Positions 1 to 64,000 of a stretch of DNA of 64,000 nucleotides are shown piece after piece (position 1 is the first letter of the stretch; the number at the start of each line of letters is the position of its first letter). The stretch comes from Halolamina litorea (GTDB lineage: Archaea; Halobacteriota; Halobacteria; Halobacteriales; Haloferacaceae). The stretch spans positions 1,364,001-1,428,000 of the forward strand of contig NZ_JANHGR010000001.1 in the NCBI RefSeq assembly GCF_026616205.1, in the 5' to 3' direction. The notes under the pieces are model-generated. The model saw only the letters and a list, made by a program, of their open reading frames with translations. It had not been told where the DNA came from and made no database searches. A program made the translations under genes and the position numbers.

Positions 1-439
1 AGCGGGACTCGATCTTCGCCATCAGTCTGCCCCACGACCCGACGACCGGCTTCAGCACGCAGGGGTAGCCGAACGCCTCGATCGCCTCGAGTGCCGACTC
101 CTTCGTGAACGCGACGGTGGTCTCGGGGGTCGGGACGCCCGCATCGGCCAGCGCGAGGCTGGTCTCGACTTTGTCCGCACAAACCCTCGCGGTTTCGGGG
201 TTGTTGACCACCGGCACGTCGTAGTGTGCGAGGAAACGCGTCGCGTACTTCGAGCGCGAGGTCGCCAGACAGCGGTCGAGCACCACGTCACAGTCCCCGA
301 GCGGTTCGGGGGCCTCGCCGAGCCCGAACGTCGTCTCGCGCACGTCGACCTTGTGGACCTCGTGGCCGCGCTCGCGGAGCTCGGTGAGCAGGAGCTTCTC
401 GTCCGGGCGTATCCGGGAGTAGAGCAGACCGACCTCCAT
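1..439 (-). CDS. argX: LysW-amino acid ligase ArgX/LysX (partial, C-terminus outside window)
   Basis: This is the N-terminal 146 residues of an ATP-grasp ligase that joins glutamate (arginine route) or alpha-aminoadipate (lysine route) to the C-terminus of the carrier protein LysW. The protein opens [18 protein letters not shown], typical of LysX/ArgX, with a RimK-like pre-ATP-grasp domain followed by the start of the ATP-grasp fold ([11 protein letters not shown], about residues 132-142). Its ATG overlaps the lysW stop codon by one base (TGATG), so the two are translationally coupled. Position after argG-argH argues for arginine rather than lysine synthesis, since haloarchaea use the LysW carrier for arginine. 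The gene is cut by the window edge. Confidence 0.93.
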
Positions 440-609
440 CACTCCCCCCAGTCTTCGGCGAGGTCGGGCGCCTCCGCCAGTTCGGCGGGATCGACGCCCA
501 CGACTTCGAGTTCGGTGCCGCAGCCGCCACAGTCGACGATCTCGCCGACCTCGGCGTCCTCGGGCAGTGCAACGGCCGCGCCGCAAGTCACACAGTCTGC
601 TTCTGACAT
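439..609 (-). CDS. lysW: Amino-group carrier protein LysW/ArgW
   Basis: A 56-residue carrier protein whose C-terminal glutamate is loaded by the ArgX/LysX ligase, so that biosynthetic intermediates are carried on the protein. Four cysteines (C6, C9, C27, C30) form a zinc ribbon, and the acidic tail ends EDWGE, the hallmark C-terminus of LysW. It is read as ATG at 609-607 and overlaps argX by one base. The TATA-like box 635-643 lies about 29 nt upstream, suggesting a leaderless message starting here, separate from argGH. The C-terminal motif makes the identification firm. Confidence 0.95.
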
Positions 610-634
610 CGTACTCGGTTCGAGGCGACGGGGG

Positions 635-643
635 TACTTTAAT
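635..643 (-). promoter_or_regulatory. TATA-like box of lysW-argX
   Basis: On the minus strand GATTAAAGTA is centred about 29 nt before the lysW ATG, the spacing expected for a leaderless haloarchaeal transcript. It lies downstream of the hairpin that would stop argGH transcription. Confidence 0.5.
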
Positions 644-662
644 CCATCTACTTCAAAACTGC

Positions 663-691
663 AAAAAAGCCCCGTGGAAGCCTCTACGGGG
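663..691 (-). terminator. Hairpin with T-tract between argH and lysW
   Basis: Read on the minus strand, CCCCGT and ACGGGG form a 6-bp GC stem around a 10-nt loop that can pair further, followed directly by CTTTTTT. This resembles an intrinsic terminator and would separate argGH from lysW-argX. Whether it terminates fully or attenuates is unknown. Confidence 0.6.
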
Positions 692-891
692 ATATTTCGG
701 ACGAATCGGTGCCGCGCGGAACCGGCCGCAGCGGCGCGAAGTGAGTCGTGGCCCGGAGGGGCCGCGGCCGTCGTGGCCGCCGCCGGAGTCGGCCCGGCCG
801 GCGCCGGTTCCCGGCCCGGAGCCGCCGCCGACCCCGAGAGAGTCGTGGCTGTCGCCGCCGGAGCCGGACGAGCGTCGCAGCGAAATTCGCC
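692..891. other. Very GC-rich spacer downstream of argH
   Basis: About 200 nt between the argH stop and the terminator hairpin consist almost only of C/G runs with repeated gagtcgtggc and gccgccgg-type words (for example gtgagtcgtggc near 739 and gagtcgtggc near 840). Reading frames cross it, but none has a recognisable protein or start context. It is best read as an untranslated argH 3' region or low-complexity spacer. Confidence 0.4.
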
Positions 892-2373
892 TCAGACATA
901 GTCGGCCACCTCCGCGGCGAGGCGTTCGTCCGCCGCTGCCAGCCCTTCACGGTGGGCGTCGACGGCGGCGGCGTGGTCGTCGTACGTCTCACGGAGCCGG
1001 GTGAGCGAGTCTTCGACCGCCGACGCCGCCGGGCCGCCGTGGGAGTCGCGCGCGGCGACGCTCCCGGCCGGCGAGAGCAGGTCCGCGAGCGTCTCGTCGT
1101 CGACGTAGGCCGAGAGCGGCTCGTCGAGCACCGCGTCGGCGGCCGCGGCGAGCGCGTCGATCTGGTCGTCGACCGTGGCGCCGTCGTCGATCGTCGTCAC
1201 GGACTCGGCCACGAGTTCGTGTGCGGTACGGAACGGCAGCCCCGCGGCCGCGAGCGCGTCGGCGACGCCCGTCGCCGTCGAGAAGCCGGCGCCGGCATCG
1301 GCCGCGCAGGCCGCGGCGTCCCAGTCGGCGGTGGCGACCGCACCGGCGGCGACCTCGGTCGCCTCGGTAGTGATGTCCACCGCGTCCCACGCGTGGGGCG
1401 TGGCACGCTGTAGGTCGCGGTTGTACGCGCGGGGGAGCCCCTTCAGCGTCGTCAGCAGCCCCGTGAGGTCGCCGACGGCGTCGCCGGCGACGGCGCGGAC
1501 CAACTCCAGCGAGTCGGGGTTCTTCTTCTGGGGCATGATCGAGGAGGTCGAGGCGTAGGCGTCGTCCAGATCGACGTGGCCGTCCTTCGCGCCCTCGATC
1601 AGGTCCGTCGAGAGTCCCGAAAGCGTCGCCGACAGCGCGGCGAACGCCCCACAGCCCTCGATCAGGAAGTCGCGCGCGGTGACGGCGTCGGCGGCGTTCT
1701 CGATGGTGTCGTGGAACCCCAGCAGGTCGGCGGTGCGCCCGCGGTCCACGTCGAAGGTGGTGCCGGCGAAGGCGGCGGCGCCGAGCGGCGAGCGGTTCGT
1801 GCGTTCGTACGCCGCGAGCAGGCGGTCGGTGTCGCGCGCGACGGCGCCGGCGTAGGACGCGAGCAGGTGGCCGACGGTGGTCGGCTGGGCGTGCTGGCGG
1901 TGGGTGAACCCTGGGACCACGGTCTCGGTCTCCGCGGCCGCGGCGTCGAGAAGCGCGCCGCGGAGGTCCAGCGTCGCCTCGGCGGCGTCGAGGAGGTCCT
2001 CGCGGAAGCGATAGCGGATACAGGCCGCCACCTCGTCGTTGCGCGATCGCGCGGTGTGCATGCGCCCGCCGGCGGGACCCACGTCGGCGACGACCGCCGA
2101 CTCGATGGCCTCGTGTACGTCCTCGCCCTCGGGGAGCGCGTCGTGGCCGGCGTCCTCGACCGTGTCGAGCGCATCGAGGATGGCGCCGGCGTCGTCGTCG
2201 CCGATGATCCCCTGCTCGGCCAGCATCACCGTGTGGGCACGGTCGACCGCGAGGTCGGCCGCGAAGATGCGCGTGTCGGCGTCGAGACTCGACATGAACG
2301 AGCGTGCCGGGCCGCCGGCGAAGCGCTCGCGGCGGACGACGGTCTCGGCGTTCCCGCCCGTGTCCCCGGACAT
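892..2373 (-). CDS. argH: Argininosuccinate lyase
   Basis: Splits argininosuccinate into arginine and fumarate, the last step of arginine synthesis, in the cytoplasm. The 493 residues are normal to slightly long for the fumarase/aspartase superfamily. Visible are the substrate-binding HTARSRND segment (about residues 106-113), the THRQHAQPTTVGH region and the superfamily signature SSIMPQKKNPD with its mobile catalytic loop. The ATG at 2373 follows the argG stop codon with no gap, so the two are co-transcribed and probably coupled. An acidic C-terminal half is typical of halophiles. Confidence 0.97.
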   Translation of the reverse strand: MSGDTGGNAETVVRRERFAGGPARSFMSSLDADTRIFAADLAVDRAHTVMLAEQGIIGDDDAGAILDALDTVEDAGHDALPEGEDVHEAIESAVVADVGPAGGRMHTARSRNDEVAACIRYRFREDLLDAAEATLDLRGALLDAAAAETETVVPGFTHRQHAQPTTVGHLLASYAGAVARDTDRLLAAYERTNRSPLGAAAFAGTTFDVDRGRTADLLGFHDTIENAADAVTARDFLIEGCGAFAALSATLSGLSTDLIEGAKDGHVDLDDAYASTSSIMPQKKNPDSLELVRAVAGDAVGDLTGLLTTLKGLPRAYNRDLQRATPHAWDAVDITTEATEVAAGAVATADWDAAACAADAGAGFSTATGVADALAAAGLPFRTAHELVAESVTTIDDGATVDDQIDALAAAADAVLDEPLSAYVDDETLADLLSPAGSVAARDSHGGPAASAVEDSLTRLRETYDDHAAAVDAHREGLAAADERLAAEVADYV

Positions 2374-3606
2374 CTACTCCCCGCCGTCGGTCGATAGCGT
2401 GGTTTTCTCCGGTTCGGTCTCGGTTTCGGCGTTCGCGGCCACGTCGTTGGCCAGACGCTCCTGGAAGCCGTGGTACTTCGCCACGCCGGTCGCGTCGGCC
2501 TGCTCGATGCCGTCGACGGTTTCGGTGTTGAACGAGGCGGCGTTCTCGGAGTAGACGCCGTACTCGGACTCGCGGGCGACCGGGCGGACGTGCCCGCCCT
2601 GTAGCTTCACCGTCACCGTGCCGGTGACTTTCGACTGGGAGGCGTCGAGGTAGCCGTTCAGGCTCTCGGTCAGCGGGGAGAACACCAGCCCGCGGTAGGC
2701 CTGTTCGGCCCACTGCTGGTCGATCTGGGGCTTGAAGTCGCGCTCGGTCTTCGTGAACACGTACTGCTCCAGCCCCTCGTGGGCCGTGAGCAGGACCGTC
2801 GCCGCCGGGTGCTCGTAGTTCTCGCGTACCTTCAGCCCGAGCATGCGGTCCTCGAGCATGTCCGTGCGGCCGACGCCGTGGGCGCCCGCCAGTTCGTTGA
2901 GTGTCTCGATCAGTTCGACCGGCTCCAGCGCCTCACCGTCGAGCGCGACGGGGTAGCCGTCCTCGAACGTGATTTCGACCAGCTCCTCGCCGCCGCTGGG
3001 CGTCTCGGTCCAGTCGTAGATGTCCTCGCTCGGGACGTGGCTCGGATCTTCGAGGTCGCCGCCCTCGACCGAACGGGACCAGAGGTTCGTGTCGATGCTC
3101 CACTCACCCTCGTTGCCGGCCTCGACGGGCAGGTCACGCTCGGCGGCGTACTCGACCTCCCACTCGCGGGTCAGGCCGAGTTCGCGCACGGGGGCGATGA
3201 CTTCGAGGTCCGAGCCGCGCCAGACCGTCTCGAAGCGGAGTTGGTCGTTCCCCTTCCCGGTGCAGCCGTGGGCGATGGCGTCGCAGTCCTCCGCCTCGGC
3301 GACCTCGAGGATGGCTTCGGCGATCACGGGGCGCGCGAGCGCGGTCCCGAGCGGGTAGCCCTGGTAGGTGGCGTTCGCGCGTACCGAGTCGAAACAGAGC
3401 GACGCGAACTCCTCGGTGGCGTCGACGACGTGGATGTCGAGGCCGAGGGCGTCGGCGGTTTCGCGGGCCTCGGCGAACTCGGCTTCGGGCTGGCCCACGT
3501 CGACGGTCACGGCGACGACGTCGTCGTAGCCGTACTCCTCTTTCAGTAGCGGTACACAGACGGTGGTGTCGAGACCACCGCTGAACGCGAGTGCGACTTT
3601 CGTCAT
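2374..3606 (-). CDS. argG: Argininosuccinate synthase
   Basis: Condenses citrulline and aspartate using ATP to give argininosuccinate. The 410-residue protein begins with the N-type ATP pyrophosphatase P-loop, LAFSGGLDTTVCVPLL (residues 6-21), followed by AHGCTGKGNDQLRFE (about 115-129), both diagnostic of ArgG. It leads the argG-argH unit; the stop codon abuts the argH ATG. A clear TATA box (3631-3638) sits 29 nt before the ATG, implying a leaderless message, with a palindrome just upstream of it as a possible operator. The last ~25 residues are a variable, charged extension. Confidence 0.97.
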   Translation of the reverse strand: MTKVALAFSGGLDTTVCVPLLKEEYGYDDVVAVTVDVGQPEAEFAEARETADALGLDIHVVDATEEFASLCFDSVRANATYQGYPLGTALARPVIAEAILEVAEAEDCDAIAHGCTGKGNDQLRFETVWRGSDLEVIAPVRELGLTREWEVEYAAERDLPVEAGNEGEWSIDTNLWSRSVEGGDLEDPSHVPSEDIYDWTETPSGGEELVEITFEDGYPVALDGEALEPVELIETLNELAGAHGVGRTDMLEDRMLGLKVRENYEHPAATVLLTAHEGLEQYVFTKTERDFKPQIDQQWAEQAYRGLVFSPLTESLNGYLDASQSKVTGTVTVKLQGGHVRPVARESEYGVYSENAASFNTETVDGIEQADATGVAKYHGFQERLANDVAANAETETEPEKTTLSTDGGE

Positions 3607-3630
3607 ACACCACTCTGACGGGTGCTACCC

Positions 3631-3638
3631 CATAAATA
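3631..3638 (-). promoter_or_regulatory. TATA box of argGH
   Basis: Minus strand TATTTATG, centred 29 nt from the argG ATG, one of the best TATA boxes in the window. Confidence 0.65.
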
Positions 3639-3643
3639 CAGCG

Positions 3644-3659
3644 CTTCTAAGTTTGGAAG
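3644..3659. promoter_or_regulatory. Imperfect 16-bp palindrome upstream of argG TATA
   Basis: CTTCTAAGTTTGGAAG pairs with itself at nearly every position and ends 5 bp upstream of the TATA box, where archaeal regulators often compete with TBP/TFB. It is a candidate operator for arginine control; the protein is unknown. Confidence 0.35.
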
Positions 3660-3885
3660 AAAAGGACATACAGCACGCTACGCGGACGGGAAAGTGGTGA
3701 ACGACGGCGAAACGGCGACGATGGGGTGAGATAGAGTTGGGCCTAGATGGCCCGCGGCCGGAACGCGACCCGTCGCTGTCGGGGTGCGGCGCCGACAGCG
3801 GCGGCGACGGCGGACGTGCCGTCGTTAGTCGCGCGAGTCACAGTGATCAGTCTGGGCCGGGGGTAAATAGCTGTTTCGGCGGTCG

Positions 3886-5106
3886 TTACTGCAGTGACGC
3901 CTCGGCCGCGCGGCCGAGTGCGGCGATGCCCGCTTCCAGTTCTTCGGGCGAGACGTGGCTGAACGACACCCGCAGCGAGCGCGTGCCCTTCCCGTCGGCG
4001 GCGTAGAACCGCTCGCCGGGGAGGTAGGTCACGCCCTCCTCGGCCGCCAGCGGGAGCATCGCTTCGGCGTCGACGCCCTCGGGGAGGGTGATCCAGAGGA
4101 AGAAGCCGCCTTCGGGCTCGGTCCACGTCGAACCGGCCGGGAGGTGCCGTCCGAGCGCGTCGAGCATCGCGTCGCGGCGCTCCTCGTAGCCCTCGAGCAG
4201 TTCGTCAAGCGTCTGCTGGTAGTGGCCGGCGTCGAAGTAGCGCCCGAGCACGCTCTGGGTGAACGTGTTGGTGCCGCCGGCGGCCATGCGACTCATCTGC
4301 TCGATCAGGGCCTCGTGAGCGACGATCCAACCGGTCCGCACGCCCGGCGCGATGGTTTTCGAGACGGTTCCCAGCCGGATCACCCGGCCCGAGTCGTCGA
4401 GTGCGGCCAGCGGCGGCGGCGACTCCCCGGAAAAGCGGAGTTCGCCGTAGGCATCGTCGGCGACGACGAGGAAGTCGTACTCCTCGGCGAGTTCGAGCAC
4501 GCGCTCACGGCGCTCGTGGGTCAGCGTCGCCCCCGTCGGGTTCTGGAACTCAGGGATCGTGTAGAGCAGTTTCGGGGTCGGCTCGCCCGCGGCCTCGCGG
4601 GCTTCGAGGGTCGCCTCCAGCGCGTCGGGGTCGAGGCCGTCCGAATCGAGGTCGACACCGGTGAGTTCGGCGCCATGGTTGTCGAGCACCGCGAGGCTCC
4701 ACATGAACGACGGCGACTCCACCAGCACCTCGTCGCCGGGATCGAGGAACGTCGCGCCGACGGCGTCGAGCGCGGCGGTCGCACCGTTCGTGAGCAGCAG
4801 TTCGTCCCGAGTGGCGTCGATGCCGCGGCGGCGTTCGCGGCCGAGGATTCCCTCGTGGAGGCGATCGACGTACTCGCCGCCGCCGTACTGGAGCACGTCC
4901 GATCCCTCCTCTTCGAGGACGGTGTCGACGGCGTCACGGAGCGCCGCCTCGGGGAACGAGTCGGGGTAGGGGAAGCCGTAGGTCAGGGGCACGGCGTCGG
5001 GCGCGTCGGGCGAAGCGCCGGCCGTGTAGCCGGGGTCGCCCAGGCGCTCGCGGACCGTCGTCGCGAACAGGTGATCGAACCGCTCTTCGCGTGCTTGCTC
5101 GGTCAT
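3886..5106 (-). CDS. PLP-dependent class I/II aminotransferase (LysN/MocR-like)
   Basis: A 406-residue cytoplasmic fold-type I aminotransferase. Visible are the cofactor-contacting IPEFQNPTGATL segment, an ADDAYGELRF aspartate/tyrosine site and the PLP-lysine motif GTVSKTIAPGVRTGW, with the substrate-binding Arg near the C-terminus (TRSLRVSFSH). The family includes 2-aminoadipate and aromatic/branched-chain aminotransferases, so the substrate cannot be assigned. ATG 5106 is chosen; an upstream in-frame TTG has no support. It is convergent with nothing and probably monocistronic, 279 nt before the argG promoter region. Confidence 0.88.
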   Translation of the reverse strand: MTEQAREERFDHLFATTVRERLGDPGYTAGASPDAPDAVPLTYGFPYPDSFPEAALRDAVDTVLEEEGSDVLQYGGGEYVDRLHEGILGRERRRGIDATRDELLLTNGATAALDAVGATFLDPGDEVLVESPSFMWSLAVLDNHGAELTGVDLDSDGLDPDALEATLEAREAAGEPTPKLLYTIPEFQNPTGATLTHERRERVLELAEEYDFLVVADDAYGELRFSGESPPPLAALDDSGRVIRLGTVSKTIAPGVRTGWIVAHEALIEQMSRMAAGGTNTFTQSVLGRYFDAGHYQQTLDELLEGYEERRDAMLDALGRHLPAGSTWTEPEGGFFLWITLPEGVDAEAMLPLAAEEGVTYLPGERFYAADGKGTRSLRVSFSHVSPEELEAGIAALGRAAEASLQ

Positions 5107-5176
5107 GTGGGGAGTCAACGGCGGCGGGTCAAAAAGCCACCCGTGGCGGTGCGGACGATCCGGTAGGGGCAGAGTA

Positions 5177-5184
5177 GCTATATG
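5177..5184 (+). promoter_or_regulatory. TATA box of lhgO
   Basis: gctatatg lies about 36 nt before the ATG at 5217, giving a leader of roughly 5-10 nt. Confidence 0.5.
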
Positions 5185-5216
5185 CCACCGCTGTCGAAAC
5201 CCCCGAACGAACCCGG

Positions 5217-6419
5217 ATGATGCGCCACGATGTCGCGGTTGTCGGCGGCGGCTGTGTCGGACTCTCGGTCGCGAAACACCTCGCGGAGTCGACGGACCTC
5301 GACGTGGCCGTTCTGGAGAAGGAACACCACCTCGCCAGCCACCAGAGCGGCCGGAACTCCGGCGTGCTCCACCCCGGCTTCAACTACGAACCGGGGTCGA
5401 CGAAGGCCCGTTTTGCCGCGGAGGGGACCGCGCGGATGAAGGAGTACTGCGCCGAGCACGACGTCTCGTGTGAGGAGTGGGGCGTGCTCGTCGTCGCCAA
5501 GAGCGACAGCGAGGAGCGTCGCCTCCACGAACTGGCCGACCAGGCCGAGTCGAACGGCGTCGCCTACGAACTGTTCGACTCCCCCGCGGCGATCCGAGAG
5601 CACGAACCCTACGCCGAGGGGCAGGCCGCGCTGTACGCGCCGGAGGCCGCCTCCGTCGACTCCGAGCAGTACGTCTACGCGCTCGCGAAGGAGGCCCGGA
5701 AGCTGGGGGTCACGGTCTACACCGGCTACGAGGTCGAGTCGATCGAACACGCGACCGAGGGCTACCGCCTCGACACCAGCAACGGCCGGTTCGACGTATC
5801 GCTGCTGGTCAACGCTGCGGGGCTCCACGCCGACACGCTCGCCCATCAGGTCGGCGTCGGCGAGGGGTACCAAGTGGTCCCGTTCCGCGGCGAGTACTAC
5901 GAGGTTCGACCCGAGCGAGCCGAGCTCTGTGAGACGATGATTTACCCGACGCCGGACCCCGAACTCCCCTTCCTCGGCGTCCACTACACCCGGCGCGCCG
6001 ACGGGAAGGTGATCGTCGGCCCCAACGCGGTGCTCGCGTTCGGCCGCGAGGCGTACGAGAACACCGACCTGAACCCGGGCGAACTGTTCGAGACGCTCAC
6101 CTTCGGGGGGTTCCGGAGACTGCTCGCCTCGAAGAAGATGCTCGGGGTCGCGTGGGACGAACTCAACAAGTCCTACCGCAAGGCGATGTTCGTCGCTGCC
6201 GCCCAGCGGTTGGTGCCGGACGTGCGGGCCGACGACCTTCACAAGAGCTACGCCGGCATCCGCGCGCAGTTGGTGAGCGAGGAGGGCGAACTCGTGAAGG
6301 ACCCCCTGTTCGTCGAGCGCGACGACGCCGTCCACGTCCTCAACGCCGTTTCGCCGGGGCTGACCTGCTCGCTGCCGTTCGGCGAACACATCGCGGAGAC
6401 GATCGCGGCGAAACGCTGA
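5217..6419 (+). CDS. lhgO: L-2-hydroxyglutarate oxidase / FAD-dependent oxidoreductase
   Basis: A 400-residue DAO-family flavoprotein that in bacteria (LhgO/YgaF) oxidises L-2-hydroxyglutarate to 2-oxoglutarate, passing electrons on to the membrane quinone pool. The dinucleotide motif VVGGGCVGLSVAKHL spans residues 8-22. The SHQSGRNSGVLHPG segment (about 42-55) and the C-terminal SPGLTCSLPFGEHIA are characteristic of this family. ATG codons at 5217 and 5220 are both possible. The gene stands alone, convergent with the HTH_10 regulator 58 nt downstream. Substrate is inferred from family resemblance only. Confidence 0.88.
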   Translation: MMRHDVAVVGGGCVGLSVAKHLAESTDLDVAVLEKEHHLASHQSGRNSGVLHPGFNYEPGSTKARFAAEGTARMKEYCAEHDVSCEEWGVLVVAKSDSEERRLHELADQAESNGVAYELFDSPAAIREHEPYAEGQAALYAPEAASVDSEQYVYALAKEARKLGVTVYTGYEVESIEHATEGYRLDTSNGRFDVSLLVNAAGLHADTLAHQVGVGEGYQVVPFRGEYYEVRPERAELCETMIYPTPDPELPFLGVHYTRRADGKVIVGPNAVLAFGREAYENTDLNPGELFETLTFGGFRRLLASKKMLGVAWDELNKSYRKAMFVAAAQRLVPDVRADDLHKSYAGIRAQLVSEEGELVKDPLFVERDDAVHVLNAVSPGLTCSLPFGEHIAETIAAKR

Positions 6420-6477
6420 CCGTCGTGGCTGGGAGCGAAGGAAGCGACGATGCGACGATGCAACAGGACGGCGCCGA

Positions 6478-7131
6478 CTATACCGTCCGCTTCTCGAGCA
6501 AGGTGTTGGCGATCAGTTCGGCGGTCGCTCGCCGGAGCGTCTCGCTGGTGGAGGAACTCTGGATCCCGAGTTCCTCCGCGAGTTCCTGCTGGGTGGTCTC
6601 GCGGGGGACGTGGAAGTAGCCCATCTCCAGTGCGGTGATGAGGGTGTCCCGTTGCTTGCTCGTGAGGCCGTACTCCATGTCGATCTGGTCGGCGGAGACG
6701 GAGTAGACCCGCTGTACGTCCAGCGAGATGTGGAGTTCGCCACAGCGCTGCCGGAAGTTCGAGAGGCTCTCCCGGTCGGGGAAGCGGAGCGTGAACTGCC
6801 ACGTCCCCGAGGAGCCGACGCCGTCGAGAATCGTTCCCTCCTCCTCGGCGATGCTGTACAGGAGGCTCTGGACCTGTTCGGCCCACTGGGCACGGTAGAG
6901 CGCCGAGTCCGTCAGCCGGAGGTGTTGGTGGATCTCCTCGACGGTCGGGTCGCTCTCGATGGACTCCTCGAACTCGTCGAGTGACTTCCCCGAGACCCAG
7001 AAGTACGGCATGGCGCGGTTCCCCGTCGGGATCACCTCCTCTAAGGTGATCGTCACGTCGAAATCCACGTTCAGTGTCCGCCCGAGGACGAAGTCCTCGG
7101 AGTCGATGGACACTTCGAGGATACTGCTCAT
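6478..7131 (-). CDS. HTH_10 (bacterio-opsin activator-like) transcriptional regulator
   Basis: A 217-residue regulator of the haloarchaeal Bat/HTH_10 type. The N-terminal ~150 residues form the mixed alpha/beta sensor-like domain common to these proteins. The C-terminal helix-turn-helix begins around LTSKQRDTLITALEMGYFHV and continues through TTQQELAEELGIQSSSTSETLRRA (about residues 165-207). It is transcribed away from the histidine kinase at 7255, and the shared promoter region holds two TTTATGCGT copies, so it may control the kinase or be co-regulated with it. The ligand or target is unknown. Confidence 0.9.
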   Translation of the reverse strand: MSSILEVSIDSEDFVLGRTLNVDFDVTITLEEVIPTGNRAMPYFWVSGKSLDEFEESIESDPTVEEIHQHLRLTDSALYRAQWAEQVQSLLYSIAEEEGTILDGVGSSGTWQFTLRFPDRESLSNFRQRCGELHISLDVQRVYSVSADQIDMEYGLTSKQRDTLITALEMGYFHVPRETTQQELAEELGIQSSSTSETLRRATAELIANTLLEKRTV

Positions 7132-7155
7132 ACCTCAGCGGTCGCTCCCCTCCGA

Positions 7156-7196
7156 TTTATGCGTATTGGCCGGGAAGAGCCGGCTCGTTTATGCGT
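7156..7196. promoter_or_regulatory. Divergent promoter with two identical TTTATGCGT words
   Basis: TTTATGCGT occurs at 7156-7164 and again at 7188-7196, 32 bp apart (about three helical turns). Read on the minus strand the first copy (CGCATAAA) lies 27 nt before the HTH_10 gene's ATG. The second is placed to serve the plus-strand kinase with a leader of about 38 nt. They can be TATA boxes, a repeated operator, or both. Confidence 0.5.
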
Positions 7197-7254
7197 GCTG
7201 TCGCGGGTCCGACGCCCCCGAGGAACTATCCGACGCGCCTCCGACGGTCGGGCC

Positions 7255-8856
7255 ATGAGTGGGGACATTGAGGGGGTGCCGACGAGCGGCGCCGGCGCGA
7301 ACGGCGTCGGCGGGGTCCGTGCACGAGTCGCCGCCGCCGCGGTCAGTACGGTCGGCATCGCGTTGCTCGGCGTGCCGGCGTTCGACATCTGGGACGACGC
7401 GAGCAACCTCGGCTGGGGGCTCGCGGCGACGGTGGTCGAGAACTCGGTGCTGATCGTGCTCGCGTCGGTGTTGGTCGGCGGGGGGATCTGGCTGTTCAGG
7501 CGGGACTGGGCCGACGGTGACGTGGTACTCACCGCCCGGTGGACGCTCGGTGGCGCGGTCGTTACTACCGGGGTCTACGCCCTCGTCATCCTCCTCCAGT
7601 TGGACGCGATGGGGGAGGTGAAACCGTACGTGCTCGCCGCCGACGGCGTGTTGATGGCCTCGGTCGCCGCGTTCGGCGTCGGCCTCTACGACGTTCGCCG
7701 CCGGCGAAGTCGCCGGGAACTGCGCACCGAACGCGACCGCTTCCGCTCGTTCTTCGACGGGACCGAGGCCCGAATCGTCACGGTGTTCCACCGCGACGGG
7801 GAGCTTCGGGCCCGCGACGCCAACCCCGCCTTCGACGACACGTTCACCGTGGGGTTCGACGAACTCCTCGACGCCGCCGAGCCGACCGACGACAGCCGGT
7901 TCGACCGCGAACAGTTCGTCGGCGCGACGCTCCGTCACGAGCCGTACCGGGAGGAGATCCACGTCCCGCCGTCGAAGCTGACTGCCGCCGCCCGTGACGA
8001 GGACGACGAGCGGCTGACCGAGGGACGGTACTACGACTTCCGGACCGTCCACGTCGCCGAGGACGAGACGTTCGTCGTGTTCCCGGACATCACCGCCGGC
8101 AAGGAGCGCGAACAGCTACTCGGCGAGCGAACCGAGCGGTTGGCCCGCGAGAAGTCCGAGCGCGAGCGAACCCTGGAGGAGCGTACCAACCAACTGGAGT
8201 TCCTCCACTCGCTGTTGCGCCACGACGTCCAGAACGGGATGATGGTGATCGACTCCCGGGCGGAGATCATGCGGGACGAACTGGACGGACGCAACGAGGA
8301 GTTCGCCACGACCGTCCTGACACGGGCCCGCGAGATCTCCGACCAGATCGACCGGATCCGGACCGCGCTCAACACGCTCACCGACGGCACCGACACCGAG
8401 CCGGTCGACCTCTCCGGGCTGCTGGAACGGCGGATCGAGACCTTCCGGAACAACTACCCCGAGGTCACCGTCGACGCGCGGATCGACGCCGGGCTACGGG
8501 CGGAGGCCGACGACATCTTCGACGACGTGGTGGCGAACCTGCTCCGCAACGCGGTCGAGCACAACGACAAGGAGCAGGTCCAGATCGAGGTGTCGGCGAC
8601 CGACGCCGGCGACGAGGTGCGCGTCGAAGTCGCGGACAACGGCCCGGGCATCCCCGCCGCGGAGCGCGACCAGGTGTTCCGCCGCGGCGTCTCGAACGCC
8701 AAAGCCGGCGGACCCGGCGGCTCGGGCTTCGGCCTCTTCTTCATCGACACGATGATCGAGAGCTACGGCGGGGCCGTCCACGTCGAGGACAACGACCCCG
8801 AGGGCGCGCGGTTCGTCCTCACCCTCCCGAAAGGTGAGACGACGTTCGACGGCTAA
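7255..8856 (+). CDS. Membrane sensor histidine kinase
   Basis: A 533-residue two-component kinase. About four hydrophobic segments occupy residues 25-145, followed by a cytoplasmic PAS-like region. A coiled coil of charged residues leads into the phospho-acceptor segment LHSLLRHDVQN. The ATPase domain shows the N box NLLRNAVEHND, G1 box DNGPGIP and G2 box GGSGFGLFF. ATG 7255 is chosen because upstream in-frame codons run through promoter sequence. The response regulator gene follows 77 nt later, so the two probably form a signalling pair; the signal is unknown. Confidence 0.9.
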   Translation: MSGDIEGVPTSGAGANGVGGVRARVAAAAVSTVGIALLGVPAFDIWDDASNLGWGLAATVVENSVLIVLASVLVGGGIWLFRRDWADGDVVLTARWTLGGAVVTTGVYALVILLQLDAMGEVKPYVLAADGVLMASVAAFGVGLYDVRRRRSRRELRTERDRFRSFFDGTEARIVTVFHRDGELRARDANPAFDDTFTVGFDELLDAAEPTDDSRFDREQFVGATLRHEPYREEIHVPPSKLTAAARDEDDERLTEGRYYDFRTVHVAEDETFVVFPDITAGKEREQLLGERTERLAREKSERERTLEERTNQLEFLHSLLRHDVQNGMMVIDSRAEIMRDELDGRNEEFATTVLTRAREISDQIDRIRTALNTLTDGTDTEPVDLSGLLERRIETFRNNYPEVTVDARIDAGLRAEADDIFDDVVANLLRNAVEHNDKEQVQIEVSATDAGDEVRVEVADNGPGIPAAERDQVFRRGVSNAKAGGPGGSGFGLFFIDTMIESYGGAVHVEDNDPEGARFVLTLPKGETTFDG

Positions 8857-8933
8857 CGGAGGGCAGGGAGACTCGCACACGCGGACGGCGGGGCGTACGC
8901 TTTTCAGGATGTCTTTCGTTTGGGCGACAATCG

Positions 8934-9500
8934 ATGGATCAGTCTGATCCACCCGTCGTGCTCGCCGTCGACGACGACGACGACGTGCGGACCACCTACG
9001 AGCTCTGGCTGAACCGCGACTGGGAGGTCCGAACCGCCTCGGGCGGCGAGGAGGCCCTCGAGGAACTCGACCCCGCCGTCGACGTGGTGCTGCTCGACCG
9101 CATGATGCCCGGGCTCTCGGGCCGGGACGTGCTCGCGGCGATAGGGGACCGCGAGGCCGACCCGCAGGTGGTGATGATGACCGCCGTCGACCCCGGTCTC
9201 GACATCGTCGAGATGCCGTTCGACTCCTACGTGACCAAACCGGTCGACCGTGACGAACTCAACGACACCGTCGACACCATGCTGGAGCGTCGGGAGTACG
9301 ACGACCGGCTGCAGGCCTACTACGCGCTTGTCGAGAAGCGGGCGACGCTCGAAGCCGAGAACACCGAGTCGGCACTGCAGGACGACGAGCGCTACCACGA
9401 ACTCGGCGACCGGATCGAGGAACTGGAGGGCGAACTCCACGCGGAGATGGGCGACATGGACACCGCGGAGTTCGCCGCGCTGCTCGACGACGTGGTCTGA
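8934..9500 (+). CDS. HalX-domain response regulator
   Basis: A 188-residue response regulator. The receiver domain (1-120) has the acidic pocket AVDDDDDV, the phospho-acceptor D55 in VVLLDRMMPG and the conserved lysine in SYVTKPVD. The rest is the HalX domain, a coiled-coil module restricted to haloarchaea (ALVEKRATLEAE onward). HalX proteins lack a recognised DNA-binding domain, so output is probably by protein contact. It lies directly after the membrane kinase and is its likely partner. Confidence 0.92.
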   Translation: MDQSDPPVVLAVDDDDDVRTTYELWLNRDWEVRTASGGEEALEELDPAVDVVLLDRMMPGLSGRDVLAAIGDREADPQVVMMTAVDPGLDIVEMPFDSYVTKPVDRDELNDTVDTMLERREYDDRLQAYYALVEKRATLEAENTESALQDDERYHELGDRIEELEGELHAEMGDMDTAEFAALLDDVV

Positions 9501-9572
9501 GCGGCCAGGTGTTACGTTCCCGACACTCCATCGGCAAGAAAGGTTTTGCCGGTAGATGGCGAACCGGTGGGC

Positions 9573-10481
9573 ATGGAACAGACGACACTCACGCGACGTG
9601 ATGCCCTCCGTGTCGGCGGCGCAGCAGCGCTGGTCGGTCTCGCCGGCTGTTCCGGGAGCGGCAGCCTGGGCGGTAGTGCAACCGTCTACGGCCAGTGGAC
9701 CCCCGAACAGGAGGGCAGCGGCGCCGACCAGAGCGGCGAGTCGATGCGGGCGATGAAGCCCTCGACGCTCGCGGAGAACCGCTACGTGCTCGGCGACCGC
9801 TACGACCTGATGGCGGCGTTCCTCGACCCGCCCGTGCCGACGCTGGAGTTCGGAGAACTCGACTCAGTCTACTACAACGGCGGCTGGGCGACCTCGCTCT
9901 ACGGCGTCGAGGCCGAGTTCGACCAGTCGGCGATGGTCACGGCCTATCAGGAAGAACAGGGGGCTGAATCAGTCAACAGCACCTACGAGGGCTACGAACT
10001 CTACCGGATCGACGCGACGCTCACCTCCTACCTCGTCGGCGTCGCCGACGGCCGCATCGCCATCGCGGGCAACGGCGACCGCGACCGCGCGGCGATCGAG
10101 TCGCTGATCGACGCCCGCGAGAAGGGGAACCGACGGGCCAGCAACGACGGCCCGCTTGCCTCGATCCAGTCGGCGGTCGGGCAGGAGTCCCACACGCAGG
10201 TCTCACTCGGCGACGACGTGGGGCTGCAGGTCGGCGAAACGACGCCGACGGCCGTCGCCACCGGGTTCAGCGTCTCCGACAGCGAGAACGACCTCGTCAC
10301 CCTCACCAGCGGCTTCGTCCTCCCCGAGACGGTCTCCGACCCGGAGGCGGCCGTCGAGGCGCGGGTCAGCGCGGACGCATCCGTCGGCGTGCTGAACTTC
10401 TCCGAGGCCGACGTGAGCACCGACTCGGGCGTCGTCGTCGCCACCGAGGAGCGCGCGGCCGGCGACGCGCTCTCGTTCTGA
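9573..10481 (+). CDS. Tat-exported lipoprotein of unknown function
   Basis: A 302-residue secreted lipoprotein. The start shows a twin-arginine signal (TLTRRDALRVGGAAALVG) and a lipobox LAGC, so it is probably exported folded and lipid-anchored outside the cell. The mature part has no cysteine pattern or motif I recognise; it looks like a globular, acidic, beta-rich haloarchaeal protein. ATG 9573 is chosen because it puts the Tat motif near the N-terminus; an upstream in-frame ATG at 9546 would add nine unlikely residues. Confidence 0.82.
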   Translation: MEQTTLTRRDALRVGGAAALVGLAGCSGSGSLGGSATVYGQWTPEQEGSGADQSGESMRAMKPSTLAENRYVLGDRYDLMAAFLDPPVPTLEFGELDSVYYNGGWATSLYGVEAEFDQSAMVTAYQEEQGAESVNSTYEGYELYRIDATLTSYLVGVADGRIAIAGNGDRDRAAIESLIDAREKGNRRASNDGPLASIQSAVGQESHTQVSLGDDVGLQVGETTPTAVATGFSVSDSENDLVTLTSGFVLPETVSDPEAAVEARVSADASVGVLNFSEADVSTDSGVVVATEERAAGDALSF

Positions 10482-10530
10482 CGCGGGGTCGCTGGACTGT
10501 CCTCGCGTTTCGGCCGGTCCCGCCGAGGCG

Positions 10531-10719
10531 TTACTCCTTCGCCTCGGTGGACGGGCCAAGTACGTCGACGTTCGAAACCGGCTCGAGGAGCGCCGCGAGG
10601 ACGAACGCGATGAACGCGCCGCCGAACCCGAAGTAGTAGTAGGTGTTGATCAGGATGCCGAGTACGATGAGGTTCGAGAGATAGTTCAGCTGCTCTGCGG
10701 TCGCGTTATCGGAGCTCAT
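10531..10719 (-). CDS. Small membrane protein (62 aa)
   Basis: A 62-residue protein with a hydrophobic region from residue 15 to 45 (LSNLIVLGILINTYYYFGFG, then GAFIAFVLAALLE), enough for one long or two short membrane helices, and an acidic tail. GATTTATC (10746-10753, minus strand) sits 30 nt before the ATG, which supports expression. No function recognised. Confidence 0.65.
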   Translation of the reverse strand: MSSDNATAEQLNYLSNLIVLGILINTYYYFGFGGAFIAFVLAALLEPVSNVDVLGPSTEAKE

Positions 10720-10745
10720 TCACCGATCGATTCTCCCACGATAGT

Positions 10746-10753
10746 GATAAATC
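10746..10753 (-). promoter_or_regulatory. TATA box of the 62-aa membrane protein
   Basis: Minus strand GATTTATC centred 30 nt from the ATG at 10719. Confidence 0.5.
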
Positions 10754-10765
10754 GGATGGCTGTGT

Positions 10766-10778
10766 CCCCGCAGCGGGG
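10766..10778 (-). terminator. Short GC hairpin after the M20 dipeptidase gene
   Basis: CCCCG and CGGGG enclose a 3-nt loop in the 85-nt gap below the M20 stop codon, next to a further GGGGCCCC palindrome. There is no T-tract, so terminator activity is a guess. Confidence 0.3.
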
Positions 10779-10804
10779 GCCGGGTACGGGGCCCCGGTTC
10801 GAAC

Positions 10805-12193
10805 CTACTGGGGAAGCCCCGAGAACAGTTCGACGCTCGTCAGGATCCCGCTCCGGAAGCAGTCGAGCGCGAGGTTCTCGTCGGGCGAGTGGTTGTTCTC
10901 GTCCTCGTTCGCGTAGGGCACCGTCACGCAGGGCAGGCCCAGTTCACGCTCGAACACCGCCGTCGGGAGCGACCCGCCGAGGGTCGGCTTCAGGATCGGA
11001 TCGGTCGCCCACGCGGCGGCGACGGCGTCCATCACCGGCTTCCGAACCGGGTGGTCAAGCGCGGTCCGCTGGGGGTACATCTGACCCATCTTCGTGACCT
11101 CGACGTCACAGACGCCGGTGGCGTGCTCGTGGACGTGAGCCTCGAAGGCGTCGTAGATCGCTTCCGGGTCCTGATCGGCGACGAGGCGCATGTCCATCTT
11201 CAGCGTCGCCGTCGAGGGCAGGACGGTCTTGCTCCCCTCCCCGCCGTAGCCCGAGGAGAACCCACAGATGTTGCAGGTGGGGTAGTAGAGCAGTTTCTCG
11301 AGGTAGCTATCGCCGGGCCCCTCGGCGAAGGCGTGGATGTCGAGGTCGGCCATGACCGCCTCGGCGTCGAACGGCATCGCGTCGAGGGCCTCGCGGTCCT
11401 GCTCGTCGATCGGGCGCACGTCGTCGTAGAAGCCGTCGATGGTCACCCGGCCGGTCTCGTCTTTGAGCGAGGCGACGATCCGGACCAACTCCCACGCGGG
11501 GTTTGGGACCGGGCCGCCGTAGTTCCCCGAGTGGAGGTCGCGGTTCGGCCCCGTCACGTCGACTTGGACGTACTGCATCCCGCGGGCGCCCATCAGGACG
11601 TGCGGGCGGCCCGAGGCGTCGATGGGGCCGTCGGCGACGTACGCGAGGTCGGCGTCGGCGAACACGTCGGCGTACTCCCGGACAACCCCGTCGAGGTTCG
11701 GGCTGCCGCTCTCCTCCTCGCCCTCCAGCAGGAGCGTGACGTTGCAGGGCAGACCGGTCGTCTCCCGCAGCGCACGGACCGCACAGAGATGTGAGAACCA
11801 CTGGCCCTTGTTGTCGCCGGCACCGCGCGCGTAGATCCGATCACGGCCGTCCGGGCCCTCGCGGATCGTCGGGTCGAACGGCGGCGTCGTCCACTCGTCC
11901 GGGTCGGCCGGCTGCACGTCGTAGTGGCCGTAGACGAAGATGGTCGGCGCCTCGTCGCCGGCCACGGCGCGTTCGTCGGCGTCGGCCCGAGCGATCACCG
12001 CCGGCTGGCCGGGCGTCTCGATGCGCATCGTCTCGTCGAAGCCGTACGTCTCACAGAGCTCCTGTACCAACTCGACACACTCCGCGACGCCCTCGCCGGT
12101 CGCGCTGACCGACGGCTGGGAGAGGAGGTCGAAGAGGTCCGCGAGCTGGTCGTCCTCGTGGTCGTCGACGAACTGGCGCGCCTCGGCGCTCAT
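10805..12193 (-). CDS. M20 family metallopeptidase (CNDP-type dipeptidase)
   Basis: A 462-residue cytosolic di-zinc peptidase. Metal ligands are visible in order: YGHYDVQPAD (His and its aspartate), RGAGDNKGQ (bridging Asp), LEGEEESGSP (catalytic and ligand Glu pair), YVADGP (Asp) and the final His in DENNHSPDEN. The length and the GARGMQYVQVDVTGPNRDLHSG stretch match the carnosinase-like subfamily, which cleaves dipeptides. It is divergent from the 7TM kinase gene; CATTTATCC lies about 50 nt before the ATG. All catalytic residues are present. Confidence 0.92.
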   Translation of the reverse strand: MSAEARQFVDDHEDDQLADLFDLLSQPSVSATGEGVAECVELVQELCETYGFDETMRIETPGQPAVIARADADERAVAGDEAPTIFVYGHYDVQPADPDEWTTPPFDPTIREGPDGRDRIYARGAGDNKGQWFSHLCAVRALRETTGLPCNVTLLLEGEEESGSPNLDGVVREYADVFADADLAYVADGPIDASGRPHVLMGARGMQYVQVDVTGPNRDLHSGNYGGPVPNPAWELVRIVASLKDETGRVTIDGFYDDVRPIDEQDREALDAMPFDAEAVMADLDIHAFAEGPGDSYLEKLLYYPTCNICGFSSGYGGEGSKTVLPSTATLKMDMRLVADQDPEAIYDAFEAHVHEHATGVCDVEVTKMGQMYPQRTALDHPVRKPVMDAVAAAWATDPILKPTLGGSLPTAVFERELGLPCVTVPYANEDENNHSPDENLALDCFRSGILTSVELFSGLPQ

Positions 12194-12300
12194 CGTCGGT
12201 CACCCGTGTTCGTGTCCATGCGGGCTGGTGGCAGGGGTGGGATAAATGCGCGTCGGAGGCGGCGATAGAGGCGGCTTGGAACGGACTGATCCAAGGTCGA

Positions 12301-12311
12301 GAGATTATCTC
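12301..12311. promoter_or_regulatory. Palindrome between divergent M20 peptidase and kinase genes
   Basis: GAGATTATCTC is a perfect inverted repeat with a 1-nt centre; two further pairs flank it after one mismatch. It sits midway in the 226-nt divergent spacer and could be an operator. Otherwise the spacer holds a CATTTATCC box for the peptidase (about 12240-12248) and a weak ggttatgg box for the kinase. Confidence 0.35.
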
Positions 12312-12419
12312 GCGCGGACCTGTCACCGTGGAATACGATACGGTTATGGCCGAAACGCTGTACCCTCCGTTCGAGAAGATGTGTAGGGCCACGCGCGCCA
12401 CGGCGGAGGACCGGAGCTG

Positions 12420-14210
12420 ATGCAGTTCACGCCGGAAGTCGCCGCGTCGGCCGGGACGGCCCTACTCACCGCTGGAACCGCGGCGTACCTGTATCGCCGA
12501 CGACAGCGCTCGCTTCCGATACTCTCGCTGGTGGCGTTCAACGTCGCCGTGGCGGTGTGGACCGGCGGCAACGCGCTCCAGGCGGCCGCGACGGTGCTGT
12601 CGGCGAAGCTGTTCTGGGTGAACGTTCAGTACGTCGGGATCAGTGTCCTTCCCGTCTCAATCGTCGCGTTCGGACTCTCGCTGTCGGGCAACGAGGACCA
12701 ACTGTCGCGGCGGCGGGTCGCCCTGCTCGCGGCACCGTTGGTCGCGGTGACGCTGCTCTCGTGGACAAACGGCTACCACGGCCTCGTCCGCTCCTCGGTG
12801 GGCCTCGTCACCGTCGGGGGCACGGTGATGCTGGAGCGGGAGTTCGGTGCCGCGTTCTGGGCCGCCTGGCTGTACAGCGCCGCCCTGAACGTCGTCGGTA
12901 CCGCGCTGGTGATCCGGGCGGTGGCGTACGCCGATCAAGTGGTCGAGCGCCGCGTCCTCACGCTGTTGCTCGCCCCGCTGGTCCCGTGGACCGCACAGTT
13001 CCTCTACCTCGCGGGCATGCTCCCCGTCGAACCGGAGGTGTTCTTCGGGGTCACGGGAGTCGCGTTCGCCTACGCGGTCCTCACCTGGCAGTCGGTCGAC
13101 CCGACGCCGGCCCGCGACGCCGTCTTCGAACTGCTCGACGAAGGGGTCGTGGTCGTCTCCGGTGACGGCCACGTCGTCGACCTCAACGGGGCCGCCCGCG
13201 ACCTGCTCGGACTGGGCGAGGCGTCCGTGGTCGGAGAACCCGTCGAGGCCGCCCTGGCGGCCCACCCCGACCTGCTCGACGCGGTCCGGACGGGTGAGCC
13301 CCGCGAGGACCTCGTCGTCGAGGCCGACGGGATCGGGCGTCGGCTGGACGTCCAGTTCACCTCGTTCGACAACCTCGTCGGGCCGCCCGACCGGATCACG
13401 GTGCTGGTCGACCTGACCGACGTTCGGGAACAGGAGCGGACGCTCGAACGACAGAACGAGCGGCTCGAATCCTTCGCGAGCATCGTGAGCCACGACCTCC
13501 GGAACCCCCTGAGCGTCGCGGTCGGCCACACCGAGTTGGCCCGCGAAACGTGTGACAGCGAGCACTTGGCGGCCGTCGAGCGGGCACACAAGCGCATGGA
13601 GGTACTGATCGAGGACATCCTCACGATGGCTCGTGAGGGCGACGCCGTCGACGAGGTCGAGCCGGTCCCGCTCGCCGCGACGGCGGAGTTGGCGTGGCAA
13701 GCCGTCGCCACCGACGGCGCGGGGCTCCGCGTCGACGCCGACGCGGTGATCTCGACCGATCGGAGCCGGCTCCAACAGCTGTTCGAGAACCTCTTTCGGA
13801 ACAGCGTGGAGCACGGCTCGACGGGCAACCGAAGGGGATCCGGTGACCGCGTGGTGCACGACTCCCCGGATGCCCAAGTCGGGACCGCCAACGCGGAGGC
13901 AGCAGGGACGCGTTCCGGGACTTCTTCGGGGGAAGAGGCGTCGGCCGAGGCCGAGCGCGAGCACCTCACCGTCAGCGTCGGCCCGACGGCCGATGGGTTC
14001 TACGTCGCTGACGACGGCGAGGGGATCCCGGAGGCAGACCGCGAACGCGTGTTCGAACCGGGCTACTCCACCGGCGGTGGCGGGACGGGACTGGGGCTGA
14101 GCATCGTCGCCGAACTCGCCGAGGCTCACGGCTGGACCGTCGACGCCACGGAGTCCGCCGAGGGCGGCGCGCGGTTCGAGTTCTCCGGCGTCGGTCACGT
14201 CGAGGACTGA
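12420..14210 (+). CDS. 7TM-type sensor histidine kinase with PAS domain
   Basis: A 596-residue kinase. The N-terminal ~215 residues form about seven hydrophobic segments of the histidine-kinase 7TM type. A PAS domain follows (FELLDEGVVVVSGDGHVVDLNG). The HisKA segment is SFASIVSHDLRNPLSVAVGH, and the ATPase domain has N box LFENLFRNSVEHG, G1 DDGEGIP and G2 GGGGTGLGLSIV. Odd is an insertion of about 50 Ser/Gly/Glu/Ala-rich residues between the N box and the next core strand. No response regulator is adjacent, so its partner is elsewhere. Confidence 0.92.
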   Translation: MQFTPEVAASAGTALLTAGTAAYLYRRRQRSLPILSLVAFNVAVAVWTGGNALQAAATVLSAKLFWVNVQYVGISVLPVSIVAFGLSLSGNEDQLSRRRVALLAAPLVAVTLLSWTNGYHGLVRSSVGLVTVGGTVMLEREFGAAFWAAWLYSAALNVVGTALVIRAVAYADQVVERRVLTLLLAPLVPWTAQFLYLAGMLPVEPEVFFGVTGVAFAYAVLTWQSVDPTPARDAVFELLDEGVVVVSGDGHVVDLNGAARDLLGLGEASVVGEPVEAALAAHPDLLDAVRTGEPREDLVVEADGIGRRLDVQFTSFDNLVGPPDRITVLVDLTDVREQERTLERQNERLESFASIVSHDLRNPLSVAVGHTELARETCDSEHLAAVERAHKRMEVLIEDILTMAREGDAVDEVEPVPLAATAELAWQAVATDGAGLRVDADAVISTDRSRLQQLFENLFRNSVEHGSTGNRRGSGDRVVHDSPDAQVGTANAEAAGTRSGTSSGEEASAEAEREHLTVSVGPTADGFYVADDGEGIPEADRERVFEPGYSTGGGGTGLGLSIVAELAEAHGWTVDATESAEGGARFEFSGVGHVED

Positions 14211-14226
14211 GCCGGTCGGCCGGTCA

Positions 14227-14260
14227 GCCGGTCGGGGTGTGCTCGTGTGCCCCGGCCGGT
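14227..14260. terminator. Strong hairpin between convergent genes
   Basis: Positions 14227-14237 and 14250-14260 can form an 11-bp stem (GC pairs with two G-T wobbles) around a 12-nt loop. It fills the 53-nt gap between the convergent kinase and epimerase genes, and may serve both. There is no T-tract. Confidence 0.45.
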
Positions 14261-14263
14261 CGC

Positions 14264-15157
14264 TCAGTCCGCGAAGACGTGTTCGAGCGCCGGTTCCAGT
14301 TCCGGGTACTCCCACGTGAAGCCGTTCGCGGCCAGTTTCGCCGGGCGAACCCGGTCGCTGGCGAGCAGGAGTTCCGCACCCATCTGCCCGAACAGCAGTC
14401 GGACGGCGACCCCCGGCACCCACATCACCGTCGGCCGACCCAGAACGCTGCCCAGCGTGTCGGTGAAGGTCCTGTTGGTCACCGGTGTGGGCGTACAGAC
14501 GTTCACCGGGCCGCGTACCGACGAGCTCTCGAGGAGGTGCGCGATGATCCGGACGGCGTCGGCCCGCGTCACCCACGACATGTACTGCTCCCCGGAGCCG
14601 AGGTGGCCGCCGAGGCCGAGCCTGAACGGGGGGAGCATCCGTGGCAGCGCGCCGCCCTCGGTGCTGAGGACGATACCCATCCGGGTGTTGACGACGCGAA
14701 TGCCGGCCTCGGCGGCCGGTTGGGCGGCGGCCTCCCAGCGCTCACAGACCGTCGAGATGAACAGGTCACCCGGTGACGCGTCCTCCGTCAGCCAGCGGTC
14801 GCCCCGGTCCCCGTAGTAGCCCACGGCCGACCCCGAGACGAGGACCGCCGGCGGGTCGTCGAGGTCGGCGAGCGCGCTCGCCACCAGCCGAGTCCCCTGC
14901 ACGCGACTCTGCTCGATCCGTCGTTTCGTTCCTGTGGTCCACCGCTGGTCGATGGGCTCCCCGGCGAGGTGGACGACGGCGTCGAACCCCTCGAGGCGCT
15001 CGCGGTCGATCGTCCCGACGGCCGGGTCCCACTCGATGCCGTCGACGCCGCCGGTTCCGGGGCGGACGAGCCGTGTCACTTCGTGGCCGGCCCCTTCGAG
15101 ATGGGGGACGAGCGCACGGCCGATCAGGCCCGTGGAGCCGCTGATGAGGATGTTCAT
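14264..15157 (-). CDS. TIGR01777 family NAD-dependent epimerase-like protein
   Basis: A 297-residue short-chain dehydrogenase-type protein. Visible are the N-terminal Rossmann motif ISGSTGLIGRALVPHL, the family segment HLAGEPID, a YYGDRGDRWLTEDASPG region with the active-site tyrosine, and a C-terminal DUF1731-type tail (GRPTVMWVPGVAVRLLFGQM onward). The substrate is unknown. The start is ATG 15157; the frame remains open for 54 codons upstream but without start context. The gene may be co-transcribed with the small membrane protein 40 nt upstream. Confidence 0.88.
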   Translation of the reverse strand: MNILISGSTGLIGRALVPHLEGAGHEVTRLVRPGTGGVDGIEWDPAVGTIDRERLEGFDAVVHLAGEPIDQRWTTGTKRRIEQSRVQGTRLVASALADLDDPPAVLVSGSAVGYYGDRGDRWLTEDASPGDLFISTVCERWEAAAQPAAEAGIRVVNTRMGIVLSTEGGALPRMLPPFRLGLGGHLGSGEQYMSWVTRADAVRIIAHLLESSSVRGPVNVCTPTPVTNRTFTDTLGSVLGRPTVMWVPGVAVRLLFGQMGAELLLASDRVRPAKLAANGFTWEYPELEPALEHVFAD

Positions 15158-15197
15158 GGTCTCGGTGTCGGTTCGTGTACGGCCCGCCACCCGACCG

Positions 15198-15395
15198 TCA
15201 ACACGGGACCCCGACGTCGACGAGGTGCCGCCCCTGCTGTCGGCGCTCCCGTCGGCGCCGGGTCTCGCGTTCGAGGCCGACGTAGGCGACGTACCACTGG
15301 ATCGGGGTGAGCAGAGCACCGACCGCGAGCAGGAGAACGCCGAGCAGCACGCCGCGTCGCCAGGTCCAGAACCGGGCCTCGTGTGTCGTGATCAT
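15198..15395 (-). CDS. Small membrane protein (65 aa)
   Basis: A 65-residue protein with one membrane segment (GVLLGVLLLAVGALLTPIQW, about 13-32) and a strongly basic tail (ERETRRRRERRQQ), so the tail is probably cytoplasmic. GGAGAG lies 5-10 nt before the chosen ATG. An alternative GTG at 15464, 23 codons upstream, sits about 27 nt below a GCTATTC box and cannot be excluded. Function unknown. Confidence 0.55.
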   Translation of the reverse strand: MITTHEARFWTWRRGVLLGVLLLAVGALLTPIQWYVAYVGLERETRRRRERRQQGRHLVDVGVPC

Positions 15396-15564
15396 GGGTC
15401 TCTCCGGTCCGTCGCGGCGGACACACCCGTCCCATGTCCCGTGTATCGGCGCGACGACGAACACAGGAGGGAGTTGGTACCGGGCGAGAATAGCTGTTCA
15501 CGCTGGCTACCGAAGGTCGATCGGCGGGAGGGCGAACAGGAGCGACGAAAGGGGCGGGTCGTGG

Positions 15565-17145
15565 TCAGTCCGAGAGGTGAATCTCCCGGATCTCCATGAT
15601 CCGGTCGTCGGCCTCCAACTCCGTGACCGCAGCGTCGGGCATGTCGTCGTCGAGGCTGTACACCGTCAGCGCCTCGCCGCCGATGGTCTCACGAGCGTTG
15701 TACATCCCCGCGATGTTGACGCCGTGTTCGCCGAGCACGGTGCCGATCAGCCCGATCACGCCCGGCGCGTCCTCGTTACGGGCGACGAGCATGTGGCCGT
15801 GGGGTAGCGCGTCGACGCGGTAGCCGTCGATGGAGACCAGTCGGGGCTCCTCGCCGGTGAACAGCGTGCCCGACACAGAGAGTTCGTCGTCGCCGTCGCC
15901 GACGGTGACGGTGAGGAGGCTCCGGAAGTCGTCGGAGCTTCGCGTCTTGCTCTCGGTCACGTCGACGCCGCGCTCCTCGGCGACCCGTGGGGCGTTGACG
16001 GCGTTGACCTGCCACTCGAGCGGCGCGAACGCGCCCTGCTGGGCGCTCGCGGTGATCAGTTCCACGTCCTCCTCGGCGATCTCGCCGGCGTAGCTCACGC
16101 CGATCTCCTCGATGCGGCCGTCGAACAGCTCCGCGGCGACGCGGCCCGCGGTTTCGGCGAGGCCGATGTAGGGCTCGATGCGCGGGAACGCGCTCTCGTC
16201 GACCGACGGCGCGTTGAGCGCGTTCATCACCGGCTCACCCGCGAACGCCGCGAGCACCTGTTCGGCCGTGGCGACGGCGACGTGTTCCTGTGCCTCGGCC
16301 GTCGAGGCCCCGAGGTGGGGCGTAAGGACGATCTCCTCGGCCTCGCGCAGCGGCGAGTCCGCGGGCAGCGGCTCCTTGGCGAACACGTCGAGGGCGGCGC
16401 CGGCGACCACGCCGTCGTCGACCGCCTCCGCCAGCGCCGCCTCGTCGACGACGCCGCCGCGGGCGACGTTGATGACGTAGCCGTCCTCCATCTGGGCCAG
16501 TTCGGCCTCGGAGATCAGCCCCTCCGTCTCGTCGGTCAGCGGGACGTGGACGGTGAGGAACTCCGCGCGCTCGATACACGCCTCGAGTTCGACCAGTTCG
16601 GCGCCGATCTGGTCGGCGCGGTCCTCGCTGATGTAGGGATCGTAGGCGACGAGCTCCATCCCCAGCGCGCCGAGTCGCTTGGCGGCCTCCTGTCCGACGC
16701 GGCCGAGGCCGACGATGCCGAGCGTCTTGCCGTTGAGTTCGGTGCCGAGGAACTCCCCCTTCGCCCACGCGCCGTCGACCATGCGCCCGTGGGCCTGCGG
16801 GATCGAGCGCGCGGCCGCGAACGCCATCCCGACGGTGTGTTCGGCCGCCGCGCGGACGTTCCCCTCCGGCGCGTTGGCGACGACGACGCCGTGTTCGGTC
16901 GCCGCGTCGATGTCGATGTTGTCGACGCCGATACCCGCGCGGCCGACGATCTGGAGGTCCGGCGCGGCGTCGAACACGGCCTCGTTCACGTCGGTTCCCG
17001 AGCGGACGATCAGGGCGTCGGCGGTGGAGACGGCGTCGAGGAGGTCCTCTCCCTCGGCGTCGTAGGCGGTGGCGACGTCGTGGCCGGCACCGCGGAGCCG
17101 CTCGATGCCGGCGTCGGCGATCGGGTCCGTAATGAGTACTCGCAC
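15565..17145 (-). CDS. serA: D-3-phosphoglycerate dehydrogenase
   Basis: Oxidises 3-phosphoglycerate to 3-phosphohydroxypyruvate, the first step of serine synthesis. The 526 residues match the long SerA type: NAD-binding GLGRVGQ, catalytic VARGGVVDE, DVFAKEP and LTPHLGAST motifs, then the intervening (ASB) domain and a C-terminal ACT domain (HMLVARNEDAPGVIG) for serine feedback. I chose GTG 17145 (MRVLITDPI) instead of the in-frame ATG 17172, because a TATA-like CGTTATG (17170-17176) overlaps that ATG and lies 28 nt from the GTG. Divergent from serB. Confidence 0.94.
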   Translation of the reverse strand: MRVLITDPIADAGIERLRGAGHDVATAYDAEGEDLLDAVSTADALIVRSGTDVNEAVFDAAPDLQIVGRAGIGVDNIDIDAATEHGVVVANAPEGNVRAAAEHTVGMAFAAARSIPQAHGRMVDGAWAKGEFLGTELNGKTLGIVGLGRVGQEAAKRLGALGMELVAYDPYISEDRADQIGAELVELEACIERAEFLTVHVPLTDETEGLISEAELAQMEDGYVINVARGGVVDEAALAEAVDDGVVAGAALDVFAKEPLPADSPLREAEEIVLTPHLGASTAEAQEHVAVATAEQVLAAFAGEPVMNALNAPSVDESAFPRIEPYIGLAETAGRVAAELFDGRIEEIGVSYAGEIAEEDVELITASAQQGAFAPLEWQVNAVNAPRVAEERGVDVTESKTRSSDDFRSLLTVTVGDGDDELSVSGTLFTGEEPRLVSIDGYRVDALPHGHMLVARNEDAPGVIGLIGTVLGEHGVNIAGMYNARETIGGEALTVYSLDDDMPDAAVTELEADDRIMEIREIHLSD

Positions 17146-17169
17146 GGTCGGGTGGAGCCCCCGTCGGGA

Positions 17170-17176
17170 CATAACG
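17170..17176 (-). promoter_or_regulatory. TATA-like box of serA
   Basis: Minus strand AAAGCGTTATG, centred about 28 nt from the GTG start at 17145. It decides the serA start codon. Confidence 0.45.
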
Positions 17177-17194
17177 CTTTCTCACGCGTGGCAC

Positions 17195-17273
17195 GGAACA
17201 ACACGGTTTTTGACCATACTCGTGGATATATCTTCGTGGAAGTGTGAATACCTATCCAGCTATGTGCTGTTCC
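17195..17273. promoter_or_regulatory. Paired GTGYTGTTCC boxes in the serA-serB divergent spacer
   Basis: GTGTTGTTCC (minus strand, 17204 to 17195) and GTGCTGTTCC (plus strand, 17264 to 17273) match at 9 of 10 positions, each pointing at the gene it precedes and upstream of its TATA box. They look like paired sites for one regulator of both serine genes. Confidence 0.4.
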
Positions 17274-17280
17274 ACAAGCG

Positions 17281-17287
17281 GAATAAG
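17281..17287 (+). promoter_or_regulatory. TATA-like box of serB
   Basis: gaataag is centred 25 nt before the serB ATG at 17309, fitting a leaderless message. Confidence 0.5.
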
Positions 17288-17308
17288 CGGGGGGCCCGCA
17301 GGGGGCGT

Positions 17309-17947
17309 ATGACGCTCGTCGCCTTCGACTTCGATGGGACGCTCTCGGACGCGGAGATGCTGGTCGGCCTGGGTGATCGCTTCGGCGTCGCCGAGGCCAT
17401 CGGCGACATCACCGCCCGCGCGATGCGGGGGGAACTCTCCTACGCCGAGAGCCTCCGCGAGCGCGCCGCCATGCTCGAGGGGCTCCCCGAACACGAGGCC
17501 GCCGCGGCCTACGAGGAGACCACCCTTCGACCCGGTGCCGCGGCCGTGATCGAACGGCTGAACGACGCCGGCCACACGACCGCGATCCTGACCGGCGGGT
17601 TCACGCCGGGCGTCGAGGCGGCGCTCACCCGTGACGGCGCCGACGTGGACCGGATCGTCGCCAACGAACTCCCGACCGCCGATGGAGCACTCACGGGCGA
17701 CGTAACCGGCCCGCTGATCGAGGGGACCAAGGACGACGCGTTGACCGACCTCTGTGGGACGTACGGCGTCGACCCGGCCGACACCGTGGCGGTCGGCGAC
17801 GGCGCGAACGACCTGCCGATGCTGAAAGCCGCGGGCCACGCGGTCGGCTTCGAACCCAAGGACCCCGTCGAACCGCACTGCGACGACGTCGTCACGTCGA
17901 TGGACGCGCTCGGCGGACTGTTCGAGCGGACGGGACTGTTGGAGTAG
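17309..17947 (+). CDS. serB: Phosphoserine phosphatase (HAD family)
   Basis: A 212-residue HAD hydrolase that removes phosphate from phosphoserine, the last step of serine synthesis. The nucleophile motif FDFDGTLSD opens the protein (residues 5-13), motif II is in ILTGGFTPG, and motif III/IV is VGDGANDLPML. The cap is the small SerB type. ATG 17309 is chosen; the open frame upstream runs across the promoter. Divergent from serA, which strengthens the assignment over other HAD phosphatases. Confidence 0.92.
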   Translation: MTLVAFDFDGTLSDAEMLVGLGDRFGVAEAIGDITARAMRGELSYAESLRERAAMLEGLPEHEAAAAYEETTLRPGAAAVIERLNDAGHTTAILTGGFTPGVEAALTRDGADVDRIVANELPTADGALTGDVTGPLIEGTKDDALTDLCGTYGVDPADTVAVGDGANDLPMLKAAGHAVGFEPKDPVEPHCDDVVTSMDALGGLFERTGLLE

Positions 17948-17959
17948 CCCCGCGCGTCG

Positions 17960-19135
17960 CTACACGTCGAGTTCGTGTTGGACGGTCTCGACGGCCGCCT
18001 CGGCGTCGACGTCGACGCCGACTTCTTCGAACGCTTCGCCGATGGTCCGGACCCCGCGGAGCAGTTGCTCGGGCGAGAGGTTCCCCATGTTGCTCACGCG
18101 GAAGATGTCGCCGCCGAGGTGGGCCTGCCCCCCGGAGATGGAGACGCCGCGCTCGGAGACGGCGTCGAAGAACGCCGTGCTGTCGTCCCCGCGGGCGCCC
18201 TCGGGCAGTTCGATCGCCGTCAGCGTGTTCGAGTAGTCGCTCTCCTCGTTCAGTTCCGGGAAGGACTCCAACCCCATCGCCCACATCGCCTCGCGGAACG
18301 CCGCCGACTGCCGGCGGTGGCGGGTGATGCGGTTGCCCATCCCTTCCGACTCGATGTCCTCGACGGCGACCGCGAGGCCGCGGAACAGCGGGACGGCGCT
18401 GGTGAAGGGAGTCTGGTGTTGGCTCGCCTTCCGGCTGTGCCAGTCCAGGTCCTCATAGAACGGCGCGCCCTCGCCGTCGATGTGGGCGTCGACGCCGTCG
18501 GCGACGTAGAGCGCGGAGACCCCCGGCGGCGCCGCGAGCGCCTTCTGGCCGTCGGTGACGGCGATGTCGACGTTCCAGTCGTCGACGCGGAACTCGTCGC
18601 CGCCGATCGAGGTGACGCCGTCGACGACGAAGCGGGCGTCGTGGGCCTCCGCGATCTCGCCGATCCGCTCGACGGGGTTCAGGAGGCCCGTGCTCGTCTC
18701 GTTGTGGACGACGGTGACGACGGCGGTGTCGTCGGTGACGGCCTCGGAAACCGCCTCGGTGTCGATGGGGTCGCCCCAGCCGAACTCGACAGGCGTGACC
18801 TCACAGTGGCGCTCGGCGATCCGCTTGAACCGGCGGCCGAACTTCCCGTTGACGACCGCGACGAGTTCGTCGTCCTCCTCGACGAGGTTCGCCACGGCGG
18901 CCTCCATCCCCATCGTCGCCGTGCCGTTGAGGATCAGCGCCTCGCCGTCCCGGGCGGTCGCGGCCTCGTTCGGCGTCGATCGCTCGAACACGTAGGTCAG
19001 TCCGTCCTGTGCACGCTCGTACACCCGTTCGAACGCTGCAGAGCGGTGTGAGACCATCGGCTCGCTCATCGCCTCACGGGCGGCGGCGCTCATCGGTACC
19101 GGGCCGGGGTTGAGTAACAGAAACTCCTCGTCCAT
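17960..19135 (-). CDS. Class V aminotransferase (serine/alanine-glyoxylate type)
   Basis: A 391-residue PLP enzyme of the alanine-glyoxylate/serine-pyruvate family. It opens LLLNPGPVPMSAAAREAM, binds PLP through K in VTDGQKALAAPPG, and has the VVHNETSTGLLNP and VDGVTSIGGDEF cofactor segments. Next to serB (12 nt, convergent) and serA, a role in serine metabolism, possibly as the phosphoserine-forming aminotransferase that this region otherwise lacks, is attractive but unproven. A GGGCTTAACA box lies 30 nt before the ATG. Confidence 0.87.
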   Translation of the reverse strand: MDEEFLLLNPGPVPMSAAAREAMSEPMVSHRSAAFERVYERAQDGLTYVFERSTPNEAATARDGEALILNGTATMGMEAAVANLVEEDDELVAVVNGKFGRRFKRIAERHCEVTPVEFGWGDPIDTEAVSEAVTDDTAVVTVVHNETSTGLLNPVERIGEIAEAHDARFVVDGVTSIGGDEFRVDDWNVDIAVTDGQKALAAPPGVSALYVADGVDAHIDGEGAPFYEDLDWHSRKASQHQTPFTSAVPLFRGLAVAVEDIESEGMGNRITRHRRQSAAFREAMWAMGLESFPELNEESDYSNTLTAIELPEGARGDDSTAFFDAVSERGVSISGGQAHLGGDIFRVSNMGNLSPEQLLRGVRTIGEAFEEVGVDVDAEAAVETVQHELDV

Positions 19136-19160
19136 GTGTTTCGGTAGTTTTGCTCGGGGG

Positions 19161-19170
19161 TGTTAAGCCC
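19161..19170 (-). promoter_or_regulatory. TATA-like box of the class V aminotransferase
   Basis: Minus strand GGGCTTAACA centred about 30 nt before the ATG at 19135. Confidence 0.4.
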
Positions 19171-19245
19171 GCTGCCCGTGCGGGACTGTGGCCCACGGAC
19201 GGCCGCGCTGGCCGGCGGCGAGAGCCGACCTCGCTGAGCCGGGGC

Positions 19246-19728
19246 CTACGCCTCGATCTCGTCGAAGAGGGCGACGACGCGGGCCTGAACGGTCTCGCGG
19301 ATCTCGCGCACTCGCTCGGGGTCGGCGCCGTCGGGGTCGTCGAGCGCCCAGTCGCGCACCTCGACGCTCTCGCCGACCTCGCCCACGTCGAGGGTCGAAC
19401 AGCCCATCGTCGCCACGTAGTCACACGACTGCAGTTCCCCGATGGTGATCTCCCGCGGCGTCCGGTCCGAGAGGTCGATGTCGAGTTCGGCCATCGCCTC
19501 GATCACTTCCTCGTGGACGTGGTCCGCGGGGAGGGTACCGCCGGTGAGGATCTCGACCTCGCCCTCGAGGCCGCGGCGCTCGCGTTCGCGTTCGGCGAAG
19601 GCGGTCGCCATCTGGGAGCGCCCGGCGTTCTGGACGCACATGAAGGCGGTACAGGTGGGTTCGTCGGCGGTGGCGCTCGATTCGGTCGCTGTCGGTTCGT
19701 CGGCCGTGGTGTCGGTGGGTTCGGACAT
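19246..19728 (-). CDS. arsC: Arsenate reductase, low-molecular-weight phosphatase type
   Basis: A 160-residue LMW-phosphatase-fold protein. After an acidic, low-complexity N-terminus of about 28 residues comes the CX5R active-site loop in FMCVQNAGRSQMATAF. A second cysteine occurs in QSCDYVATMGCS, and the general-acid aspartate in VRDWALDDPDG. In this operon it most likely reduces arsenate to arsenite for export by the adjacent Acr3. ATG 19728 is chosen; it lies 29 nt after acr3. A tyrosine phosphatase role is less likely given the context. Confidence 0.88.
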   Translation of the reverse strand: MSEPTDTTADEPTATESSATADEPTCTAFMCVQNAGRSQMATAFAERERERRGLEGEVEILTGGTLPADHVHEEVIEAMAELDIDLSDRTPREITIGELQSCDYVATMGCSTLDVGEVGESVEVRDWALDDPDGADPERVREIRETVQARVVALFDEIEA

Positions 19729-19757
19729 GGTGGATCTGTGAGATCGGTCGGTGGCAG

Positions 19758-20906
19758 TCAGTCGTCGGTCGGTGCGGTCGTCGTCGACGGCTCGCCGTCG
19801 GCGCCGGTCCAGTCGAGCTTCCGCTGGAGGTACAGCGCGGCGTGGACCAGTGCGAGCAGGACGGGAACTTCGATCAGCGGGCCGACGACGGTGGCGAAGG
19901 CCACGTCGGAGGCGACGCCGAAGACGGCGACAGCGACGGCGATGGCGAGTTCGAAGTTGTTGGAGGCCGCGGTGAAGCCGATCGCGGTCGTCGTCGAGTA
20001 GTCGGCGCCGATGCCGCGCCCCATCCCGAAGCTGACGGCGAACATCGCGAGGAAGTAGACCGTGAGCGGCACCGCGAGCAACAGCACGTCGCCCGGCGCG
20101 GCGACGATGCTCTCGCCCTGCGTTGCGAACATCACGATCACGGTGAACAGCAGCGCGACCAGCGTCAGCGGATCGATCTTCGGGACGAAGGAGTCCTCGT
20201 ACCACGCCTCGCTCTTGAGTCGGGTCCCGAGGTAGCGCGTGAGGAAGCCCGCCGCGAAGGGGATCCCGAGGAAGACGACGATGGCCTCGAACACCTGCAT
20301 CGGCGTCACGTCGAAGGCCGTGATGCCCGCGGCGAGCGTCTCCAGCCCGAGTAGGCCGGGAAGGTAGAGCGCGAACAGCCAGACGTAGACGCCGTAGGTG
20401 GCGATCTGGAACAGGCTGTTGAACGCGACGAGACCGGTGACGTACTCCGTCGACCCCTCCGCGAGTTCGTTCCAGACCAGCACCATCGCGATGCAGCGGG
20501 CCATCCCGATGAACACCAACCCGAGGAAGAAGTCCGGGCGCGCGGGGAGGCCGGGGACGACGCCGCCGAAGAACACGACTGCAAGCCCGAACATCAGCGT
20601 CGGGCCGATGAGCCAGTTCTGGACGAGGCTGAGCCCGAGCACCTGCCAGTTCCGGAACACCGTCCCCAGCCGGGAGTAGTCGGCCTTCGCCAGCGGCGGG
20701 TACATCATCAGGATCAGCCCGATCTCGACCAGTCGGAGTTCCTCGACGGTCCCGGGGACCGAGGGCGCGAAGTACCCCAGCCCGACCCCCAGCGCCATCG
20801 CGCCGAGGATCCAGACGGTGAGGTACTTATCGAGGACGTCCATCGACCGCGGGTCGCCACAGACCTCACAGTCGCAGTCCGGGCCGTGGGCGTGGGCCTC
20901 AGACAT
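19758..20906 (-). CDS. acr3: Arsenite efflux permease Acr3
   Basis: A 382-residue membrane transporter of the ACR3/bile-acid symporter superfamily, with about ten membrane segments, that exports arsenite. Recognisable family segments are LILMMYPPLAKADY, GMARCIAMVLVWN (with the conserved transport cysteine) and FTAASNNFELAIAVAV. An unusual N-terminal stretch, HAHGPDCDCEVCGDP (residues 4-18), is rich in His/Cys and could bind metalloid. The ATG overlaps the arsR end by 8 nt, so expression is coupled to the repressor. Confidence 0.95.
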   Translation of the reverse strand: MSEAHAHGPDCDCEVCGDPRSMDVLDKYLTVWILGAMALGVGLGYFAPSVPGTVEELRLVEIGLILMMYPPLAKADYSRLGTVFRNWQVLGLSLVQNWLIGPTLMFGLAVVFFGGVVPGLPARPDFFLGLVFIGMARCIAMVLVWNELAEGSTEYVTGLVAFNSLFQIATYGVYVWLFALYLPGLLGLETLAAGITAFDVTPMQVFEAIVVFLGIPFAAGFLTRYLGTRLKSEAWYEDSFVPKIDPLTLVALLFTVIVMFATQGESIVAAPGDVLLLAVPLTVYFLAMFAVSFGMGRGIGADYSTTTAIGFTAASNNFELAIAVAVAVFGVASDVAFATVVGPLIEVPVLLALVHAALYLQRKLDWTGADGEPSTTTAPTDD

Positions 20907-21297
20907 CGGCGACGCTCCCGTCGAGGACGGTGACCAGCGCGACCGCACGGTTGGTCGCGCGGTAGTGTTTCCAGCGGCCGTCCTTGCGCCCCTCTACGAG
21001 TCCGGCGTCGGCCAGCGTCGACAGCGCTCGGCTCAGCCCGCTGTCGGTGACGTCGACGACGGCGCCGAGTTCACAGACGCACAGTTCCTCGCCCGCGGCG
21101 ACGAGGACCCGGGCGAGCGTGTAGCGCGTGTCGTTGGCGAGCGCCCCGAGCACGTCCAGTTCGCGCTCGACGGCGCTCCCGCCGCTGTCGGTTTCGAGGT
21201 CGCGTAACTCCGCGAGCCGGTCGTCGACGTCCTCGGGCCGACAGTCCCCGAGTTCGTCGTCGAGGTAGCGTTCCAAGCGGTCGGTGGCTTGTGCCAT
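20899..21297 (-). CDS. arsR: ArsR-type winged-helix regulator
   Basis: A 132-residue regulator. The HTH spans about residues 50-115 (LGALANDTRYTLARVLVAAGEELCVCELGAVVDVTDSGLSRAL). The CVCEL motif at the start of the recognition region is the usual As(III)-binding cysteine pair of ArsR proteins. It leads arsR-acr3-arsC and presumably represses the operon until arsenite binds. Direct repeats overlapping the promoter are the likely operator. Confidence 0.92.
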   Translation of the reverse strand: MAQATDRLERYLDDELGDCRPEDVDDRLAELRDLETDSGGSAVERELDVLGALANDTRYTLARVLVAAGEELCVCELGAVVDVTDSGLSRALSTLADAGLVEGRKDGRWKHYRATNRAVALVTVLDGSVADV

Positions 21298-21666
21298 CAG
21301 AAAACGATTGAGTAAACACGCAAGTAACTGTTTCGAGTCGATCGGGGGTATATGGGCGCAATAGCACTATGTAGCCTTCGTCAGTTCGGGGTCTGACCTC
21401 GATAGTTGCGCAGCCGTGAAACTGCAGATGGGTCAGTCCTCGGCGCGGTTGTGCTCGAACGCGAGCGACTGTGGATCGACAACTGTCGGTGCGCACGATC
21501 CACTCCCGGGCGGGTACTGTCACACCGAAGGAACGCTTACGCCGTGGTCGGCTGGGTCGCCGGCATGGCCCACGACTACGAGCGGGACCGCGACGCATAC
21601 GTCGAGAAGTGCTGCGAGAACGGGCGCGTGAAACGGCACGCGACGGGCCTCGGTGTGCTGAAGTCG
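21298..21666. other. 369-nt region without a confident gene; possible gene remnant
   Basis: The right side of the ars promoter (21298-21345) is followed by a small hairpin GTCAG/CTGAC (about 21380-21397). From ATG 21565 to about 21660 the plus strand reads as a coding-like stretch (MAHDYERDRDAYVEK onward) with GC-rich third positions. It does not end but runs antisense into the next gene; a one-base shift would give TGA at 21659. This looks like a decayed or frameshifted small gene. I do not recognise the product. Confidence 0.35.
21311..21327. promoter_or_regulatory. Candidate ArsR operator (AGTAA direct repeats)
   Basis: AGTAA occurs at 21311-21315 and 21323-21327, 12 bp apart, overlapping the TTACTTG box (minus strand) about 28 nt upstream of the arsR ATG. 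Binding there would block transcription. Confidence 0.35.
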
Positions 21667-22299
21667 CTACCGCGAGAGCGAGTCCGCCCGTTCGAGGACT
21701 TCGTAGCCCTGTGCCCGAAGCGCCGCGTCGCGGAACCGCCGCGCGACGAACCGCTGGGGGAGCCGCCGCAGGCCGAACTTCCGGTCCGAACGTACGTCGA
21801 GGACGACCTCCGTCCCCGTTCCGGTCGGCTCGATCCGGGCCGTGTAGGTCCCCCACGAGCGGCCGTCGACGGTACCGGTGATCTCTACGCGGTCGGCGGC
21901 GTCGGCGTCGGTGTCGACGCGCATCTCGACGCTCCGCAGTCCGAACAGGTAGCTGATCTCGTAGACGGCGCTGCTCCCGACCGACCGGATGTCGTCGGCG
22001 ATTCCCCACTGAAGCGCCAACGGCGGCGGCGTCGCCCCGGCGAAGTCCGCACGGACCGCTTCGGGATCGGTGTCGGTTCGGAGTCGGGCACGCCCCCCTG
22101 TTCTGAACACCGGGACTCGGGCGAGCGCGAGCAGCGCAAGAAAGGCCACCAGCGCCCACAGCAGCGGGAGCGCGAGGTACGCCGCCGCGCCGAGGAGCCC
22201 CACGGAGACCGCCGTGGCGCCGCTGACCAGTCGCTCGATCCGGCGGTAGCGCCGAACGACGGCCACCGCGCCGTCGGGAGGGTCGGCTCGGTCGGTCAC
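21667..22299 (-). CDS. Membrane-anchored protein with SRPBCC-like domain
   Basis: A 210-residue uncharacterised protein. Two adjacent membrane segments (SGATAVSVGLLGAAAYLALP and LLWALVAFLALLALARV) are followed by an acidic soluble domain of about 140 residues whose pattern (GRSWGTYTARIEPTGTGTEVVLDV) resembles lipid-binding START/SRPBCC folds. I chose GTG 22299: the alternative ATG at 22380 overlaps the start of the oppositely read neighbour and would add a low-complexity leader. Function unknown. Confidence 0.55.
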   Translation of the reverse strand: MTDRADPPDGAVAVVRRYRRIERLVSGATAVSVGLLGAAAYLALPLLWALVAFLALLALARVPVFRTGGRARLRTDTDPEAVRADFAGATPPPLALQWGIADDIRSVGSSAVYEISYLFGLRSVEMRVDTDADAADRVEITGTVDGRSWGTYTARIEPTGTGTEVVLDVRSDRKFGLRRLPQRFVARRFRDAALRAQGYEVLERADSLSR

Positions 22300-22378
22300 G
22301 GTCGGGCCGTCGGCGACGACCGGCCTCAGCGTTTCGGTCGTCGGTAGAGCGAAGGTTCCGTAGCGCCAACAGGAGGCC

Positions 22379-22690
22379 ATGACTGTCGTCGCGTTCCTCT
22401 CGGTCGCACCGGCTACTGACGGGTCGATGTCGGGCGAGGTGGCGAAAGCCGTCGCCGCGCTCGACGCGTTCGACGTGAGCTACGAGACCACCCCGATGGG
22501 GACCACCATCGAGGCCGACGATATCGGCGAACTGTTCGCCGCCGCACAGGCCGCCCACGAGGCCGTCGACGGTGACCGAGTGAGCACGTTCCTGAAGATC
22601 GACGACAAGCGGACCAGCGACGAGCCGGCGGCGTCGAAGGTCGAGTCCGTGGAGCGGGAGTTGGGGCAGGACGCGCGCAAGGAGCGTTGA
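22379..22690 (+). CDS. MTH1187/YkoF-type thiamine-binding family protein
   Basis: A 103-residue UPF0045 protein. The ferredoxin-like fold is suggested by MTVVAFLSVAPATDG, the segment VSYETTPMGTTIEADD and the C-terminal FLKIDDKR strand. Family members bind thiamine or hydroxymethylpyrimidine, or are of unknown role. AGGAGG lies 2 nt before the ATG, unusually close for a ribosome binding site. It is not linked to thiamine genes here. Confidence 0.85.
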   Translation: MTVVAFLSVAPATDGSMSGEVAKAVAALDAFDVSYETTPMGTTIEADDIGELFAAAQAAHEAVDGDRVSTFLKIDDKRTSDEPAASKVESVERELGQDARKER

Positions 22691-22718
22691 GCCCCGGATC
22701 GGCACCGAGCGCTCGTGG

Positions 22719-22729
22719 AAGATATATAC
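22719..22729 (+). promoter_or_regulatory. TATA box upstream of the PPP phosphatase-ppk genes
   Basis: aagatatatac is a strong box, but 105 nt before the ATG at 22832, implying a leader of about 80 nt, unusually long for this genome. Confidence 0.45.
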
Positions 22730-22831
22730 CCGTACAGTGAGCTATTAGCAACGAATTAACCCAGCGAGTGGGTATCCGGATTCGAGCGCCGGAACCCCTC
22801 CCGATCGAGAGGACCGTTCCCTCCTACCACA

Positions 22832-23539
22832 ATGTCCACGCCACCGCGGTTCAACGACAGCGTCGAGCCCCACCACCTTCGACTGAACGTCGACGAGTAC
22901 GACGACATCTACGTCGTCGGCGACGTGCACGGGAGCCACGTCGAACTGGAACACCTGCTCGAGAAGCTCGCTCTCGGGCCGGACGACCTCGTCCTGTTCG
23001 TCGGCGACCTCGTCCGGAAGGGTCCTTACAGCCCGCACGTCATCGACTTGGTCCGCCAGCACGACCAGCTACTGAGCGTCCGCGGCAACAACGAACAGAA
23101 GGTGATCCGCGGCGACAAGGAGCCCGACTGGCTCCGCGAGGGCGACCGGGCGTTCTTCGAGTCGCTCCCGGTCGTCATCTCCTTCGACGACGCGATGGTG
23201 GTCCACGGCGGCGTCAACCCGGCGCGGCCGCTGACGGACCACTCGATCGAGGAACTGCTCAACATGCGCGCCCCGGACGGCGACGGCTACGACGGCCCGT
23301 TCTGGTACGAGGCCTACGAGGGTCCACAGCGGGTCTTCTTCGGCCACACCGTCCACGACGAACCGTTCGTCGGCGAGCACGCCGTCGCGCTGGACACCGG
23401 CTGTGTCTACGGCGGGACGCTCACCGCCTACGACTACCGCCGCGACCGACTGGTGACCGTCGAGTCGATGGTGACCCACGAGGACCGCCGCGACTCGAAG
23501 TTCGTCGAGCCGGGCTGGCAGTCGGTCAGCCCGACCTGA
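22832..23539 (+). CDS. PPP-family serine/threonine phosphatase-like metallophosphoesterase
   Basis: A 235-residue calcineurin-like phosphoesterase. The metal-binding signatures are VGDVHGSHVEL (GDxHG), FVGDLVRKGP (GDxVDRG-like, with Leu-Val-Arg) and SVRGNNEQ (GNHE-like, with Asn for His). Later come VVHGGVNP and FFGHTVHD. These are the five PPP motifs found in PrpA/ApaH-type enzymes, so targets may be phosphoproteins or dinucleoside polyphosphates. It precedes ppk1 by 133 nt on the same strand, which suggests a link with polyphosphate or nucleotide turnover. Confidence 0.85.
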   Translation: MSTPPRFNDSVEPHHLRLNVDEYDDIYVVGDVHGSHVELEHLLEKLALGPDDLVLFVGDLVRKGPYSPHVIDLVRQHDQLLSVRGNNEQKVIRGDKEPDWLREGDRAFFESLPVVISFDDAMVVHGGVNPARPLTDHSIEELLNMRAPDGDGYDGPFWYEAYEGPQRVFFGHTVHDEPFVGEHAVALDTGCVYGGTLTAYDYRRDRLVTVESMVTHEDRRDSKFVEPGWQSVSPT

Positions 23540-23672
23540 GACCGCACCGCCGCCGCGACCCGATCCCACATGCCCACCCCCCATCCCCATAGCGACGCCG
23601 ATAGCACCGCACCGCGGTCGGCACAGCGCCGACCGTTGCCGACCGCGCCGTCGACCCCGGTGGTGAGTCGCC

Positions 23673-26093
23673 GTGTCTGAGCCGGACCTGCAGGCCCCCG
23701 AGTACTACCTCAACAGGGAGTTCTCGGAACTCGCCTTCCAGCAGCGGGTGCTCGCCGAGGGGACCGACGAGCGGAACCCGCCGCTCGAACGGCTCCGCTT
23801 CCTCGCCTACGTCACCAAGAACACCGACGAGTTCTTCATGAAGCGCGTGGGGGGGCTCAAACAGCAGATCGACGCCGGCGTGACCGAGACGACCCCCGAC
23901 GGGCGCACGCCCGAGGAGCAGTGGACGGAAGTGCTGGAGGCGGCCCGCCCGCTGCTGGGCGAACAGACCGACTACTGGCAGTCGACGCTCAAACCCGAAC
24001 TCGCGGCGGCGGGCGTCGAAGTCCTCGAGATGGATGCGCTCGACGACGACGAGGTCCAGTCCCTGCGGACGTACTTCGAGGAGACGGTGCTGCCGACGCT
24101 GACGCCGCTGTCGTTCGACCCGGCTCACCCGTTCCCGTTCATCTCGAACCGCTCGCTCTCGCTGGGGGTGCTCTCACGCGGCGCCGACCGGGACCTGACG
24201 TTCACCCGGATCAAGATCCCCAAGAACCAACCGCGGCTCGTCGAGGTCCCAGGCCGGGACTGCGGCTTCGTCCTCCTCGAGGACCTGATCGAGGCGAACC
24301 TCGGGCTGTTGCTTCCGAACCTCGAGATCGTCGACGTGTCGAAGTTCAAGGTCACGCGCAACGCCGAGGTGCGGCGCAACGAGGAGGTCGCGGAGGACCT
24401 CATCGACATGATCGAGGAGGTGATCGAGCAGCGGCGCTTCGCGACGGCGGTGCGCCTGGAGATCGAATCGGGGATGGCCGAGCGCTCGCGCTCGATCCTG
24501 AAGCGGAACCTCGACGTGACCGAACGGGAGGTGTTCGAGCGCGAGGGGCCGATCGACTTCGAGGACTTCTTCGAACTCGTCGAGCTCCCTCGCCCCGACC
24601 TCAAACTCCCCGACTGGTCGCCGAAGCTCCACCCGCGGCTGCGCCCCGTCGACGACCTGAACGACGAGCGGAGCATCTTCGAGGAGATCCGCGAGGGGGA
24701 CATCCTCGCCCACCACCCCTACCACTCCTTCGAAGGGACCGTCCAGCAGTTCCTCGACACGGCCGCGAACGACCCGAACGTACTGGCGGTGAAAGCGGCG
24801 ATCTACCGCACCGCCAGCGACTCGAAGGTGATCCAGAGCCTCATCGACGCCGCCGACAACGGCAAGCAGGTCGCGGTGATGGTCGAACTCAAGGCCCGCT
24901 TCGACGAGAAGAACAACCTCGAGTGGGTCCGGCGGCTGGAGGAGGAGGGGATCCACGTCGCCTACGGCACCGTCGGGCTCAAGACCCACACGAAGACCGC
25001 ACTCGTGGTGCGCCGGGAGGAGGACGGCGTCAAACTCTACTCCCACGTCGGGACGGGGAACTACCACTCGGGCACCGCACAGGGCTACAGCGACCTCGGG
25101 CTGTTGACGGCCGACCGCGACATCGGGCAGGACCTCACCCGACTGTTCAACTTCTTCACGGGGCCGTCGCTGGACGAACGGTTCCGGAAGCTGCTGATCG
25201 CGCCGGTGACGATGCGCGACCGGTTCGTCGAGATGGTGCGCCGCGAGGCCGAGCACGCCCGGGAGGGCCGCCGGGCCCGGATCGTCGTGAAGGTCAACGG
25301 GCTGGAGGACCCGGGAATGGTCGAGGAGCTCTACCGGGCGTCGATGGCCGGCGTCGAGATCGACCTGATCGTGCGGGACATCTGCCGGCTCCGCCCCGGG
25401 ATCGAGGGGCTGAGCGAGAACGTGACCATCCACTCCGTCGTCGGGCGCTTCCTCGAACACGCGCGGGTCTTCTACTTCGAGAACGCCGGCGACCCCGAGT
25501 GGTACCTCGGGTCGGCCGACTGGATGACCCGGAACCTCGACTACCGCGTCGAGGCGATCACGCCCGTCGAGGACCCGGCGCTGCGCGAACAGCTCCGGTT
25601 CGTCCTCGAAGGGACGTTCCACGACAACCGGCGCCGGTGGCTGATGGACAGCGGCGGCGAGTACGAGCGGGTCGACGCCGATGCCGACGAGCCGGTGATC
25701 GACGTACAGCAGCTCCTCATGGACGCGACGACGGCGGCCGTCGAGGAGGGCTACGGGCCGGGAATGGTCGTCGACGACACTGTGGTCGACGAGGAACTAC
25801 TGATCGAGCCGATGGAGGGACTGACCGAGAGCGAGCCCGCATCAACGACTACTGTGGACTCACCATCGGCGGCCGGCGCGGGCGATTACACGGAGCCGGC
25901 GGTCGATGCTCCAGTAGATGCCGACGCGACCGAGGTCGATGACCGAATCGCATTCGAGACGTATCCGGATCGGTGGTACCGCCCCGACAGCGACGAGTAC
26001 GGCTGGGCCGTCCGTACGGCCGACGGTGGACGCCGCTACTTCAAGACCGAAGCGGGGGCACTCGATCGCCTCCGACGGGAGTACAGCGACTGA
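23673..26093 (+). CDS. ppk1: Polyphosphate kinase 1
   Basis: An 806-residue enzyme that reversibly polymerises the gamma phosphate of ATP into polyphosphate. It carries the N domain (YLNREFSELAFQQRVL), head domain, and two phospholipase-D-like catalytic domains. These hold HHPYHSFE (about residue 346), the catalytic histidine in LKTHTKTALVV (about 439), YSHVGTGNYH, and a second conserved His in TIHSVVGRFLEH (about 587). The start is GTG 23673. After residue ~690 there is an acidic linker and a C-terminal ~55-residue domain (YPDRWYRPDSDEYGW onward), an extension beyond typical PPK1. Confidence 0.95.
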   Translation: MSEPDLQAPEYYLNREFSELAFQQRVLAEGTDERNPPLERLRFLAYVTKNTDEFFMKRVGGLKQQIDAGVTETTPDGRTPEEQWTEVLEAARPLLGEQTDYWQSTLKPELAAAGVEVLEMDALDDDEVQSLRTYFEETVLPTLTPLSFDPAHPFPFISNRSLSLGVLSRGADRDLTFTRIKIPKNQPRLVEVPGRDCGFVLLEDLIEANLGLLLPNLEIVDVSKFKVTRNAEVRRNEEVAEDLIDMIEEVIEQRRFATAVRLEIESGMAERSRSILKRNLDVTEREVFEREGPIDFEDFFELVELPRPDLKLPDWSPKLHPRLRPVDDLNDERSIFEEIREGDILAHHPYHSFEGTVQQFLDTAANDPNVLAVKAAIYRTASDSKVIQSLIDAADNGKQVAVMVELKARFDEKNNLEWVRRLEEEGIHVAYGTVGLKTHTKTALVVRREEDGVKLYSHVGTGNYHSGTAQGYSDLGLLTADRDIGQDLTRLFNFFTGPSLDERFRKLLIAPVTMRDRFVEMVRREAEHAREGRRARIVVKVNGLEDPGMVEELYRASMAGVEIDLIVRDICRLRPGIEGLSENVTIHSVVGRFLEHARVFYFENAGDPEWYLGSADWMTRNLDYRVEAITPVEDPALREQLRFVLEGTFHDNRRRWLMDSGGEYERVDADADEPVIDVQQLLMDATTAAVEEGYGPGMVVDDTVVDEELLIEPMEGLTESEPASTTTVDSPSAAGAGDYTEPAVDAPVDADATEVDDRIAFETYPDRWYRPDSDEYGWAVRTADGGRRYFKTEAGALDRLRREYSD

Positions 26094-26149
26094 CCGGGAG
26101 CCGATCGGCCATCCAACGGCGGCTCGCGGCGGTAGCTGACTGAAAACCC

Positions 26150-26156
26150 CTTTAGG
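26150..26156 (+). promoter_or_regulatory. TATA-like box of mch
   Basis: ctttagg centred 25 nt before the ATG at 26178. Confidence 0.35.
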
Positions 26157-26177
26157 GAGTGACGCGGGAGTAAGGAT

Positions 26178-27113
26178 ATGGAGAGCATCAACCGGATGGC
26201 GGTCGAGCTGGTCGACGAGGCCCTCGACTTCGCCGACGAACTCAACGTCACGCCCTACGAACTCGACTCCGGCGCGACCGTACTCGACTTCGGCGTCGAG
26301 ACCGACGGCGGCGTCGAGGCGGGCGTCCTGCTCGCCGAGATCCAGACCGCCGGCTTGGCGACGATCACCACCCGGACCGGCCGGGTCGACGGCGCGCCCG
26401 TCCCCCACGTCGAACTGTCGACTGACCACCCCGGGATCGCCCTGCTGTGCTCCCAGAAAGCGGGCTGGGAGCTCGAGTTCGACACGTACGACGGGCTGGG
26501 CTCGGGGCCGGCACGCGCGCTGGTCGGCCAGGAGACCGAGTTCCAGTCGGTCGGCTACTTCGACGAGTTCGACCTGACCGTGCTGGCCGTCGAGAGCATC
26601 GACCTCCCCGACGACGAGATCGCGAGCCACGTCGCCGACCTCGCGGGTATCGAGGAGAGCGGCGTGTTCCTGCCGACGTTCGCGCTTGGCTCCATCGCGG
26701 GCAGCGTCGCCGCCGGCGCCCGAGCGCCCGAGTCGGCCGTCTGGCAGCTGTTCGAGGCCGGCTACGACCCGACCGACGTGCTCTCGGTCTCGGGTAGCGC
26801 ACCCGTCGCGCCCGTCGGCTACGACGAGAGCGAGGCGATGGCCCGCACGAACGACGCGCTCGCGTTCGGCGGCGAGGTCCACCTGACCGTCGCCCGCGAC
26901 GACGCCGACGCCTTCGAGTCGATCACCTCGAACGCCGCCACGGAGTTCGACGCGACCTTCGAGGAGATCTTCGAGGCCCACGAGTGGGACTTCGAGGCGC
27001 TGCCGGAGTCGGTGTTCGGCCCCGCCGCCGCGACCGTCGACGTGGTCGACGGCCCCACCTACCGCTTCGGCGAACGGAACGAGGCGCTGCTGGCCGAGAG
27101 CTTCGGCTTCTGA
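26178..27113 (+). CDS. mch: Methenyltetrahydromethanopterin cyclohydrolase
   Basis: A 311-residue enzyme converting methenyl-H4MPT to formyl-H4MPT, a C1-transfer step best known from methanogens and methylotrophs. The MESINRMAVELVDEALDFAD start, GSGPARALV and the YGxGP/APVAPVGYDE-like segments match Mch along the full length. Haloarchaea are not methanogens, so the role is presumably in C1 metabolism with a pterin cofactor. The following gene starts 3 nt after the stop, so the two form an operon. Confidence 0.92.
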   Translation: MESINRMAVELVDEALDFADELNVTPYELDSGATVLDFGVETDGGVEAGVLLAEIQTAGLATITTRTGRVDGAPVPHVELSTDHPGIALLCSQKAGWELEFDTYDGLGSGPARALVGQETEFQSVGYFDEFDLTVLAVESIDLPDDEIASHVADLAGIEESGVFLPTFALGSIAGSVAAGARAPESAVWQLFEAGYDPTDVLSVSGSAPVAPVGYDESEAMARTNDALAFGGEVHLTVARDDADAFESITSNAATEFDATFEEIFEAHEWDFEALPESVFGPAAATVDVVDGPTYRFGERNEALLAESFGF

Positions 27114-27115
27114 GC

Positions 27116-27652
27116 ATGCGACTCAAACCGCTGCCGGCACCGCCCGCCCCCGACGCCGCCGACGAGGACGACGAGTCGGCCGCCGACCGGCCCGTCTTCG
27201 AGGCAATCGCCGACGCCCAGTCGGCGGTGCCGCTGGTCCCCGGGTCGGAGAACGACTGCTGTGCTCGGCTGATGCGCCGCGAGGGCCACCCCAGCCGGGA
27301 CGTGGCACGGGAGTGGCTGACGTTCCTCCGCGCGCTGGAGTTGGCCGTCGAAACCGAGACCGGGTTCAAGCGGACCGACCGCGAACCGACGCCCGAGAAC
27401 GTCCGGTCGTCGTTCCGCGAGCGGGTCTTCGGCGCGAGCGAGGCGCTGGACGTGCTCGCCGACGCTGCGGAACCCATCGACGCCGCCGAGGCGTTCGACC
27501 GCCTCCGGGCGACCGTACCGGGCTGGGAGCGCGAGCGCCGGCGGACGTGGGTCGAACACTGGACCGACCGAACCGAGCGGGTACTCGACTGGCTGGTCGC
27601 GTTGGACCTCGCCGACCGCGTCGAGGGTGGCTACGTGGCCGCGGAGAACTGA
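27116..27652 (+). CDS. Uncharacterised haloarchaeal protein in mch operon
   Basis: A 178-residue, strongly acidic, soluble protein with no motif I recognise. A Pro/Asp/Glu-rich start (PLPAPPAPDAADEDDES) leads into helical sequence with ENDCCARLMRREGHPSRDVAREW and a C-terminal winged-helix-like end (VLDWLVALDLADRVEGGYVA). ATG 27116 lies 3 nt after the mch stop, so it is translated with it. The wHTH-like end hints at nucleic acid binding, weakly. Confidence 0.7.
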   Translation: MRLKPLPAPPAPDAADEDDESAADRPVFEAIADAQSAVPLVPGSENDCCARLMRREGHPSRDVAREWLTFLRALELAVETETGFKRTDREPTPENVRSSFRERVFGASEALDVLADAAEPIDAAEAFDRLRATVPGWERERRRTWVEHWTDRTERVLDWLVALDLADRVEGGYVAAEN

Positions 27653-27660
27653 GCGCCGCG

Positions 27661-28059
27661 TTACTCGGCCGACGCCTCGTCCGTGGTCGGACGACCCACC
27701 ACCACGGCGCGGGCCGCCGTCCCGCCGACGTACGTCGCCGCCGCGCCGGCGCCCACCGAGAGCATATCCGGGAGGTCAGTCGCCACCAACAGCGCGACGA
27801 CAGCGGTCCCGACGACGATGGCGGCGGCGGCTTCTGCGCCGATCAGGAGGGCCGGCGAGTCCCCGCTCCCCTCCGTCCGGGGGTACGCGCCGGCGAGCAA
27901 CAGCGGTATCGAGACCCCGAGGCCGACGACGACCGCGTAGGGTTCGGCGGCGACCACGCTCCGGTCGACCAGGAGTACCTGCGTGAGTGTCGTGACGACG
28001 GCCGCCAGCAGCACGCCGGCTGCCAACAGCGTGAGCCGCCGCTTGGTGGCGTCCTGCAT
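27661..28059 (-). CDS. Four-helix membrane protein (132 aa)
   Basis: A 132-residue protein with about four membrane segments (LTLLAAGVLLAAVVTTLTQVL, AVVVGLGVSIPLLLAGAY, LLIGAEAAAAIVVGTAVVAL and SVGAGAAATYVGGTAARAVV). It starts with a basic MQDATKRR, so the N-terminus is probably inside. It follows the GTPBP1-type gene by 39 nt in the same direction and may be co-transcribed. Function unknown. Confidence 0.7.
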   Translation of the reverse strand: MQDATKRRLTLLAAGVLLAAVVTTLTQVLLVDRSVVAAEPYAVVVGLGVSIPLLLAGAYPRTEGSGDSPALLIGAEAAAAIVVGTAVVALLVATDLPDMLSVGAGAAATYVGGTAARAVVVGRPTTDEASAE

Positions 28060-28098
28060 TCGTTCGAGGGTCGCCCGCGGGCGCGAAAAGGGTTCGGG

Positions 28099-29715
28099 CT
28101 ACGTGTCGGTCGACCTGACGGTCCCGACGCCCTTGCTCCGACCCTCACGGAAGACGAACCGCTGGCCCTCCTCGACGAGGTAGGGGCGGAACTTGAACCG
28201 AACCGTAGTGGTGCCGTTGTCGCCGGGAAGCAGGCGACCGCCCTCGGGCGAGAACACGGCGGCCTCGCTTACGGTTTCGAGGTGGACGACCGGTTCGTAG
28301 CCGTCGCCGATCTTCGTCGGGTGGTTCAGGACGACTACTTCGGCCTCGAACTCCCGGACCGGATCGGGATCGGCGTCACGGGGCAGCAGCGCCATCCCGC
28401 GTTCGATCTCGCTCTCGGCGACGCCCTTCAGGGCGATGCCGACGATCCGGCCCGCGCGGGCCTTGTCGACCCGGTGGTAGTGCATCTCGATCGAGCGGAC
28501 CTCGACCTCCCGGAACCCCCCGTCGGCCATCGGGCCGAGCAGGAGTTCGTCGCCGGCCTCGACCGTGCCGGCGTTGATCGTTCCCGAGGCGACCGCGCCG
28601 ACGCCGGTGACGCTGTAGGAGCGATCGACGTACATCCGGAACGGCGCGTCGGCGTCGGACTCGCGCTTGGGGAGCGCCTCGAACAGCGTGTCGAGGTCGT
28701 CGAGGCCCTCGCCGCCGACGGCGCTCGTCCGGAGGAGCGGAACGGTCGTGCCGACCTCCTCGATGGCCGCGTCGACGCCGTAGCGCTCGACGGGAAGCGG
28801 GGTTTCGCCGACCTCCCGGAGCATCGCTTCGACCTCCGCTTCGACCTCGTCGACGCGCTCGTCGCTCACGGCGTCGGCCTTGGTGATGGCGACCATCGTG
28901 GGGAGTTCGGTCGCCAGCAGGATCCCGAGGTGCTCGCGGGTCGTCTTCGTCGGGCCGTCGTCGGCCGCCACGACGAGCAGCCCGTAGTCGAGTTTCTGGC
29001 CGACGAGGCCGCGGATCGTCGTCCGGAGCCACGGCTCGTGGCCGACGGTGTCGACGAAGCTGACGAGGCGGTCGGCCTCCTGTACCACCCGCGCCCGGTC
29101 GGTCTTCCGGTGGGGGTTGTCCATCCGGACCGGGCCGTGGTCGTCGAAACCGTACACCGCGTAGGAGAGGTCCGCCGAGAGCCCCCGCTCGACCTCGTGG
29201 GGCTGTACGTCGAGGAACGAGCGCGTGCCGCCCTCCCCGTCGTCTCGCTCGCCGGTGACGAGCGTGCCCACGAGCGTCGACTTGCCGTGGTCGACGTGGC
29301 CCGCGGTGCCGACGACGACGTGTTCGTCGTCCTCGCGGTCAAGCATCGCCCCTTCACGGATCGTGGCGACCCCGACGAGTCCCTCCTCGGCCCCCGCCTC
29401 GGCGGAGATGCCCCACGTCTCGACGTCCTCGATGTGGGCGTCGGCCTCCTCGGCCAACAGGGAGAGGACGTCCATCGACTCCGAGAAGGCCTCGGGGGAG
29501 ATGCCTGCGATCGCCCCGTCGTCGTCGACGCCGACGACGTACGTGGCCTCGCCGTCGCCGGAGAGAACACGATGCCGGAGTTGGGCGGCCAGCGACTCCA
29601 TGCGGCCCTCCCGCAGGTGCGTGTTGCGGGTGAGTCGCGTCTTGAACTCGATCTGCCCGCCCTCCTCCTCGCCGCGCTCCAAGGCCCGCTGCAGGGGGGC
29701 CCGGTCTGCGCTCAT
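28099..29715 (-). CDS. GTPBP1-family translational GTPase
   Basis: A 538-residue GTPase of the GTPBP1/EF-Tu-like superfamily. After an N-terminal domain (QIEFKTRLTRN) comes the GTPase domain with G1 GTAGHVDHGKST, G3 DTVGHEPW and G4 TKAD. Domains II and III follow (RSYSVTGVGAVASGTI; PYLVEEGQRFVFREGRSKGVG). Eukaryotic relatives act in ribosome quality control and mRNA decay; the archaeal role is unsettled. ATG 29715 is chosen because TATA box GCATATATC lies 27 nt upstream. The longer frame would run through that box. Confidence 0.92.
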   Translation of the reverse strand: MSADRAPLQRALERGEEEGGQIEFKTRLTRNTHLREGRMESLAAQLRHRVLSGDGEATYVVGVDDDGAIAGISPEAFSESMDVLSLLAEEADAHIEDVETWGISAEAGAEEGLVGVATIREGAMLDREDDEHVVVGTAGHVDHGKSTLVGTLVTGERDDGEGGTRSFLDVQPHEVERGLSADLSYAVYGFDDHGPVRMDNPHRKTDRARVVQEADRLVSFVDTVGHEPWLRTTIRGLVGQKLDYGLLVVAADDGPTKTTREHLGILLATELPTMVAITKADAVSDERVDEVEAEVEAMLREVGETPLPVERYGVDAAIEEVGTTVPLLRTSAVGGEGLDDLDTLFEALPKRESDADAPFRMYVDRSYSVTGVGAVASGTINAGTVEAGDELLLGPMADGGFREVEVRSIEMHYHRVDKARAGRIVGIALKGVAESEIERGMALLPRDADPDPVREFEAEVVVLNHPTKIGDGYEPVVHLETVSEAAVFSPEGGRLLPGDNGTTTVRFKFRPYLVEEGQRFVFREGRSKGVGTVRSTDT

Positions 29716-29738
29716 GACCCGTGATAGGCGCCGACGCG

Positions 29739-29747
29739 GATATATGC
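29739..29747 (-). promoter_or_regulatory. TATA box of the GTPBP1-family gene
   Basis: Minus strand GCATATATC centred 27-28 nt from the ATG at 29715. Confidence 0.55.
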
Positions 29748-29816
29748 CTTTTCGTGTGGTGGGACACCATGCCACAGTACAGCTGCGGAACGCTCCGGAG
29801 TCCCGGAGGGGAAGCC

Positions 29817-29824
29817 GTTATAGG
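29817..29824 (+). promoter_or_regulatory. TATA box of the HxlR regulator
   Basis: gttatagg is centred 28 nt before ATG 29849, divergent from the GTPBP1 promoter. Confidence 0.5.
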
Positions 29825-29848
29825 TATCGGGAGCGAACCGGGTAACAG

Positions 29849-30205
29849 ATGTCCACCGAACTCGAGGACGGGAACGCGGCGATGGAGGGGTCCACGACCG
29901 AGGTCTGCCCGGTCGTCGACGCGGTCGAACAGATCGGCTCCCAGTGGCGACTGGTCGTGCTCCACGACCTCACCGAGGGGGAGAAGCGGTTCAACGAACT
30001 CAAGCGATCGACCGAGGCGAACGCGCGGACGCTCTCGCGCGTCCTCGACGACCTCCGAGAGACCGGTTTCGTCGAGCGCCGACTGGAGGAGGACGCCCCG
30101 GTGGCGACCTACTACTCCCTGACGAGCAAGGGCGAGTCGCTGGCCCCCGTTTTCGACGAGATCGAATCGTGGGCCAACGAGTGGGTAGAGACCTGTCAGG
30201 CCTGA
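29849..30205 (+). CDS. HxlR-family winged-helix regulator
   Basis: A 118-residue MarR-like dimeric DNA-binding protein. The HxlR core begins CPVVDAVEQIGSQWRLVVLHDL, with the conserved cysteine that often senses oxidants or aldehydes. It continues through KRFNELKRSTEANARTLSRVLDDL and the wing (TYYSLTSKGESL). It is divergent from the GTPBP1 gene and upstream of a methyltransferase. Target genes are not evident. Confidence 0.92.
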   Translation: MSTELEDGNAAMEGSTTEVCPVVDAVEQIGSQWRLVVLHDLTEGEKRFNELKRSTEANARTLSRVLDDLRETGFVERRLEEDAPVATYYSLTSKGESLAPVFDEIESWANEWVETCQA

Positions 30206-30295
30206 CCGCGGCCGCCGTCCTCGATCCGTTTTCACCTCGCTACCGGTTACCACGGCCGCGAAAGGCGTTTGAGGCGTGGCCCCGACGGCCCGCCC

Positions 30296-30907
30296 ATGGA
30301 CGAGCAACGGGCGACCGTCCGTGACGGCTACGACGCGATGGCCGAGACCTACGACGAGCGCCGCTCGGCGTCGCCGACGGCCAACGAGGGCCTCGTGGCA
30401 CTGCGGGAGTCGCTGCCGGCTGATCCGCGGGTGTTGGACCTGGGCTGTGGTGCGGGCGAGGGACCGCTCGCCACGCTCCCGACGGAGGGGGCCGTCGGGC
30501 TGGACTTCTCGACTGCACAGCTACGGCTGGCGCGGGAGCGGACGGACGCCGCGCTCGTGGCCGGCGATATGACCGCGCTACCCTTCGATGACGGGCGGTT
30601 CGACGCCGTCACCGCGTTCTACTCGGTGATCCACCTGCCCGAAGACGAGCACCGGGACTGCTACGCGGAGGTGGCGCGGGTGCTGCGGCCGGGCGGGGAG
30701 TTCCTGTTCAGCATCGGCGACGACTGGGCCGGCGAGAACGACGACTGGCTCGACACCGGCGCGCGGATGGCGTGGTCGTTCCCGCCGCTGCGGGAGACCG
30801 AACGGCTGCTCGAGGCCGCCGGCCTCGAACTGGTGGAGCAGTACGGGGTTCGGAGCGAGATGGACGACGCCGAGTGGCCGTTCCTCCGCTGTCGAGTGCC
30901 GGAGTGA
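30296..30907 (+). CDS. Class I SAM-dependent methyltransferase
   Basis: A 203-residue Rossmann-fold methyltransferase. SAM-binding motif I is RVLDLGCGAGEGPLA (about residues 45-59), motif II is GLDFSTAQL, and the post-motif segment AGDMTALPFDDGRFDAV follows. It resembles UbiE/COQ5-like small-molecule methyltransferases, with no clear substrate. ATG 30296 is chosen. The GC-rich gap before it holds no obvious TATA box, so it may be read through from the HxlR gene. Confidence 0.85.
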   Translation: MDEQRATVRDGYDAMAETYDERRSASPTANEGLVALRESLPADPRVLDLGCGAGEGPLATLPTEGAVGLDFSTAQLRLARERTDAALVAGDMTALPFDDGRFDAVTAFYSVIHLPEDEHRDCYAEVARVLRPGGEFLFSIGDDWAGENDDWLDTGARMAWSFPPLRETERLLEAAGLELVEQYGVRSEMDDAEWPFLRCRVPE

Positions 30908-30930
30908 GCGCCGACCCTGCCTGCCGGTTC

Positions 30931-30938
30931 CTTTTTAC
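30931..30938 (+). promoter_or_regulatory. TATA-like box of the MBF1 gene
   Basis: ctttttac is centred about 27 nt before ATG 30961. Confidence 0.45.
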
Positions 30939-30960
30939 TGCCCGGCGCGCTACGTCGGGT

Positions 30961-31491
30961 ATGGCCCAGTGTGAGATGTGCGGCGCGGAGAAGTCCTCGC
31001 TCACGACGACGAAAGTCGAGGGCGCCGAACTCGAACTCTGTGACGACTGTGCGGACTTCGGCACGGAGGTCAAGACCGAGTCCACCTCGTCGGCGTCGAC
31101 CAAGTACTCCGCTTCCTCCTCATCGGGCGGGTCGTCCTCCTCCTCGTCGAGTAGCGGCGGGAGCGGGGGGAGCAGCGGTGGTCGTCGCCGTCGGGACATG
31201 TTCGACCAGATGGACGAGATCGCGAGCGACTACGACGAGCGAATCCGGGCAGCCCGCGAACACGATGGGCTGAGCCGCGAGGACCTCGCCAAGGAACTCA
31301 ACGAGAAGGCCTCCCTGATCGGGAAGCTGGAACGGGGTGACATCCTGCCCAGCGACGACGTGAAGGCCAAACTCGAGAAACGCCTCGGCATCTCCCTCTC
31401 GGAGGGGTCGGGCGACGACGACGCCAGTTGGGACTCCGACTCCTCGATGACTCAGACGCTCGGCGACGTGGTCGAGCGAAAGAGCGAGTAG
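30961..31491 (+). CDS. mbf1: Multiprotein bridging factor MBF1 (TIGR00270)
   Basis: A 176-residue archaeal MBF1. An N-terminal zinc ribbon has two CxxC pairs (CEMCGAEKSSL and CDDCADFG). A long flexible linker of Ser/Gly runs (about residues 44-76) ends in RRRR. A Cro-like HTH follows (IRAAREHDGLSREDLAKELN to SLIGKLERGDILPSDD). Archaeal MBF1 binds ribosomal subunits and affects stress gene expression. The tail is acidic and Ser-rich. Confidence 0.93.
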   Translation: MAQCEMCGAEKSSLTTTKVEGAELELCDDCADFGTEVKTESTSSASTKYSASSSSGGSSSSSSSSGGSGGSSGGRRRRDMFDQMDEIASDYDERIRAAREHDGLSREDLAKELNEKASLIGKLERGDILPSDDVKAKLEKRLGISLSEGSGDDDASWDSDSSMTQTLGDVVERKSE

Positions 31492-31527
31492 CCGCTCCCG
31501 ACCGCCACGGACCACCGGCGAACCGCC

Positions 31528-31536
31528 TATCTATTT
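31528..31536 (+). promoter_or_regulatory. TATA box of tpiA
   Basis: tatctattt is centred 29 nt before the GTG at 31561, supporting GTG as a leaderless start. Confidence 0.5.
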
Positions 31537-31560
31537 GCCCGTCGGCTCCCGCCTCCCGAC

Positions 31561-32205
31561 GTGTTCATCCTCGTCAACCTCAAAGCGTACGACTGTAAGC
31601 CCGTCAGCGTCGCCAAAGCCGCCGCCGACGTGGCCGAGGAGACCGGCGCCCGGATCGCGGTCGCCCCGCAGGCCGCCCGGATCGGCGCCGTCGCCGCCAC
31701 CGGCGTCGAGACGTGGGCCCAACACGTCAGCCCCGTCGAGCACGGCAGCCACACCGGCAGCACGCACGCTGCCGCCGTCGAACGTGCCGGCGCCGTCGGG
31801 ACGCTGTTGAACCACTCCGAGAACCGCCAGAAGCTGGCCGACATCGACGCCAGCCTCGACGCCGCCGACGCGGCGGCCCTCGAAACGGTGGTCTGTGCGA
31901 ACAACCCCGATCAGATCGCCGCCGCGACGGCGCTCGACCCCGACGCCGTCGCCGTCGAACCGCCGGAGCTCATCGGCGGCGACGAGTCGGTCGCCACGGC
32001 CGACCCCGGAATCGTGACCGACGCCGTCGAAGCGGCAGCGGCGGTCGACGACGGCGTTGAGGTGTTCTGTGGCGCCGGCATCGCCACCGGCGAGGACGTC
32101 GCTGCGGCCCGGGACCTCGGCGCCGACGGCGTCCTCCTCGCGTCGGGCGTCGCGCTCGCCGACGACCCCGAGACGGTGCTGCGCGACCTGGTTTCGGAGC
32201 TCTGA
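31561..32205 (+). CDS. tpiA: Triosephosphate isomerase
   Basis: A 214-residue archaeal-type TIM interconverting dihydroxyacetone phosphate and glyceraldehyde 3-phosphate. Visible are the substrate lysine in LVNLKAYDC, the electrophile histidine in LLNHSENR, the catalytic glutamate in [11 protein letters not shown] and the phosphate loop GAGIATGED. At about 215-225 residues the archaeal enzyme is shorter than the bacterial one. The start is GTG, supported by the TATA box. Confidence 0.95.
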
Positions 32206-32230
32206 GAACGGCCCGCAGTCCCCGCTCGCG

Positions 32231-32509
32231 TCAGTCCCGTTCCTCGATCACGTAGTGGTCCTCGCCCTGCTCGACCAGCGTGCCGCCCGCTTCGAGGGTG
32301 ACCGTGTAGCCGGTCGGCGTGCGCTCCAGTTCGTGTGGCGCACGCACGCGGACGAGGTTGCCGATGAACTGCGCGGAGGGGGGTTTCTGGGCGGCGCCAC
32401 AGTCGTAGACGGTGACCAGTTCGTCGCCCGCGTCGGCCTCGTACACCACCAGCCGCGCGTGGCGGTCGAGGTGCCAGCGTCCCTCGCCGGTCCGGGGGAG
32501 CGCCCGCAT
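32231..32509 (-). CDS. Small uncharacterised haloarchaeal protein (92 aa)
   Basis: A 92-residue predicted beta-rich soluble protein (RLVVYEADAGDELVTVYDCG, GYTVTLEAGGTLVEQGEDHYV). I recognise no motif or function. Its ATG overlaps the stop codon of the upstream gene (TGATG), so it is translated with the coiled-coil protein and probably acts with it. It ends 25 nt from the convergent tpiA. Confidence 0.7.
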   Translation of the reverse strand: MRALPRTGEGRWHLDRHARLVVYEADAGDELVTVYDCGAAQKPPSAQFIGNLVRVRAPHELERTPTGYTVTLEAGGTLVEQGEDHYVIEERD

Positions 32510-33612
32510 CAGTCGATGTCGGTCGCCGACTCGATGGCGGCGACGGCGTCGGCGACCGTCTGGCCGTCGGCGGTGCCGTCGAACGCTTCGTCGACGAGGT
32601 CGGTGAGCGCGTAGCGGTAGCGGCCGGCGCCGGCGTGTTCGATCACGCCGGCCTTTCGGAGCGTTCGGTTCCGGGCGTAGGCGTACTGTCGCTCGCCCGA
32701 GCCGCCGGCGGCGACGTGGGCGTCGACGGGGGCAGCGTCGCCGGCCTCGCGGTAGTGCGCGAGCATCCCCCGGGTCAGATCGTCCAGTTCCTCGATACCG
32801 CGGACGAGCGTCTCGACGACCGCCTCCTCGCTCCGGAGTTCAGCCCGACGCACGAGCAGGCTCAAGCGCTCACCACGGTCAGCAGTCGGGTCGGGCCGGC
32901 CAGCCCCCTCGTTCGACGACTCCTCCCCGCCCGTTGCCGCCGTGTCGCCGGCGTCAACAGCGGCGGTTCTCCGGTCGGCTGAGCTTCCGAGCGAGCCGCC
33001 GGTGAGGTTCGAGGAAGTCTCCATGGTGACGCCGAACTCCGACTCGGTCGGCGAGTCGCTCGTGGTGCCTGCCTCCGAGGCACCGTCGTCAGTCCCGCCG
33101 CGCTCGTTCCGGCCGCCGGCCGTTCGGACCGGCTTCAGCCCGTCAGCCCCGGCCGCGCCATCGGCATCGACATCGGCCGTCTCCGGCTTCCGCTGCTCGG
33201 TCTGTTCGGGGTCCGGATCGTTCGTCGCCGCCGTGGTCGTCGCAGCCTCGGCGGTGATCCCCTCGTGGTCGCCGTCGCTCTCGACGGGGCCGGTGTCTGT
33301 CAGCGGGTCGGTCTCCGGCTCCCAATCCTCGTGGGACAGGGGCACGTCGTCGCTCCGTTCGGTCTCGGCCTCCTCGTCGCTCTCGGCGCCGTCGGCCGCC
33401 TCGTCGCTCCGGTTCGTCTCGTCAGCGCTGCCACCGGCGTCCGCGTCGCCGGCCGGTTCCAGGTACTCCCGCTCGAGTTCGCGTTCGAGTCGTTCGATCC
33501 GGTCCTCCTTGGCGGCGATTTCGGCTCTGAGCGCCGCGTAGGTGTCGATCAGCGGCAGCGGGACGGCGCGCTCTTCCGGCTCGCGGTCGGCGGTGTCTGT
33601 GTCGTCGGTCAT
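32509..33612 (-). CDS. Coiled-coil protein with acidic linker and C-terminal winged-helix-like domain
   Basis: A 367-residue uncharacterised protein. It has an N-terminal coiled coil (AALRAEIAAKEDRIERLERE, about residues 25-50), roughly 200 residues of Asp/Glu/Thr/Ser-rich disorder, and a C-terminal ~110-residue helical domain. That end (LVRRAELRSEEAVVETLVRG; ARNRTLRKAGVIEHAGAGRYRYAL) looks like a winged helix. ATG 33612 is chosen over a GC-rich upstream extension. It is coupled to the 92-aa gene by a TGATG overlap and lies 116 nt downstream of dinB on the same strand. Confidence 0.72.
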   Translation of the reverse strand: MTDDTDTADREPEERAVPLPLIDTYAALRAEIAAKEDRIERLERELEREYLEPAGDADAGGSADETNRSDEAADGAESDEEAETERSDDVPLSHEDWEPETDPLTDTGPVESDGDHEGITAEAATTTAATNDPDPEQTEQRKPETADVDADGAAGADGLKPVRTAGGRNERGGTDDGASEAGTTSDSPTESEFGVTMETSSNLTGGSLGSSADRRTAAVDAGDTAATGGEESSNEGAGRPDPTADRGERLSLLVRRAELRSEEAVVETLVRGIEELDDLTRGMLAHYREAGDAAPVDAHVAAGGSGERQYAYARNRTLRKAGVIEHAGAGRYRYALTDLVDEAFDGTADGQTVADAVAAIESATDID

Positions 33613-33728
33613 GGTGGTGGTCGCCGTCGCGCCGCCGTGGGGGGCGGCCGACGGCGTCGGGGCGACCGGTACGGCCGCCCGGGGTTGGCGTACCAGACCC
33701 ACCGCGGCCACATAGGGTTTCCGCCGGC

Positions 33729-35063
33729 CTACTCGAACTCGCCCAGCGAGAACTGGCCGGATCGGCTCTCGGCCGGCGTGGACTCCGCCGCGGCGTCTTC
33801 TCCTGCCGACTCCGACTCGGTCTCGGACTCGGTCTCTCCCTCGCTCCCGCCGTCGGCGACGGTCGCCGACGCGAAGCCGTCGAGGCTGGCCTGCTCGCCC
33901 GCGGCGAAACTCAGCTTCGACACCCGGACGCCGAGCTTTCGGACCGGTTCGTCCTCGAACTCAGAGAGCAGCGAGAGGGCGGTCTCCTCGACCAGTTCGG
34001 GGTCGTCGACGGGCCCCGAGAGCGACTCGGCGCGCGTGTTCACGTCGTAGGGCGTCGTTACGGCCTTGATCCCGATGGTCCGGTAGAGGGCGTCCTTCGA
34101 CCGGGCACGCTCGGCGACCGCGGCCGCCAGCGCACGGACCTTCTCCCGCATCGCCCCGGCGTCGGTCGTCGCCTCACTGAACGAGGACTCCCGCGAGAGA
34201 CTCTTGGGGAGGCCCGTAGGGGTGACCTCGCGGTTGTCGACGCCGCCGGCTCGGTCGTGGAGTTCGACCCCGCGGTCGCCGAAGCGGTCCTGCAGGACCC
34301 CCGGGTCGGCGTCGGCGAGGTCGCCGGCGGTCTCGATCCCCATCTCCCGAAGCTGTCCCGCCCGGACCGGGCCGACGCCGTGGATTTCCTCGACTGGCAA
34401 CGGCGCGAGGAACTCGGCGACGGAGCCGGGCGGGACGACGGTGAGCCCCTCGGGCTTGTCGTGGTCGCTGGCGATCTTCGCGGTCGCCATGTTCGGCGCG
34501 ACGCCGACGCTCGCGGGCACGCCGACCTCGCGGGCGATCCGTTCGCGGACGTGCCGGCCCAACCCCTCCGCGAGCGTCCGTTTCTCGGCCGCGCCGGAGG
34601 CCCGGGGAGGGTCGTCGACTCGCTCCCAGGAGGTGCGGGCGGTCACGTCCAGGTACGCCTCGTCGATGCTCACCTCCCGGACGGTGTCGGCGCAGTCGTG
34701 GAGGATCGCCTTCACCTCGCTCGCGACCGACTGGTAGAACTCCATGTCCACCGGTCGGTAGTGGCCACGGTCGTCGTCGGCGCTCCCGAGGTCGGGCCGC
34801 TCGACGGGGGGGAGCCGTTCGACGGCCTGCGAGATCGGTTGGGCGGAGTCGACGCCGTAGGCCCTCGCTTCGTAGGACGCGGTGGCGACGGCACCGATGG
34901 TCTCGCCCTCCTCGTAGCCCATACCGACGACGACCGGCTGACCGCGGAGTTCGGGCTCCTTGAGCCGCTCACACGAGGCGTAGAAGCAGTCCATATCGAC
35001 GTGAAGCACCACGCGGTCGGGGGCGTCGTCGTCGCCGGTCCCCGGGAGGGTGCTCCCGCTCAT
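33729..35063 (-). CDS. dinB: Y-family DNA polymerase IV
   Basis: A 444-residue translesion polymerase. It has the catalytic motifs HVDMDCFYASCE and SIDEAYLDVT, the thumb/HhH segment IHGVGPVRAGQL and the little-finger domain (SLSRESSFSEATTD onward). The tail is an acidic disordered stretch ending QFSLGEFE, which fits a PCNA-interacting peptide (Q-x-x-L-x-x-F). ATG 35063 is chosen; the frame upstream runs into GC-rich sequence without a start signal. Confidence 0.93.
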   Translation of the reverse strand: MSGSTLPGTGDDDAPDRVVLHVDMDCFYASCERLKEPELRGQPVVVGMGYEEGETIGAVATASYEARAYGVDSAQPISQAVERLPPVERPDLGSADDDRGHYRPVDMEFYQSVASEVKAILHDCADTVREVSIDEAYLDVTARTSWERVDDPPRASGAAEKRTLAEGLGRHVRERIAREVGVPASVGVAPNMATAKIASDHDKPEGLTVVPPGSVAEFLAPLPVEEIHGVGPVRAGQLREMGIETAGDLADADPGVLQDRFGDRGVELHDRAGGVDNREVTPTGLPKSLSRESSFSEATTDAGAMREKVRALAAAVAERARSKDALYRTIGIKAVTTPYDVNTRAESLSGPVDDPELVEETALSLLSEFEDEPVRKLGVRVSKLSFAAGEQASLDGFASATVADGGSEGETESETESESAGEDAAAESTPAESRSGQFSLGEFE

Positions 35064-35162
35064 GGGCGCACTCGGGCCGGCACGGAAAAGAGGGTTTCCC
35101 GAGCGGGGTGGAACTGAAACGGCGGCGCACAGCGTTTTCCGTCGGGGCTGCGACACGCCCCC

Positions 35163-35432
35163 ATGGCTACGCCCTCACCTCCCGAGGTGTTCGCGGCCGT
35201 CGGCGTGATCGCCGCGTTCGTCGGGCGGTTCTACGCGTGGCACCACGGCCAGCGCCGTCGCCAGCGCTCGCTCACCGCGCTGTTCGCGGTCTTCTTCGGC
35301 TTCTGGTGGTTCCTGCACTTCGATCACCCGTCCCGGCACGGCATCGCCGCCCTGTTCGTCGGTATCGGCGGCTGGACGCTGCTCAACGTCACGATGGCGG
35401 AGTTCACGCCCGACGACGTCGGGGCGACCTGA
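35163..35432 (+). CDS. Small membrane protein (89 aa)
   Basis: An 89-residue protein with about three hydrophobic segments (VFAAVGVIAAFVGRFYAW, LTALFAVFFGFWWFLHF, GIAALFVGIGGWTLLNVTMA) separated by a basic loop HHGQRRRQRS. Divergent from dinB. Its stop codon lies one base from the stop of the convergent permease gene. Function unknown. Confidence 0.65.
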   Translation: MATPSPPEVFAAVGVIAAFVGRFYAWHHGQRRRQRSLTALFAVFFGFWWFLHFDHPSRHGIAALFVGIGGWTLLNVTMAEFTPDDVGAT

Positions 35433-35433
35433 G

Positions 35434-36966
35434 TCACCACGTCAGCCGGCGCTGGACGCCGGCGACGACGCCGTAGAGCGCCATCCCGAGCGCCGCGAGG
35501 GCGAGGGCGGCCGCGTAGGTGAGTTCGGGGTTGGTGTCGGTCATCCCCTGTAACAACAGCACACCGAGCCCGTCGCTCGTGAGGAACCACTCGGCGATGA
35601 CGGTGGCAGTGAAGCCGCCGACGACCGAGAGTTTGAGCCCCGCGAACAGTTGGGGGAGCGCGTATCGTGCCCGAGCCACCAGCACGCGGTGTCGCGGGGC
35701 GCCGACCGACCGGAGGAGGTCATACTGGCGTGCGGGCAGCCGGCCCGCCCCGTCGGCGGCGGCGAGGGCGACCGGGAAGACGGCGGCGACTGCGACCAAC
35801 AGCGCGGCGGTCGTCGGGCCGACGCGGAACCAGACGAGAAAGAGCGGGACGACCGCCACGTCGGGCACCGATCGGGCGGCGACGACGTGGCTGCCGAGCA
35901 GCCCCCGGAGCCGCGGGGCCAGTCCGACGACGGCGCCCACGGCGAGGCCGAGCAGCGAGCCGCCGCCCCATCCGATGGTGAACGTGAGCAGCGTCGCCGT
36001 GCCGGCGCCGACGAACAACCCGGCGGCGTCGAGGAGCGTCCGACCCACCGCGAGCGGCGCCGGGAGGAACAACGCGAGGTCGCGGGGGAACGCACCGCTG
36101 GCGACCTGCCAGACCAGCGCCCCGACACCGAACGTCGCCGCGGCGACGACGGCGTTCGTGGCGGGGTTGCCCGGGAGGTCGGCCGTGACGGTGCCGCCGC
36201 CGTCAGCGACGCCCGCCGCTGCAGCGTCCCAGCGAACCGCCGACTCGACCGTCCGTAGGAGCCCGAACAGCGCGATCCCGAGGCCGATCAACACGAGCAC
36301 GTACGCGAACAGCAGCGCGGTCTCGAACCGGGCTGCCGTCGCCTGCAGTGCGGCACCGATCCCACGGTTACCGACGAGGAACTCCGCGAGCACGACGGTC
36401 TGGACGGCGATGGGCGCCGAGACAGTCAGCCCGGTGAACAGCGCGGGCAGCGCGTCGGGCAGGCGGACGTACCGGAGCTGTTGCCAGCGCGAGGCCCCGA
36501 CGACCGACAGCGTCGCCAGTCGGTCACCGTCGGTCGATCGTAACCCCTCGATCGTTGCCAACGTGACCGGGAAGAACGTCACCAGCACCGCGATGGCGGC
36601 CCGAGAGGCCGCCGTCGGGCCGAGCACGAGCACCAACACCGGCAGGAAGACGACGACCGGCACCAGCCTCACCACGACGAGGAACGGGTAGCCGAGCCGG
36701 CTCGCGGCCGGGGAGAGCGCGATCGCGGCGGCGAGGGCGACGCCGACCGTGACGCCGATGGTCCAGCCGACGGCGACTTCCGCGGCGGTGTACGCGACGC
36801 TCGCGGCGATCGAGTGGGCGTTCGCGCCGAACGCCGCCGCGACGGCGACGGGGGAGGGAAGAAGCAGGTCAGGGAGACCGAGTACGGCAGCCGCGCCGGT
36901 CCACAGCACGAGCGCGGTTGCGACCGAGGCGAGGGCGAGCAGCCCTCCAGAGGACCATCGGGACAC
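35434..36966 (-). CDS. ABC transporter permease, two fused BPD domains
   Basis: A 510-residue membrane protein containing two copies of the binding-protein-dependent permease domain (about residues 10-245 and 265-510). Each copy has the EAA-like loop that contacts the ATPase: VVGASRWQQLRYVRLPDALP in the first and SVGAPRHRVLVARARYALPQ in the second. The SsuC/TauC/ThiX-type permease is usually a homodimer of a single-domain protein; here both halves are on one chain. Start GTG 36966, 7 nt after the upstream binding-protein gene. No ATPase gene follows; the operon ends here. Confidence 0.9.
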   Translation of the reverse strand: MSRWSSGGLLALASVATALVLWTGAAAVLGLPDLLLPSPVAVAAAFGANAHSIAASVAYTAAEVAVGWTIGVTVGVALAAAIALSPAASRLGYPFLVVVRLVPVVVFLPVLVLVLGPTAASRAAIAVLVTFFPVTLATIEGLRSTDGDRLATLSVVGASRWQQLRYVRLPDALPALFTGLTVSAPIAVQTVVLAEFLVGNRGIGAALQATAARFETALLFAYVLVLIGLGIALFGLLRTVESAVRWDAAAAGVADGGGTVTADLPGNPATNAVVAAATFGVGALVWQVASGAFPRDLALFLPAPLAVGRTLLDAAGLFVGAGTATLLTFTIGWGGGSLLGLAVGAVVGLAPRLRGLLGSHVVAARSVPDVAVVPLFLVWFRVGPTTAALLVAVAAVFPVALAAADGAGRLPARQYDLLRSVGAPRHRVLVARARYALPQLFAGLKLSVVGGFTATVIAEWFLTSDGLGVLLLQGMTDTNPELTYAAALALAALGMALYGVVAGVQRRLTW

Positions 36967-36973
36967 CGGCCCG

Positions 36974-38068
36974 TCAGCGCCAGTCGTCCGTGTAGTCGGC
37001 CGAGACCTGTCCGGCGAAGGAGCCGACGGCCGCGGCGTCGCCGTCGAGGTACGCGTTCGACCACGCCGCCTCGGCGTCGGCCTCGCCGGAAACGAACCCG
37101 GCCGCTGCGAGCGTCTGTTGGACGGACTCCCAGTCCGGACCGGCCTGCCAGCCCCAGCCGTGTTCGCTGACCGCGTCGGTCAACATGAGCTTCGCCACGG
37201 TTCCCTCGATCTTTCGGATGCCCAACTCGCGACCGCCCTCCAGTCGCGGCTCGGCGTCGATCATGAGGTCCATCGCGGCGGGCGGGTCGTTCGCCGCCCA
37301 GGCCCAGCCACGCGCGATGGCTCGGAGCGCCCCGCGGAGCGCCTCACCCTGCTCCTCGGCGAACGTGGGGTTGGCCGCGACCAGCCGGCCGGTCGAGGCG
37401 ACGTGATCGGAGAGCCAGAGCATCGAGGCGTCGTAGCCGTCCCGCTCCATGGCGATCCCGTCTGGGAACGCCCCGAGGGCGGCGTCGGCGTCACCCGAGA
37501 GCAGCGAGGAGGTCAGCCCGCCCCAGCCGACGCTGAGGAACTCGACCTCCCCAAGCACGCCCGCGTCGTCGAGCAGCGCCTTCAACAGTGCGAGGTTCGA
37601 CGACGAGGAGGCAGCGGCCACGGTCTTGCCCGCGAGGTCCGACGGTTCCTCGATGGCGCCGCCGAACTGCTCGGCGACGGTGTAGACGACGCTGTTGGGC
37701 CCCTGTTGGGCGGCGGCGTAGCTCCGGATCGACACGTCGCCGTTGCGCGCGCCGAGCACCGACGCCGCGCTGGTCAGTCCGATCTCGTACTTCCGCAGTC
37801 CGACCTGCTCGGCGGTGGTCGAGCCGCCGGAGCCGGATTCGATCGAGAGCGAGACGCCCTCCTCCTCGTCGAACCCCTTCTCCGCGGCGACGAAGTTGCC
37901 CGCGTGAGTGCCGTTGGCCTTCCAGTCGAGCAGCAGGCGAACCGTCGTCGGCTCCGGCGTCCCGCCGAGGACGGCCGAGCGGGCGTCGAGACAGCCACTC
38001 AGCGAAGCGGCGGCGCCAGCCCCGAGCGCGCCGAGGAACGCCCGGCGGCCCTGTCGGCGGTTAGTCAT
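36974..38068 (-). CDS. NMT1/THI5-type ABC substrate-binding lipoprotein
   Basis: A 364-residue binding protein. The N-terminus is a Tat-type signal (NRRQGRRAFLGALG) with lipobox SLSGC, so it is lipid-anchored outside the membrane. The mature domain starts VRLLLDWKANGTHAGNFVAAEKGF, the fold of NMT1/THI5 proteins that bind pyrimidine thiamine precursors, nitrate, sulfonates and similar ligands. Its ATG overlaps the preceding gene by 8 nt and it lies 7 nt before the permease. The ligand is not determined by sequence. Confidence 0.88.
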   Translation of the reverse strand: MTNRRQGRRAFLGALGAGAAASLSGCLDARSAVLGGTPEPTTVRLLLDWKANGTHAGNFVAAEKGFDEEEGVSLSIESGSGGSTTAEQVGLRKYEIGLTSAASVLGARNGDVSIRSYAAAQQGPNSVVYTVAEQFGGAIEEPSDLAGKTVAAASSSSNLALLKALLDDAGVLGEVEFLSVGWGGLTSSLLSGDADAALGAFPDGIAMERDGYDASMLWLSDHVASTGRLVAANPTFAEEQGEALRGALRAIARGWAWAANDPPAAMDLMIDAEPRLEGGRELGIRKIEGTVAKLMLTDAVSEHGWGWQAGPDWESVQQTLAAAGFVSGEADAEAAWSNAYLDGDAAAVGSFAGQVSADYTDDWR

Positions 38069-39068
38069 CGGTCGATTCGGCCGGCGTTCGGCGCCCCGCG
38101 CGGTCGAGAAACTCGGTGATCGCCGGGGAGTCGTCGAGGTACTCGTCAGTCCAGACCGACTCGGCGTCGACGGGGTTCTGTAGCGCGTTCATCTCGGCCA
38201 TACGGTCGACCAGTTCGGCCCAGCGGTCGCCGTCGTGGGTGCCCCACCGCTCGGCGAACGTGTCGTACTCGACGAAGCGGTCGAGCATCCAATCGAGCTT
38301 GCGGCGCTCGATCTCCCGGGTGTAGGCGAGGTCGGCGTTGCGGTCGACGACGGCGTCGATGGCCGCCGTGGGGTCCGCGACGGCGTCGGCCCAACTCCGG
38401 GCGCTGGCGCGCAGGAACGCTCGAACCGTCTCGGGGTTCTCGGCGGCGTACTCGGGGTTGGCGACGATGGCCATCCCGTAGATGGGGAGCTCCAGTCCGA
38501 TCGAGAGTTCGTGGGCCTCCTTGTCGTACTCGCGGGCCAACTCCTCGCCGTTCGTGACGACGCCGACCGCGGCGTCGACGGTGCCGTCGAGCAGCTTTCG
38601 CTGCGGCCGGTGGTGGGTGTGCTGGTCGACGCCGAGCAACTGCACCGAGTCCCGGATCCCGGCCTCGCGGAGCAACATCCCCGCGAGCAGCGAGGTCTTC
38701 GTCGCCGTCGGCGCGAGGGTCTTGCCGGCGAGCTGTTCGGGCGATTCGAGGGGCCCGCCGAACTCCTCTTCGAGCGTGAACACGGCCGCCGGGGTCCGGT
38801 GGGTCGCGCCGGCGACGGCGACGATGTCGTTGCCACGGCTCTTCGAGAGGACGATTCCCGAGCCGCCGGCCCACGCGAACTCACAGGAGCCGTCGGCGAC
38901 CCGTTCGGTGGCGAACGGCGAGCCCGTGCCGACGCCACCTCCGCGCGCGCCGAGCATCCGTACGTCCAACCCCTCGTCCTCGTAGTAACCGCGCTCGGCC
39001 CCGAGGAAGAAGGGCGCCTGGAACCCCGTCGGCTCCCAGTTGAGTTGGAAATCTACTTGGTCCGACAT
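38061..39068 (-). CDS. NMT1/THI5-like binding protein without export signal
   Basis: A 335-residue protein of the NMT1/THI5 fold that starts MSDQVDFQLNWEPTGFQAPF. The fold begins at residue 5, leaving no signal peptide, so it is probably cytoplasmic, unlike its downstream paralogue. It lacks the active-site His and the Cys-rich CCCFC motif of yeast HMP synthase THI5, so a binding or sensing role is more likely. First gene of the operon; TATA box and palindrome lie just upstream. Overlaps the next gene by 8 nt. Confidence 0.85.
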   Translation of the reverse strand: MSDQVDFQLNWEPTGFQAPFFLGAERGYYEDEGLDVRMLGARGGGVGTGSPFATERVADGSCEFAWAGGSGIVLSKSRGNDIVAVAGATHRTPAAVFTLEEEFGGPLESPEQLAGKTLAPTATKTSLLAGMLLREAGIRDSVQLLGVDQHTHHRPQRKLLDGTVDAAVGVVTNGEELAREYDKEAHELSIGLELPIYGMAIVANPEYAAENPETVRAFLRASARSWADAVADPTAAIDAVVDRNADLAYTREIERRKLDWMLDRFVEYDTFAERWGTHDGDRWAELVDRMAEMNALQNPVDAESVWTDEYLDDSPAITEFLDRAGRRTPAESTDD

Positions 39069-39087
39069 GGATCGAGCTTGTGAGAGC

Positions 39088-39102
39088 AACCACTTAGTGG
39101 TT
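39088..39102. promoter_or_regulatory. Perfect 15-bp palindrome at the ABC operon transcription start
   Basis: AACCACTTAGTGGTT is a 7-bp inverted repeat around one base. It falls at the predicted start site, about 20-30 nt below the TATA box of the minus-strand operon, where a bound repressor would block initiation. It is the best operator candidate in the window. Confidence 0.55.
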
Positions 39103-39112
39103 TCTGCTGAAC

Positions 39113-39122
39113 CTTTATAAGT
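39113..39122 (-). promoter_or_regulatory. TATA box of the ABC operon
   Basis: Minus strand ACTTATAAAG, about 49 nt before ATG 39068; predicted transcription start near 39090. The divergent regulator has a weaker cttatc box (about 39141-39146), 28 nt before its ATG. Confidence 0.5.
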
Positions 39123-39171
39123 AACCGTTGGGAGCGAGCCCTTATCACGGTCGACGGGTAAGAGACACCAG

Positions 39172-40407
39172 ATGAAGACGGTCGAGTATCCGGCGCTCGG
39201 GGCGGCCGACGAGCCGTTGGTCGATCGGTACGCCGTCGGCCTCGGTACCGACGCCGCGCGAGTGCTCGCCTACCTCCGCCTGCGGCTCGACCGACCCGAC
39301 ACCGCCGGGGAACCGGCGACGCGACTCGATATCCGGATCGGGACCGGGCTGAGCCGTGGTGCCGTCGGCGACGCGCTCGACCGGCTTGGTGATCTGGGGC
39401 TGGTGAGCGAGACGTCCGTTCGACGCCACGAGAGCGGCCGTCCACCACAAGCGTGGACGACCGATGCGTCCGTCACCCCCCGCCGGGCCTACGAGTGCCA
39501 CGCCAATCGGCTCCTCGATCAGACCGGAACCGCCGCCGACGAACCGGGATCGGGCCCCGACAAGCCACCGACGGCCGACGGCGACCCGTTCTCGGTCGCG
39601 CTGAACTGGCACCCGAACGCGCTCCACGCGCCGTTGTACGCCGGACTCGCCGGTGACCACTATTCGGACGGGGGGTTGGAGGTGACGTTCGATCCCCGAA
39701 CCGGCTCGGGGGCGGCACTGGACGCGGTCGCGGCCGGCGAGGTCGACGCCGCCCTCGTCGGCGCGGCGACGTTCGTCGCGGCGGCCCCCCCGGATGTGGT
39801 CCCGCTCGGACTGCTGTACGAGCGCGCGATGGCGGTGCTGTACGCCACTCACGACTCCTTCGGGGGCCCGTTCGAACGGGTCAGACAGCTCCGGGGCCGG
39901 CGGGTGGGGATGTCCGTCGGCTCCGAGACCGCGCGGCTGGCGCGGCTCCTGCTCTCACAGGTCGACACGCTGGAAGCGGTCGACATCGTCGACATCGGTG
40001 GCGAGGAACGCGAGGCGCTCCGCTCGGGCCGGGTCGACGCCGTCACCGGCCAGATATCCGACCCCGACCGGATCACCGACGGGACGGTGGAGACAGTGCC
40101 CGTCGCCGAGCAGTTCCCCCTGTACGGGCCCGTCCTCGTGGCCCGTGAGGCGACGCTGACCGAGCGACCGTCGGCGCTCCACGCGTTCCTCGTGGGGACG
40201 ATGTGTGGGTGGGCCGACGCCGCCGACTCGCCGGGCGAGGCCGTCGCCAGCGTCCCCGGCGTCGACGCCGACGATACCGGGGCTCGGACGACTGTGGAAC
40301 GAGCGATCGAGGAGTTCGGTTTCGACAGGTCCCACGGCTGGGGTGTGCACGACGAGGACGGCTGGCTCCGCCTCCGAACCGCACTCGCCCAAGTAGAGGG
40401 CTCGTAG
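39172..40407 (+). CDS. Winged-helix/NMT1-type binding-protein fusion regulator
   Basis: A 411-residue protein joining two parts. Residues ~20-105 form a winged helix (AARVLAYLRLRLDR to IGTGLSRGAVGDALDRLGDLGLVSE). After a Pro/Gly linker, residues ~139-411 are an NMT1/THI5-like domain (FSVALNWHPNALHAPLYAGLAG). There is no signal peptide, so the binding domain works inside the cell, presumably as the effector sensor. The fold is the same as the two binding proteins encoded divergently, which suggests it senses the imported compound and controls that operon through the palindrome at 39088-39102. Ligand unknown. Confidence 0.82.
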   Translation: MKTVEYPALGAADEPLVDRYAVGLGTDAARVLAYLRLRLDRPDTAGEPATRLDIRIGTGLSRGAVGDALDRLGDLGLVSETSVRRHESGRPPQAWTTDASVTPRRAYECHANRLLDQTGTAADEPGSGPDKPPTADGDPFSVALNWHPNALHAPLYAGLAGDHYSDGGLEVTFDPRTGSGAALDAVAAGEVDAALVGAATFVAAAPPDVVPLGLLYERAMAVLYATHDSFGGPFERVRQLRGRRVGMSVGSETARLARLLLSQVDTLEAVDIVDIGGEEREALRSGRVDAVTGQISDPDRITDGTVETVPVAEQFPLYGPVLVAREATLTERPSALHAFLVGTMCGWADAADSPGEAVASVPGVDADDTGARTTVERAIEEFGFDRSHGWGVHDEDGWLRLRTALAQVEGS

Positions 40408-40478
40408 CCGGTCGCTACGGGCCGGTTCTCGCCGATAGCGGCCACAAGTGCTTTTCAGCGCCCCCGTGAAGCCGACCT

Positions 40479-40871
40479 ATGCCGGTCATCATGCACGCGC
40501 TCCCGGAGGCCGACTGGGCCGCCGCCGAGCGTGCCGGGGAGTACCGCCCCGCCTCCCTCGACGAGGAAGGGTTCATCCCGCTACAGGACCCTGCCGACAT
40601 CGTCGCCCACACGAACGAGCGCTACGCCCGCGAGGAGCGCGACGACATCGGCGTGTTCGCCGTCAGGAGCGAGACGCTCGGCGACGCGTTGCGCTACGAG
40701 GACATCGACGGCGGGCGCCGGCCACGGCTCTACGGCTCGGTCGCGCCCGACGGCGTGGCCATGTGGGGGCACTTCCCCCGGGACCGCCACGGCTTCCACC
40801 TGCCGGAGTGGGCGGTCGATCTGGTGGCGGCCGATCGGCTCCCGGAGGAAGCGAACGGGGAGTTCCGCTGA
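40479..40871 (+). CDS. DUF952 family protein
   Basis: A 130-residue soluble protein of the DUF952 type. It has the ALPEADWAAAERAGEYRPASL beginning, the GFIPLQDPADI segment and a C-terminal PRLYGSVAPDGVAMWGHFPRD region. The family is uncharacterised and has been compared with ADP-ribosyltransferase-like folds. A gtgcttttcag box lies about 27 nt before the ATG. Stands alone, convergent with the Lrp gene. Confidence 0.8.
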   Translation: MPVIMHALPEADWAAAERAGEYRPASLDEEGFIPLQDPADIVAHTNERYAREERDDIGVFAVRSETLGDALRYEDIDGGRRPRLYGSVAPDGVAMWGHFPRDRHGFHLPEWAVDLVAADRLPEEANGEFR

Positions 40872-40884
40872 GAACGGTCGTCGG

Positions 40885-41313
40885 CTACTTCAGCCGTTCC
40901 TGTAGGAAGCAGGGGTGGGCGGCGGTGACGCCGTCGACCTCGAGGATGTGGTCGTTGATCACTTCCCCGAGAGCGTCGCCGTCGGCGGCCCGGATCTCGG
41001 CCATCAGCATGTGGTCGCCCGAGGAACTGTAGAGCGACTCCACGGCGTCGAGTTCCTTGAGATCGTTCGTGGCGTCGACGTACTGCTCGGAGTCCACGTC
41101 CATCCCGACCAGTGCGATCGACTGCCCGGTCAGCTTCTTGGGGTCGACCTCGGCGGAGTAGCCGACGATTACTCCGTCCTCCTCCAACTGACGTACGTAC
41201 TTTCGGACCGTGGGTTTCGAAACGTCGGCGCGCTCGGCGATCTCGGAGACCGACGCCTGCGCGTCCTCTTCGAGGATCCCCAAGATCCGATCTGCCGTAG
41301 CCGACGCAGTCAT
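40885..41313 (-). CDS. Lrp/AsnC family transcriptional regulator
   Basis: A 142-residue feast/famine regulator. The N-terminal HTH (ILGILEEDAQASVSEIAERADVSKPTVRKYVRQLEEDGVI) is followed by the ligand-binding RAM domain (LVGMDVDSEQYVDATNDL to MLMAEIRAADGDAL). Such proteins sense amino acids. It lies 102 nt downstream of korB on the same strand with its own CATTTTTC box near 41338-41345. It may control the 2-oxoacid oxidoreductase operon. Confidence 0.92.
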   Translation of the reverse strand: MTASATADRILGILEEDAQASVSEIAERADVSKPTVRKYVRQLEEDGVIVGYSAEVDPKKLTGQSIALVGMDVDSEQYVDATNDLKELDAVESLYSSSGDHMLMAEIRAADGDALGEVINDHILEVDGVTAAHPCFLQERLK

Positions 41314-41415
41314 GGAGTAGGGTTCGGCGTGAGGGGAAAAATGCCTTGCGAAGCCGAAAGCGTGAGTCGACTGGGACGAACCGTAGCGGCAGGAACCGCT
41401 ACTGTGCCCCGGTGC

Positions 41416-42354
41416 TCACTTGTGGTCGTCGATGAACATGTCCGCGGATCGCTCCCACTCGTAGGAGTCGTCGAAGTACCGCTCGGCCAGCGGCTCCTCG
41501 GGCATCTCACCGATCTGCTGTTTCTCCTGCTGGTAGGACGGGCGGTCCTCGTCGACGTAGAACTTCCCGGTGAGCACCTCGCCCTCGTGGAGGGCTTCCT
41601 CGGTCTCACGCATCATCGCGGCGGCCTCGTCCCGGTTGGTCGGGTCGAAGTCGTAGTCGTCGTTCTCGTTGACGTCGATGTAGGGGACGTACTGCTTGGC
41701 GTCCTTGTTCCAGGTCGGACACTGGGTCAGGAAGTCGATGTGGGCGAACCCGTCGTGCTCGATGGCCTCCTTGATCAGCTCCTTGGCCTGGTTGGGGTTT
41801 ACCGCGGCGGTCCGTGCCACGAACGACGCCCCCGCGTTGAGCGAGAGCGAGAGCGGGCGGACCGGCTCCTTGGCCGAGCCGTGGGGCTGGGTCTTGGACT
41901 TGTGACCCTTCGGGGAGGTGGGCGAGGTCTGGCCCTTGGTGAGGCCGAAGATCTCGTTGTTGAACACGATGTAGGTGAAGTCGTGGTTCTCCCGGGCGGT
42001 GTGCATGAAGTGGTTCCCGCCGATCCCGTAGCCGTCGCCGTCGCCACCGGCGGCGATCACTTCCAGTCCGGGGTTGGCGAGCTTCGCGGCCCGCGCGACG
42101 GGCAGTGCGCGCCCGTGGATGGTGTGGAACCCGTAGCTGTTGAAGTAGGAGTTCAGCTTGCCCGAGCAGCCGATACCCGTCACCGTCAGGGTCTCGTCGG
42201 GCGTGCGCCCGGCTTCCGGCAGGGCACCCTTCAGCGCCTTCAGGACGCCGAAGTCACCACAGCCCGGACACCACGTCGGCTGGGGCTCGATGCCGGGAGT
42301 GTACTCCTCCTGTTCGATCTCTCGCTGCTCGCCGATTGCGCTGAATGCACTCAT
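41416..42354 (-). CDS. korB: 2-oxoacid:ferredoxin oxidoreductase, beta subunit
   Basis: A 312-residue subunit binding thiamine diphosphate and one Fe-S cluster. The cluster/ThDP region WCPGCGDFGVLKAL (about residues 28-41), the GIGCSGK and the ThDP motif AAGGDGDGYGIGGNHF (about 100-115) are clear. With KorA it oxidises 2-oxoglutarate (or pyruvate) to the acyl-CoA, passing electrons to ferredoxin. Two nt separate it from korA, so they are one operon. Exact substrate is inferred. Confidence 0.93.
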   Translation of the reverse strand: MSAFSAIGEQREIEQEEYTPGIEPQPTWCPGCGDFGVLKALKGALPEAGRTPDETLTVTGIGCSGKLNSYFNSYGFHTIHGRALPVARAAKLANPGLEVIAAGGDGDGYGIGGNHFMHTARENHDFTYIVFNNEIFGLTKGQTSPTSPKGHKSKTQPHGSAKEPVRPLSLSLNAGASFVARTAAVNPNQAKELIKEAIEHDGFAHIDFLTQCPTWNKDAKQYVPYIDVNENDDYDFDPTNRDEAAAMMRETEEALHEGEVLTGKFYVDEDRPSYQQEKQQIGEMPEEPLAERYFDDSYEWERSADMFIDDHK

Positions 42355-42356
42355 TG

Positions 42357-44246
42357 TCAGTCACCTCCCGCGGGAACGAACGTCGTCTGGTGCTCCGTCG
42401 CCTCCTCGCCGGCGAGGGTGTTGTGGAACCCTTCGACGACCTCCGCGGGCTCGAAGGGGTTACCGTTGTACTTGAGCAGGCTCGACAGCTTCGGGCCGTA
42501 CTCGCCGAGCTGTTTCTGGGTCAGGCCGCGGAACTGCGCGGTGGAGTTCATCTCGACGACCATCACGCGGTCGACGCTCTCGATGAACTCGCGGACCTCG
42601 GTCTCCGGGTACGGCGCCAGTTCGCCGACGGAGAGCGCCTTGACGGACTCGCCGTCGTCGTTGAGTCGGTCGACCGCCTCCTCGACGGTACCGACCATGC
42701 TGCCAAAGGCGAGCACGCCGTAGTCGGCGTCCTCGGGGCCGTAGGTCACGTTGAGGCCGTCGCCGTTGAGGTCCTCGCGGATCGCTTCGAGCTTCCGGGT
42801 CCGCCGGTCGACCTGCGCGACGCGGTTGTCCGGGTCCTCGGAGATATGGCCGGCCTCGTTGTGCTCGTTACCGGACGCGAGGAAGCGCCCGCCCTTCTGG
42901 CCCGGCACCGAGCGCGGCGAGACGCCGTCCTCGGGCTCGTGGCGGAAGCGGTGGAACTTCCCGCCGGGCTCGTGGGGTGCCTCGGCGATCTCCTCCTCGG
43001 TGAGCACCTTCCCGATGTCGGGGTTGGGCTCGCGGTCGAAGTGACTCGCGGGGACGTTGCGGTACTCCCCGGAGAGCTTCTGGTCGTAGAGGATGATCGA
43101 CGGGATCTGGTACTCGTAGGCGATCTGGAACGCCCGTCGCGCGTGGTCGTACGCCTCGGCGGGGTCCGCCGGCGCGAAGACGACGCGGTTCGAGTCACCC
43201 TGCGAGGTGTAGAGGACGTGCTCCAGGTCGGCCTGCTCGGGCTTGGTCGGCATCCCCGTCGACGGCCCCGCTCGTGCCGCCTCCAGCAGCACGATGGGCG
43301 TCTCGGAGATTTCCGCCAGCCCGAGGGGCTCGGACATCAGCGCGAAGCCGCCGCCGGACGATCCGGACATCGCCTTCACGCCGGTGTGGGCGGCGCCGAT
43401 CGCCAGCGCCGCCGCGGCGATCTCGTCTTCGACCTGCTCGGAGATCCCGCCGACCTCCGGGAGGTTCTTGGACATGATGGTGAACACTTCCGTCCACGGC
43501 GTCATCGGGTAGCCGGCGATGAACCGGCAGCCCTCGTCGAAGGCGCCGTAGGCGATCCCGTCGGAACCGTTAACGAGCACCTGCTCCTCCTCGTGCTCGC
43601 CCTCGGGGCAGGAGACCTCGATACCCGTGAGGTCGTACTCCTCGTGGACCTTCTCGTAGGCCGCGTTGAGGATCTCGACGTTGGGTTCGAGGATCTTCTC
43701 CGGCATCGCGTCGGCCATCAGCTCCTCGATGGCTTCGACGGGGATGTCGGCGATGGCGCAGGTGACGCCGACGCCGGCGGTGTTGCGCATCACTTCCCGA
43801 CCCATCTCGCGGGCCATCCCGCGGAGGTCGATCGGGAAGACGTGCCAGTCGTTCTCCTCGGCACGCTGTTCGAAGTTCGGTACCTCGTCGGCGTCGAGCA
43901 GTCCGGAGTCGTAGACGATCACGCCACCCTCCCGGAGGTCGTCGAGGTTCTCCGAGAGCGGCTTGATCTCCTCTTTCCCGTAGTAGGCGTTCTCCTGTGG
44001 GTTACGGGCGAAGGAGTCCCCCAACGCCAGCAGGAAGTCGTAGCCGTCCCCACGCGAGGTCACGTCCTCGGGGGCAGCCCGGACTTCCGTGTACGTGTGG
44101 CCGCCGCGGATCCGCGACGGATAGTGTCGGTGGGTGAAGACGTCCAGCCCCGACCGCATCAACGCTTTCGCGAAGTTCTGGCTGGTCGAAGCGATCCCGT
44201 CACCGGAACCCCCCGCGATCCGCCAGATGAGTTCGTCATCAGTCAT
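42357..44246 (-). CDS. korA: 2-oxoacid:ferredoxin oxidoreductase, alpha subunit (gamma-alpha fusion)
   Basis: A 629-residue subunit. The N-terminal ~200 residues are the gamma domain (WRIAGGSGDGIASTSQNFAKAL), followed by the alpha domain with FIAGYPMTPWTEV and the MSGSSGGGFALMSEPLG segment, and a C-terminal domain. Fused gamma-alpha chains plus a separate beta are the haloarchaeal Kor/Por form. The family routes electrons to 2Fe-2S ferredoxin in place of an NAD-linked dehydrogenase complex. korB follows directly. The 147-nt upstream gap shows no strong TATA box. Confidence 0.93.
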   Translation of the reverse strand: MTDDELIWRIAGGSGDGIASTSQNFAKALMRSGLDVFTHRHYPSRIRGGHTYTEVRAAPEDVTSRGDGYDFLLALGDSFARNPQENAYYGKEEIKPLSENLDDLREGGVIVYDSGLLDADEVPNFEQRAEENDWHVFPIDLRGMAREMGREVMRNTAGVGVTCAIADIPVEAIEELMADAMPEKILEPNVEILNAAYEKVHEEYDLTGIEVSCPEGEHEEEQVLVNGSDGIAYGAFDEGCRFIAGYPMTPWTEVFTIMSKNLPEVGGISEQVEDEIAAAALAIGAAHTGVKAMSGSSGGGFALMSEPLGLAEISETPIVLLEAARAGPSTGMPTKPEQADLEHVLYTSQGDSNRVVFAPADPAEAYDHARRAFQIAYEYQIPSIILYDQKLSGEYRNVPASHFDREPNPDIGKVLTEEEIAEAPHEPGGKFHRFRHEPEDGVSPRSVPGQKGGRFLASGNEHNEAGHISEDPDNRVAQVDRRTRKLEAIREDLNGDGLNVTYGPEDADYGVLAFGSMVGTVEEAVDRLNDDGESVKALSVGELAPYPETEVREFIESVDRVMVVEMNSTAQFRGLTQKQLGEYGPKLSSLLKYNGNPFEPAEVVEGFHNTLAGEEATEHQTTFVPAGGD

Positions 44247-44378
44247 GAGTGGTACGGCGACCAGCGTGTGGTCGCGTCTTCATGGGCCTTTCAACGCCGA
44301 GCCCAAAGCACTTGCTATGAGTTGTCAAGAAAAGACCGTTACAAACCTTCGAGCGGGGACAGAAAGGGAACGGAACCG

Positions 44379-44395
44379 AACGACAGTTCGTCGTT
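44379..44395 (-). terminator. Hairpin at the end of the 74-aa gene
   Basis: AACGAC and GTCGTT form a 6-bp stem with a 5-nt loop that overlaps the stop codon of the minus-strand gene. It could be a terminator upstream of korA; evidence is weak. Confidence 0.3.
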
Positions 44396-44618
44396 AGTGA
44401 CCGGCTTCTTCCTGGTCCGGCAGCCCTTCGAGGTAGCGTGCAAGAAGCAGGATCCCGAGGACGATCACGGCGCCGCCGGCAGCCTGCAGCGGCTGTGCGA
44501 GCGCTTCGTTGTGCAGCCACATTTCGGTGCCGAGTTCGACGCCGGCCAGCAGCACGCCTAGCCCGGCGGTCATCGCGCCCGTGATGAGGTAGGGCATCGA
44601 GGACTCGTTGTCGATCAT
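44394..44618 (-). CDS. Small membrane protein (74 aa)
   Basis: A 74-residue protein with two membrane segments (YLITGAMTAGLGVLLAGVEL and LQAAGGAVIVLGILLLARY) and a polar tail. GTTATTTATC (44641-44650, minus strand) is centred 27 nt before the ATG, which fixes the start over the longer frame. Function unknown. Confidence 0.7.
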   Translation of the reverse strand: MIDNESSMPYLITGAMTAGLGVLLAGVELGTEMWLHNEALAQPLQAAGGAVIVLGILLLARYLEGLPDQEEAGH

Positions 44619-44640
44619 GACCGTACTGGGGGCGCGGAGC

Positions 44641-44650
44641 GATAAATAAC
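44641..44650 (-). promoter_or_regulatory. TATA box of the 74-aa membrane protein
   Basis: Minus strand GTTATTTATC centred 27 nt before ATG 44618. Confidence 0.55.
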
Positions 44651-44712
44651 GCACGGACACGTCGCAGCCACGACCCCCGGCCCGCCGGGTGGTAAATCTC
44701 CGATGGATCATG

Positions 44713-44721
44713 GAATTTAAG
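44713..44721 (+). promoter_or_regulatory. TATA box of the PKD/CAP operon
   Basis: gaatttaag lies about 37 nt before ATG 44754, in an AT-rich stretch unusual for this genome. Confidence 0.45.
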
Positions 44722-44753
44722 TATTGAAACGGGATGAAGAAACTCATCGGAAG

Positions 44754-47504
44754 ATGAAACGACTCCCCCTCGTGCTCTCGGTGCTACTCGTGACTGCCGC
44801 CCTCCCGGGGCTGGGCGCCGGTGTCGCCGACGTCGACGCCGACGGTCGCCCGCTCGCCGATGCCGGTCTCGACCAGTCGGCGACGGTCGGTGATACCGTC
44901 TACCTCGATGGCGGCGGCAGTCTCGACCCCGACGGAGAGATAGTCAGCCACGAATGGACGATCAGGACCCCCGCCGGGGACAGAATCACTCCCTCCGAGC
45001 CGGAATCCGTCACCACTCGGTTCGTCCCCGACGAACCCGGACGCTACCACGTCCGGTTGACTGTCACCGACGACGACGGCCGAACGAAGAACGACACGCT
45101 CTACGTCGACGTGGAGCAGTCCGCGCCGGTGCCGGCGACACCCACGCCGTCACCCTCGCCGTCCCCCACGCCGACCCAGACGCCGACTCAGACGGCGCCG
45201 GCCACCACACCCGACGGGACACAGCCACCGCCGACGGCTCCGGTCTCGACCCCCGTCGACCCGCCAGTGCCACAATCGGACAGTAACGAATCCGAGGCGG
45301 CATCGTCGAACTTGCCACCATCGGGCGACGTTTCCGGCCCATCGTCGGTGACTTCCGGGTCGAGGGTCACGTACACGCTCGACACCCTGGACCGTGACGG
45401 GAACGTTACGGACAGCTGGTGGCTCCCGACGACACTCGCTACAGGCCAGGCCTCCCGGTCCGACCTTGCGGGGAACGCGCGGACGATCACTGTGGACGGT
45501 ACCCCCGGTACGACGGTCGAAGTCGCCGCCATCGTCGTCGACGACGATGGCGCGACGACGACGGTAACGAAGGCTGTTGACGTGGTGAACACCCCGCCGA
45601 GCGCCTTGATAGAGGGCGACGGGACGGCAGTTGTGAACACGACCAAGGAGTACCGGCTGCGCGCGACTGATCCCGACAGCGAAATCACGTCGGTCAGCCT
45701 GACGAGTGGTTCGGGGGCTGTCGAAGCGACAGCACAGATGCCGTGGGCCGGGCCGACATCGAGTGGCGAGTGGGCCCGTTCGTTCCGCTTCACGGATATT
45801 CCCGAGGAGGATGGGACGGTTACGTTCGAAGCGACCGTTCGGGACGAATTCGGGGGTGTGACGACGGTGGAGAAGTCCGTTACGGTGGTTAGTAGTGGTA
45901 AGACGCTTCTACAAGAGCCAACCTCCCAGTCCCCACCCGAGATCATCTCCATCGACGCCTACACCGCAGACGAGGCAGGCCTCAACGACGGCCAGGTCCG
46001 ACTCAGCGCGACTGCCCGGGACGCCGATTCGGACAAACTTACCTTCAACTGGCAGATCGGGGATCGGGCGCTCCTTCGAACAGCCGACGACGGCGACCCT
46101 GCTCGTGGGAACGTCTCTTACGCCTTCACAGACATGGACTTCGACGGGAACGGGATCGAAGTATCCGTCACCGTCTCGGACCAGTACGGTAACCAACGAA
46201 CTGCGAGTACACGCATCGAGCTACAGAGTACGAGGAGCAACGGCGGTGTCGTCGGTCGGAGCCAACCTATCGAGATTACCAGTGTTCAAGGTCGAACGGT
46301 CAATGGCCGCTACCAACTCTGGAACAGACACTCGAGTGAGGAGATCATCATTAACTACGGCGACGACTACACCGAAACGGTCACCCTCAGCGACACCGCC
46401 GAGGTCCAGTTCTCCCACCGGTACGAGTTCGCTGGGCGGTACTCGATCAGTATCAACCCGGGCTGGTCGCCGGACGTCTCACGGACGATCGTCGAAGTGG
46501 ATGCCCAGACGTACGAAGAGTACTCTTACGAGCGTAAGTCGACGACGATCCAGCGGACGAGAGCCGCAGAGAGCCCCGGCGAAGATTGGACCCGCGACGG
46601 GATCGCCCGGATCGAACGCGAGCAGACCGGTACGGAGACGATGCGAACTCTCGCGGACGGCAGGAGGGCGATGGCCGATCTCGGTGACGAGTGGCGACAC
46701 GTCGGAACCGTAACTGAGTACCACACTGAGCGTCGGACGAGGGAGTCGACGACTTCTCCCGGTAGTGCGTGGGATCTCGCGACGAGGAACGTGGACGAGA
46801 AGCGAGTGTTCGACGGCTGGCAACGAACGACCATCCCCCATCGGGGGCTGTTGAGTAACCGCTGGGAGTACGTGAGAGCGGTCGAGAAGTCGGTCGACCG
46901 GACGGTAACTAAGCGGTCAACCGATCGACCCTCTGGTGCTGGCTGGAGTCGTGAACAACGGGTCGGAGAGGTACAAGTCGGGTTCCGAACGGCGTGGGTT
47001 GACTATCGGTTCCATGCGGATCGGGACTGGGAGTACCGCGGCTCGAAGCGGTACGTTAGTCGCTACGAGGAGGAAACGGTCTGTGTCGAGGAGATCGATC
47101 TACGCTACTTCACCCACTGTGTCGAGGAGCGTACGGTCCGCCAGCCCGTGTACGACTACCGGTACGAGTACGACGTTCCCCAGTACGACTCGGTGTATGA
47201 GTGGGAGCGGACGGTCCAAGAAACTGAGTACGAGTACCGCTATCGGGCCCCGACCTACACGACAGAACCTGTCCACGAGTACGAGCGGGACGTCCGTGTC
47301 GGAACCGACTACGCCCAGTGGGAGCGGCCCATATACGACGAAACCGATATCTACCGTTGGAAGAAGACAGAGGAAACGTGGGAACGGTCGACCTCGTTCA
47401 GTAAACCGAAAGGGGACGTGCGAAACCTCGAACGGAGCGTCAAGGAATGTGGCGGGTCACGCGATGCGGACGAGCCACCGATCTGTGAAGGAGGTGGGCA
47501 GTAA
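44754..47504 (+). CDS. Secreted PKD-domain surface protein with Trp/Tyr/Arg-rich repeat tail
   Basis: A 916-residue extracellular protein. Residues 1-23 are a Sec signal. A PKD domain (DAGLDQSATVGDTVYLDGG; residues ~35-122) is followed by a Thr/Pro linker (123-175). Three more Ig-like domains end near 585. Residues ~590-916 are unlike the rest: rich in Trp, Tyr, Arg and Glu, with units of about 57-61 residues (WRHV 647, WEYV 704, WEYR 759; SPG 607, SPG 668, PSG 726). Four cysteines near the end could form disulfides. The stop overlaps the start of the CAP lipoprotein gene (TAATG). Function unknown, probably a surface or adhesin role. Confidence 0.85.
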   Translation: MKRLPLVLSVLLVTAALPGLGAGVADVDADGRPLADAGLDQSATVGDTVYLDGGGSLDPDGEIVSHEWTIRTPAGDRITPSEPESVTTRFVPDEPGRYHVRLTVTDDDGRTKNDTLYVDVEQSAPVPATPTPSPSPSPTPTQTPTQTAPATTPDGTQPPPTAPVSTPVDPPVPQSDSNESEAASSNLPPSGDVSGPSSVTSGSRVTYTLDTLDRDGNVTDSWWLPTTLATGQASRSDLAGNARTITVDGTPGTTVEVAAIVVDDDGATTTVTKAVDVVNTPPSALIEGDGTAVVNTTKEYRLRATDPDSEITSVSLTSGSGAVEATAQMPWAGPTSSGEWARSFRFTDIPEEDGTVTFEATVRDEFGGVTTVEKSVTVVSSGKTLLQEPTSQSPPEIISIDAYTADEAGLNDGQVRLSATARDADSDKLTFNWQIGDRALLRTADDGDPARGNVSYAFTDMDFDGNGIEVSVTVSDQYGNQRTASTRIELQSTRSNGGVVGRSQPIEITSVQGRTVNGRYQLWNRHSSEEIIINYGDDYTETVTLSDTAEVQFSHRYEFAGRYSISINPGWSPDVSRTIVEVDAQTYEEYSYERKSTTIQRTRAAESPGEDWTRDGIARIEREQTGTETMRTLADGRRAMADLGDEWRHVGTVTEYHTERRTRESTTSPGSAWDLATRNVDEKRVFDGWQRTTIPHRGLLSNRWEYVRAVEKSVDRTVTKRSTDRPSGAGWSREQRVGEVQVGFRTAWVDYRFHADRDWEYRGSKRYVSRYEEETVCVEEIDLRYFTHCVEERTVRQPVYDYRYEYDVPQYDSVYEWERTVQETEYEYRYRAPTYTTEPVHEYERDVRVGTDYAQWERPIYDETDIYRWKKTEETWERSTSFSKPKGDVRNLERSVKECGGSRDADEPPICEGGGQ

Positions 47505-48106
47505 TGCGCAGGGGAGCCCTCGTGGTCTGTTTCGTCGTACTCGCGGCGGGCTGTGCGGGGGTGGGTCCACTCCCGACGCCGGGAGACAGTGGCGGCCGGA
47601 CCGCAACGCCGGCGGTTCCAGAAGAGCCGACGACACCTTCCTCGGCGCGGTACAACGTCGACGTCGAGGAGATCGAGAACCGCATCCACGAGCAGATGAA
47701 CGAACGGCGAGTGCAGAACGGTCTTGAGCCCCTCACCCGCAACGAGTCACTCGACGCTGTCGCACGCTACAAGTCGTGGGATATGGCACAGCGAGATTAC
47801 TTCAGCCACGTGGGGCCGAACGGGACTTCGCATGTCGACGTCCGGGATCGGTTTAGAGCTCGTTGTGCGTACTTCGGACAAAATCTCCATTCTCAAAGAT
47901 TCACTTCTGGAGACGTGTACCCATATCCACAGTCTGAACTCTCCGATCAGGAGCAAATCGCCACAGATTCCGTCAACTCCCTCATGAACTCCTCCGGCCA
48001 CCGTGAGAACGCGCTCTCGCCGGACTACGATTCCCAGGGAATCGGCGTCTTCGTCGACGAGAACGGCACCGTGTTCGTCACGCAGGAACTCTGCGGGAGC
48101 GGTTAG
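47504..48106 (+). CDS. CAP-domain (SCP/YkwD-type) lipoprotein
   Basis: A 200-residue lipoprotein with lipobox LAAGC (Cys17) and a Thr/Pro tether to about residue 48. The CAP domain then shows DMAQRDYFSHVGPNGTSH (His102) and MNSSGHRENALSPDYDSQGIGV (His166), as in bacterial YkwD proteins. The usual glutamate of the GENI motif is glutamine (FGQN, Q126), so a metal-dependent activity is doubtful. Cys121 and Cys197 could form a disulfide. It is translationally coupled to the PKD protein. Codons around 47860-47990 are AT-richer than neighbours. Its stop overlaps that of the convergent aroC by two bases. Confidence 0.88.
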   Translation: MRRGALVVCFVVLAAGCAGVGPLPTPGDSGGRTATPAVPEEPTTPSSARYNVDVEEIENRIHEQMNERRVQNGLEPLTRNESLDAVARYKSWDMAQRDYFSHVGPNGTSHVDVRDRFRARCAYFGQNLHSQRFTSGDVYPYPQSELSDQEQIATDSVNSLMNSSGHRENALSPDYDSQGIGVFVDENGTVFVTQELCGSG

Positions 48107-49260
48107 TCGTTCCGCGGGCTGCTCGGGTGGTACGGCGTGTCGTACTCGCCCGGGCGGTCGTCGAGGCGGTCAGGGTTGATCCGGCCGCCGAGCAGCATGA
48201 AGTCGAGCACCGTGAGGTAGAGCATCGCCTCCACGACCGGAACCGCACGCGGCGGCAGAACCGGGTCGTGGCGGCCGACGACCTGGATCTCCTTCTCCTC
48301 GCCCGTCTCCCAGTCGACGGTACGCTGGGCCTTCGGGATCGAGACCGGCGGGTGCCAACTGACCTCGCCGTAGATCGGCTGGCCGGTCGTGATGCCGCCC
48401 TGAATCCCACCGTGGTCGTTGCCGACCGGGACCGGGTCGCCGTTGTCGTCGAACTCCCAGTCCTCGTTGTACTCGCTGCCCGCGGTGGTCCGTGCCTCCC
48501 GACCGATGCCGTACTCGAAGTCGTTGACGGCGGGGATGGAGTACATCGCCTGTGCGAGCCTACTGGGGACGCTGTCGAACCGCGGCGCACCGAGGCCCCG
48601 CGGGACCCCCCGACACTCGAAGTAGACGGCGCCACCGATGGAGTCACCCTCCGTCTGGTACTGGTCGGCGAGATCGCGCATCTCTTCGGCGGCCTCCGGG
48701 TCCGCACACCGGACCTCGTTCTCCTCACTGTGTTCCAGTATCTCCTCGAAGGTGACCGGGCCCGCCTCCACGTCGCCGATCTGATTGACGTGGGCTTTGA
48801 TCTGCACGTCGTGATCGCTCTGTTCCAGCACCTGCTTGGCGATAGCGCCGGCGGCGACCCAGTTCACCGTCTCGCGGGCGCTGGATCGGCCGCCGCCGCC
48901 CCAGTTCCGGGTGCCGAACTTCGCCGAGTAGGTGAAGTCACCGTGGCTCGGCCGTGGCGCGGTGACGAACGGCTCGTACTTTCCCGAGCGAGCGTCCTTG
49001 TTCTGGATCGTCATCCCGACGGGCGTTCCCGTGGTGTAGCCGTCCTGCAGCCCCGACTGGATCGAGACCTCGTCGGGTTCGCCGCGGCTGGTGGTGATCA
49101 TCGACTGGCCGGGCTTGCGCCGGTCGAGATCGCGCTGGATTACCTCCTCGTCGAGTTCGACGCCGGCGGGGACGCCGCTGACGGTGCAGCCCATCCCCGG
49201 GCCGTGACTCTCGCCGTAGGTGGTCACCTGAAACAGGCGACCGAAGCGATTGCCGTTCAT
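48103..49260 (-). CDS. aroC: Chorismate synthase
   Basis: Forms chorismate from 5-enolpyruvylshikimate 3-phosphate, using reduced FMN, in the shikimate pathway. The 385-residue protein opens FGRLFQVTTYGESHGPGMG and has GDFTYSAKFGTRNWGGGGRSSARE and DNHGGIQGGI-like motifs (here NDHGGIQGGITTGQP) that bind FMN and substrate. Strong TATA box 49281-49289. It is followed by the phosphodiesterase and aroA on the same strand upstream, so the group may be co-regulated. Confidence 0.97.
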   Translation of the reverse strand: MNGNRFGRLFQVTTYGESHGPGMGCTVSGVPAGVELDEEVIQRDLDRRKPGQSMITTSRGEPDEVSIQSGLQDGYTTGTPVGMTIQNKDARSGKYEPFVTAPRPSHGDFTYSAKFGTRNWGGGGRSSARETVNWVAAGAIAKQVLEQSDHDVQIKAHVNQIGDVEAGPVTFEEILEHSEENEVRCADPEAAEEMRDLADQYQTEGDSIGGAVYFECRGVPRGLGAPRFDSVPSRLAQAMYSIPAVNDFEYGIGREARTTAGSEYNEDWEFDDNGDPVPVGNDHGGIQGGITTGQPIYGEVSWHPPVSIPKAQRTVDWETGEEKEIQVVGRHDPVLPPRAVPVVEAMLYLTVLDFMLLGGRINPDRLDDRPGEYDTPYHPSSPRND

Positions 49261-49280
49261 GGGCGGACGTAGAGAGCCGG

Positions 49281-49289
49281 GCTTATAGT
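49281..49289 (-). promoter_or_regulatory. TATA box of aroC
   Basis: Minus strand ACTATAAGC centred 25 nt from the aroC ATG, indicating a leaderless message. Confidence 0.6.
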
Positions 49290-49350
49290 CGTTGCAGAAG
49301 CGGGCCTTGTGTGGTCAACGCCGCGGAGCGCGCGCTGGTGGTTCCGCGGT

Positions 49351-50628
49351 TCAGCGGAGGTCGCTCGCACGGGCCGCGCCGAACGGTACCAGCATCTCCT
49401 CGGGCGTCATGCCGCCGTGGACGCCGATCTTGTCGTCGGGTTCGTGCCACATCGGCGACTCCCGGTGGACCGCAAGCAGGTCGGGCGCGCGGCGGTCGAA
49501 CAGTGCGCCCGGGTCGGCGTGGTTGCTTCCGAACAGGCCGCGCTCGCGGTACTCCGCCTCCGAGAACGTGAGTACGTCGCCGTCGGCCACGGCCTCGACG
49601 TGGTCGCGCAGTTCCTCGACGTGACCGTCCCGGACGTGGAACTGGACGTTCCGCGGCCCACCCATCGGGGGGATCGGCTCGCCGTCGTCGCCGCGGGCGA
49701 GGCAGTCCTGTACCTCAGGGACCGAGAGGTCGACCGCGACCGACTGGTCGACGTTCGTGTGCCCGTGATCGGCGGTGACCAGCACGGCGGTCTTCTCGGC
49801 GGTTTCAGCGTCGAGAGTGTCGATGAACCCCGTCCGGATCGCTTCGGTGACCATGCGGGCCTGTGCGTCGTAGCGGTGGGTCGCGGTCCCGGTCCGGTGG
49901 GAGACGCTGTCAACGTTCGGGACGTACGCGGTGGCGTGGGTCGGGCCGTCGCCGTCGGTGACGACGTCCCGGAGCGTGACGGCCATGTCGGCGACGTTCC
50001 AGTAGCCGTGGGTCTCGGCACCGGCGGTCGTGAGTTCGGAGGAGGCCGAGCCGGCGATATGGCCGGGTTGGGTGACGTGGGTGTCGATCCCGGCGGCCTC
50101 GGCGTCGTCGTAGATCGCCTCACCCTCGAACAGGTCCCGGGGGTTCGCGAGCGGGTAGCGTTCCTGTACGGGCGTACCGTCCTCCAGCAGGAACGGGAGC
50201 GTCTGGATCGACTCGTCGATCGAGTCGAGGTACTGGTGCCAGCCGAGCAGGCCGTGCTCCGCGGGGAGCAGCCCGGTGTGGAGCGTCGTGATCGCGGCGG
50301 CGGTCTCGGAGGGGTACGTGGAGGTGAGGGGAGTGACGGTCCCCGAGGCCTCGAAGGCGTCGAGCAGCGGGAGGTCGTCGGCGAGGCGGTTCCACTGATC
50401 GAGACCGAAGCCGTCGATGACGAGCAGGACGACGTTCTCGATACCGTCGTCGAGCAGGCCGGCGAACGCCTCGTCGGGGAGGTTCCGTGGGAACGCCGGG
50501 GAGAGGATGGAGAGGGCGCTCTCGGGGGTGTCGGCGAAACAACGGTCGCGGTAGGCCGGGAAGACGTAGCCGTCCTCCTCGCGGGCCGCACGGAGGTCGG
50601 GTGTGAACTCGGTCACGGCCTCAGTCAC
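49351..50628 (-). CDS. Alkaline-phosphatase-superfamily protein (nucleotide pyrophosphatase-like)
   Basis: A 425-residue cytosolic enzyme of the type I phosphodiesterase/nucleotide pyrophosphatase group. Metal-binding VVLLVIDGFGLDQW, the nucleophile threonine in STYPSETAAAITT, and the histidine/aspartate ligands in VTADHGHTNVDQ are visible, with a later HGGMTPEEM ligand. The substrate is unknown. The start is GTG 50628 (GTG 50616 is an alternative). It sits between aroC and aroA, both on the same strand, but no direct role in aromatic synthesis is known. Confidence 0.87.
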   Translation of the reverse strand: MTEAVTEFTPDLRAAREEDGYVFPAYRDRCFADTPESALSILSPAFPRNLPDEAFAGLLDDGIENVVLLVIDGFGLDQWNRLADDLPLLDAFEASGTVTPLTSTYPSETAAAITTLHTGLLPAEHGLLGWHQYLDSIDESIQTLPFLLEDGTPVQERYPLANPRDLFEGEAIYDDAEAAGIDTHVTQPGHIAGSASSELTTAGAETHGYWNVADMAVTLRDVVTDGDGPTHATAYVPNVDSVSHRTGTATHRYDAQARMVTEAIRTGFIDTLDAETAEKTAVLVTADHGHTNVDQSVAVDLSVPEVQDCLARGDDGEPIPPMGGPRNVQFHVRDGHVEELRDHVEAVADGDVLTFSEAEYRERGLFGSNHADPGALFDRRAPDLLAVHRESPMWHEPDDKIGVHGGMTPEEMLVPFGAARASDLR

Positions 50629-50711
50629 GGAGCGACGGCCAAAGAGCTACCGACAACGATCGGAACAGTTCCCGTCAGCGGCCCCTCGCATTCGCCGGCG
50701 CGTCTCCGGGG

Positions 50712-52016
50712 TCAGGCGTTCGTGACCGTCGCGCCGAGGTCGTCGAACACCGTCCAGAAGTCCGGGAACGATACGTCGACGTGTTCGGCGTCGCTGATGG
50801 TCGTCGTCCCCTCGGCGACGAGGCCGGCGACGGCCAGTGCCATGGCGATCCGGTGGTCGCCGCGACCGTCGACTTCCGCGCCGACGAGGTCGCTCTCGCC
50901 GCCGTGGACGGTGAGCGTGTCCTGCTCTTCGGTGACCTCGGCGCCGAGCTTCCCCAGCTCCTCGGCCATAGCTGTCACGCGGTCGGTCTCCTTCAGCCGC
51001 ACGTGCTCACAGTTGACGATCCGAGTGTCCCCATCGGCGACGGCGCCGACCGCGGCGATGGTGGGGAGGAGGTCCGGGGTGTCGGCCACGTCGACCTCGA
51101 TCCCGGAGAGGTCGCCACCGGCGGAACGGAGTTCACCGGCGTCCTCGTCCCAGTCGATCTCGGCTCCCATTCGGTCGAGGATCTCGACGATGGCCGTGTC
51201 GCCCTGCGCGCTCGGGTGGGCACCCTCGACGAGGACGCCCTCGCCACCCTCGTCGGCGGCGACGGCGCCCGCGGCGGCGAGGTAGGAGATCGAGGAGAAG
51301 TCGCCGGGGACGCTGTAGCTGCCGTCTTCCGGGCTGTACTGCTGGCCGCCGGGGACCCGAAAGCCCGAATCGGTGTGCTCGGCGTCGACGCCGAACGCCT
51401 GCAGCACTTCGAGCGTTATCTCGACGTACGGCGCTGACTTGAGTTCGGTTTCGAGGTCGATCGCGATCCCCTCCTCGGTGACAGCGCCGGCCATCAGCAG
51501 CGCGGTGATGAACTGTGAGGACACGTCGCCGGGCATCGAGACGGTGCCGCCGGGGAGCGCGTCGCCGACGACGAGCGGCGCTTGCCCGTTCCGTCGGGTG
51601 CTCTCGGCCCGGCCACCGAGGTCCTCGATGGCGTCGAGCAGCGGGCCGTGGGGGCGCGACCGGAGCGAGTCGTCGCCGGTGAGCACCGTCAGCCCGTCGG
51701 CGAGCGCGCCCGCGGCGGTGACCAGCCGCGTCGTCGTGCCGGAGTTCTCGCAGTTGATCACGTCGACGGGCACGTCAGGGCGCCCGCCGAACCCCTCGAC
51801 GCGGAGGGTGCCGATGTCGAGGCGCGAGCGGTCGACTTTCCCGCCGAACGCCGAGACCGCGCGCATCGTCCCCCGGGTGTCGGCGCTGACCAGCGGGTCC
51901 TCGACGGTGGCGTCCTCAGCGTAGCCCGCGGCGAGGATGGCTCGGTGGGTGTAGCTCTTCGACGGCGGCGCGCGGCAGCGTCCGGCGACCCGGGAGCGCG
52001 AGACGTGTTTCTTCAT
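50712..52016 (-). CDS. aroA: 3-phosphoshikimate 1-carboxyvinyltransferase (EPSP synthase)
   Basis: A 434-residue enzyme that transfers the enolpyruvyl group from PEP to shikimate 3-phosphate. Substrate-binding [55 protein letters not shown] and RLKETDR motifs are all present. The start is ATG 52016 ([12 protein letters not shown]); the long upstream frame is a shadow of the divergent gene's leader. Same strand as aroC, 3 kb away, with the phosphodiesterase between. Confidence 0.96.
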
Positions 52017-52116
52017 GGCTCCGTCTGTGGCCGCCGAGGGGATGAGTCCACCGGAGGTCCCCCGGCGGGATAGCCGGCTCCGGAACGGACTTGTCCCTTG
52101 CCACCAAGCCGCAACT

Positions 52117-53877
52117 ATGTCGATGGCCAACTACAGCCTCTACGACCGCGAGGAGCCCGACCTCTCAGGGTTCGAGCGAGAACTGTACGACACCGTGAAC
52201 GCCGACGCCCCGTGGGCGCTGGTCGAGCGCTTCGCGGACTTAGAACGGGTTTCCGGCAGCGACGAGGAGGTCGAAGCGGCCGAGTACGTCACCGATCGAC
52301 TCGCCGACTTCGGCGTCAGCCACGAGCGCTACGACCCCGAACTCTACCTCTCGATTCCCGGGAACGCATCGCTCGCGGCCGCCGGCGAGTCCTTCGACGC
52401 CGTCAAGACCGTCTCCTTCGGCGGCGGGAAGGCCGCGGGCGAGATGGTGGACTTCGCCACCGGTGAGGCGAGCGTCGACGACCTGCTCTCGACGGACCTC
52501 GGAGAGGTCGGCGACATGACGGGGAAGGTCGCGGTCCTCGACGGGCTACTCCCGATCGAAGCGATCGGCGAACTGGACGAGGCTGGCGTCGAAGGCGTGG
52601 TTGTCGTCCACCCCCACGAGCGCGAACCCCACGAGGGGATCGCGACGCCGATCTGGGGCGGCGCGCCCGAGCCGGGAGAAGAGCACCGTATTCCGGACGT
52701 CCCCGTCGTCGTCGCCGCCGCACCCGTCGGCGAACGACTGCGTGAACACGGCGAGGGGACCTCGATCGCGCTCACCGCCGAGACGGAGACGGGCTGGTTC
52801 GACTGCCCGGTGGTCGAGGCCCGGATCGACGCCGGCGCCGACGACGCCGCGGACGACGACTTCGTGCTCGTCCACGGCCACTACGACTCCTGGCACGTCG
52901 GCATCGCCGACAACGCGACGGGCGACGCGGCGCTGCTCGAACTCGCTCGCGTCTTCGAGGAACACGCCGACGAACTCTCGCGGGACGTCCGGATCTGCTG
53001 GTGGCCGGGCCACTCCACCGGGCGCTACGCCGGGTCGACGTGGTACGCCGAACAGTTCGGCCTCGATATCGCCGACAACTGCGTGGCGCAAGTGAACGTC
53101 GACTCCCCGGGCGCCGTCGACGCCACCGAGTTCGAGGACATGCTCTGCTGGATGCCCGAGGCCGACGAACTGGCCCGGAACGCCGTCGCCGACGTGAGCG
53201 GGAAGGACGCCACCGAGGTCCGACCGCCACGCGCGGGCGACTACTCGTTCAACAACCTCGGGGTCACGGGCTGCTTGATGCTCTCCTCGAACATCCCCAC
53301 CGACGTCCGCGAGGAGCGCGGTTACCACGCCGTCGGCGGCTGTGGCGGCCACAGCAACGCGTGGCACCTGAGCACCGACACCCTCGACAAGGCCGACCCG
53401 GACGTGCTCGTTCGGGACATCCGGATCTACGCCACGATCGTCGCCCGACTGGCCCGCGAGGACGTGCTCCCGCTCGACTTCCGACACACGCTCGAACAGC
53501 ACCGAGAGACCGTACAGGAGTACGATGCCGCCGCTGGCGAGGCGTTCGACCTCTCCGCCGTCAGCGATCGACTCGCCGACCTCGAAAACGTCACCCACGC
53601 GTACTACGACCGGATCGACGCCGGCGAAATCGATGCCGACGCCGCGAACGAAGCGATCCTCGGCCTCTCACGAGCGCTCGTCCGCGTGGACTACACCACG
53701 GAAGGCCAGTTCGAGCAGGACCCGGCGACCGACCGCCCCTCCTACCCAGGGCTCGCCGCCGCCGCGGAGCTGGACGACCTCGACGCCGACGAGCGGAAGA
53801 AGCAGGTAGTCGCCCTCCGCCGACAGCGGAACCGGGCCGTCACGCTACTGGACGAGGCGTTCGACGCGCTCCCGTAG
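52117..53877 (+). CDS. M28-like metallopeptidase with PA domain and atypical active site
   Basis: A 586-residue cytosolic protein of the M28 aminopeptidase superfamily. Residues ~100-225 are a protease-associated (PA) insert. Zinc-ligand positions are H255 and D257 (VHGHYDS), D265 (IADNATGD), D329 (NVDSPG) and H412 (CGGHSNAWH). At the place where M28 enzymes have a catalytic Glu pair (GAEE), this protein reads [17 protein letters not shown] with His299-Ser300. It thus has most metal ligands but not the usual catalytic base. Substrate unknown; ATG 52117 chosen, divergent from aroA. Confidence 0.83.
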
Positions 53878-53895
53878 CCCGAGTTCAAGTAGGAA

Positions 53896-53942
53896 GGCGG
53901 GACCACTCCCGCCGTGATCTGAGAACCGCCGCGGGACGGTTC
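53896..53942 (+). terminator. Two tandem GC hairpins after the M28 gene
   Basis: GGCGGGA-ccac-TCCCGCC (53896-53913) is a perfect 7-bp stem with a 4-nt loop. GAACCG...CGGTTC (53923-53942) forms a second 6-bp stem. They lie 18-65 nt after the stop codon, between convergent genes. No T-tract follows. Confidence 0.4.
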
Positions 53943-54031
53943 GCGGGTGCGTGGCTACCCGTTCCGCGTCACCGATTTTCTGCCACCTGTTCGCCAGCGA
54001 TGGCGGGCGAGAGCCACGCGACTACGCCGCT

Positions 54032-55297
54032 CTACTCCTCGGCGGCGTCGACGCCCGCCACGTCGGCCATCGCACCGGCCAGCACCTGCGCCGCGTTCGC
54101 GCAGTCAGCCCAGTTGGTCCACTCCCGGGGGTTGTGGCTGATGCCGTCCTGTGAGGGCGCGAACAGCAGCGCAGCCTCGGTTACGTCTGCGACGTGCATC
54201 GTGTCGTGGGCGGCGCCGGAGTGAAGGTCCATCGTCCCGATGCCGGCCGCGTCGCCCGCACGGTGGGCGGCGGCGCGGAGCGATTCGCTCATCGGCGTCG
54301 GTTCGAGATCGAACGGCCGCGAGAAGCTCGTTTCGACACCGCGGTCGGCCTCGACGATGGCGAGGCTCGATCGAGTCGCCTCGACAATGGTCTGCATCGA
54401 CTGGTACTCGACGTCCCGGATGTCGACGCCGAACTCGACCTTTCCGGGGACGACGTTGGTCGCGTTGGGCGACACCGAGAGCGAGCCGACCGTCCCGACC
54501 GCGGTCTCGCTCTCCTCGGCGACCACGTCGTTGGCGGCGGCCTCCACGTCGAGGACCACCTCCGAGGTCGCGGCAAGCGCGTCGGTTCGCTCGTCCATCG
54601 GCGTCGCCCCGGCGTGGTTCGCTTCGCCGAGGATCTCCGCCTCGCAGTGGGTGATGCCCGTGATCGTCGTGACGACGCCGACCGGGACGTTCTCGCGCTC
54701 CAGCCGGGTGTCCTGCTCAATGTGGAGTTCGTACCACGCCTCCCAGTTGCCCGCGTCGAGTCGCCCCTCGCCGCGGAAGCCGATCCGTTCGAGCGACTCT
54801 TCGAGGCTGACCCCCTCGTCGTCCTCGATGGCGAGCGCCTCATCGACCGTGCGCTCCCCGACGGCCACCGAGGAGCCGAGCAGCCCCTCCGAGAATCGCT
54901 GTCCCTCCTCCTCAGTGAAGGAGACGACGACGAGCGGCCGCGCCGGCTCGACGCCGGCGTCCTGCATCGCTCGAACGGCCTCCAGCGCGGCGTAGACCCC
55001 GAGCGGGCCGTCGAAGATCCCGCCCTCCGGGACCGAGTCGACGTGGCTCCCAGCAGCAATCGGGGCGGCGTCGGGGTCCGCGGAGTCAGGGGTCCACGTG
55101 CCGGCGATGTTGCCGACGGCGTCGACAGTCACGTCGAGTCCCGCGTCCTCCATCCGTTCGACGAGCGTCTCCCGGGCGGCGCGGTTCGCGTCGGTGCCGG
55201 TCAGCACTGTCCGGCCGCGTCCTTCCTCGACCTCGATCTCACCGTGTTCGGCGTTCGTCTCGATGTCCGCCCGGAGGCGATCGGCGTCGACGTGCAT
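54032..55297 (-). CDS. M20-type Zn amidohydrolase (N-carbamoyl-L-amino acid hydrolase/allantoate amidohydrolase-like)
   Basis: A 421-residue di-metal amidohydrolase of the HyuC/AllC branch. The ligands are AAGSHVDSVPEGGIFDGPLGV (His/Asp plus bridging Asp), FTEEEGQRF (Glu pair) and ELHIEQ (His). The C-terminal GAAHDTMHVADV histidine is also visible. Enzymes of this type cleave N-carbamoyl amino acids or allantoate. No other purine or hydantoin catabolic gene lies beside it, so the substrate remains open. Possibly monocistronic. Confidence 0.9.
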   Translation of the reverse strand: MHVDADRLRADIETNAEHGEIEVEEGRGRTVLTGTDANRAARETLVERMEDAGLDVTVDAVGNIAGTWTPDSADPDAAPIAAGSHVDSVPEGGIFDGPLGVYAALEAVRAMQDAGVEPARPLVVVSFTEEEGQRFSEGLLGSSVAVGERTVDEALAIEDDEGVSLEESLERIGFRGEGRLDAGNWEAWYELHIEQDTRLERENVPVGVVTTITGITHCEAEILGEANHAGATPMDERTDALAATSEVVLDVEAAANDVVAEESETAVGTVGSLSVSPNATNVVPGKVEFGVDIRDVEYQSMQTIVEATRSSLAIVEADRGVETSFSRPFDLEPTPMSESLRAAAHRAGDAAGIGTMDLHSGAAHDTMHVADVTEAALLFAPSQDGISHNPREWTNWADCANAAQVLAGAMADVAGVDAAEE

Positions 55298-55412
55298 ACC
55301 CGTCGGTGGCGTCGGCGTCGCCTTACGTGTACCCCTCGCGGCGAACGAACCGGGGAGCCGAGAGGGCCGGAGCCGTGGTGCTTAACCCCGACGGCCACCT
55401 GCATTCGGCCGA

Positions 55413-58268
55413 ATGGAGAACGCCGGCGTCGACGCCTTCACGCACCTCGGGCCGGCGGTTCGGGCGGCCCTCTCCGAGCGGGGGTTCACCACCCCGACCG
55501 AGCCACAGCGCCGCGCGATCCCGCCGCTCGCCGCGGGGGACCACGCGCTGGTCATCGCCCCCACCGGGACTGGCAAGACCGAGACGGCGATGTTGCCCGT
55601 GCTGGACCAGATCGCGGCCGCCGAGGAGCGCCACGGTATCTCGGCGCTGTACATCACGCCACTCCGGGCGCTGAACCGGGACATGCTCGAACGGCTGGAG
55701 TGGTGGGGCGAGACGCTCGACCTCGAGGTGGACGTGCGCCACGGCGACACCACCGACTACCAGCGGAGCAAGCAGGCGAACGACCCGCCGGACGTGCTGA
55801 TAACCACCCCCGAGACGGTGCAGGCGATGCTGACCGGGAAGAAGCTCCGGAAGGCCCTCTCGGACGTACAGCACCTCGTGATCGACGAGGTCCACGAGCT
55901 GGCGGCTTCGAAGCGCGGCGCCCAACTCACCATCGCCATGGAGCGCGTCCAGGAGCTTTCGGGCCCGTTCCAGCGGATCGGGCTCTCGGCGACCGTCGGC
56001 GACCCCGACGAGGTGGCGAAGTTCCTCACCGGCTCAGTCCGGGGCGAGGAACGAACCGACCGCGACTACCGGATCGTCGAGGTCGACGCCGGCTCGAAAG
56101 TCGACCTGTCGGTCGTGAGTCCCGAGATCACGAGCGCCGACAAACGGCTCGCCGGCGAACTCGCGACCGAACCCGAGATCGCCAGCCACGTCCGGTTCAT
56201 CCGGGACGTGGTCGCCGAGAACGAGTCGACGCTCGTGTTCGTCAACACCCGCCAGACCGCCGAGGCACTGGGTGCCCGGTTCAAGAGCCTCGACGCGCCG
56301 ATCGGGATCCACCACGGCTCGCTCTCGAAGGAGGCCCGGATCGAAGTCGAGGAGGACTTCAAGGCCGGCGAGATCGACGGCCTCGTCTGTACGTCGTCGA
56401 TGGAGTTGGGGATCGACGTGGGCCGGGTCAACCACGTCGTGCAGTACGGCTCCCCCCGCGAAGTCGCCCGCCTGCTACAACGCGTCGGGCGCGCGGGCCA
56501 CCGCCGCGGGCAGGTCTCGCACGGAACTGTCGTCGTCTCGGACGCCGACGACGCCGCCGAGGCGATGGTCATCGCCCGCCGAGCGAAGGCCGGCGACGTG
56601 GAGCCGGCGGGCATCCACGAGGGGAGCCTCGACGTGCTCGCCAACCAGATCGTCGGCCTGCTGATGGACCAGAGCGAGATCGACGCCCGGGAGGCCTACG
56701 AGCGGATCACCCGCGCGTACCCGTTTCGGGACCTCCCCGAGGAGACGTTCCGCGAGGTGGTCCGGGAGCTCTCCTCGAACCGCCTGCTCTGGCTGGAGGA
56801 GGACCACGACCGCATCGAGAGCTCCGGGGGGACGTGGCAGTACTACTACGCGAACCTCTCGATGATCCCCGACGAGGAGAGCTACGAGGTGTACGACGTC
56901 TCCTCGCGTCGCGGGATCGGCAGCCTCGACGAACGCTTCGTCGTCAACTTCGCCGAGCCGGGATCGGTGTTCGTTCAGCGCGGCGAGATGTGGCGCGTGG
57001 ACCGCGTCGACGAGGACGAAGAGCGCGTCGAGGTCTCGCCGGTACAGGACCCCGGCGGCGAGGTGCCGACGTGGGTCGGCTCCGAAATCCCCGTTCCCGC
57101 CGCCGTCGCGAACGAGGTGGGCGAACTCCGCGAGATCGCGGGGCGGCAGTTCGCGAACGGCGCGGGCCTGTCGGCAGTCGCGTCGGACTTCACGAGCCGC
57201 TACCCCGTCGACGCCGCGACCGCGGAGGTCGCGCTGGACCCGGTCGAGCGGCAGGTCGATGTGGAGGCACCTGTCCCGACCGCGAACCGGCTGGTACTGG
57301 AGTCACAGGGTCGAACGGTCGTGCTCAACAGCCCGTACGGGCACCAGGTCAACGAGACGCTGGGCCGGATCTGCTCGGCGCTCGTCGGTCAGCGCACCGG
57401 CTCCTCGGTCGGGATGGAGGTCGACCCCTACCGCGTCGAGTTCGAGGTGCCAAGCGGCGTCGGCATCGCCGAGTTCCACGACGTGCTGCTGGAAACGGAC
57501 CCCAGTCACGTCGAAGCGATCCTCGAACTGGCGCTGAAGAACGCCGACGCCCTGAAGTTCACCCTCTCCCACGTCGCCGCGAAGTTCGGCGCGCTCAAGC
57601 GCTATCAGGGCCGCGGGCGCTTCGGCGGTGACCGCCTGCTCGCCGCGCTGTCGGACACCCCTGTTTACGACGAGGCGCTCCGACAGGTGTTCCACGAGGA
57701 CCTCGCGCTCACCGAGACGAGGGACCTCCTGAGCGAACTGCAGGCCGACGACGGCGACGTGGAACTGGCGACGGCCCGCGAGCGCACGCCAATTGGCGCC
57801 GGCGGACGCTCGGCGGGCGGGGAGTTCCTCGTCCCCGAGGGCGCCGACGCCAGCGTGATCCAGACGGTCCGGGACCGCTTGGAAGGCGACCGAGTGTTGC
57901 TGTTCTGTGTCCACTGCAAGGACTGGAACCGCCGACAGGAGGTCGGGAAGATTCGTGAGCCGATCAAGTGTCCCAAGTGTGGCTCGACCCGGATCGCGGC
58001 GCTGAACCCGTGGGCCGACGAGGTCGTCAAAGCGACTCGCGCCGAGGAGAAGGACGACGAGCAGGACCGCATGACGCGCAAGGCGTTCAAGTCGGCCAAT
58101 CTGGTACAGGAACACGGCATGAAGGCCGTTCGGGCGCTCGCGGCGAGGGGGGTCGGGCCGCAGACGGCGGCGCGGATCATCTCGAAGTTCCGGGAGGACG
58201 AGGCCGACTTCTACCGGGACATCCTCGAACAGGAGCGCCAGTACGCGCGGACGAAGTCGTTCTGGTGA
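55413..58268 (+). CDS. lhr: Lhr-type superfamily 2 helicase
   Basis: A 951-residue ATP-dependent helicase with the Lhr architecture. Walker A is APTGTGKTET (about residues 48-57), the DEVH box is VIDEVHEL, motif III GLSAT, and motif VI QRVGRAGHRRG. The long C-terminal half includes the winged-helix and Lhr-specific regions. It also contains a zinc-ribbon-like stretch with CVHCKDWNRRQ and KCPKCGST, and a terminal helix-hairpin-helix-like segment (RALAARGVGPQTAARIIS). Likely DNA repair or RNA:DNA processing. Divergent from the M20 amidohydrolase. Confidence 0.93.
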   Translation: MENAGVDAFTHLGPAVRAALSERGFTTPTEPQRRAIPPLAAGDHALVIAPTGTGKTETAMLPVLDQIAAAEERHGISALYITPLRALNRDMLERLEWWGETLDLEVDVRHGDTTDYQRSKQANDPPDVLITTPETVQAMLTGKKLRKALSDVQHLVIDEVHELAASKRGAQLTIAMERVQELSGPFQRIGLSATVGDPDEVAKFLTGSVRGEERTDRDYRIVEVDAGSKVDLSVVSPEITSADKRLAGELATEPEIASHVRFIRDVVAENESTLVFVNTRQTAEALGARFKSLDAPIGIHHGSLSKEARIEVEEDFKAGEIDGLVCTSSMELGIDVGRVNHVVQYGSPREVARLLQRVGRAGHRRGQVSHGTVVVSDADDAAEAMVIARRAKAGDVEPAGIHEGSLDVLANQIVGLLMDQSEIDAREAYERITRAYPFRDLPEETFREVVRELSSNRLLWLEEDHDRIESSGGTWQYYYANLSMIPDEESYEVYDVSSRRGIGSLDERFVVNFAEPGSVFVQRGEMWRVDRVDEDEERVEVSPVQDPGGEVPTWVGSEIPVPAAVANEVGELREIAGRQFANGAGLSAVASDFTSRYPVDAATAEVALDPVERQVDVEAPVPTANRLVLESQGRTVVLNSPYGHQVNETLGRICSALVGQRTGSSVGMEVDPYRVEFEVPSGVGIAEFHDVLLETDPSHVEAILELALKNADALKFTLSHVAAKFGALKRYQGRGRFGGDRLLAALSDTPVYDEALRQVFHEDLALTETRDLLSELQADDGDVELATARERTPIGAGGRSAGGEFLVPEGADASVIQTVRDRLEGDRVLLFCVHCKDWNRRQEVGKIREPIKCPKCGSTRIAALNPWADEVVKATRAEEKDDEQDRMTRKAFKSANLVQEHGMKAVRALAARGVGPQTAARIISKFREDEADFYRDILEQERQYARTKSFW

Positions 58269-58290
58269 AACCGGTCCCGGCGAGTGAGCG

Positions 58291-58311
58291 TCGCCGACGT
58301 CATGTCGGCGA
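58291..58311 (+). terminator. Perfect 8-bp hairpin after the Lhr helicase
   Basis: TCGCCGAC and GTCGGCGA pair at all eight positions with a 5-nt loop, 23 nt after the stop codon. There is no T-tract. Confidence 0.45.
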
Positions 58312-58323
58312 GGACGAACCCAT

Positions 58324-58399
58324 GACGCTATCGTGCAAGACCATCCACGGCACGCGACCGGCGATCCACGTGGTCGTCGTCCGGCACCCCGATAGCGTC
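58324..58399. repeat. 76-nt element bounded by a perfect 10-bp inverted repeat
   Basis: GACGCTATCG (58324-58333) and CGATAGCGTC (58390-58399) are exact inverted copies. Inside is a nested GACCA/TGGTC pair (58339-58343 and 58371-58375) and a CCACGTGG palindrome. It lies between the Lhr terminator hairpin and the cdc48 start, 41 nt before the ATG. It could be a small structured RNA, a leader element or a decayed mobile-element end. Confidence 0.4.
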
Positions 58400-58440
58400 G
58401 CTCCGGCAACGCTTTGGGGCACCCGCGCGCAGGCCCGGCC

Positions 58441-60726
58441 ATGAGCGACTCCCTCCGTCTCACCGTCCGCGCCGCCGAGAAGCGCGACGCCGGGCGCGGC
58501 ATCGCCCGCCTCCCCGAGTCGGCTCGCCGGAAGCTGGGCCTGCTCTCGGGGGACACCGTCCTCGTCGAGGGCGAACGCGAGACCGTCGCGAAACTCTGGC
58601 CGGCCCGCGGCGACGTGCCCGACGGCGTCATCCTCATCGACGCCGACAGCCGCGCCAACGCCGGCGTGAAAGTCGGTGACACCGTCCGCGTCGCCGCCAC
58701 CGACCTCCCCGAAGCCGACTCGGTCACGCTCCGGGCGCCGGCGGCGCTCGGGACCGTCGACGTGGAGCGCGACACGATCGAGCGCCTCGTGACCGAGGAC
58801 GTACGGAACCGACCGGTCGCGCCGGGCGACCAACTCCACCTCGAACGGCTCTCAGGCATCGGCTTCACCGTCGACGGGACTGACCCTGACGGCCGGGTCC
58901 GCGTCACCGACGACACCGAGGTGCGGGTCGTGATCGAGGGCGAATCCACACCTGACCAACTCAGCGGGACCAGCCGATCCAGCGAGTCAGATGACGGCCC
59001 CGTGCGTATCGACGTCGGCGGGGGCGACGAGGCCGACGACGCTGACAGCGCTCCCACGGGTGCCAGCGAGGACGTGTCGGGCGGCGCCGTCGAGGTGTCC
59101 GGGGCGGGCGGGGCCTCGACTGGCGTCGCCTACGAGGACATCGGCGGCCTCGACGACGAACTCGATCTGGTGCGCGAGACCGTCGAACTGCCGCTCTCGA
59201 ACCCAGAACTGTTCGCACGGCTGGGGATCGACCCGCCGAAGGGGGTGCTGTTGCACGGCCCGCCCGGCACCGGGAAAACCCTGATCGCCAAAGCCGTCGC
59301 CAACGAGGTCGACGCCACCTTCATCAGCATCTCCGGCCCGGAGATCATGAGCAAGTACAAAGGCGAGAGCGAGGAGCGCGTCCGCGAGGTGTTCGAGGCC
59401 GCCCAGAAGGACGCGCCCGCGATCATCTTCTTCGACGAGATCGACTCCGTCGCGCCCAAACGCGAGGACGGCGGCGACGTGGAGAGCCGCGTCGTCGGCC
59501 AACTGCTCTCGCTGATGGACGGGCTGAACGCCCGCGGGGAGGTGGTCGTCATCGGCGCCACCAACCGCGTCGACGAGATCGACCCCGCGCTCCGCCGCGG
59601 CGGCCGGTTCGACCGCGAGATCGAGATCGGCGTCCCCGGCGAGACTGGCCGACGAGAGATACTCGACGTCCACACCCGCAACATGCCGCTGGCGGACAGC
59701 GTACGGATCGACCGCCTCGCCGAGCGGACCCACGGGTTCACCGGTGCCGACCTCGCCTCGGTGGCCAAGGAGGCGGCCATGTCGGCGCTCCGGCGCGTTC
59801 GCCGGCACGAGACCGAGTCCGCCGACCCGGCGACGGCCATCGCGGCCGCCGACATCGAGATCACCCGCGAGGACTTCGAGTCGGCGCTCGCGGCCGTCGA
59901 ACCCAGCGCGATGCGGGAGTACGTCGCCGAGTCCCCCGACGTGGGGTTCGACGACGTGGGCGGCCTGGACGAGGCCAAGGAGACCCTCGAACGGGCCGTC
60001 GCGTGGCCGCTCTCCTACGGGCCGCTGTTCGACGCCGTCTCGGCGTCGCCGCCCTCGGGGGTCCTGCTCCACGGCCCGCCCGGTACCGGGAAGACGCTGC
60101 TCGCTCGGGCCATCGCCGGCGAGAGCGGCGTGAACTTCCTCCAGGTGGCGGGGCCGGAACTGCTCGACCGCTACGTCGGCGAGAGCGAGAAGGCCGTCCG
60201 CGAACTGTTCGAGCGCGCCCGGCAGGCCGCCCCCGCGGTCGTGTTCTTCGACGAGATCGACGCGGTCGCCATCGCTCGTGGCTCCGGCGGCGACTCCGGC
60301 GTCGGCGAGCGCGTGGTCTCTCAGCTACTGACCGAACTCGACCGCGCCGCCGAGAACCCCAACCTCGTCGTGCTGGCGGCGACGAACCGCAAGGACGCCC
60401 TCGACCCGGCGCTGCTCCGACCCGGACGCTTCGAGTCCCACGTCCTCGTTCCCGCGCCCGACGAGGCGGCGCGGCGGGCGATCCTCCGGGTCCACATCGA
60501 GGGGAAGCCGCTGGCCGACGACGTGGACCTCGACGGGATCGCGGCGGCGATGGAGGGCTACACGGGCGCCGACGTGGCTGCGGTCGTACGCGAGGCGACG
60601 ATGGGGGCCGTCGAGGACGTGGCGAACCGCTACGACGGCGAGGAGGCCAACGAGCACGCCGACGAGATCCTGCTGACGGCCGCCCACTTCGAGCGGGCGC
60701 TCGAACGGGTCGACCCCTCGATCTAA
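58441..60726 (+). CDS. cdc48: Cdc48/VAT-type AAA+ ATPase
   Basis: A 761-residue two-domain AAA+ protein. The N domain (about 1-180) is the double-psi barrel substrate-binding region ([21 protein letters not shown]). An acidic linker of about 50 residues (through [14 protein letters not shown]) precedes D1. D1 and D2 each have Walker A GPPGTGKT (about residues 273 and 546), Walker B FFDEID and the arginine-finger region. It unfolds protein substrates, likely for the proteasome; no terminal HbYX motif is seen (it ends RVDPSI). ATG 58441 is chosen; TATA-like gctttgg is near 58410. Confidence 0.95.
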
Positions 60727-60775
60727 CCGCGCCGGTGTCGGGCCGTTTATCCCCGTCGCCCCGAACGTCCGAGCA

Positions 60776-60985
60776 ATGGCGTTCGGACTCAGCAGACAGG
60801 CCACGCTCGCCGCCGGCGCGGTCGGGCTGACCGTGCTCGGCATGACTCTCGGGACGGTGTTACTGCTTGCCACCGGCCGCCGTGACGCCGGATGGTTCAT
60901 GTTCCTGCTCTCTTTCGGCGCGTGGATGTTCGCCGCCGTCGCCGGCATGCTGTTGGTCTGGGAGTCCGGCTATCTGGACCGATAG
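60776..60985 (+). CDS. Small membrane protein (69 aa)
   Basis: A 69-residue protein with two membrane segments (TLAAGAVGLTVLGMTLGTVLL and WFMFLLSFGAWMFAAVAGML) around a short basic loop ATGRRDAG. It follows cdc48 by 49 nt on the same strand and may be co-transcribed with it. Function unknown. Confidence 0.68.
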   Translation: MAFGLSRQATLAAGAVGLTVLGMTLGTVLLLATGRRDAGWFMFLLSFGAWMFAAVAGMLLVWESGYLDR

Positions 60986-61106
60986 CCAGCCACGGCTCGC
61001 GACCACGCACGGCCCCCGTGTCGTTCGTCGGCACCCCGTGTCGCGGCCCAGCGGACGCTGCCGCGGTTCCGATAGGCCAAAGTACGACCCGGCCGGAGCC
61101 GACGCC

Positions 61107-61256
61107 ATGGACGACCACGACCACGGCGACGACGCGGGGCGCGTAACCGCACCGATGCAGGAGTTCACCACCGGACAGGTCGGCGTCGGTCTCGCCGTGC
61201 TCCTCGTCGGCCTCGTGCTGACGTTCGGCCTGGCACTCGGCCTGGTCGGCATCTGA
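61107..61256 (+). CDS. Tiny membrane protein (49 aa)
   Basis: A 49-residue protein: a His/Asp-rich N-terminus (MDDHDHGDDAGRVTAPMQEF) followed by one long membrane helix (VGVGLAVLLVGLVLTFGLAL). The ATG at 61107 and the TGA end it cleanly just before the convergent lipoprotein gene. The codon pattern and the polar-head plus single-helix layout resemble conserved small haloarchaeal membrane proteins. Function unknown. Confidence 0.6.
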   Translation: MDDHDHGDDAGRVTAPMQEFTTGQVGVGLAVLLVGLVLTFGLALGLVGI

Positions 61257-61271
61257 CTCGGCCGTTCCACC

Positions 61272-62519
61272 CTACGGCGCCGCTCGGTCCGACCGACTAA
61301 CGCCGACTTTGACCACGTCCCCGAGCGTCGCGTTCACCGTTGCCCGGCGGACGAACGACTCGTCGCCGAGCAACACGACCGTCGTCTCCTCGTTCGGTTC
61401 GACGACGCGGTAGGCCGTCGCGTTCCCGCTCCCGTTCTCGTTCCCGGACCAGACCCCGCCCTCCCGGGTCGCCTTCGCGTCGAGGTAGCGCCGGAAACTC
61501 CGCTCGAACTCGGTGGCGTTGGCGGCGTCGTCCCAGTGAAGCGTCCACGCCGTCGCGGTCCGGTTCCCCCGCTCGAACGTGATCCGTCGGTCCTCACCCC
61601 ACCCGGCAGCGGCGTCGACGGCCGCCGATCGGTTCAGTTCCGTCCGGAGGGCGATCCGCAGGAACAGTTCGCCCTGCCGGTCGCGGTGTCGCTCCGACCA
61701 GTTCCCGGTGTCGCCGGTCGTCACCGTCAGCGACTCGACCGGGTCCGTGGAGTTGTGGAGCACCTGCTCGCTCGACCGCGGCGGGGAGCGATGCACCGAG
61801 GCGAGTTCCCCCGGTGAATCGACCCGGTCGGCGACGTACTCGGCGCCGAGGACGTAGCGCGCGAGGTTCAGTCGCTGGTATGCCGAGCCGTTACGGTAGG
61901 CCGCCCGCAGGGAATCCTCCCCCGCGCGTTCGGGGAGGAACTGTTCGACGTAGTCGTCCTCGACGTACTCGGCGGCCCCCTCGATGACGAGGTAGTAGGT
62001 GAGCCGGCCGTCGTAGTTCATCCCGCCCCTGACCGCCGGGTCGACGAACCACACCGAGTCGGCCCAGCCGCGCCGGAACTGCACGACGTGGACGAACTCG
62101 TGAGCGACGGTCACCTCGGCGGCGACAGGGTCCGAGAGCGTCTCCTCGTTGACGTGGACCGAGTTGCCGTCAGACGCGGCGTAGGCGGCGAGAGTCAGCC
62201 GCTCGGAGTCGTTCCGGGCCGGTGGGTCGATGCCGAGCGCCGCGCGGAACGACGATCGGCGGGCGTCGAGGACGCTCGTGGACATCTCCGATGGCGGTTC
62301 GACGTACACCACCGGCCCGTCGACGCGCTCGCCGGTGAGTGTCGTCACGCGCTCGAACACGGTCGTGGCGTCGAACGGGAGGTCGCCGAGGACGGTGACC
62401 GAAGTCGAGGGCGTCGACGGTTCGTCACTCTCGGTCGCCGCCGGCGTCGTGGCGTCCATCACCCCGCCACAGCCGGCGAGGACGATCAGGAGGGCACAGG
62501 CGATGGGGGCCAGTCGCAT
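61272..62519 (-). CDS. Hvo_1808-type lipoprotein with HExxH metalloprotease-like motif
   Basis: A 415-residue lipoprotein with lipobox LAGC (Cys17) and a Thr/Ser tether. It carries HEFVH (140-144) in VTVAHEFVHVVQFRRGW, followed by a glutamate-rich VIEGAAEYVEDDY (E180/E184). That order fits a gluzincin-like zinc peptidase. The C-terminal third is Asn/Thr-rich. It resembles the haloarchaeal Hvo_1808 family of surface proteins, of unknown substrate. It is on the minus strand between tiny membrane protein and purL. Confidence 0.83.
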   Translation of the reverse strand: MRLAPIACALLIVLAGCGGVMDATTPAATESDEPSTPSTSVTVLGDLPFDATTVFERVTTLTGERVDGPVVYVEPPSEMSTSVLDARRSSFRAALGIDPPARNDSERLTLAAYAASDGNSVHVNEETLSDPVAAEVTVAHEFVHVVQFRRGWADSVWFVDPAVRGGMNYDGRLTYYLVIEGAAEYVEDDYVEQFLPERAGEDSLRAAYRNGSAYQRLNLARYVLGAEYVADRVDSPGELASVHRSPPRSSEQVLHNSTDPVESLTVTTGDTGNWSERHRDRQGELFLRIALRTELNRSAAVDAAAGWGEDRRITFERGNRTATAWTLHWDDAANATEFERSFRRYLDAKATREGGVWSGNENGSGNATAYRVVEPNEETTVVLLGDESFVRRATVNATLGDVVKVGVSRSDRAAP

Positions 62520-62573
62520 GGCAGAACGTACAGGAGGTCGACCAAAAGGGTTCGGTGGCGACGGCTGCGCGAG

Positions 62574-64000
62574 TCAGTCGAGTTCGCGGGCAAGCACGTC
62601 CCGGAGGTCCGCGATCCCTGCGGCGTCGTACCGGATCGACTCCTCGCCGACCGTGATGGAGAGGTCGCCCGTCCCGGTCGCCGTTCCGAGTTCCGTCACC
62701 GTGGCGTCGTCGCCGACCGCCTCGGCCAGCGCGTCGGCGTCGGTCGTCTCGACCACGATACGACCCGGCGTCTCGCTGAACAGCGCCGCGTCGTCGTCGA
62801 CGGCCGCGTCGACGCCGGCGGCGTCGGTGACCATCTCGGCGAGCGTCACGGCGAGCCCACCGTCGCTGGTGTCGTGAGTCGCGAGCGTCGAGTCGAGGTC
62901 GGCGACGCGGACGAGTGCGTCCACGAGGGCGCCCGGGTCGGCGGGCAGCCCGGGGAAGCGGTCGGAGCCGCCGAACGCTTCGAGCAGCAGCGAGCCACCC
63001 AGCGCGTTCGGGTCGTCGCTGCCGATCCCGGAGCCGGCGACGTACGCTGCGGGCTCGACGAGCACGAGGTCGCCCTCGCCGGAGACCGTCGCCGGCGGGG
63101 CCTCGTAGCCCTCCCGCGTCCCGAGCACCGCGAGCGTCGGCGTCGGCGCGACGGGGCCGGTCTCGGAGTCGTTGTACAGCGAAACGTTCCCGCCGACGAC
63201 GGGGACCGAGAGGTCTGCGCAGGCTTCGGCGAGGCCGTCGACGGCCGCCGCGAAGCCGTCGTACGTCTCGGGGTCCTCGGGGTTGCCGCCGTTGAGGCAG
63301 TCGACCGCCGCCAGTGGGGTCGCGCCCTTCGCGGCGAGGTTGGTGGCGTTCTCGACCGCGACGGCGCGGGCGCCGGATTCGGGGTCGGTGTCGGTCCAGT
63401 GGGGGTTCGCGCCCGAGGAGAGCGCGATGGCGTGTTCCTCGTCGGCCTCCCCGGTCTCGTGGAGCGCGAGCACGGCGGCGTCGTCGCCCGGCGGCGTCGC
63501 CGTTCGCAGGCCGACCTCGTGGTCGTACTGGCGGTAGACCCACGCCTTGCTCGCGGCGGTGGGGTCGGCGACGACGGTCTCGAAGGCGTCTTCGAGGTCG
63601 AACTCCGGGAGGTCACGCTCGGGCGCGGCTGCCGGCTCGCGGCCGAGGTCGTTCATCGGCGCGCCCTCGGCGAGGTACTCCGCGGAGGCGTCGACGACGG
63701 TCTCGCCCTCGAAGCGGCAGACGTAGTTCCCCTCGACGACCTCGCCGATGTCCGAACAGCCCAGGTCGAAGCGCTCGGCGATCTCGGCGACGCGCTCGAC
63801 GTTCTCCGGGGCGACCTCGTAGCACATCCGCTCCTGTGACTCCGCGAGCAGGATCTCGGTCGCGTTCATCCCCGGCTCTCGCCGGTGGACCGCTTCGAGG
63901 TCGATGTCGGCCCCGAAGCCGCCCTTGGCGACCAGTTCGGAGGAGGCGCCCCCCAGTCCGGCGGCGCCGAGGTCGCGGGCGGACTCGATCAGCCCCTCGT
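62574..64000 (-). CDS. purL: Phosphoribosylformylglycinamidine synthase II (partial, N-terminus outside window)
   Basis: ATP-dependent step converting FGAR to FGAM in purine synthesis; PurL works with PurS and PurQ. The 475 residues inside the window are the C-terminal part. The frame remains open above the ATG at 63869 to the window edge, reading ESARDLGAAGLGGASSELVAKGGFGADIDLE, a typical PurL segment, so 63869 is not the start. Visible motifs are TEILLAESQERMCYEV, DCLNGGNPED, VPVVGGNVSLYND and the C-terminal THDTSDGGLAVTLAEM. Confidence 0.94.
   Translation of the reverse strand, partial: EGLIESARDLGAAGLGGASSELVAKGGFGADIDLEAVHRREPGMNATEILLAESQERMCYEVAPENVERVAEIAERFDLGCSDIGEVVEGNYVCRFEGETVVDASAEYLAEGAPMNDLGREPAAAPERDLPEFDLEDAFETVVADPTAASKAWVYRQYDHEVGLRTATPPGDDAAVLALHETGEADEEHAIALSSGANPHWTDTDPESGARAVAVENATNLAAKGATPLAAVDCLNGGNPEDPETYDGFAAAVDGLAEACADLSVPVVGGNVSLYNDSETGPVAPTPTLAVLGTREGYEAPPATVSGEGDLVLVEPAAYVAGSGIGSDDPNALGGSLLLEAFGGSDRFPGLPADPGALVDALVRVADLDSTLATHDTSDGGLAVTLAEMVTDAAGVDAAVDDDAALFSETPGRIVVETTDADALAEAVGDDATVTELGTATGTGDLSITVGEESIRYDAAGIADLRDVLARELD

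Follow-up and report, generated by a model that had tools for sequence, protein, structure and literature searches.

Genes and promoters at the locus

The window (the whole stretch of 64,000 nucleotides of the Halolamina litorea genome that was analysed) includes a minus-strand ABC transporter operon and, divergent from it, a gene for a candidate regulator. The first gene of the operon, SBP1 (38061–39068, with its ATG at 39068), encodes an NMT1/THI5-like protein without a signal peptide, whose closest solved relatives are ThiY (PDB 3ix1) and yeast THI5/THI13 (4h65, 4esw). It is followed by SBP2 (36974–38068), an NMT1-family, lipoprotein-type substrate-binding protein, and by a permease (35434–36966), a single protein that contains two transport stretches. 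The TATA box of the operon (TTATAAA, 39114–39120, minus strand) is fully conserved, at nine of nine positions within 39114–39122. With the archaeal TATA-to-start spacing (PMC4158304), transcription is predicted to begin at 39091–39095, some 26 nt away from the centre of the TATA box, with a pyrimidine-purine TG at 39092/39091. The initial annotation had placed a perfect 15-bp palindrome at this transcription start, and it is indeed there: AACCACTTAGTGGTT occurs exactly at 39088–39102, with 7-bp arms about a single-base centre at 39095, and the predicted start near 39091 falls within it, so that it spans roughly −11 to +4.

The candidate regulator is encoded at 39172–40407 on the plus strand, with a TATA-like TTATC (39142–39146; conserved block GGAGCGAGCCCTTATC) 30 nt before its ATG. 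This layout was found in just one further species, Halolamina salifodinae (L040/L065), where synteny extends over both flanks. A DUF952 gene between the regulator and an Lrp-like gene (40479–40871) seems to have no counterpart at the matching place in H. salifodinae, and DNA alignments to that species leave out 40397–40881. In other genera, SBP1 is the third gene of an operon A-B-SBP1, translationally coupled behind the preceding genes, and in several of these genera genes for formate-dehydrogenase-like, molybdopterin-type, and halocyanin-like proteins seem, by eye, to lie near the regulator (L068, L066, L101, L090).

At the N-terminus of the regulator is a predicted winged helix-turn-helix (HTH) with a weak resemblance to MarR, joined to a binding domain of the ThiY/THI5 type. 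This C-terminal domain matches Pfam NMT1 at 75 bits (cut-off 20.5), as it does in all 12 regulator members examined, and its closest solved relatives are again ThiY (3ix1, E 3e-15) and THI5/THI13 (4h65, 4esw). MarR_2 was matched by six of the 12 members (best E 0.0014), the window protein not being one of them. Membership in the TrmB family was rejected on the C-terminal domain, which is NMT1 in 12/12, and on TrmB HTH matches that are marginal (3/12, E at least 0.066). Identity with ThiR (HTH-ThiN) was also rejected, the domain matches of the window protein being all NMT1-related and none ThiN. A structure model of the protein has a mean pLDDT of 35. HTH-NMT1 fusions are widespread in haloarchaea, annotated as ABC transporter substrate-binding or hypothetical proteins, with the DNA-binding part overlooked. 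A literature search for an HTH-NMT1 regulator or for the 23-bp box described below found neither in the collection covered.

A conserved 23-bp box in the operon promoter

Across haloarchaea, a box of the form TAAANGTT-N7-AACNTTTA recurs in two sets of promoters, those of the orthologous transporter operon and those of a linked operon whose THI5/NMT1-like proteins lack a signal peptide. When expectation-maximisation was run on promoters of SBP2 orthologues from other genera, the motif TAAAcgtT..tcCgaAt..TTTAT emerged, with a log-likelihood of 285 vs. 72–81 for shuffled sequences. The best hits of this matrix in the window are at 39095–39118 (10.5 bits; the next unrelated hit scores −0.8), a score that shuffling the intergenic region reaches in 0.2% of cases. 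In 18 of 20 genomes tested, the box is also present some 50 nt ahead of the first gene of the A-B-SBP1 operon, gene A, and these copies are closer to a perfect palindrome than the others (e.g., TAAACGTTTCCTAGAAACGTTTT). A second matrix, built from these gene-A sites with the SBP2-promoter sites left out, recovers most of the latter in 746 kb of loci, and its top site in the 64-kb window is 39095–39117 (19.0 bits, with an expectation of 0.16 per genome).

The window copy, TAAAGGTTCAGCAGAAACCACTA (39095–39117, minus strand, axis 39106), is degenerate, with two mismatches to the pattern, both in the distal TAAA arm, and six of 11 symmetric pairs. It is kept in H. salifodinae as TAAATGTTCGAAAGAAACCCCTA, and the box is likewise kept at orthologous target promoters, those of SBP2 and gene A, in many genera. 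It overlaps the operon's TATA box at one end and extends to the predicted start at the other, as expected of archaeal operators that overlap the TATA box or the start. In other genera the box is upstream of the TATA box or on it, and at the window promoter downstream of it, so its mode of action here might differ. A weaker second match (39122–39144, three mismatches, 6–7 bits) lies over the regulator promoter and is not conserved in H. salifodinae. A conserved 15-mer, CACTTAGNGGTTTCT, was also tried as a genome-wide motif and showed no excess over the control.

Each of the two Halolamina genomes has two copies of the box at relevant genes. In that of H. litorea there is one perfect match to TAAANGTT-N7-AACNTTTA (C3:35449–35471, TAAAGGTTACCAACCAACCTTTA) and a single two-mismatch match, the window site, which ranks second in 3 Mb behind the perfect copy. 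No third site was found in this genome at up to two mismatches, and therefore no broad thiamine regulon is seen. H. salifodinae has one perfect match (C1:573124), a two-mismatch match at the orthologous promoter, and one unrelated two-mismatch match. The perfect boxes of both species have gene A, which is NMT1-like and has B behind it, on one side and a divergent cupin-glyoxalase pair on the other, and at this promoter the box covers both divergent TATA boxes. SBP1, elsewhere within A-B-SBP1, is located in Halolamina at the regulator locus, with the box in its promoter.

Some features of these neighborhoods may be noted separately. Genes A and B, both NMT1-like and without an evident signal peptide, adjoin the cupin-glyoxalase pair at several loci (L207:8502–10384, L201, L181–L200). 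With SBP1 they make up, in other genera, three consecutive cytosolic THI5-like proteins, which is odd for an ABC transporter. The H. litorea genome has a second NMT1-type transporter operon (G000:C1:1797960–1799036, L084), and no box was found within 13 kb around it.

Co-occurrence of the box and the HTH-NMT1 protein

Within the family, the box (at most one mismatch) is present in 17 of the 20 genomes with the regulator vs. four of the 147 without it (Fisher P 9e-17). It is found beside NMT1/target genes in 16 of these 17 regulator-bearing genomes and in none of the four regulator-less ones. Three genomes (G112, G122, G135) have the regulator and transporter without SBP1, and the box is still at the transporter promoter. 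The HTH-NMT1 fusion, named earlier as the nearest candidate protein, stays the best putative binder on this co-occurrence.

A different factor could nonetheless read a genuine box, for example a ThiR-type protein with a ThiN domain or a general haloarchaeal regulator, with the HTH-NMT1 protein acting on targets elsewhere. At least two genomes (G216, G454) have the box at the gene A/cupin promoter, yet the HTH-fused regulator was not found in them. The regulator genes' own promoters also mostly lack the box outside Halolamina. When 34 non-redundant regulator promoters were searched for shared motifs, TATA/BRE alone came up. Such a division of roles is at odds with the strong family-level link, with the three genomes that retain the box in the absence of SBP1, and with the lack of a third site in the Halolamina genome, and we regard it as unlikely.

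Across the order, the association of the strict pattern with the regulator is weak (16/50 vs. 32/248). The strict pattern was rejected as a test of the regulator at this level, since facing TATA boxes, such as those of TBP genes, also match it, and clade-specific sites confound it further. Conserved box-like sites were seen between the facing TATA boxes of TBP genes in g62/g70 (L243–L256) and upstream of a short conserved gene in the genus g44 (L229–L240); no regulator homologue was found in the two genomes checked from clades with box-like sites (G185, G237). Taking the family-level association together with the counter-evidence from G216, G454, and the order-wide counts, it is therefore highly likely that an operator exists at 39095–39117, and the sequence comparisons favour, with less assurance, the HTH-NMT1 protein as the one that would bind it.

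The palindrome at the predicted start

The palindrome had been proposed as a regulatory site, and in part this holds: a cis-regulatory box is indeed present in the promoter and overlaps it, with an axis (39106) about 11 bp away from that of the palindrome. Symmetry of AACCACTTAGTGGTT is in itself weak evidence for an operator, because chance produces similar palindromes about as often in the window, which has 19 of the same shape compared to 9–22 across ten dinucleotide shuffles. Shuffles of the 103-bp intergenic region yield one in 0.4% of cases for a 1-nt centre, 1.4% for centres of 0–2 nt, and 3.8% for 0–8 nt, a rarity that is modest given that all intergenic regions were scanned.

The earlier suggestion that the motif be sought in the rest of the genome and in relatives, as a sign of conservation at orthologous operons, led to none. 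There is no second copy of AACCACTTAGTGGTT in its own genome at up to two mismatches, and the number of three-mismatch matches is comparable with the control. In a search of 167 family genomes, its own included, it was absent from the 166 others, and no counterpart was found at about 60 regulator or about 40 SBP1 orthologues. Two of 58 orthologue upstream regions have a palindrome of the same shape and unrelated sequence. Upstream of the regulator in other genera, where that gene is not divergent from SBP1, there is no such palindrome. Even in H. salifodinae the counterpart, GTGCACTTAGGGGTT, retains only three of seven symmetric pairs. It matches AACCACTTAGTGGTT at 11 of 15 positions, which is what the intergenic alignment averages (10.97 in 15 columns). 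The regulators of the two Halolamina species are 72% identical overall, and the same operator would be expected in both species because their predicted recognition helix (SRGAVGDALD) and wing (SVRRHESGRPPQAW) are identical.

If the palindrome itself were the operator, a regulator dimer would sit symmetrically about 39095 and block initiation. Its perfect symmetry at the predicted start and its low frequency in shuffles of the region are in keeping with this, as is the fact that the gene-A box of the same genome, too, is followed by TAAGTGGT. The restriction to one genome, the average conservation in H. salifodinae, and the lack of counterparts at orthologues are not, and the box matrices give a 23-mer centred on the palindrome axis −21 to −30 bits, vs. 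+18 to +19 for 39095–39117; there is little probability that the palindrome is the site. From its sequence, AACCACTTAGTGGTT appears to be the start-site half of the 23-bp box plus the adjacent AGTGGTT, with no conserved role of its own. An RNA hairpin was rejected by inference as a further reading, since a start near 39091 leaves most of the palindrome untranscribed.

That both palindrome and box match arose by chance, in an AT-rich divergent promoter of a GC-rich genome with help from facing TATA-like sequences, is very improbable: paired TATA boxes of TBP gene promoters do fit the strict pattern, low promoter GC inflates scores, and the window copy is degenerate, but few shuffles attain the first-matrix score, the site's genome-wide rank of second comes with a position adjoining relevant genes, and with the TATA-shared letters removed P is still 4e-5 to 6e-4 for the window and, independently, 3e-4 to 4e-3 for H. 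salifodinae (both ranges background-dependent).

Proposed regulation and comparison with known systems

Overall, a 23-bp operator at NMT1/THI5-family operons, bound by the divergent HTH-NMT1 regulator and acting in repression, is the reading we find reasonably likely. A predicted regulator dimer on 39095–39117 would block TBP/TFB or RNA polymerase; we infer repression, not activation, as the likely mode because the box stretches from the TATA box as far as the start site, and repressor sites overlapping these elements are standard in archaea (PMC4158304). The C-terminal ThiY/THI5-like domain would sense a transported or derived ligand, which might loosen or strengthen the regulator's hold on the box. 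By analogy, this ligand is probably a pyrimidine-like thiamine precursor, the best guess since both the regulator domain and SBP1 are closest to ThiY, which binds formylaminopyrimidine, and to THI5.

A fuller version can be offered more tentatively, at slightly less than even odds. It would be an undescribed one-component system of haloarchaea, in which a winged HTH is joined to a cytosolic THI5/ThiY-type domain that recognizes a compound its cytosolic relatives also handle. Acting through the 23-bp, TATA-overlapping box, this regulator would repress the uptake operon as well as the operon of three signal-less THI5-like proteins. These three are perhaps precursor-handling enzymes or ligand carriers and not transporter subunits.

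The nearest comparison is with TrmB systems, where a one-component winged-HTH regulator likewise adjoins an ABC uptake operon and represses from a palindromic site over the BRE/TATA or the start, with degenerate or half sites also occurring, as at mdxE (PMC4158304). Known operators there include TACT-N3-AGTA for Pfu TrmB at malE and the TGM, TATCAC-N5-GTGATA (PMC4158304). The box differs from these in sequence, and where TrmB has its sugar-binding domain, the sensor here has the fold of a ThiY/THI5-like binding protein. ThiY and THI5/THI13 themselves have no HTH, unlike the window regulator, and are a transporter binding protein or an HMP-P synthase.

ThiR, with an HTH-ThiN architecture, is reportedly the thiamine repressor of haloarchaea (Hwang et al. 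2017, cited in PMC8305020). The protein proposed here would resemble it as an archaeal repressor thought to sense a compound of the thiamine pathway. It differs in its ligand domain, which is NMT1/THI5-like and not ThiN, and in its predicted sites, of which the genome has just two, each at genes of the NMT1 family. The proposed regulon would be a new one of a kind already known, in which a one-component regulator of archaea acts at an operator overlapping the TATA box.

For the promoter, the comparison illustrates that a degenerate site recovered by genome comparison can be more informative than a perfect palindrome that it overlaps. For the protein family, annotated so far as substrate-binding or hypothetical, the outcome is a predicted operator, a candidate regulator, and a putative regulon of two operons.

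Follow-up and report, generated by a model that had tools for sequence, protein, structure and literature searches.

A widespread branch of M28-like proteins with His-Ser or His-Glu at the position of the catalytic Glu pair

The stretch of Halolamina litorea DNA analysed here (64,000 nucleotides, hereafter the window) encodes a protein, P0001, that belongs to a widespread and apparently unstudied branch of the M28 family in which the Glu-Glu pair of the active site has given way to His-Ser or, in a few members, to His-Glu. Within a set of 131 family sequences that includes P0001, 128 read His-Ser, three read His-Glu and none reads Glu-Glu. Four metal-ligand positions and the histidine itself are conserved broadly across this set, and P0001 shows dN/dS values of 0.33-0.43 against four close relatives, which argues for a working site. 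Rather than the product of a dead gene, P0001 is probably an active enzyme whose chemistry has changed and which acts in the breakdown of small molecules or peptides. A search of open-licence papers found nothing about a His-Ser or His-Glu branch of M28, and earlier work may exist; plasmid records name proteins of this family “M28 family peptidase.”

The gene and its predicted architecture

The gene (Table 1) is free of internal stops, and its product of 586 residues is strongly acidic, with 121 Asp and Glu against 43 Lys and Arg. The initial annotation, which had described a long, intact and acidic frame, was thus accurate on this point. Such acidity, together with a third-position GC of 89%, is usual for haloarchaea, and the antisense open reading frames that cross the gene (e.g., 52546-53598 on the minus strand) tend to arise from third-position GC of this order. 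The longest open reading frame begins at an ATG at 52015, the start at 52117 being plausible but unproven, and inspection by eye revealed no obvious signal peptide. Pfam assigns P0001 to M28 (PF04389) with 54.5 bits against a gathering cut-off of 21.3, and the same model matched all 77 family members compared at E <= 0.01. P0001 reached the cut-off of no NCBIfam model.

Table 1. Features of the P0001 gene and its neighbour, in window positions; residue counts refer to the 131-sequence family set unless stated otherwise.
Feature	Position	Strand	Basis
M28-like gene, His-Ser replacing Glu-Glu, 586 aa (P0001)	52117..53877	+	ORF and Pfam
Approximate apical (PA-like) region, residues ~100-230, putative limits	52414..52806	+	PA match of relatives; fold match over model residues 15..586
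H172, apical region, His in 125/131	52630..52632	+	
H255, metal ligand position, GCPII His377, 131/131	52879..52881	+	alignment
D265, bridging metal ligand position, GCPII Asp387, 131/131	52909..52911	+	alignment
Ten-residue segment, residues 298-307, replacing the Glu-Glu loop	53008..53037	+	profile alignments
H299, at catalytic-base Glu position, GCPII Glu424, 131/131	53011..53013	+	two profile alignments
S300, at metal-ligand Glu position, GCPII Glu425; Ser 128/131, Glu 3/131	53014..53016	+	
R303, in 128/128 His-Ser members and 0/7 His-Glu members	53023..53025	+	
D329, metal ligand position, GCPII Asp453, 131/131	53101..53103	+	hhalign
D375, invariant Asp, 131/131, one column off a conserved M28 Asp	53239..53241	+	hhalign
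H417, late His ligand position, GCPII His553, 130/131	53365..53367	+	hhalign; lacking only in a frameshifted copy (L022)
C-terminal helical region, residues 455-586, predicted fold like the TfR/GCPII helical domain	53479..53874	+	model helices 455-583; VIA alignment to 586
Convergent neighbour, M20 hydantoinase/carbamoylase-family amidase	54032..55297	-	TIGR01879, 374.2 bits, cut-off 204

Glutamate carboxypeptidase II (GCPII, or PSMA), whose subfamily is named M28B, and transferrin receptor 1 (TfR), which is not known to have a standard M28 site, share the predicted fold of P0001. The AlphaFold2 model of P0001 (pLDDT 92.0, pTM 0.92) aligned by VIA with transferrin receptor 1 (7zqs_B) over 525 residues at 3.0 A (Z 35.5) and with GCPII (9hlw) over 532 residues at 2.8 A (Z 34.5, 18% identity). 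Since these matches begin at residue 15 or 18 and extend to residue 586, the predicted fold takes in the apical and helical domains, and the model gives P0001 the whole GCPII/TfR architecture of protease, apical and C-terminal helical domains. The corresponding Pfam families are less evenly represented: PF02225 (PA) was matched in 63 of the 77 family members and is not listed for P0001 itself, and TFR_dimer (PF04253) is absent from the P0001 matches at E <= 1 and has no match in its genome, while a Glu-Glu protein of genome G309 has it. The M28 aminopeptidases BSAP and that of Aneurinibacillus AM-1 also matched the model (6hc6, 382 residues, Z 34.9; 2ek8, 385 residues, Z 33.9), but they are shorter (407-412 residues) and 2ek8 retains Glu-Glu.

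P0001 resembles GCPII and GCPIII in this three-part architecture and keeps the GCPII His377, Asp387, Asp453 and His553 positions; it differs in reading His for Glu424 and Ser for Glu425, and in a loop that is longer by one residue. The ligands of GCPII and the function of Glu424 are taken from one report (PMC8538779), according to which the E424A mutant loses activity wholly and the E424Q mutant shows a Vmax only 8-fold lower. The earlier statement that P0001 cannot be a canonical aminopeptidase was reasonable in substance, and was too firm in view of the carboxypeptidase II/TfR architecture and of the activity that GCPII E424Q is reported to keep (PMC8538779).

Conservation, distribution and tree

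The register of the altered loop was the same by two routes. A profile of 77 family sequences aligned with PDB sequences placed the family segment, a Trp followed by 11 residues, on the glutamate carboxypeptidase stretch W-D-A-E-E-F-G-L-L-G-S, and hhalign against seven Glu-Glu M28 proteins returned the same register with a probability of 99.9. Because both profile alignments agree, H299 takes the place of the base, GCPII Glu424, and S300 that of the ligand Glu425, as the initial annotation had read the site; its further observation that H255, D265, D329 and a late His are in place likewise stands, the late His being H417.

The altered motif is a trait of the family and not a chance occurrence or a lone mutant, given the constancy of H299 and the near-constancy of S300 across the 131 sequences. 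The wider alignment that the initial annotation had proposed shows the motif to be common to the branch, including six paralogs in the P0001 genome that all read W-P-[GA]-H-S; this genome also encodes Glu-Glu M28 proteins (L095 and L096). N266 is as invariant as H299, H255, D265, D329 and D375, and E275 and D421 are nearly so in a set of 126 sequences. His-Ser proteins have therefore lost one of the five M28 metal-ligand positions and kept four. The alignments grew from 111 sequences, drawn from 123 open reading frames after removal of duplicates and of those under 480 residues, to the 131-sequence set, from which 12 open reading frames under 400 residues and two near-copies had been removed. 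Two peculiarities may be recorded: position 257, the Asp of H-x-D, is Cys in three of the 131 (L030, plus strand, end 5658; L047, minus strand; and L092), and a family copy of Halolamina pelagica (L022:8001-9742) is broken, with seven stops in the matched frame.

Seven His-Glu members are known, comprising the three of the 131-sequence set and four orthologs of the L117 protein; the latter came from a search of 289 genomes in which eight matched. A search for further His-Glu proteins among 229 genomes of one bacterial class matched only the genome on which it was centred. The three His-Glu proteins of the 131-sequence set retain all five M28 metal-ligand positions. The His-Glu copies (L092:8962-10689, L117:7392-9161, L152:8001-9779 and L153-L156) are all without R303. 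We considered R303 as a compensation for the lost Glu, the residue being absent from 7/7 His-Glu and present in 128/128 His-Ser proteins, a coupling with Ser300 that rests on few events since His-Glu proteins occupy only two places in the tree, one of them weakly supported.

Record titles of the family include Halobacteria, a Caldarchaeum, Bacillus, Chloroflexi, Gemmatimonadetes, Acidobacteria, Armatimonadetes, Alphaproteobacteria, a betaproteobacterium and Trueperaceae. In haloarchaea the distribution is patchy: of 292 genomes of the class, 18 carry the family at E <= 1e-40. Because this survey scored four candidates in each genome, its copy numbers are lower bounds. A tree was built from 41 catalytic domains: 28 of the 131 (P0001, the three His-Glu proteins and others with less than 50% identity to those already picked), the four further His-Glu proteins and nine Glu-Glu proteins. 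Its 32 His-bearing proteins formed one clade (100/99) apart from the nine Glu-Glu M28 proteins, the nearest of which were the GCPII-like L166 and L183. Six His-Glu proteins grouped together (99/92), and the position of the Burkholderia His-Glu protein, amid His-Ser proteins, was weakly supported. This topology is compatible with a single gain of H299 followed by Glu-to-Ser changes, on a tree that requires two label changes each for His-Ser and His-Glu, contains several long branches and is rooted at its midpoint only. The suggestion that P0001 might represent a distinct branch is accordingly upheld by the clade and by conservation of the motif over many bacterial and archaeal groups, and the accompanying suggestion of another chemistry is plausible.

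Gene neighbourhoods of the family

The surroundings of the best 78 of at least 362 family loci were compared with 40 control windows from seven genomes. Being made up of best matches only, the 78-locus sample leans toward close relatives, and the p values that follow serve as guides only, since the labels were picked from the relatives' own neighbours and some loci share a genome. Among these best 78 of at least 362 loci, an Opp-like permease was found at 39 (3/40 controls), a substrate-binding protein at 34 (4/40), an ATPase at 33 (6/40) and an Asp/Glu/hydantoin-family racemase at 30 (0/40, p 3.6e-7). In the same sample, a Zn-binding dehydrogenase was found at 19 loci and IclR at 14, each against 0/40 with the search size fixed (20 and 15 otherwise), followed by M20 (12/78 vs. 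0/40), HyuA (9/78 vs. 1/40; HyuA/HyuB at 9/78), M19 (5/78 vs. 0/40) and an amidase (4/78 vs. 1/40). Haloarchaea contribute 26 of the 40 controls and 14 of the 78 family loci; as the controls lean haloarchaeal and the family loci do not, the comparison was split by group. The racemase then stood at 10/14 haloarchaeal family loci against 0/26 controls (p 1.2e-6) and at 20/64 of the rest against 0/14 (p 0.0099), and the permease at 9/14 against 2/26 and at 30/64 against 1/14. Outside haloarchaea, dehydrogenase, IclR, M20 and HyuA, each taken by itself, were not significantly more frequent than in controls (p 0.06-0.43).

Of the 32 racemase frames at the same best 78 of at least 362 loci, 20 are less than 200 bp away from an M28 gene, 15 of them on its strand; for two of the 20, as stop-to-stop frames, the overlap with the M28 gene exceeds 200 bp. 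Both Cys positions of the racemase are Cys in 31 of the 32 frames, with missing ones belonging to frames cut short, and the closest solved relative of one racemase from the P0001 genome is the allantoin racemase 5lfd (3.3e-26). With their hydantoin-family racemase, M20 amidohydrolases and HyuA/HyuB, the neighbourhoods of P0001 relatives resemble hydantoin and allantoin utilisation sets; our search of open-licence papers found none linking an M28-type enzyme to such genes. His-Glu members take part in this pattern, those in L117 and L152 being adjoined by racemase, M20 and transporter genes. A mutual exclusion of racemase and HyuA (none of nine hyuA loci among the best 78 of at least 362 with a racemase, p 0.011) was dropped as a rule because the annotated plasmid regions L088 and L117 contain both kinds of gene, hydantoinase and racemase. 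In L044, L051, L056, L059 and L062, two family genes form a tandem pair on the same strand, less than 400 bp apart, and such pairs could correspond to a heterodimer.

The P0001 gene itself lies outside any ABC transporter/racemase cluster. It is flanked by a divergent gene, aroA by eye, and by the convergent M20 gene of the carbamoylase family, the only neighbour from the hydantoin set and not a conserved one. The M20 gene was not found beside the close relatives L107-L110; being convergent as well, it was rejected as an operon partner of P0001. The M20 product (54032-55297, minus strand) also scores just above the “allantoate amidohydrolase” subfamily cut-off (400.6 vs. 399). Close relatives in L108 and L110 sit within ABC/racemase clusters, and none of the labelled neighbours was found beside those in L107 and L109. 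With P0001 outside a cluster and its close relatives mixed, the context argument is borrowed from relatives. Elsewhere in the P0001 genome, G000:C1:1166000-1198000 (L007, L008) is a catabolic region with two Opp-type transporters, four His-Ser M28 paralogs, two Asp/Glu racemases, and M19, amidase, enolase-superfamily and luciferase-like genes. Both PF01177 racemases of the genome and two of its three M19 genes (one about 14 kb out) fall within this paralog region.

Chemistry of the altered site

How might a site without its Glu-Glu dyad operate? We favor, at about even chances, an active metal-dependent amide hydrolase that uses His as its base and serves uptake-linked catabolism. Metal would still be bound through H255, D265, D329 and H417. 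His299, at the former general-base site, would most likely activate the metal-bound water, and Ser300, by removing the Glu ligand of the second metal, would leave a site with one metal or a weak pair of metals. In the His-Glu relatives the five ligand positions are intact and only the base differs, which makes a His base the simplest interpretation, with the His-Ser proteins then losing one ligand. The reaction would be hydrolysis of an amide bond in a small substrate, with a short or D-configured peptide, an N-acyl or N-carbamoyl amino acid, or a hydantoin-like ring as candidates. In relatives, the Opp-type transporter may import the substrate, and the hydantoin-family racemase and M20 amidohydrolases may co-process it. 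Against the favored reading stands GCPII E424A, which is reported to lose all activity (PMC8538779) and shows that replacing the base can kill an enzyme. A bolder version, which we think rather unlikely, envisages a large unrecognised archaeal and bacterial family in which M28 Glu-Glu became His-(Glu/Ser), yielding one-metal amidohydrolases with a His base that open hydantoin-like rings or cleave D-configured peptides beside a hydantoin-type racemase.

The transferrin receptor is the pseudoenzyme counterpart on the GCPII fold, and P0001 could by analogy bind a substrate or act in regulation, and might pair through its helical domain with a tandem paralog. The loss of both glutamates, the close match of the model to the transferrin receptor and the five tandem pairs with gaps below 400 bp (among the best 78 of at least 362 loci) fit such a role. 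Drift is to be expected in a dead site, yet H299 and the remaining metal-ligand positions are kept in essentially all 131 sequences from many groups; unlike the transferrin receptor, this is a prokaryotic family in which the other metal-ligand positions are invariant and which often occurs in catabolic clusters. This conservation and the catabolic context of relatives weaken the pseudoenzyme possibility raised in the initial annotation, and we regard it as unlikely.

We consider improbable, too, a metal enzyme of non-hydrolytic chemistry, such as an isomerisation, cyclisation or lyase step, with His299 as an acid/base proton shuttle. Glutaminyl cyclase, whose metal site is likewise reduced, is the non-hydrolytic precedent on the M28 fold, with the reverse pattern: it keeps the Glu pair and has lost other ligands, whereas the P0001 family loses the pair and retains the others. 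Replacement of the base and one ligand in an otherwise preserved site, and the association with racemases, speak for such chemistry, while the M20, M19 and amidase genes of some clusters fit stepwise hydrolysis, an argument limited by the rarity of M19 and amidase overall (5 and 4 of the best 78 of at least 362 loci).

That P0001 remains a metal-dependent M28 peptidase with another carboxylate as base is a long shot. The best candidate would be D375, invariant and one column from a conserved M28 Asp, with E275 and D421 nearly invariant too; the latter two, however, have acidic counterparts in the aligned Glu-Glu M28 proteins and so are not new, and the altered loop itself holds no acid. Least credible, and very unlikely in our view, is a serine hydrolase in which S300 forms an acyl-enzyme: the [GA]-H-S-x-G motif, found in 127 of the 131 sequences and placed by the model between strand 290-296 and helix 305-321, resembles the nucleophile motif of alpha/beta hydrolases, but three of the 131 and four further members have Glu instead of Ser with unchanged metal-ligand positions.

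If its members are active, the family would show that a di-metal peptidase can swap its general base and one ligand and yet stay an enzyme, and the His-Glu proteins might then represent an intermediate preserved in nature. An inactive family would instead parallel, among prokaryotes, the transferrin-receptor pseudoenzymes. In both cases, the name “M28 family peptidase” is doubtful for proteins of which none in 131 keeps Glu-Glu, and the conserved clusters of the relatives offer a testable lead to the substrate.
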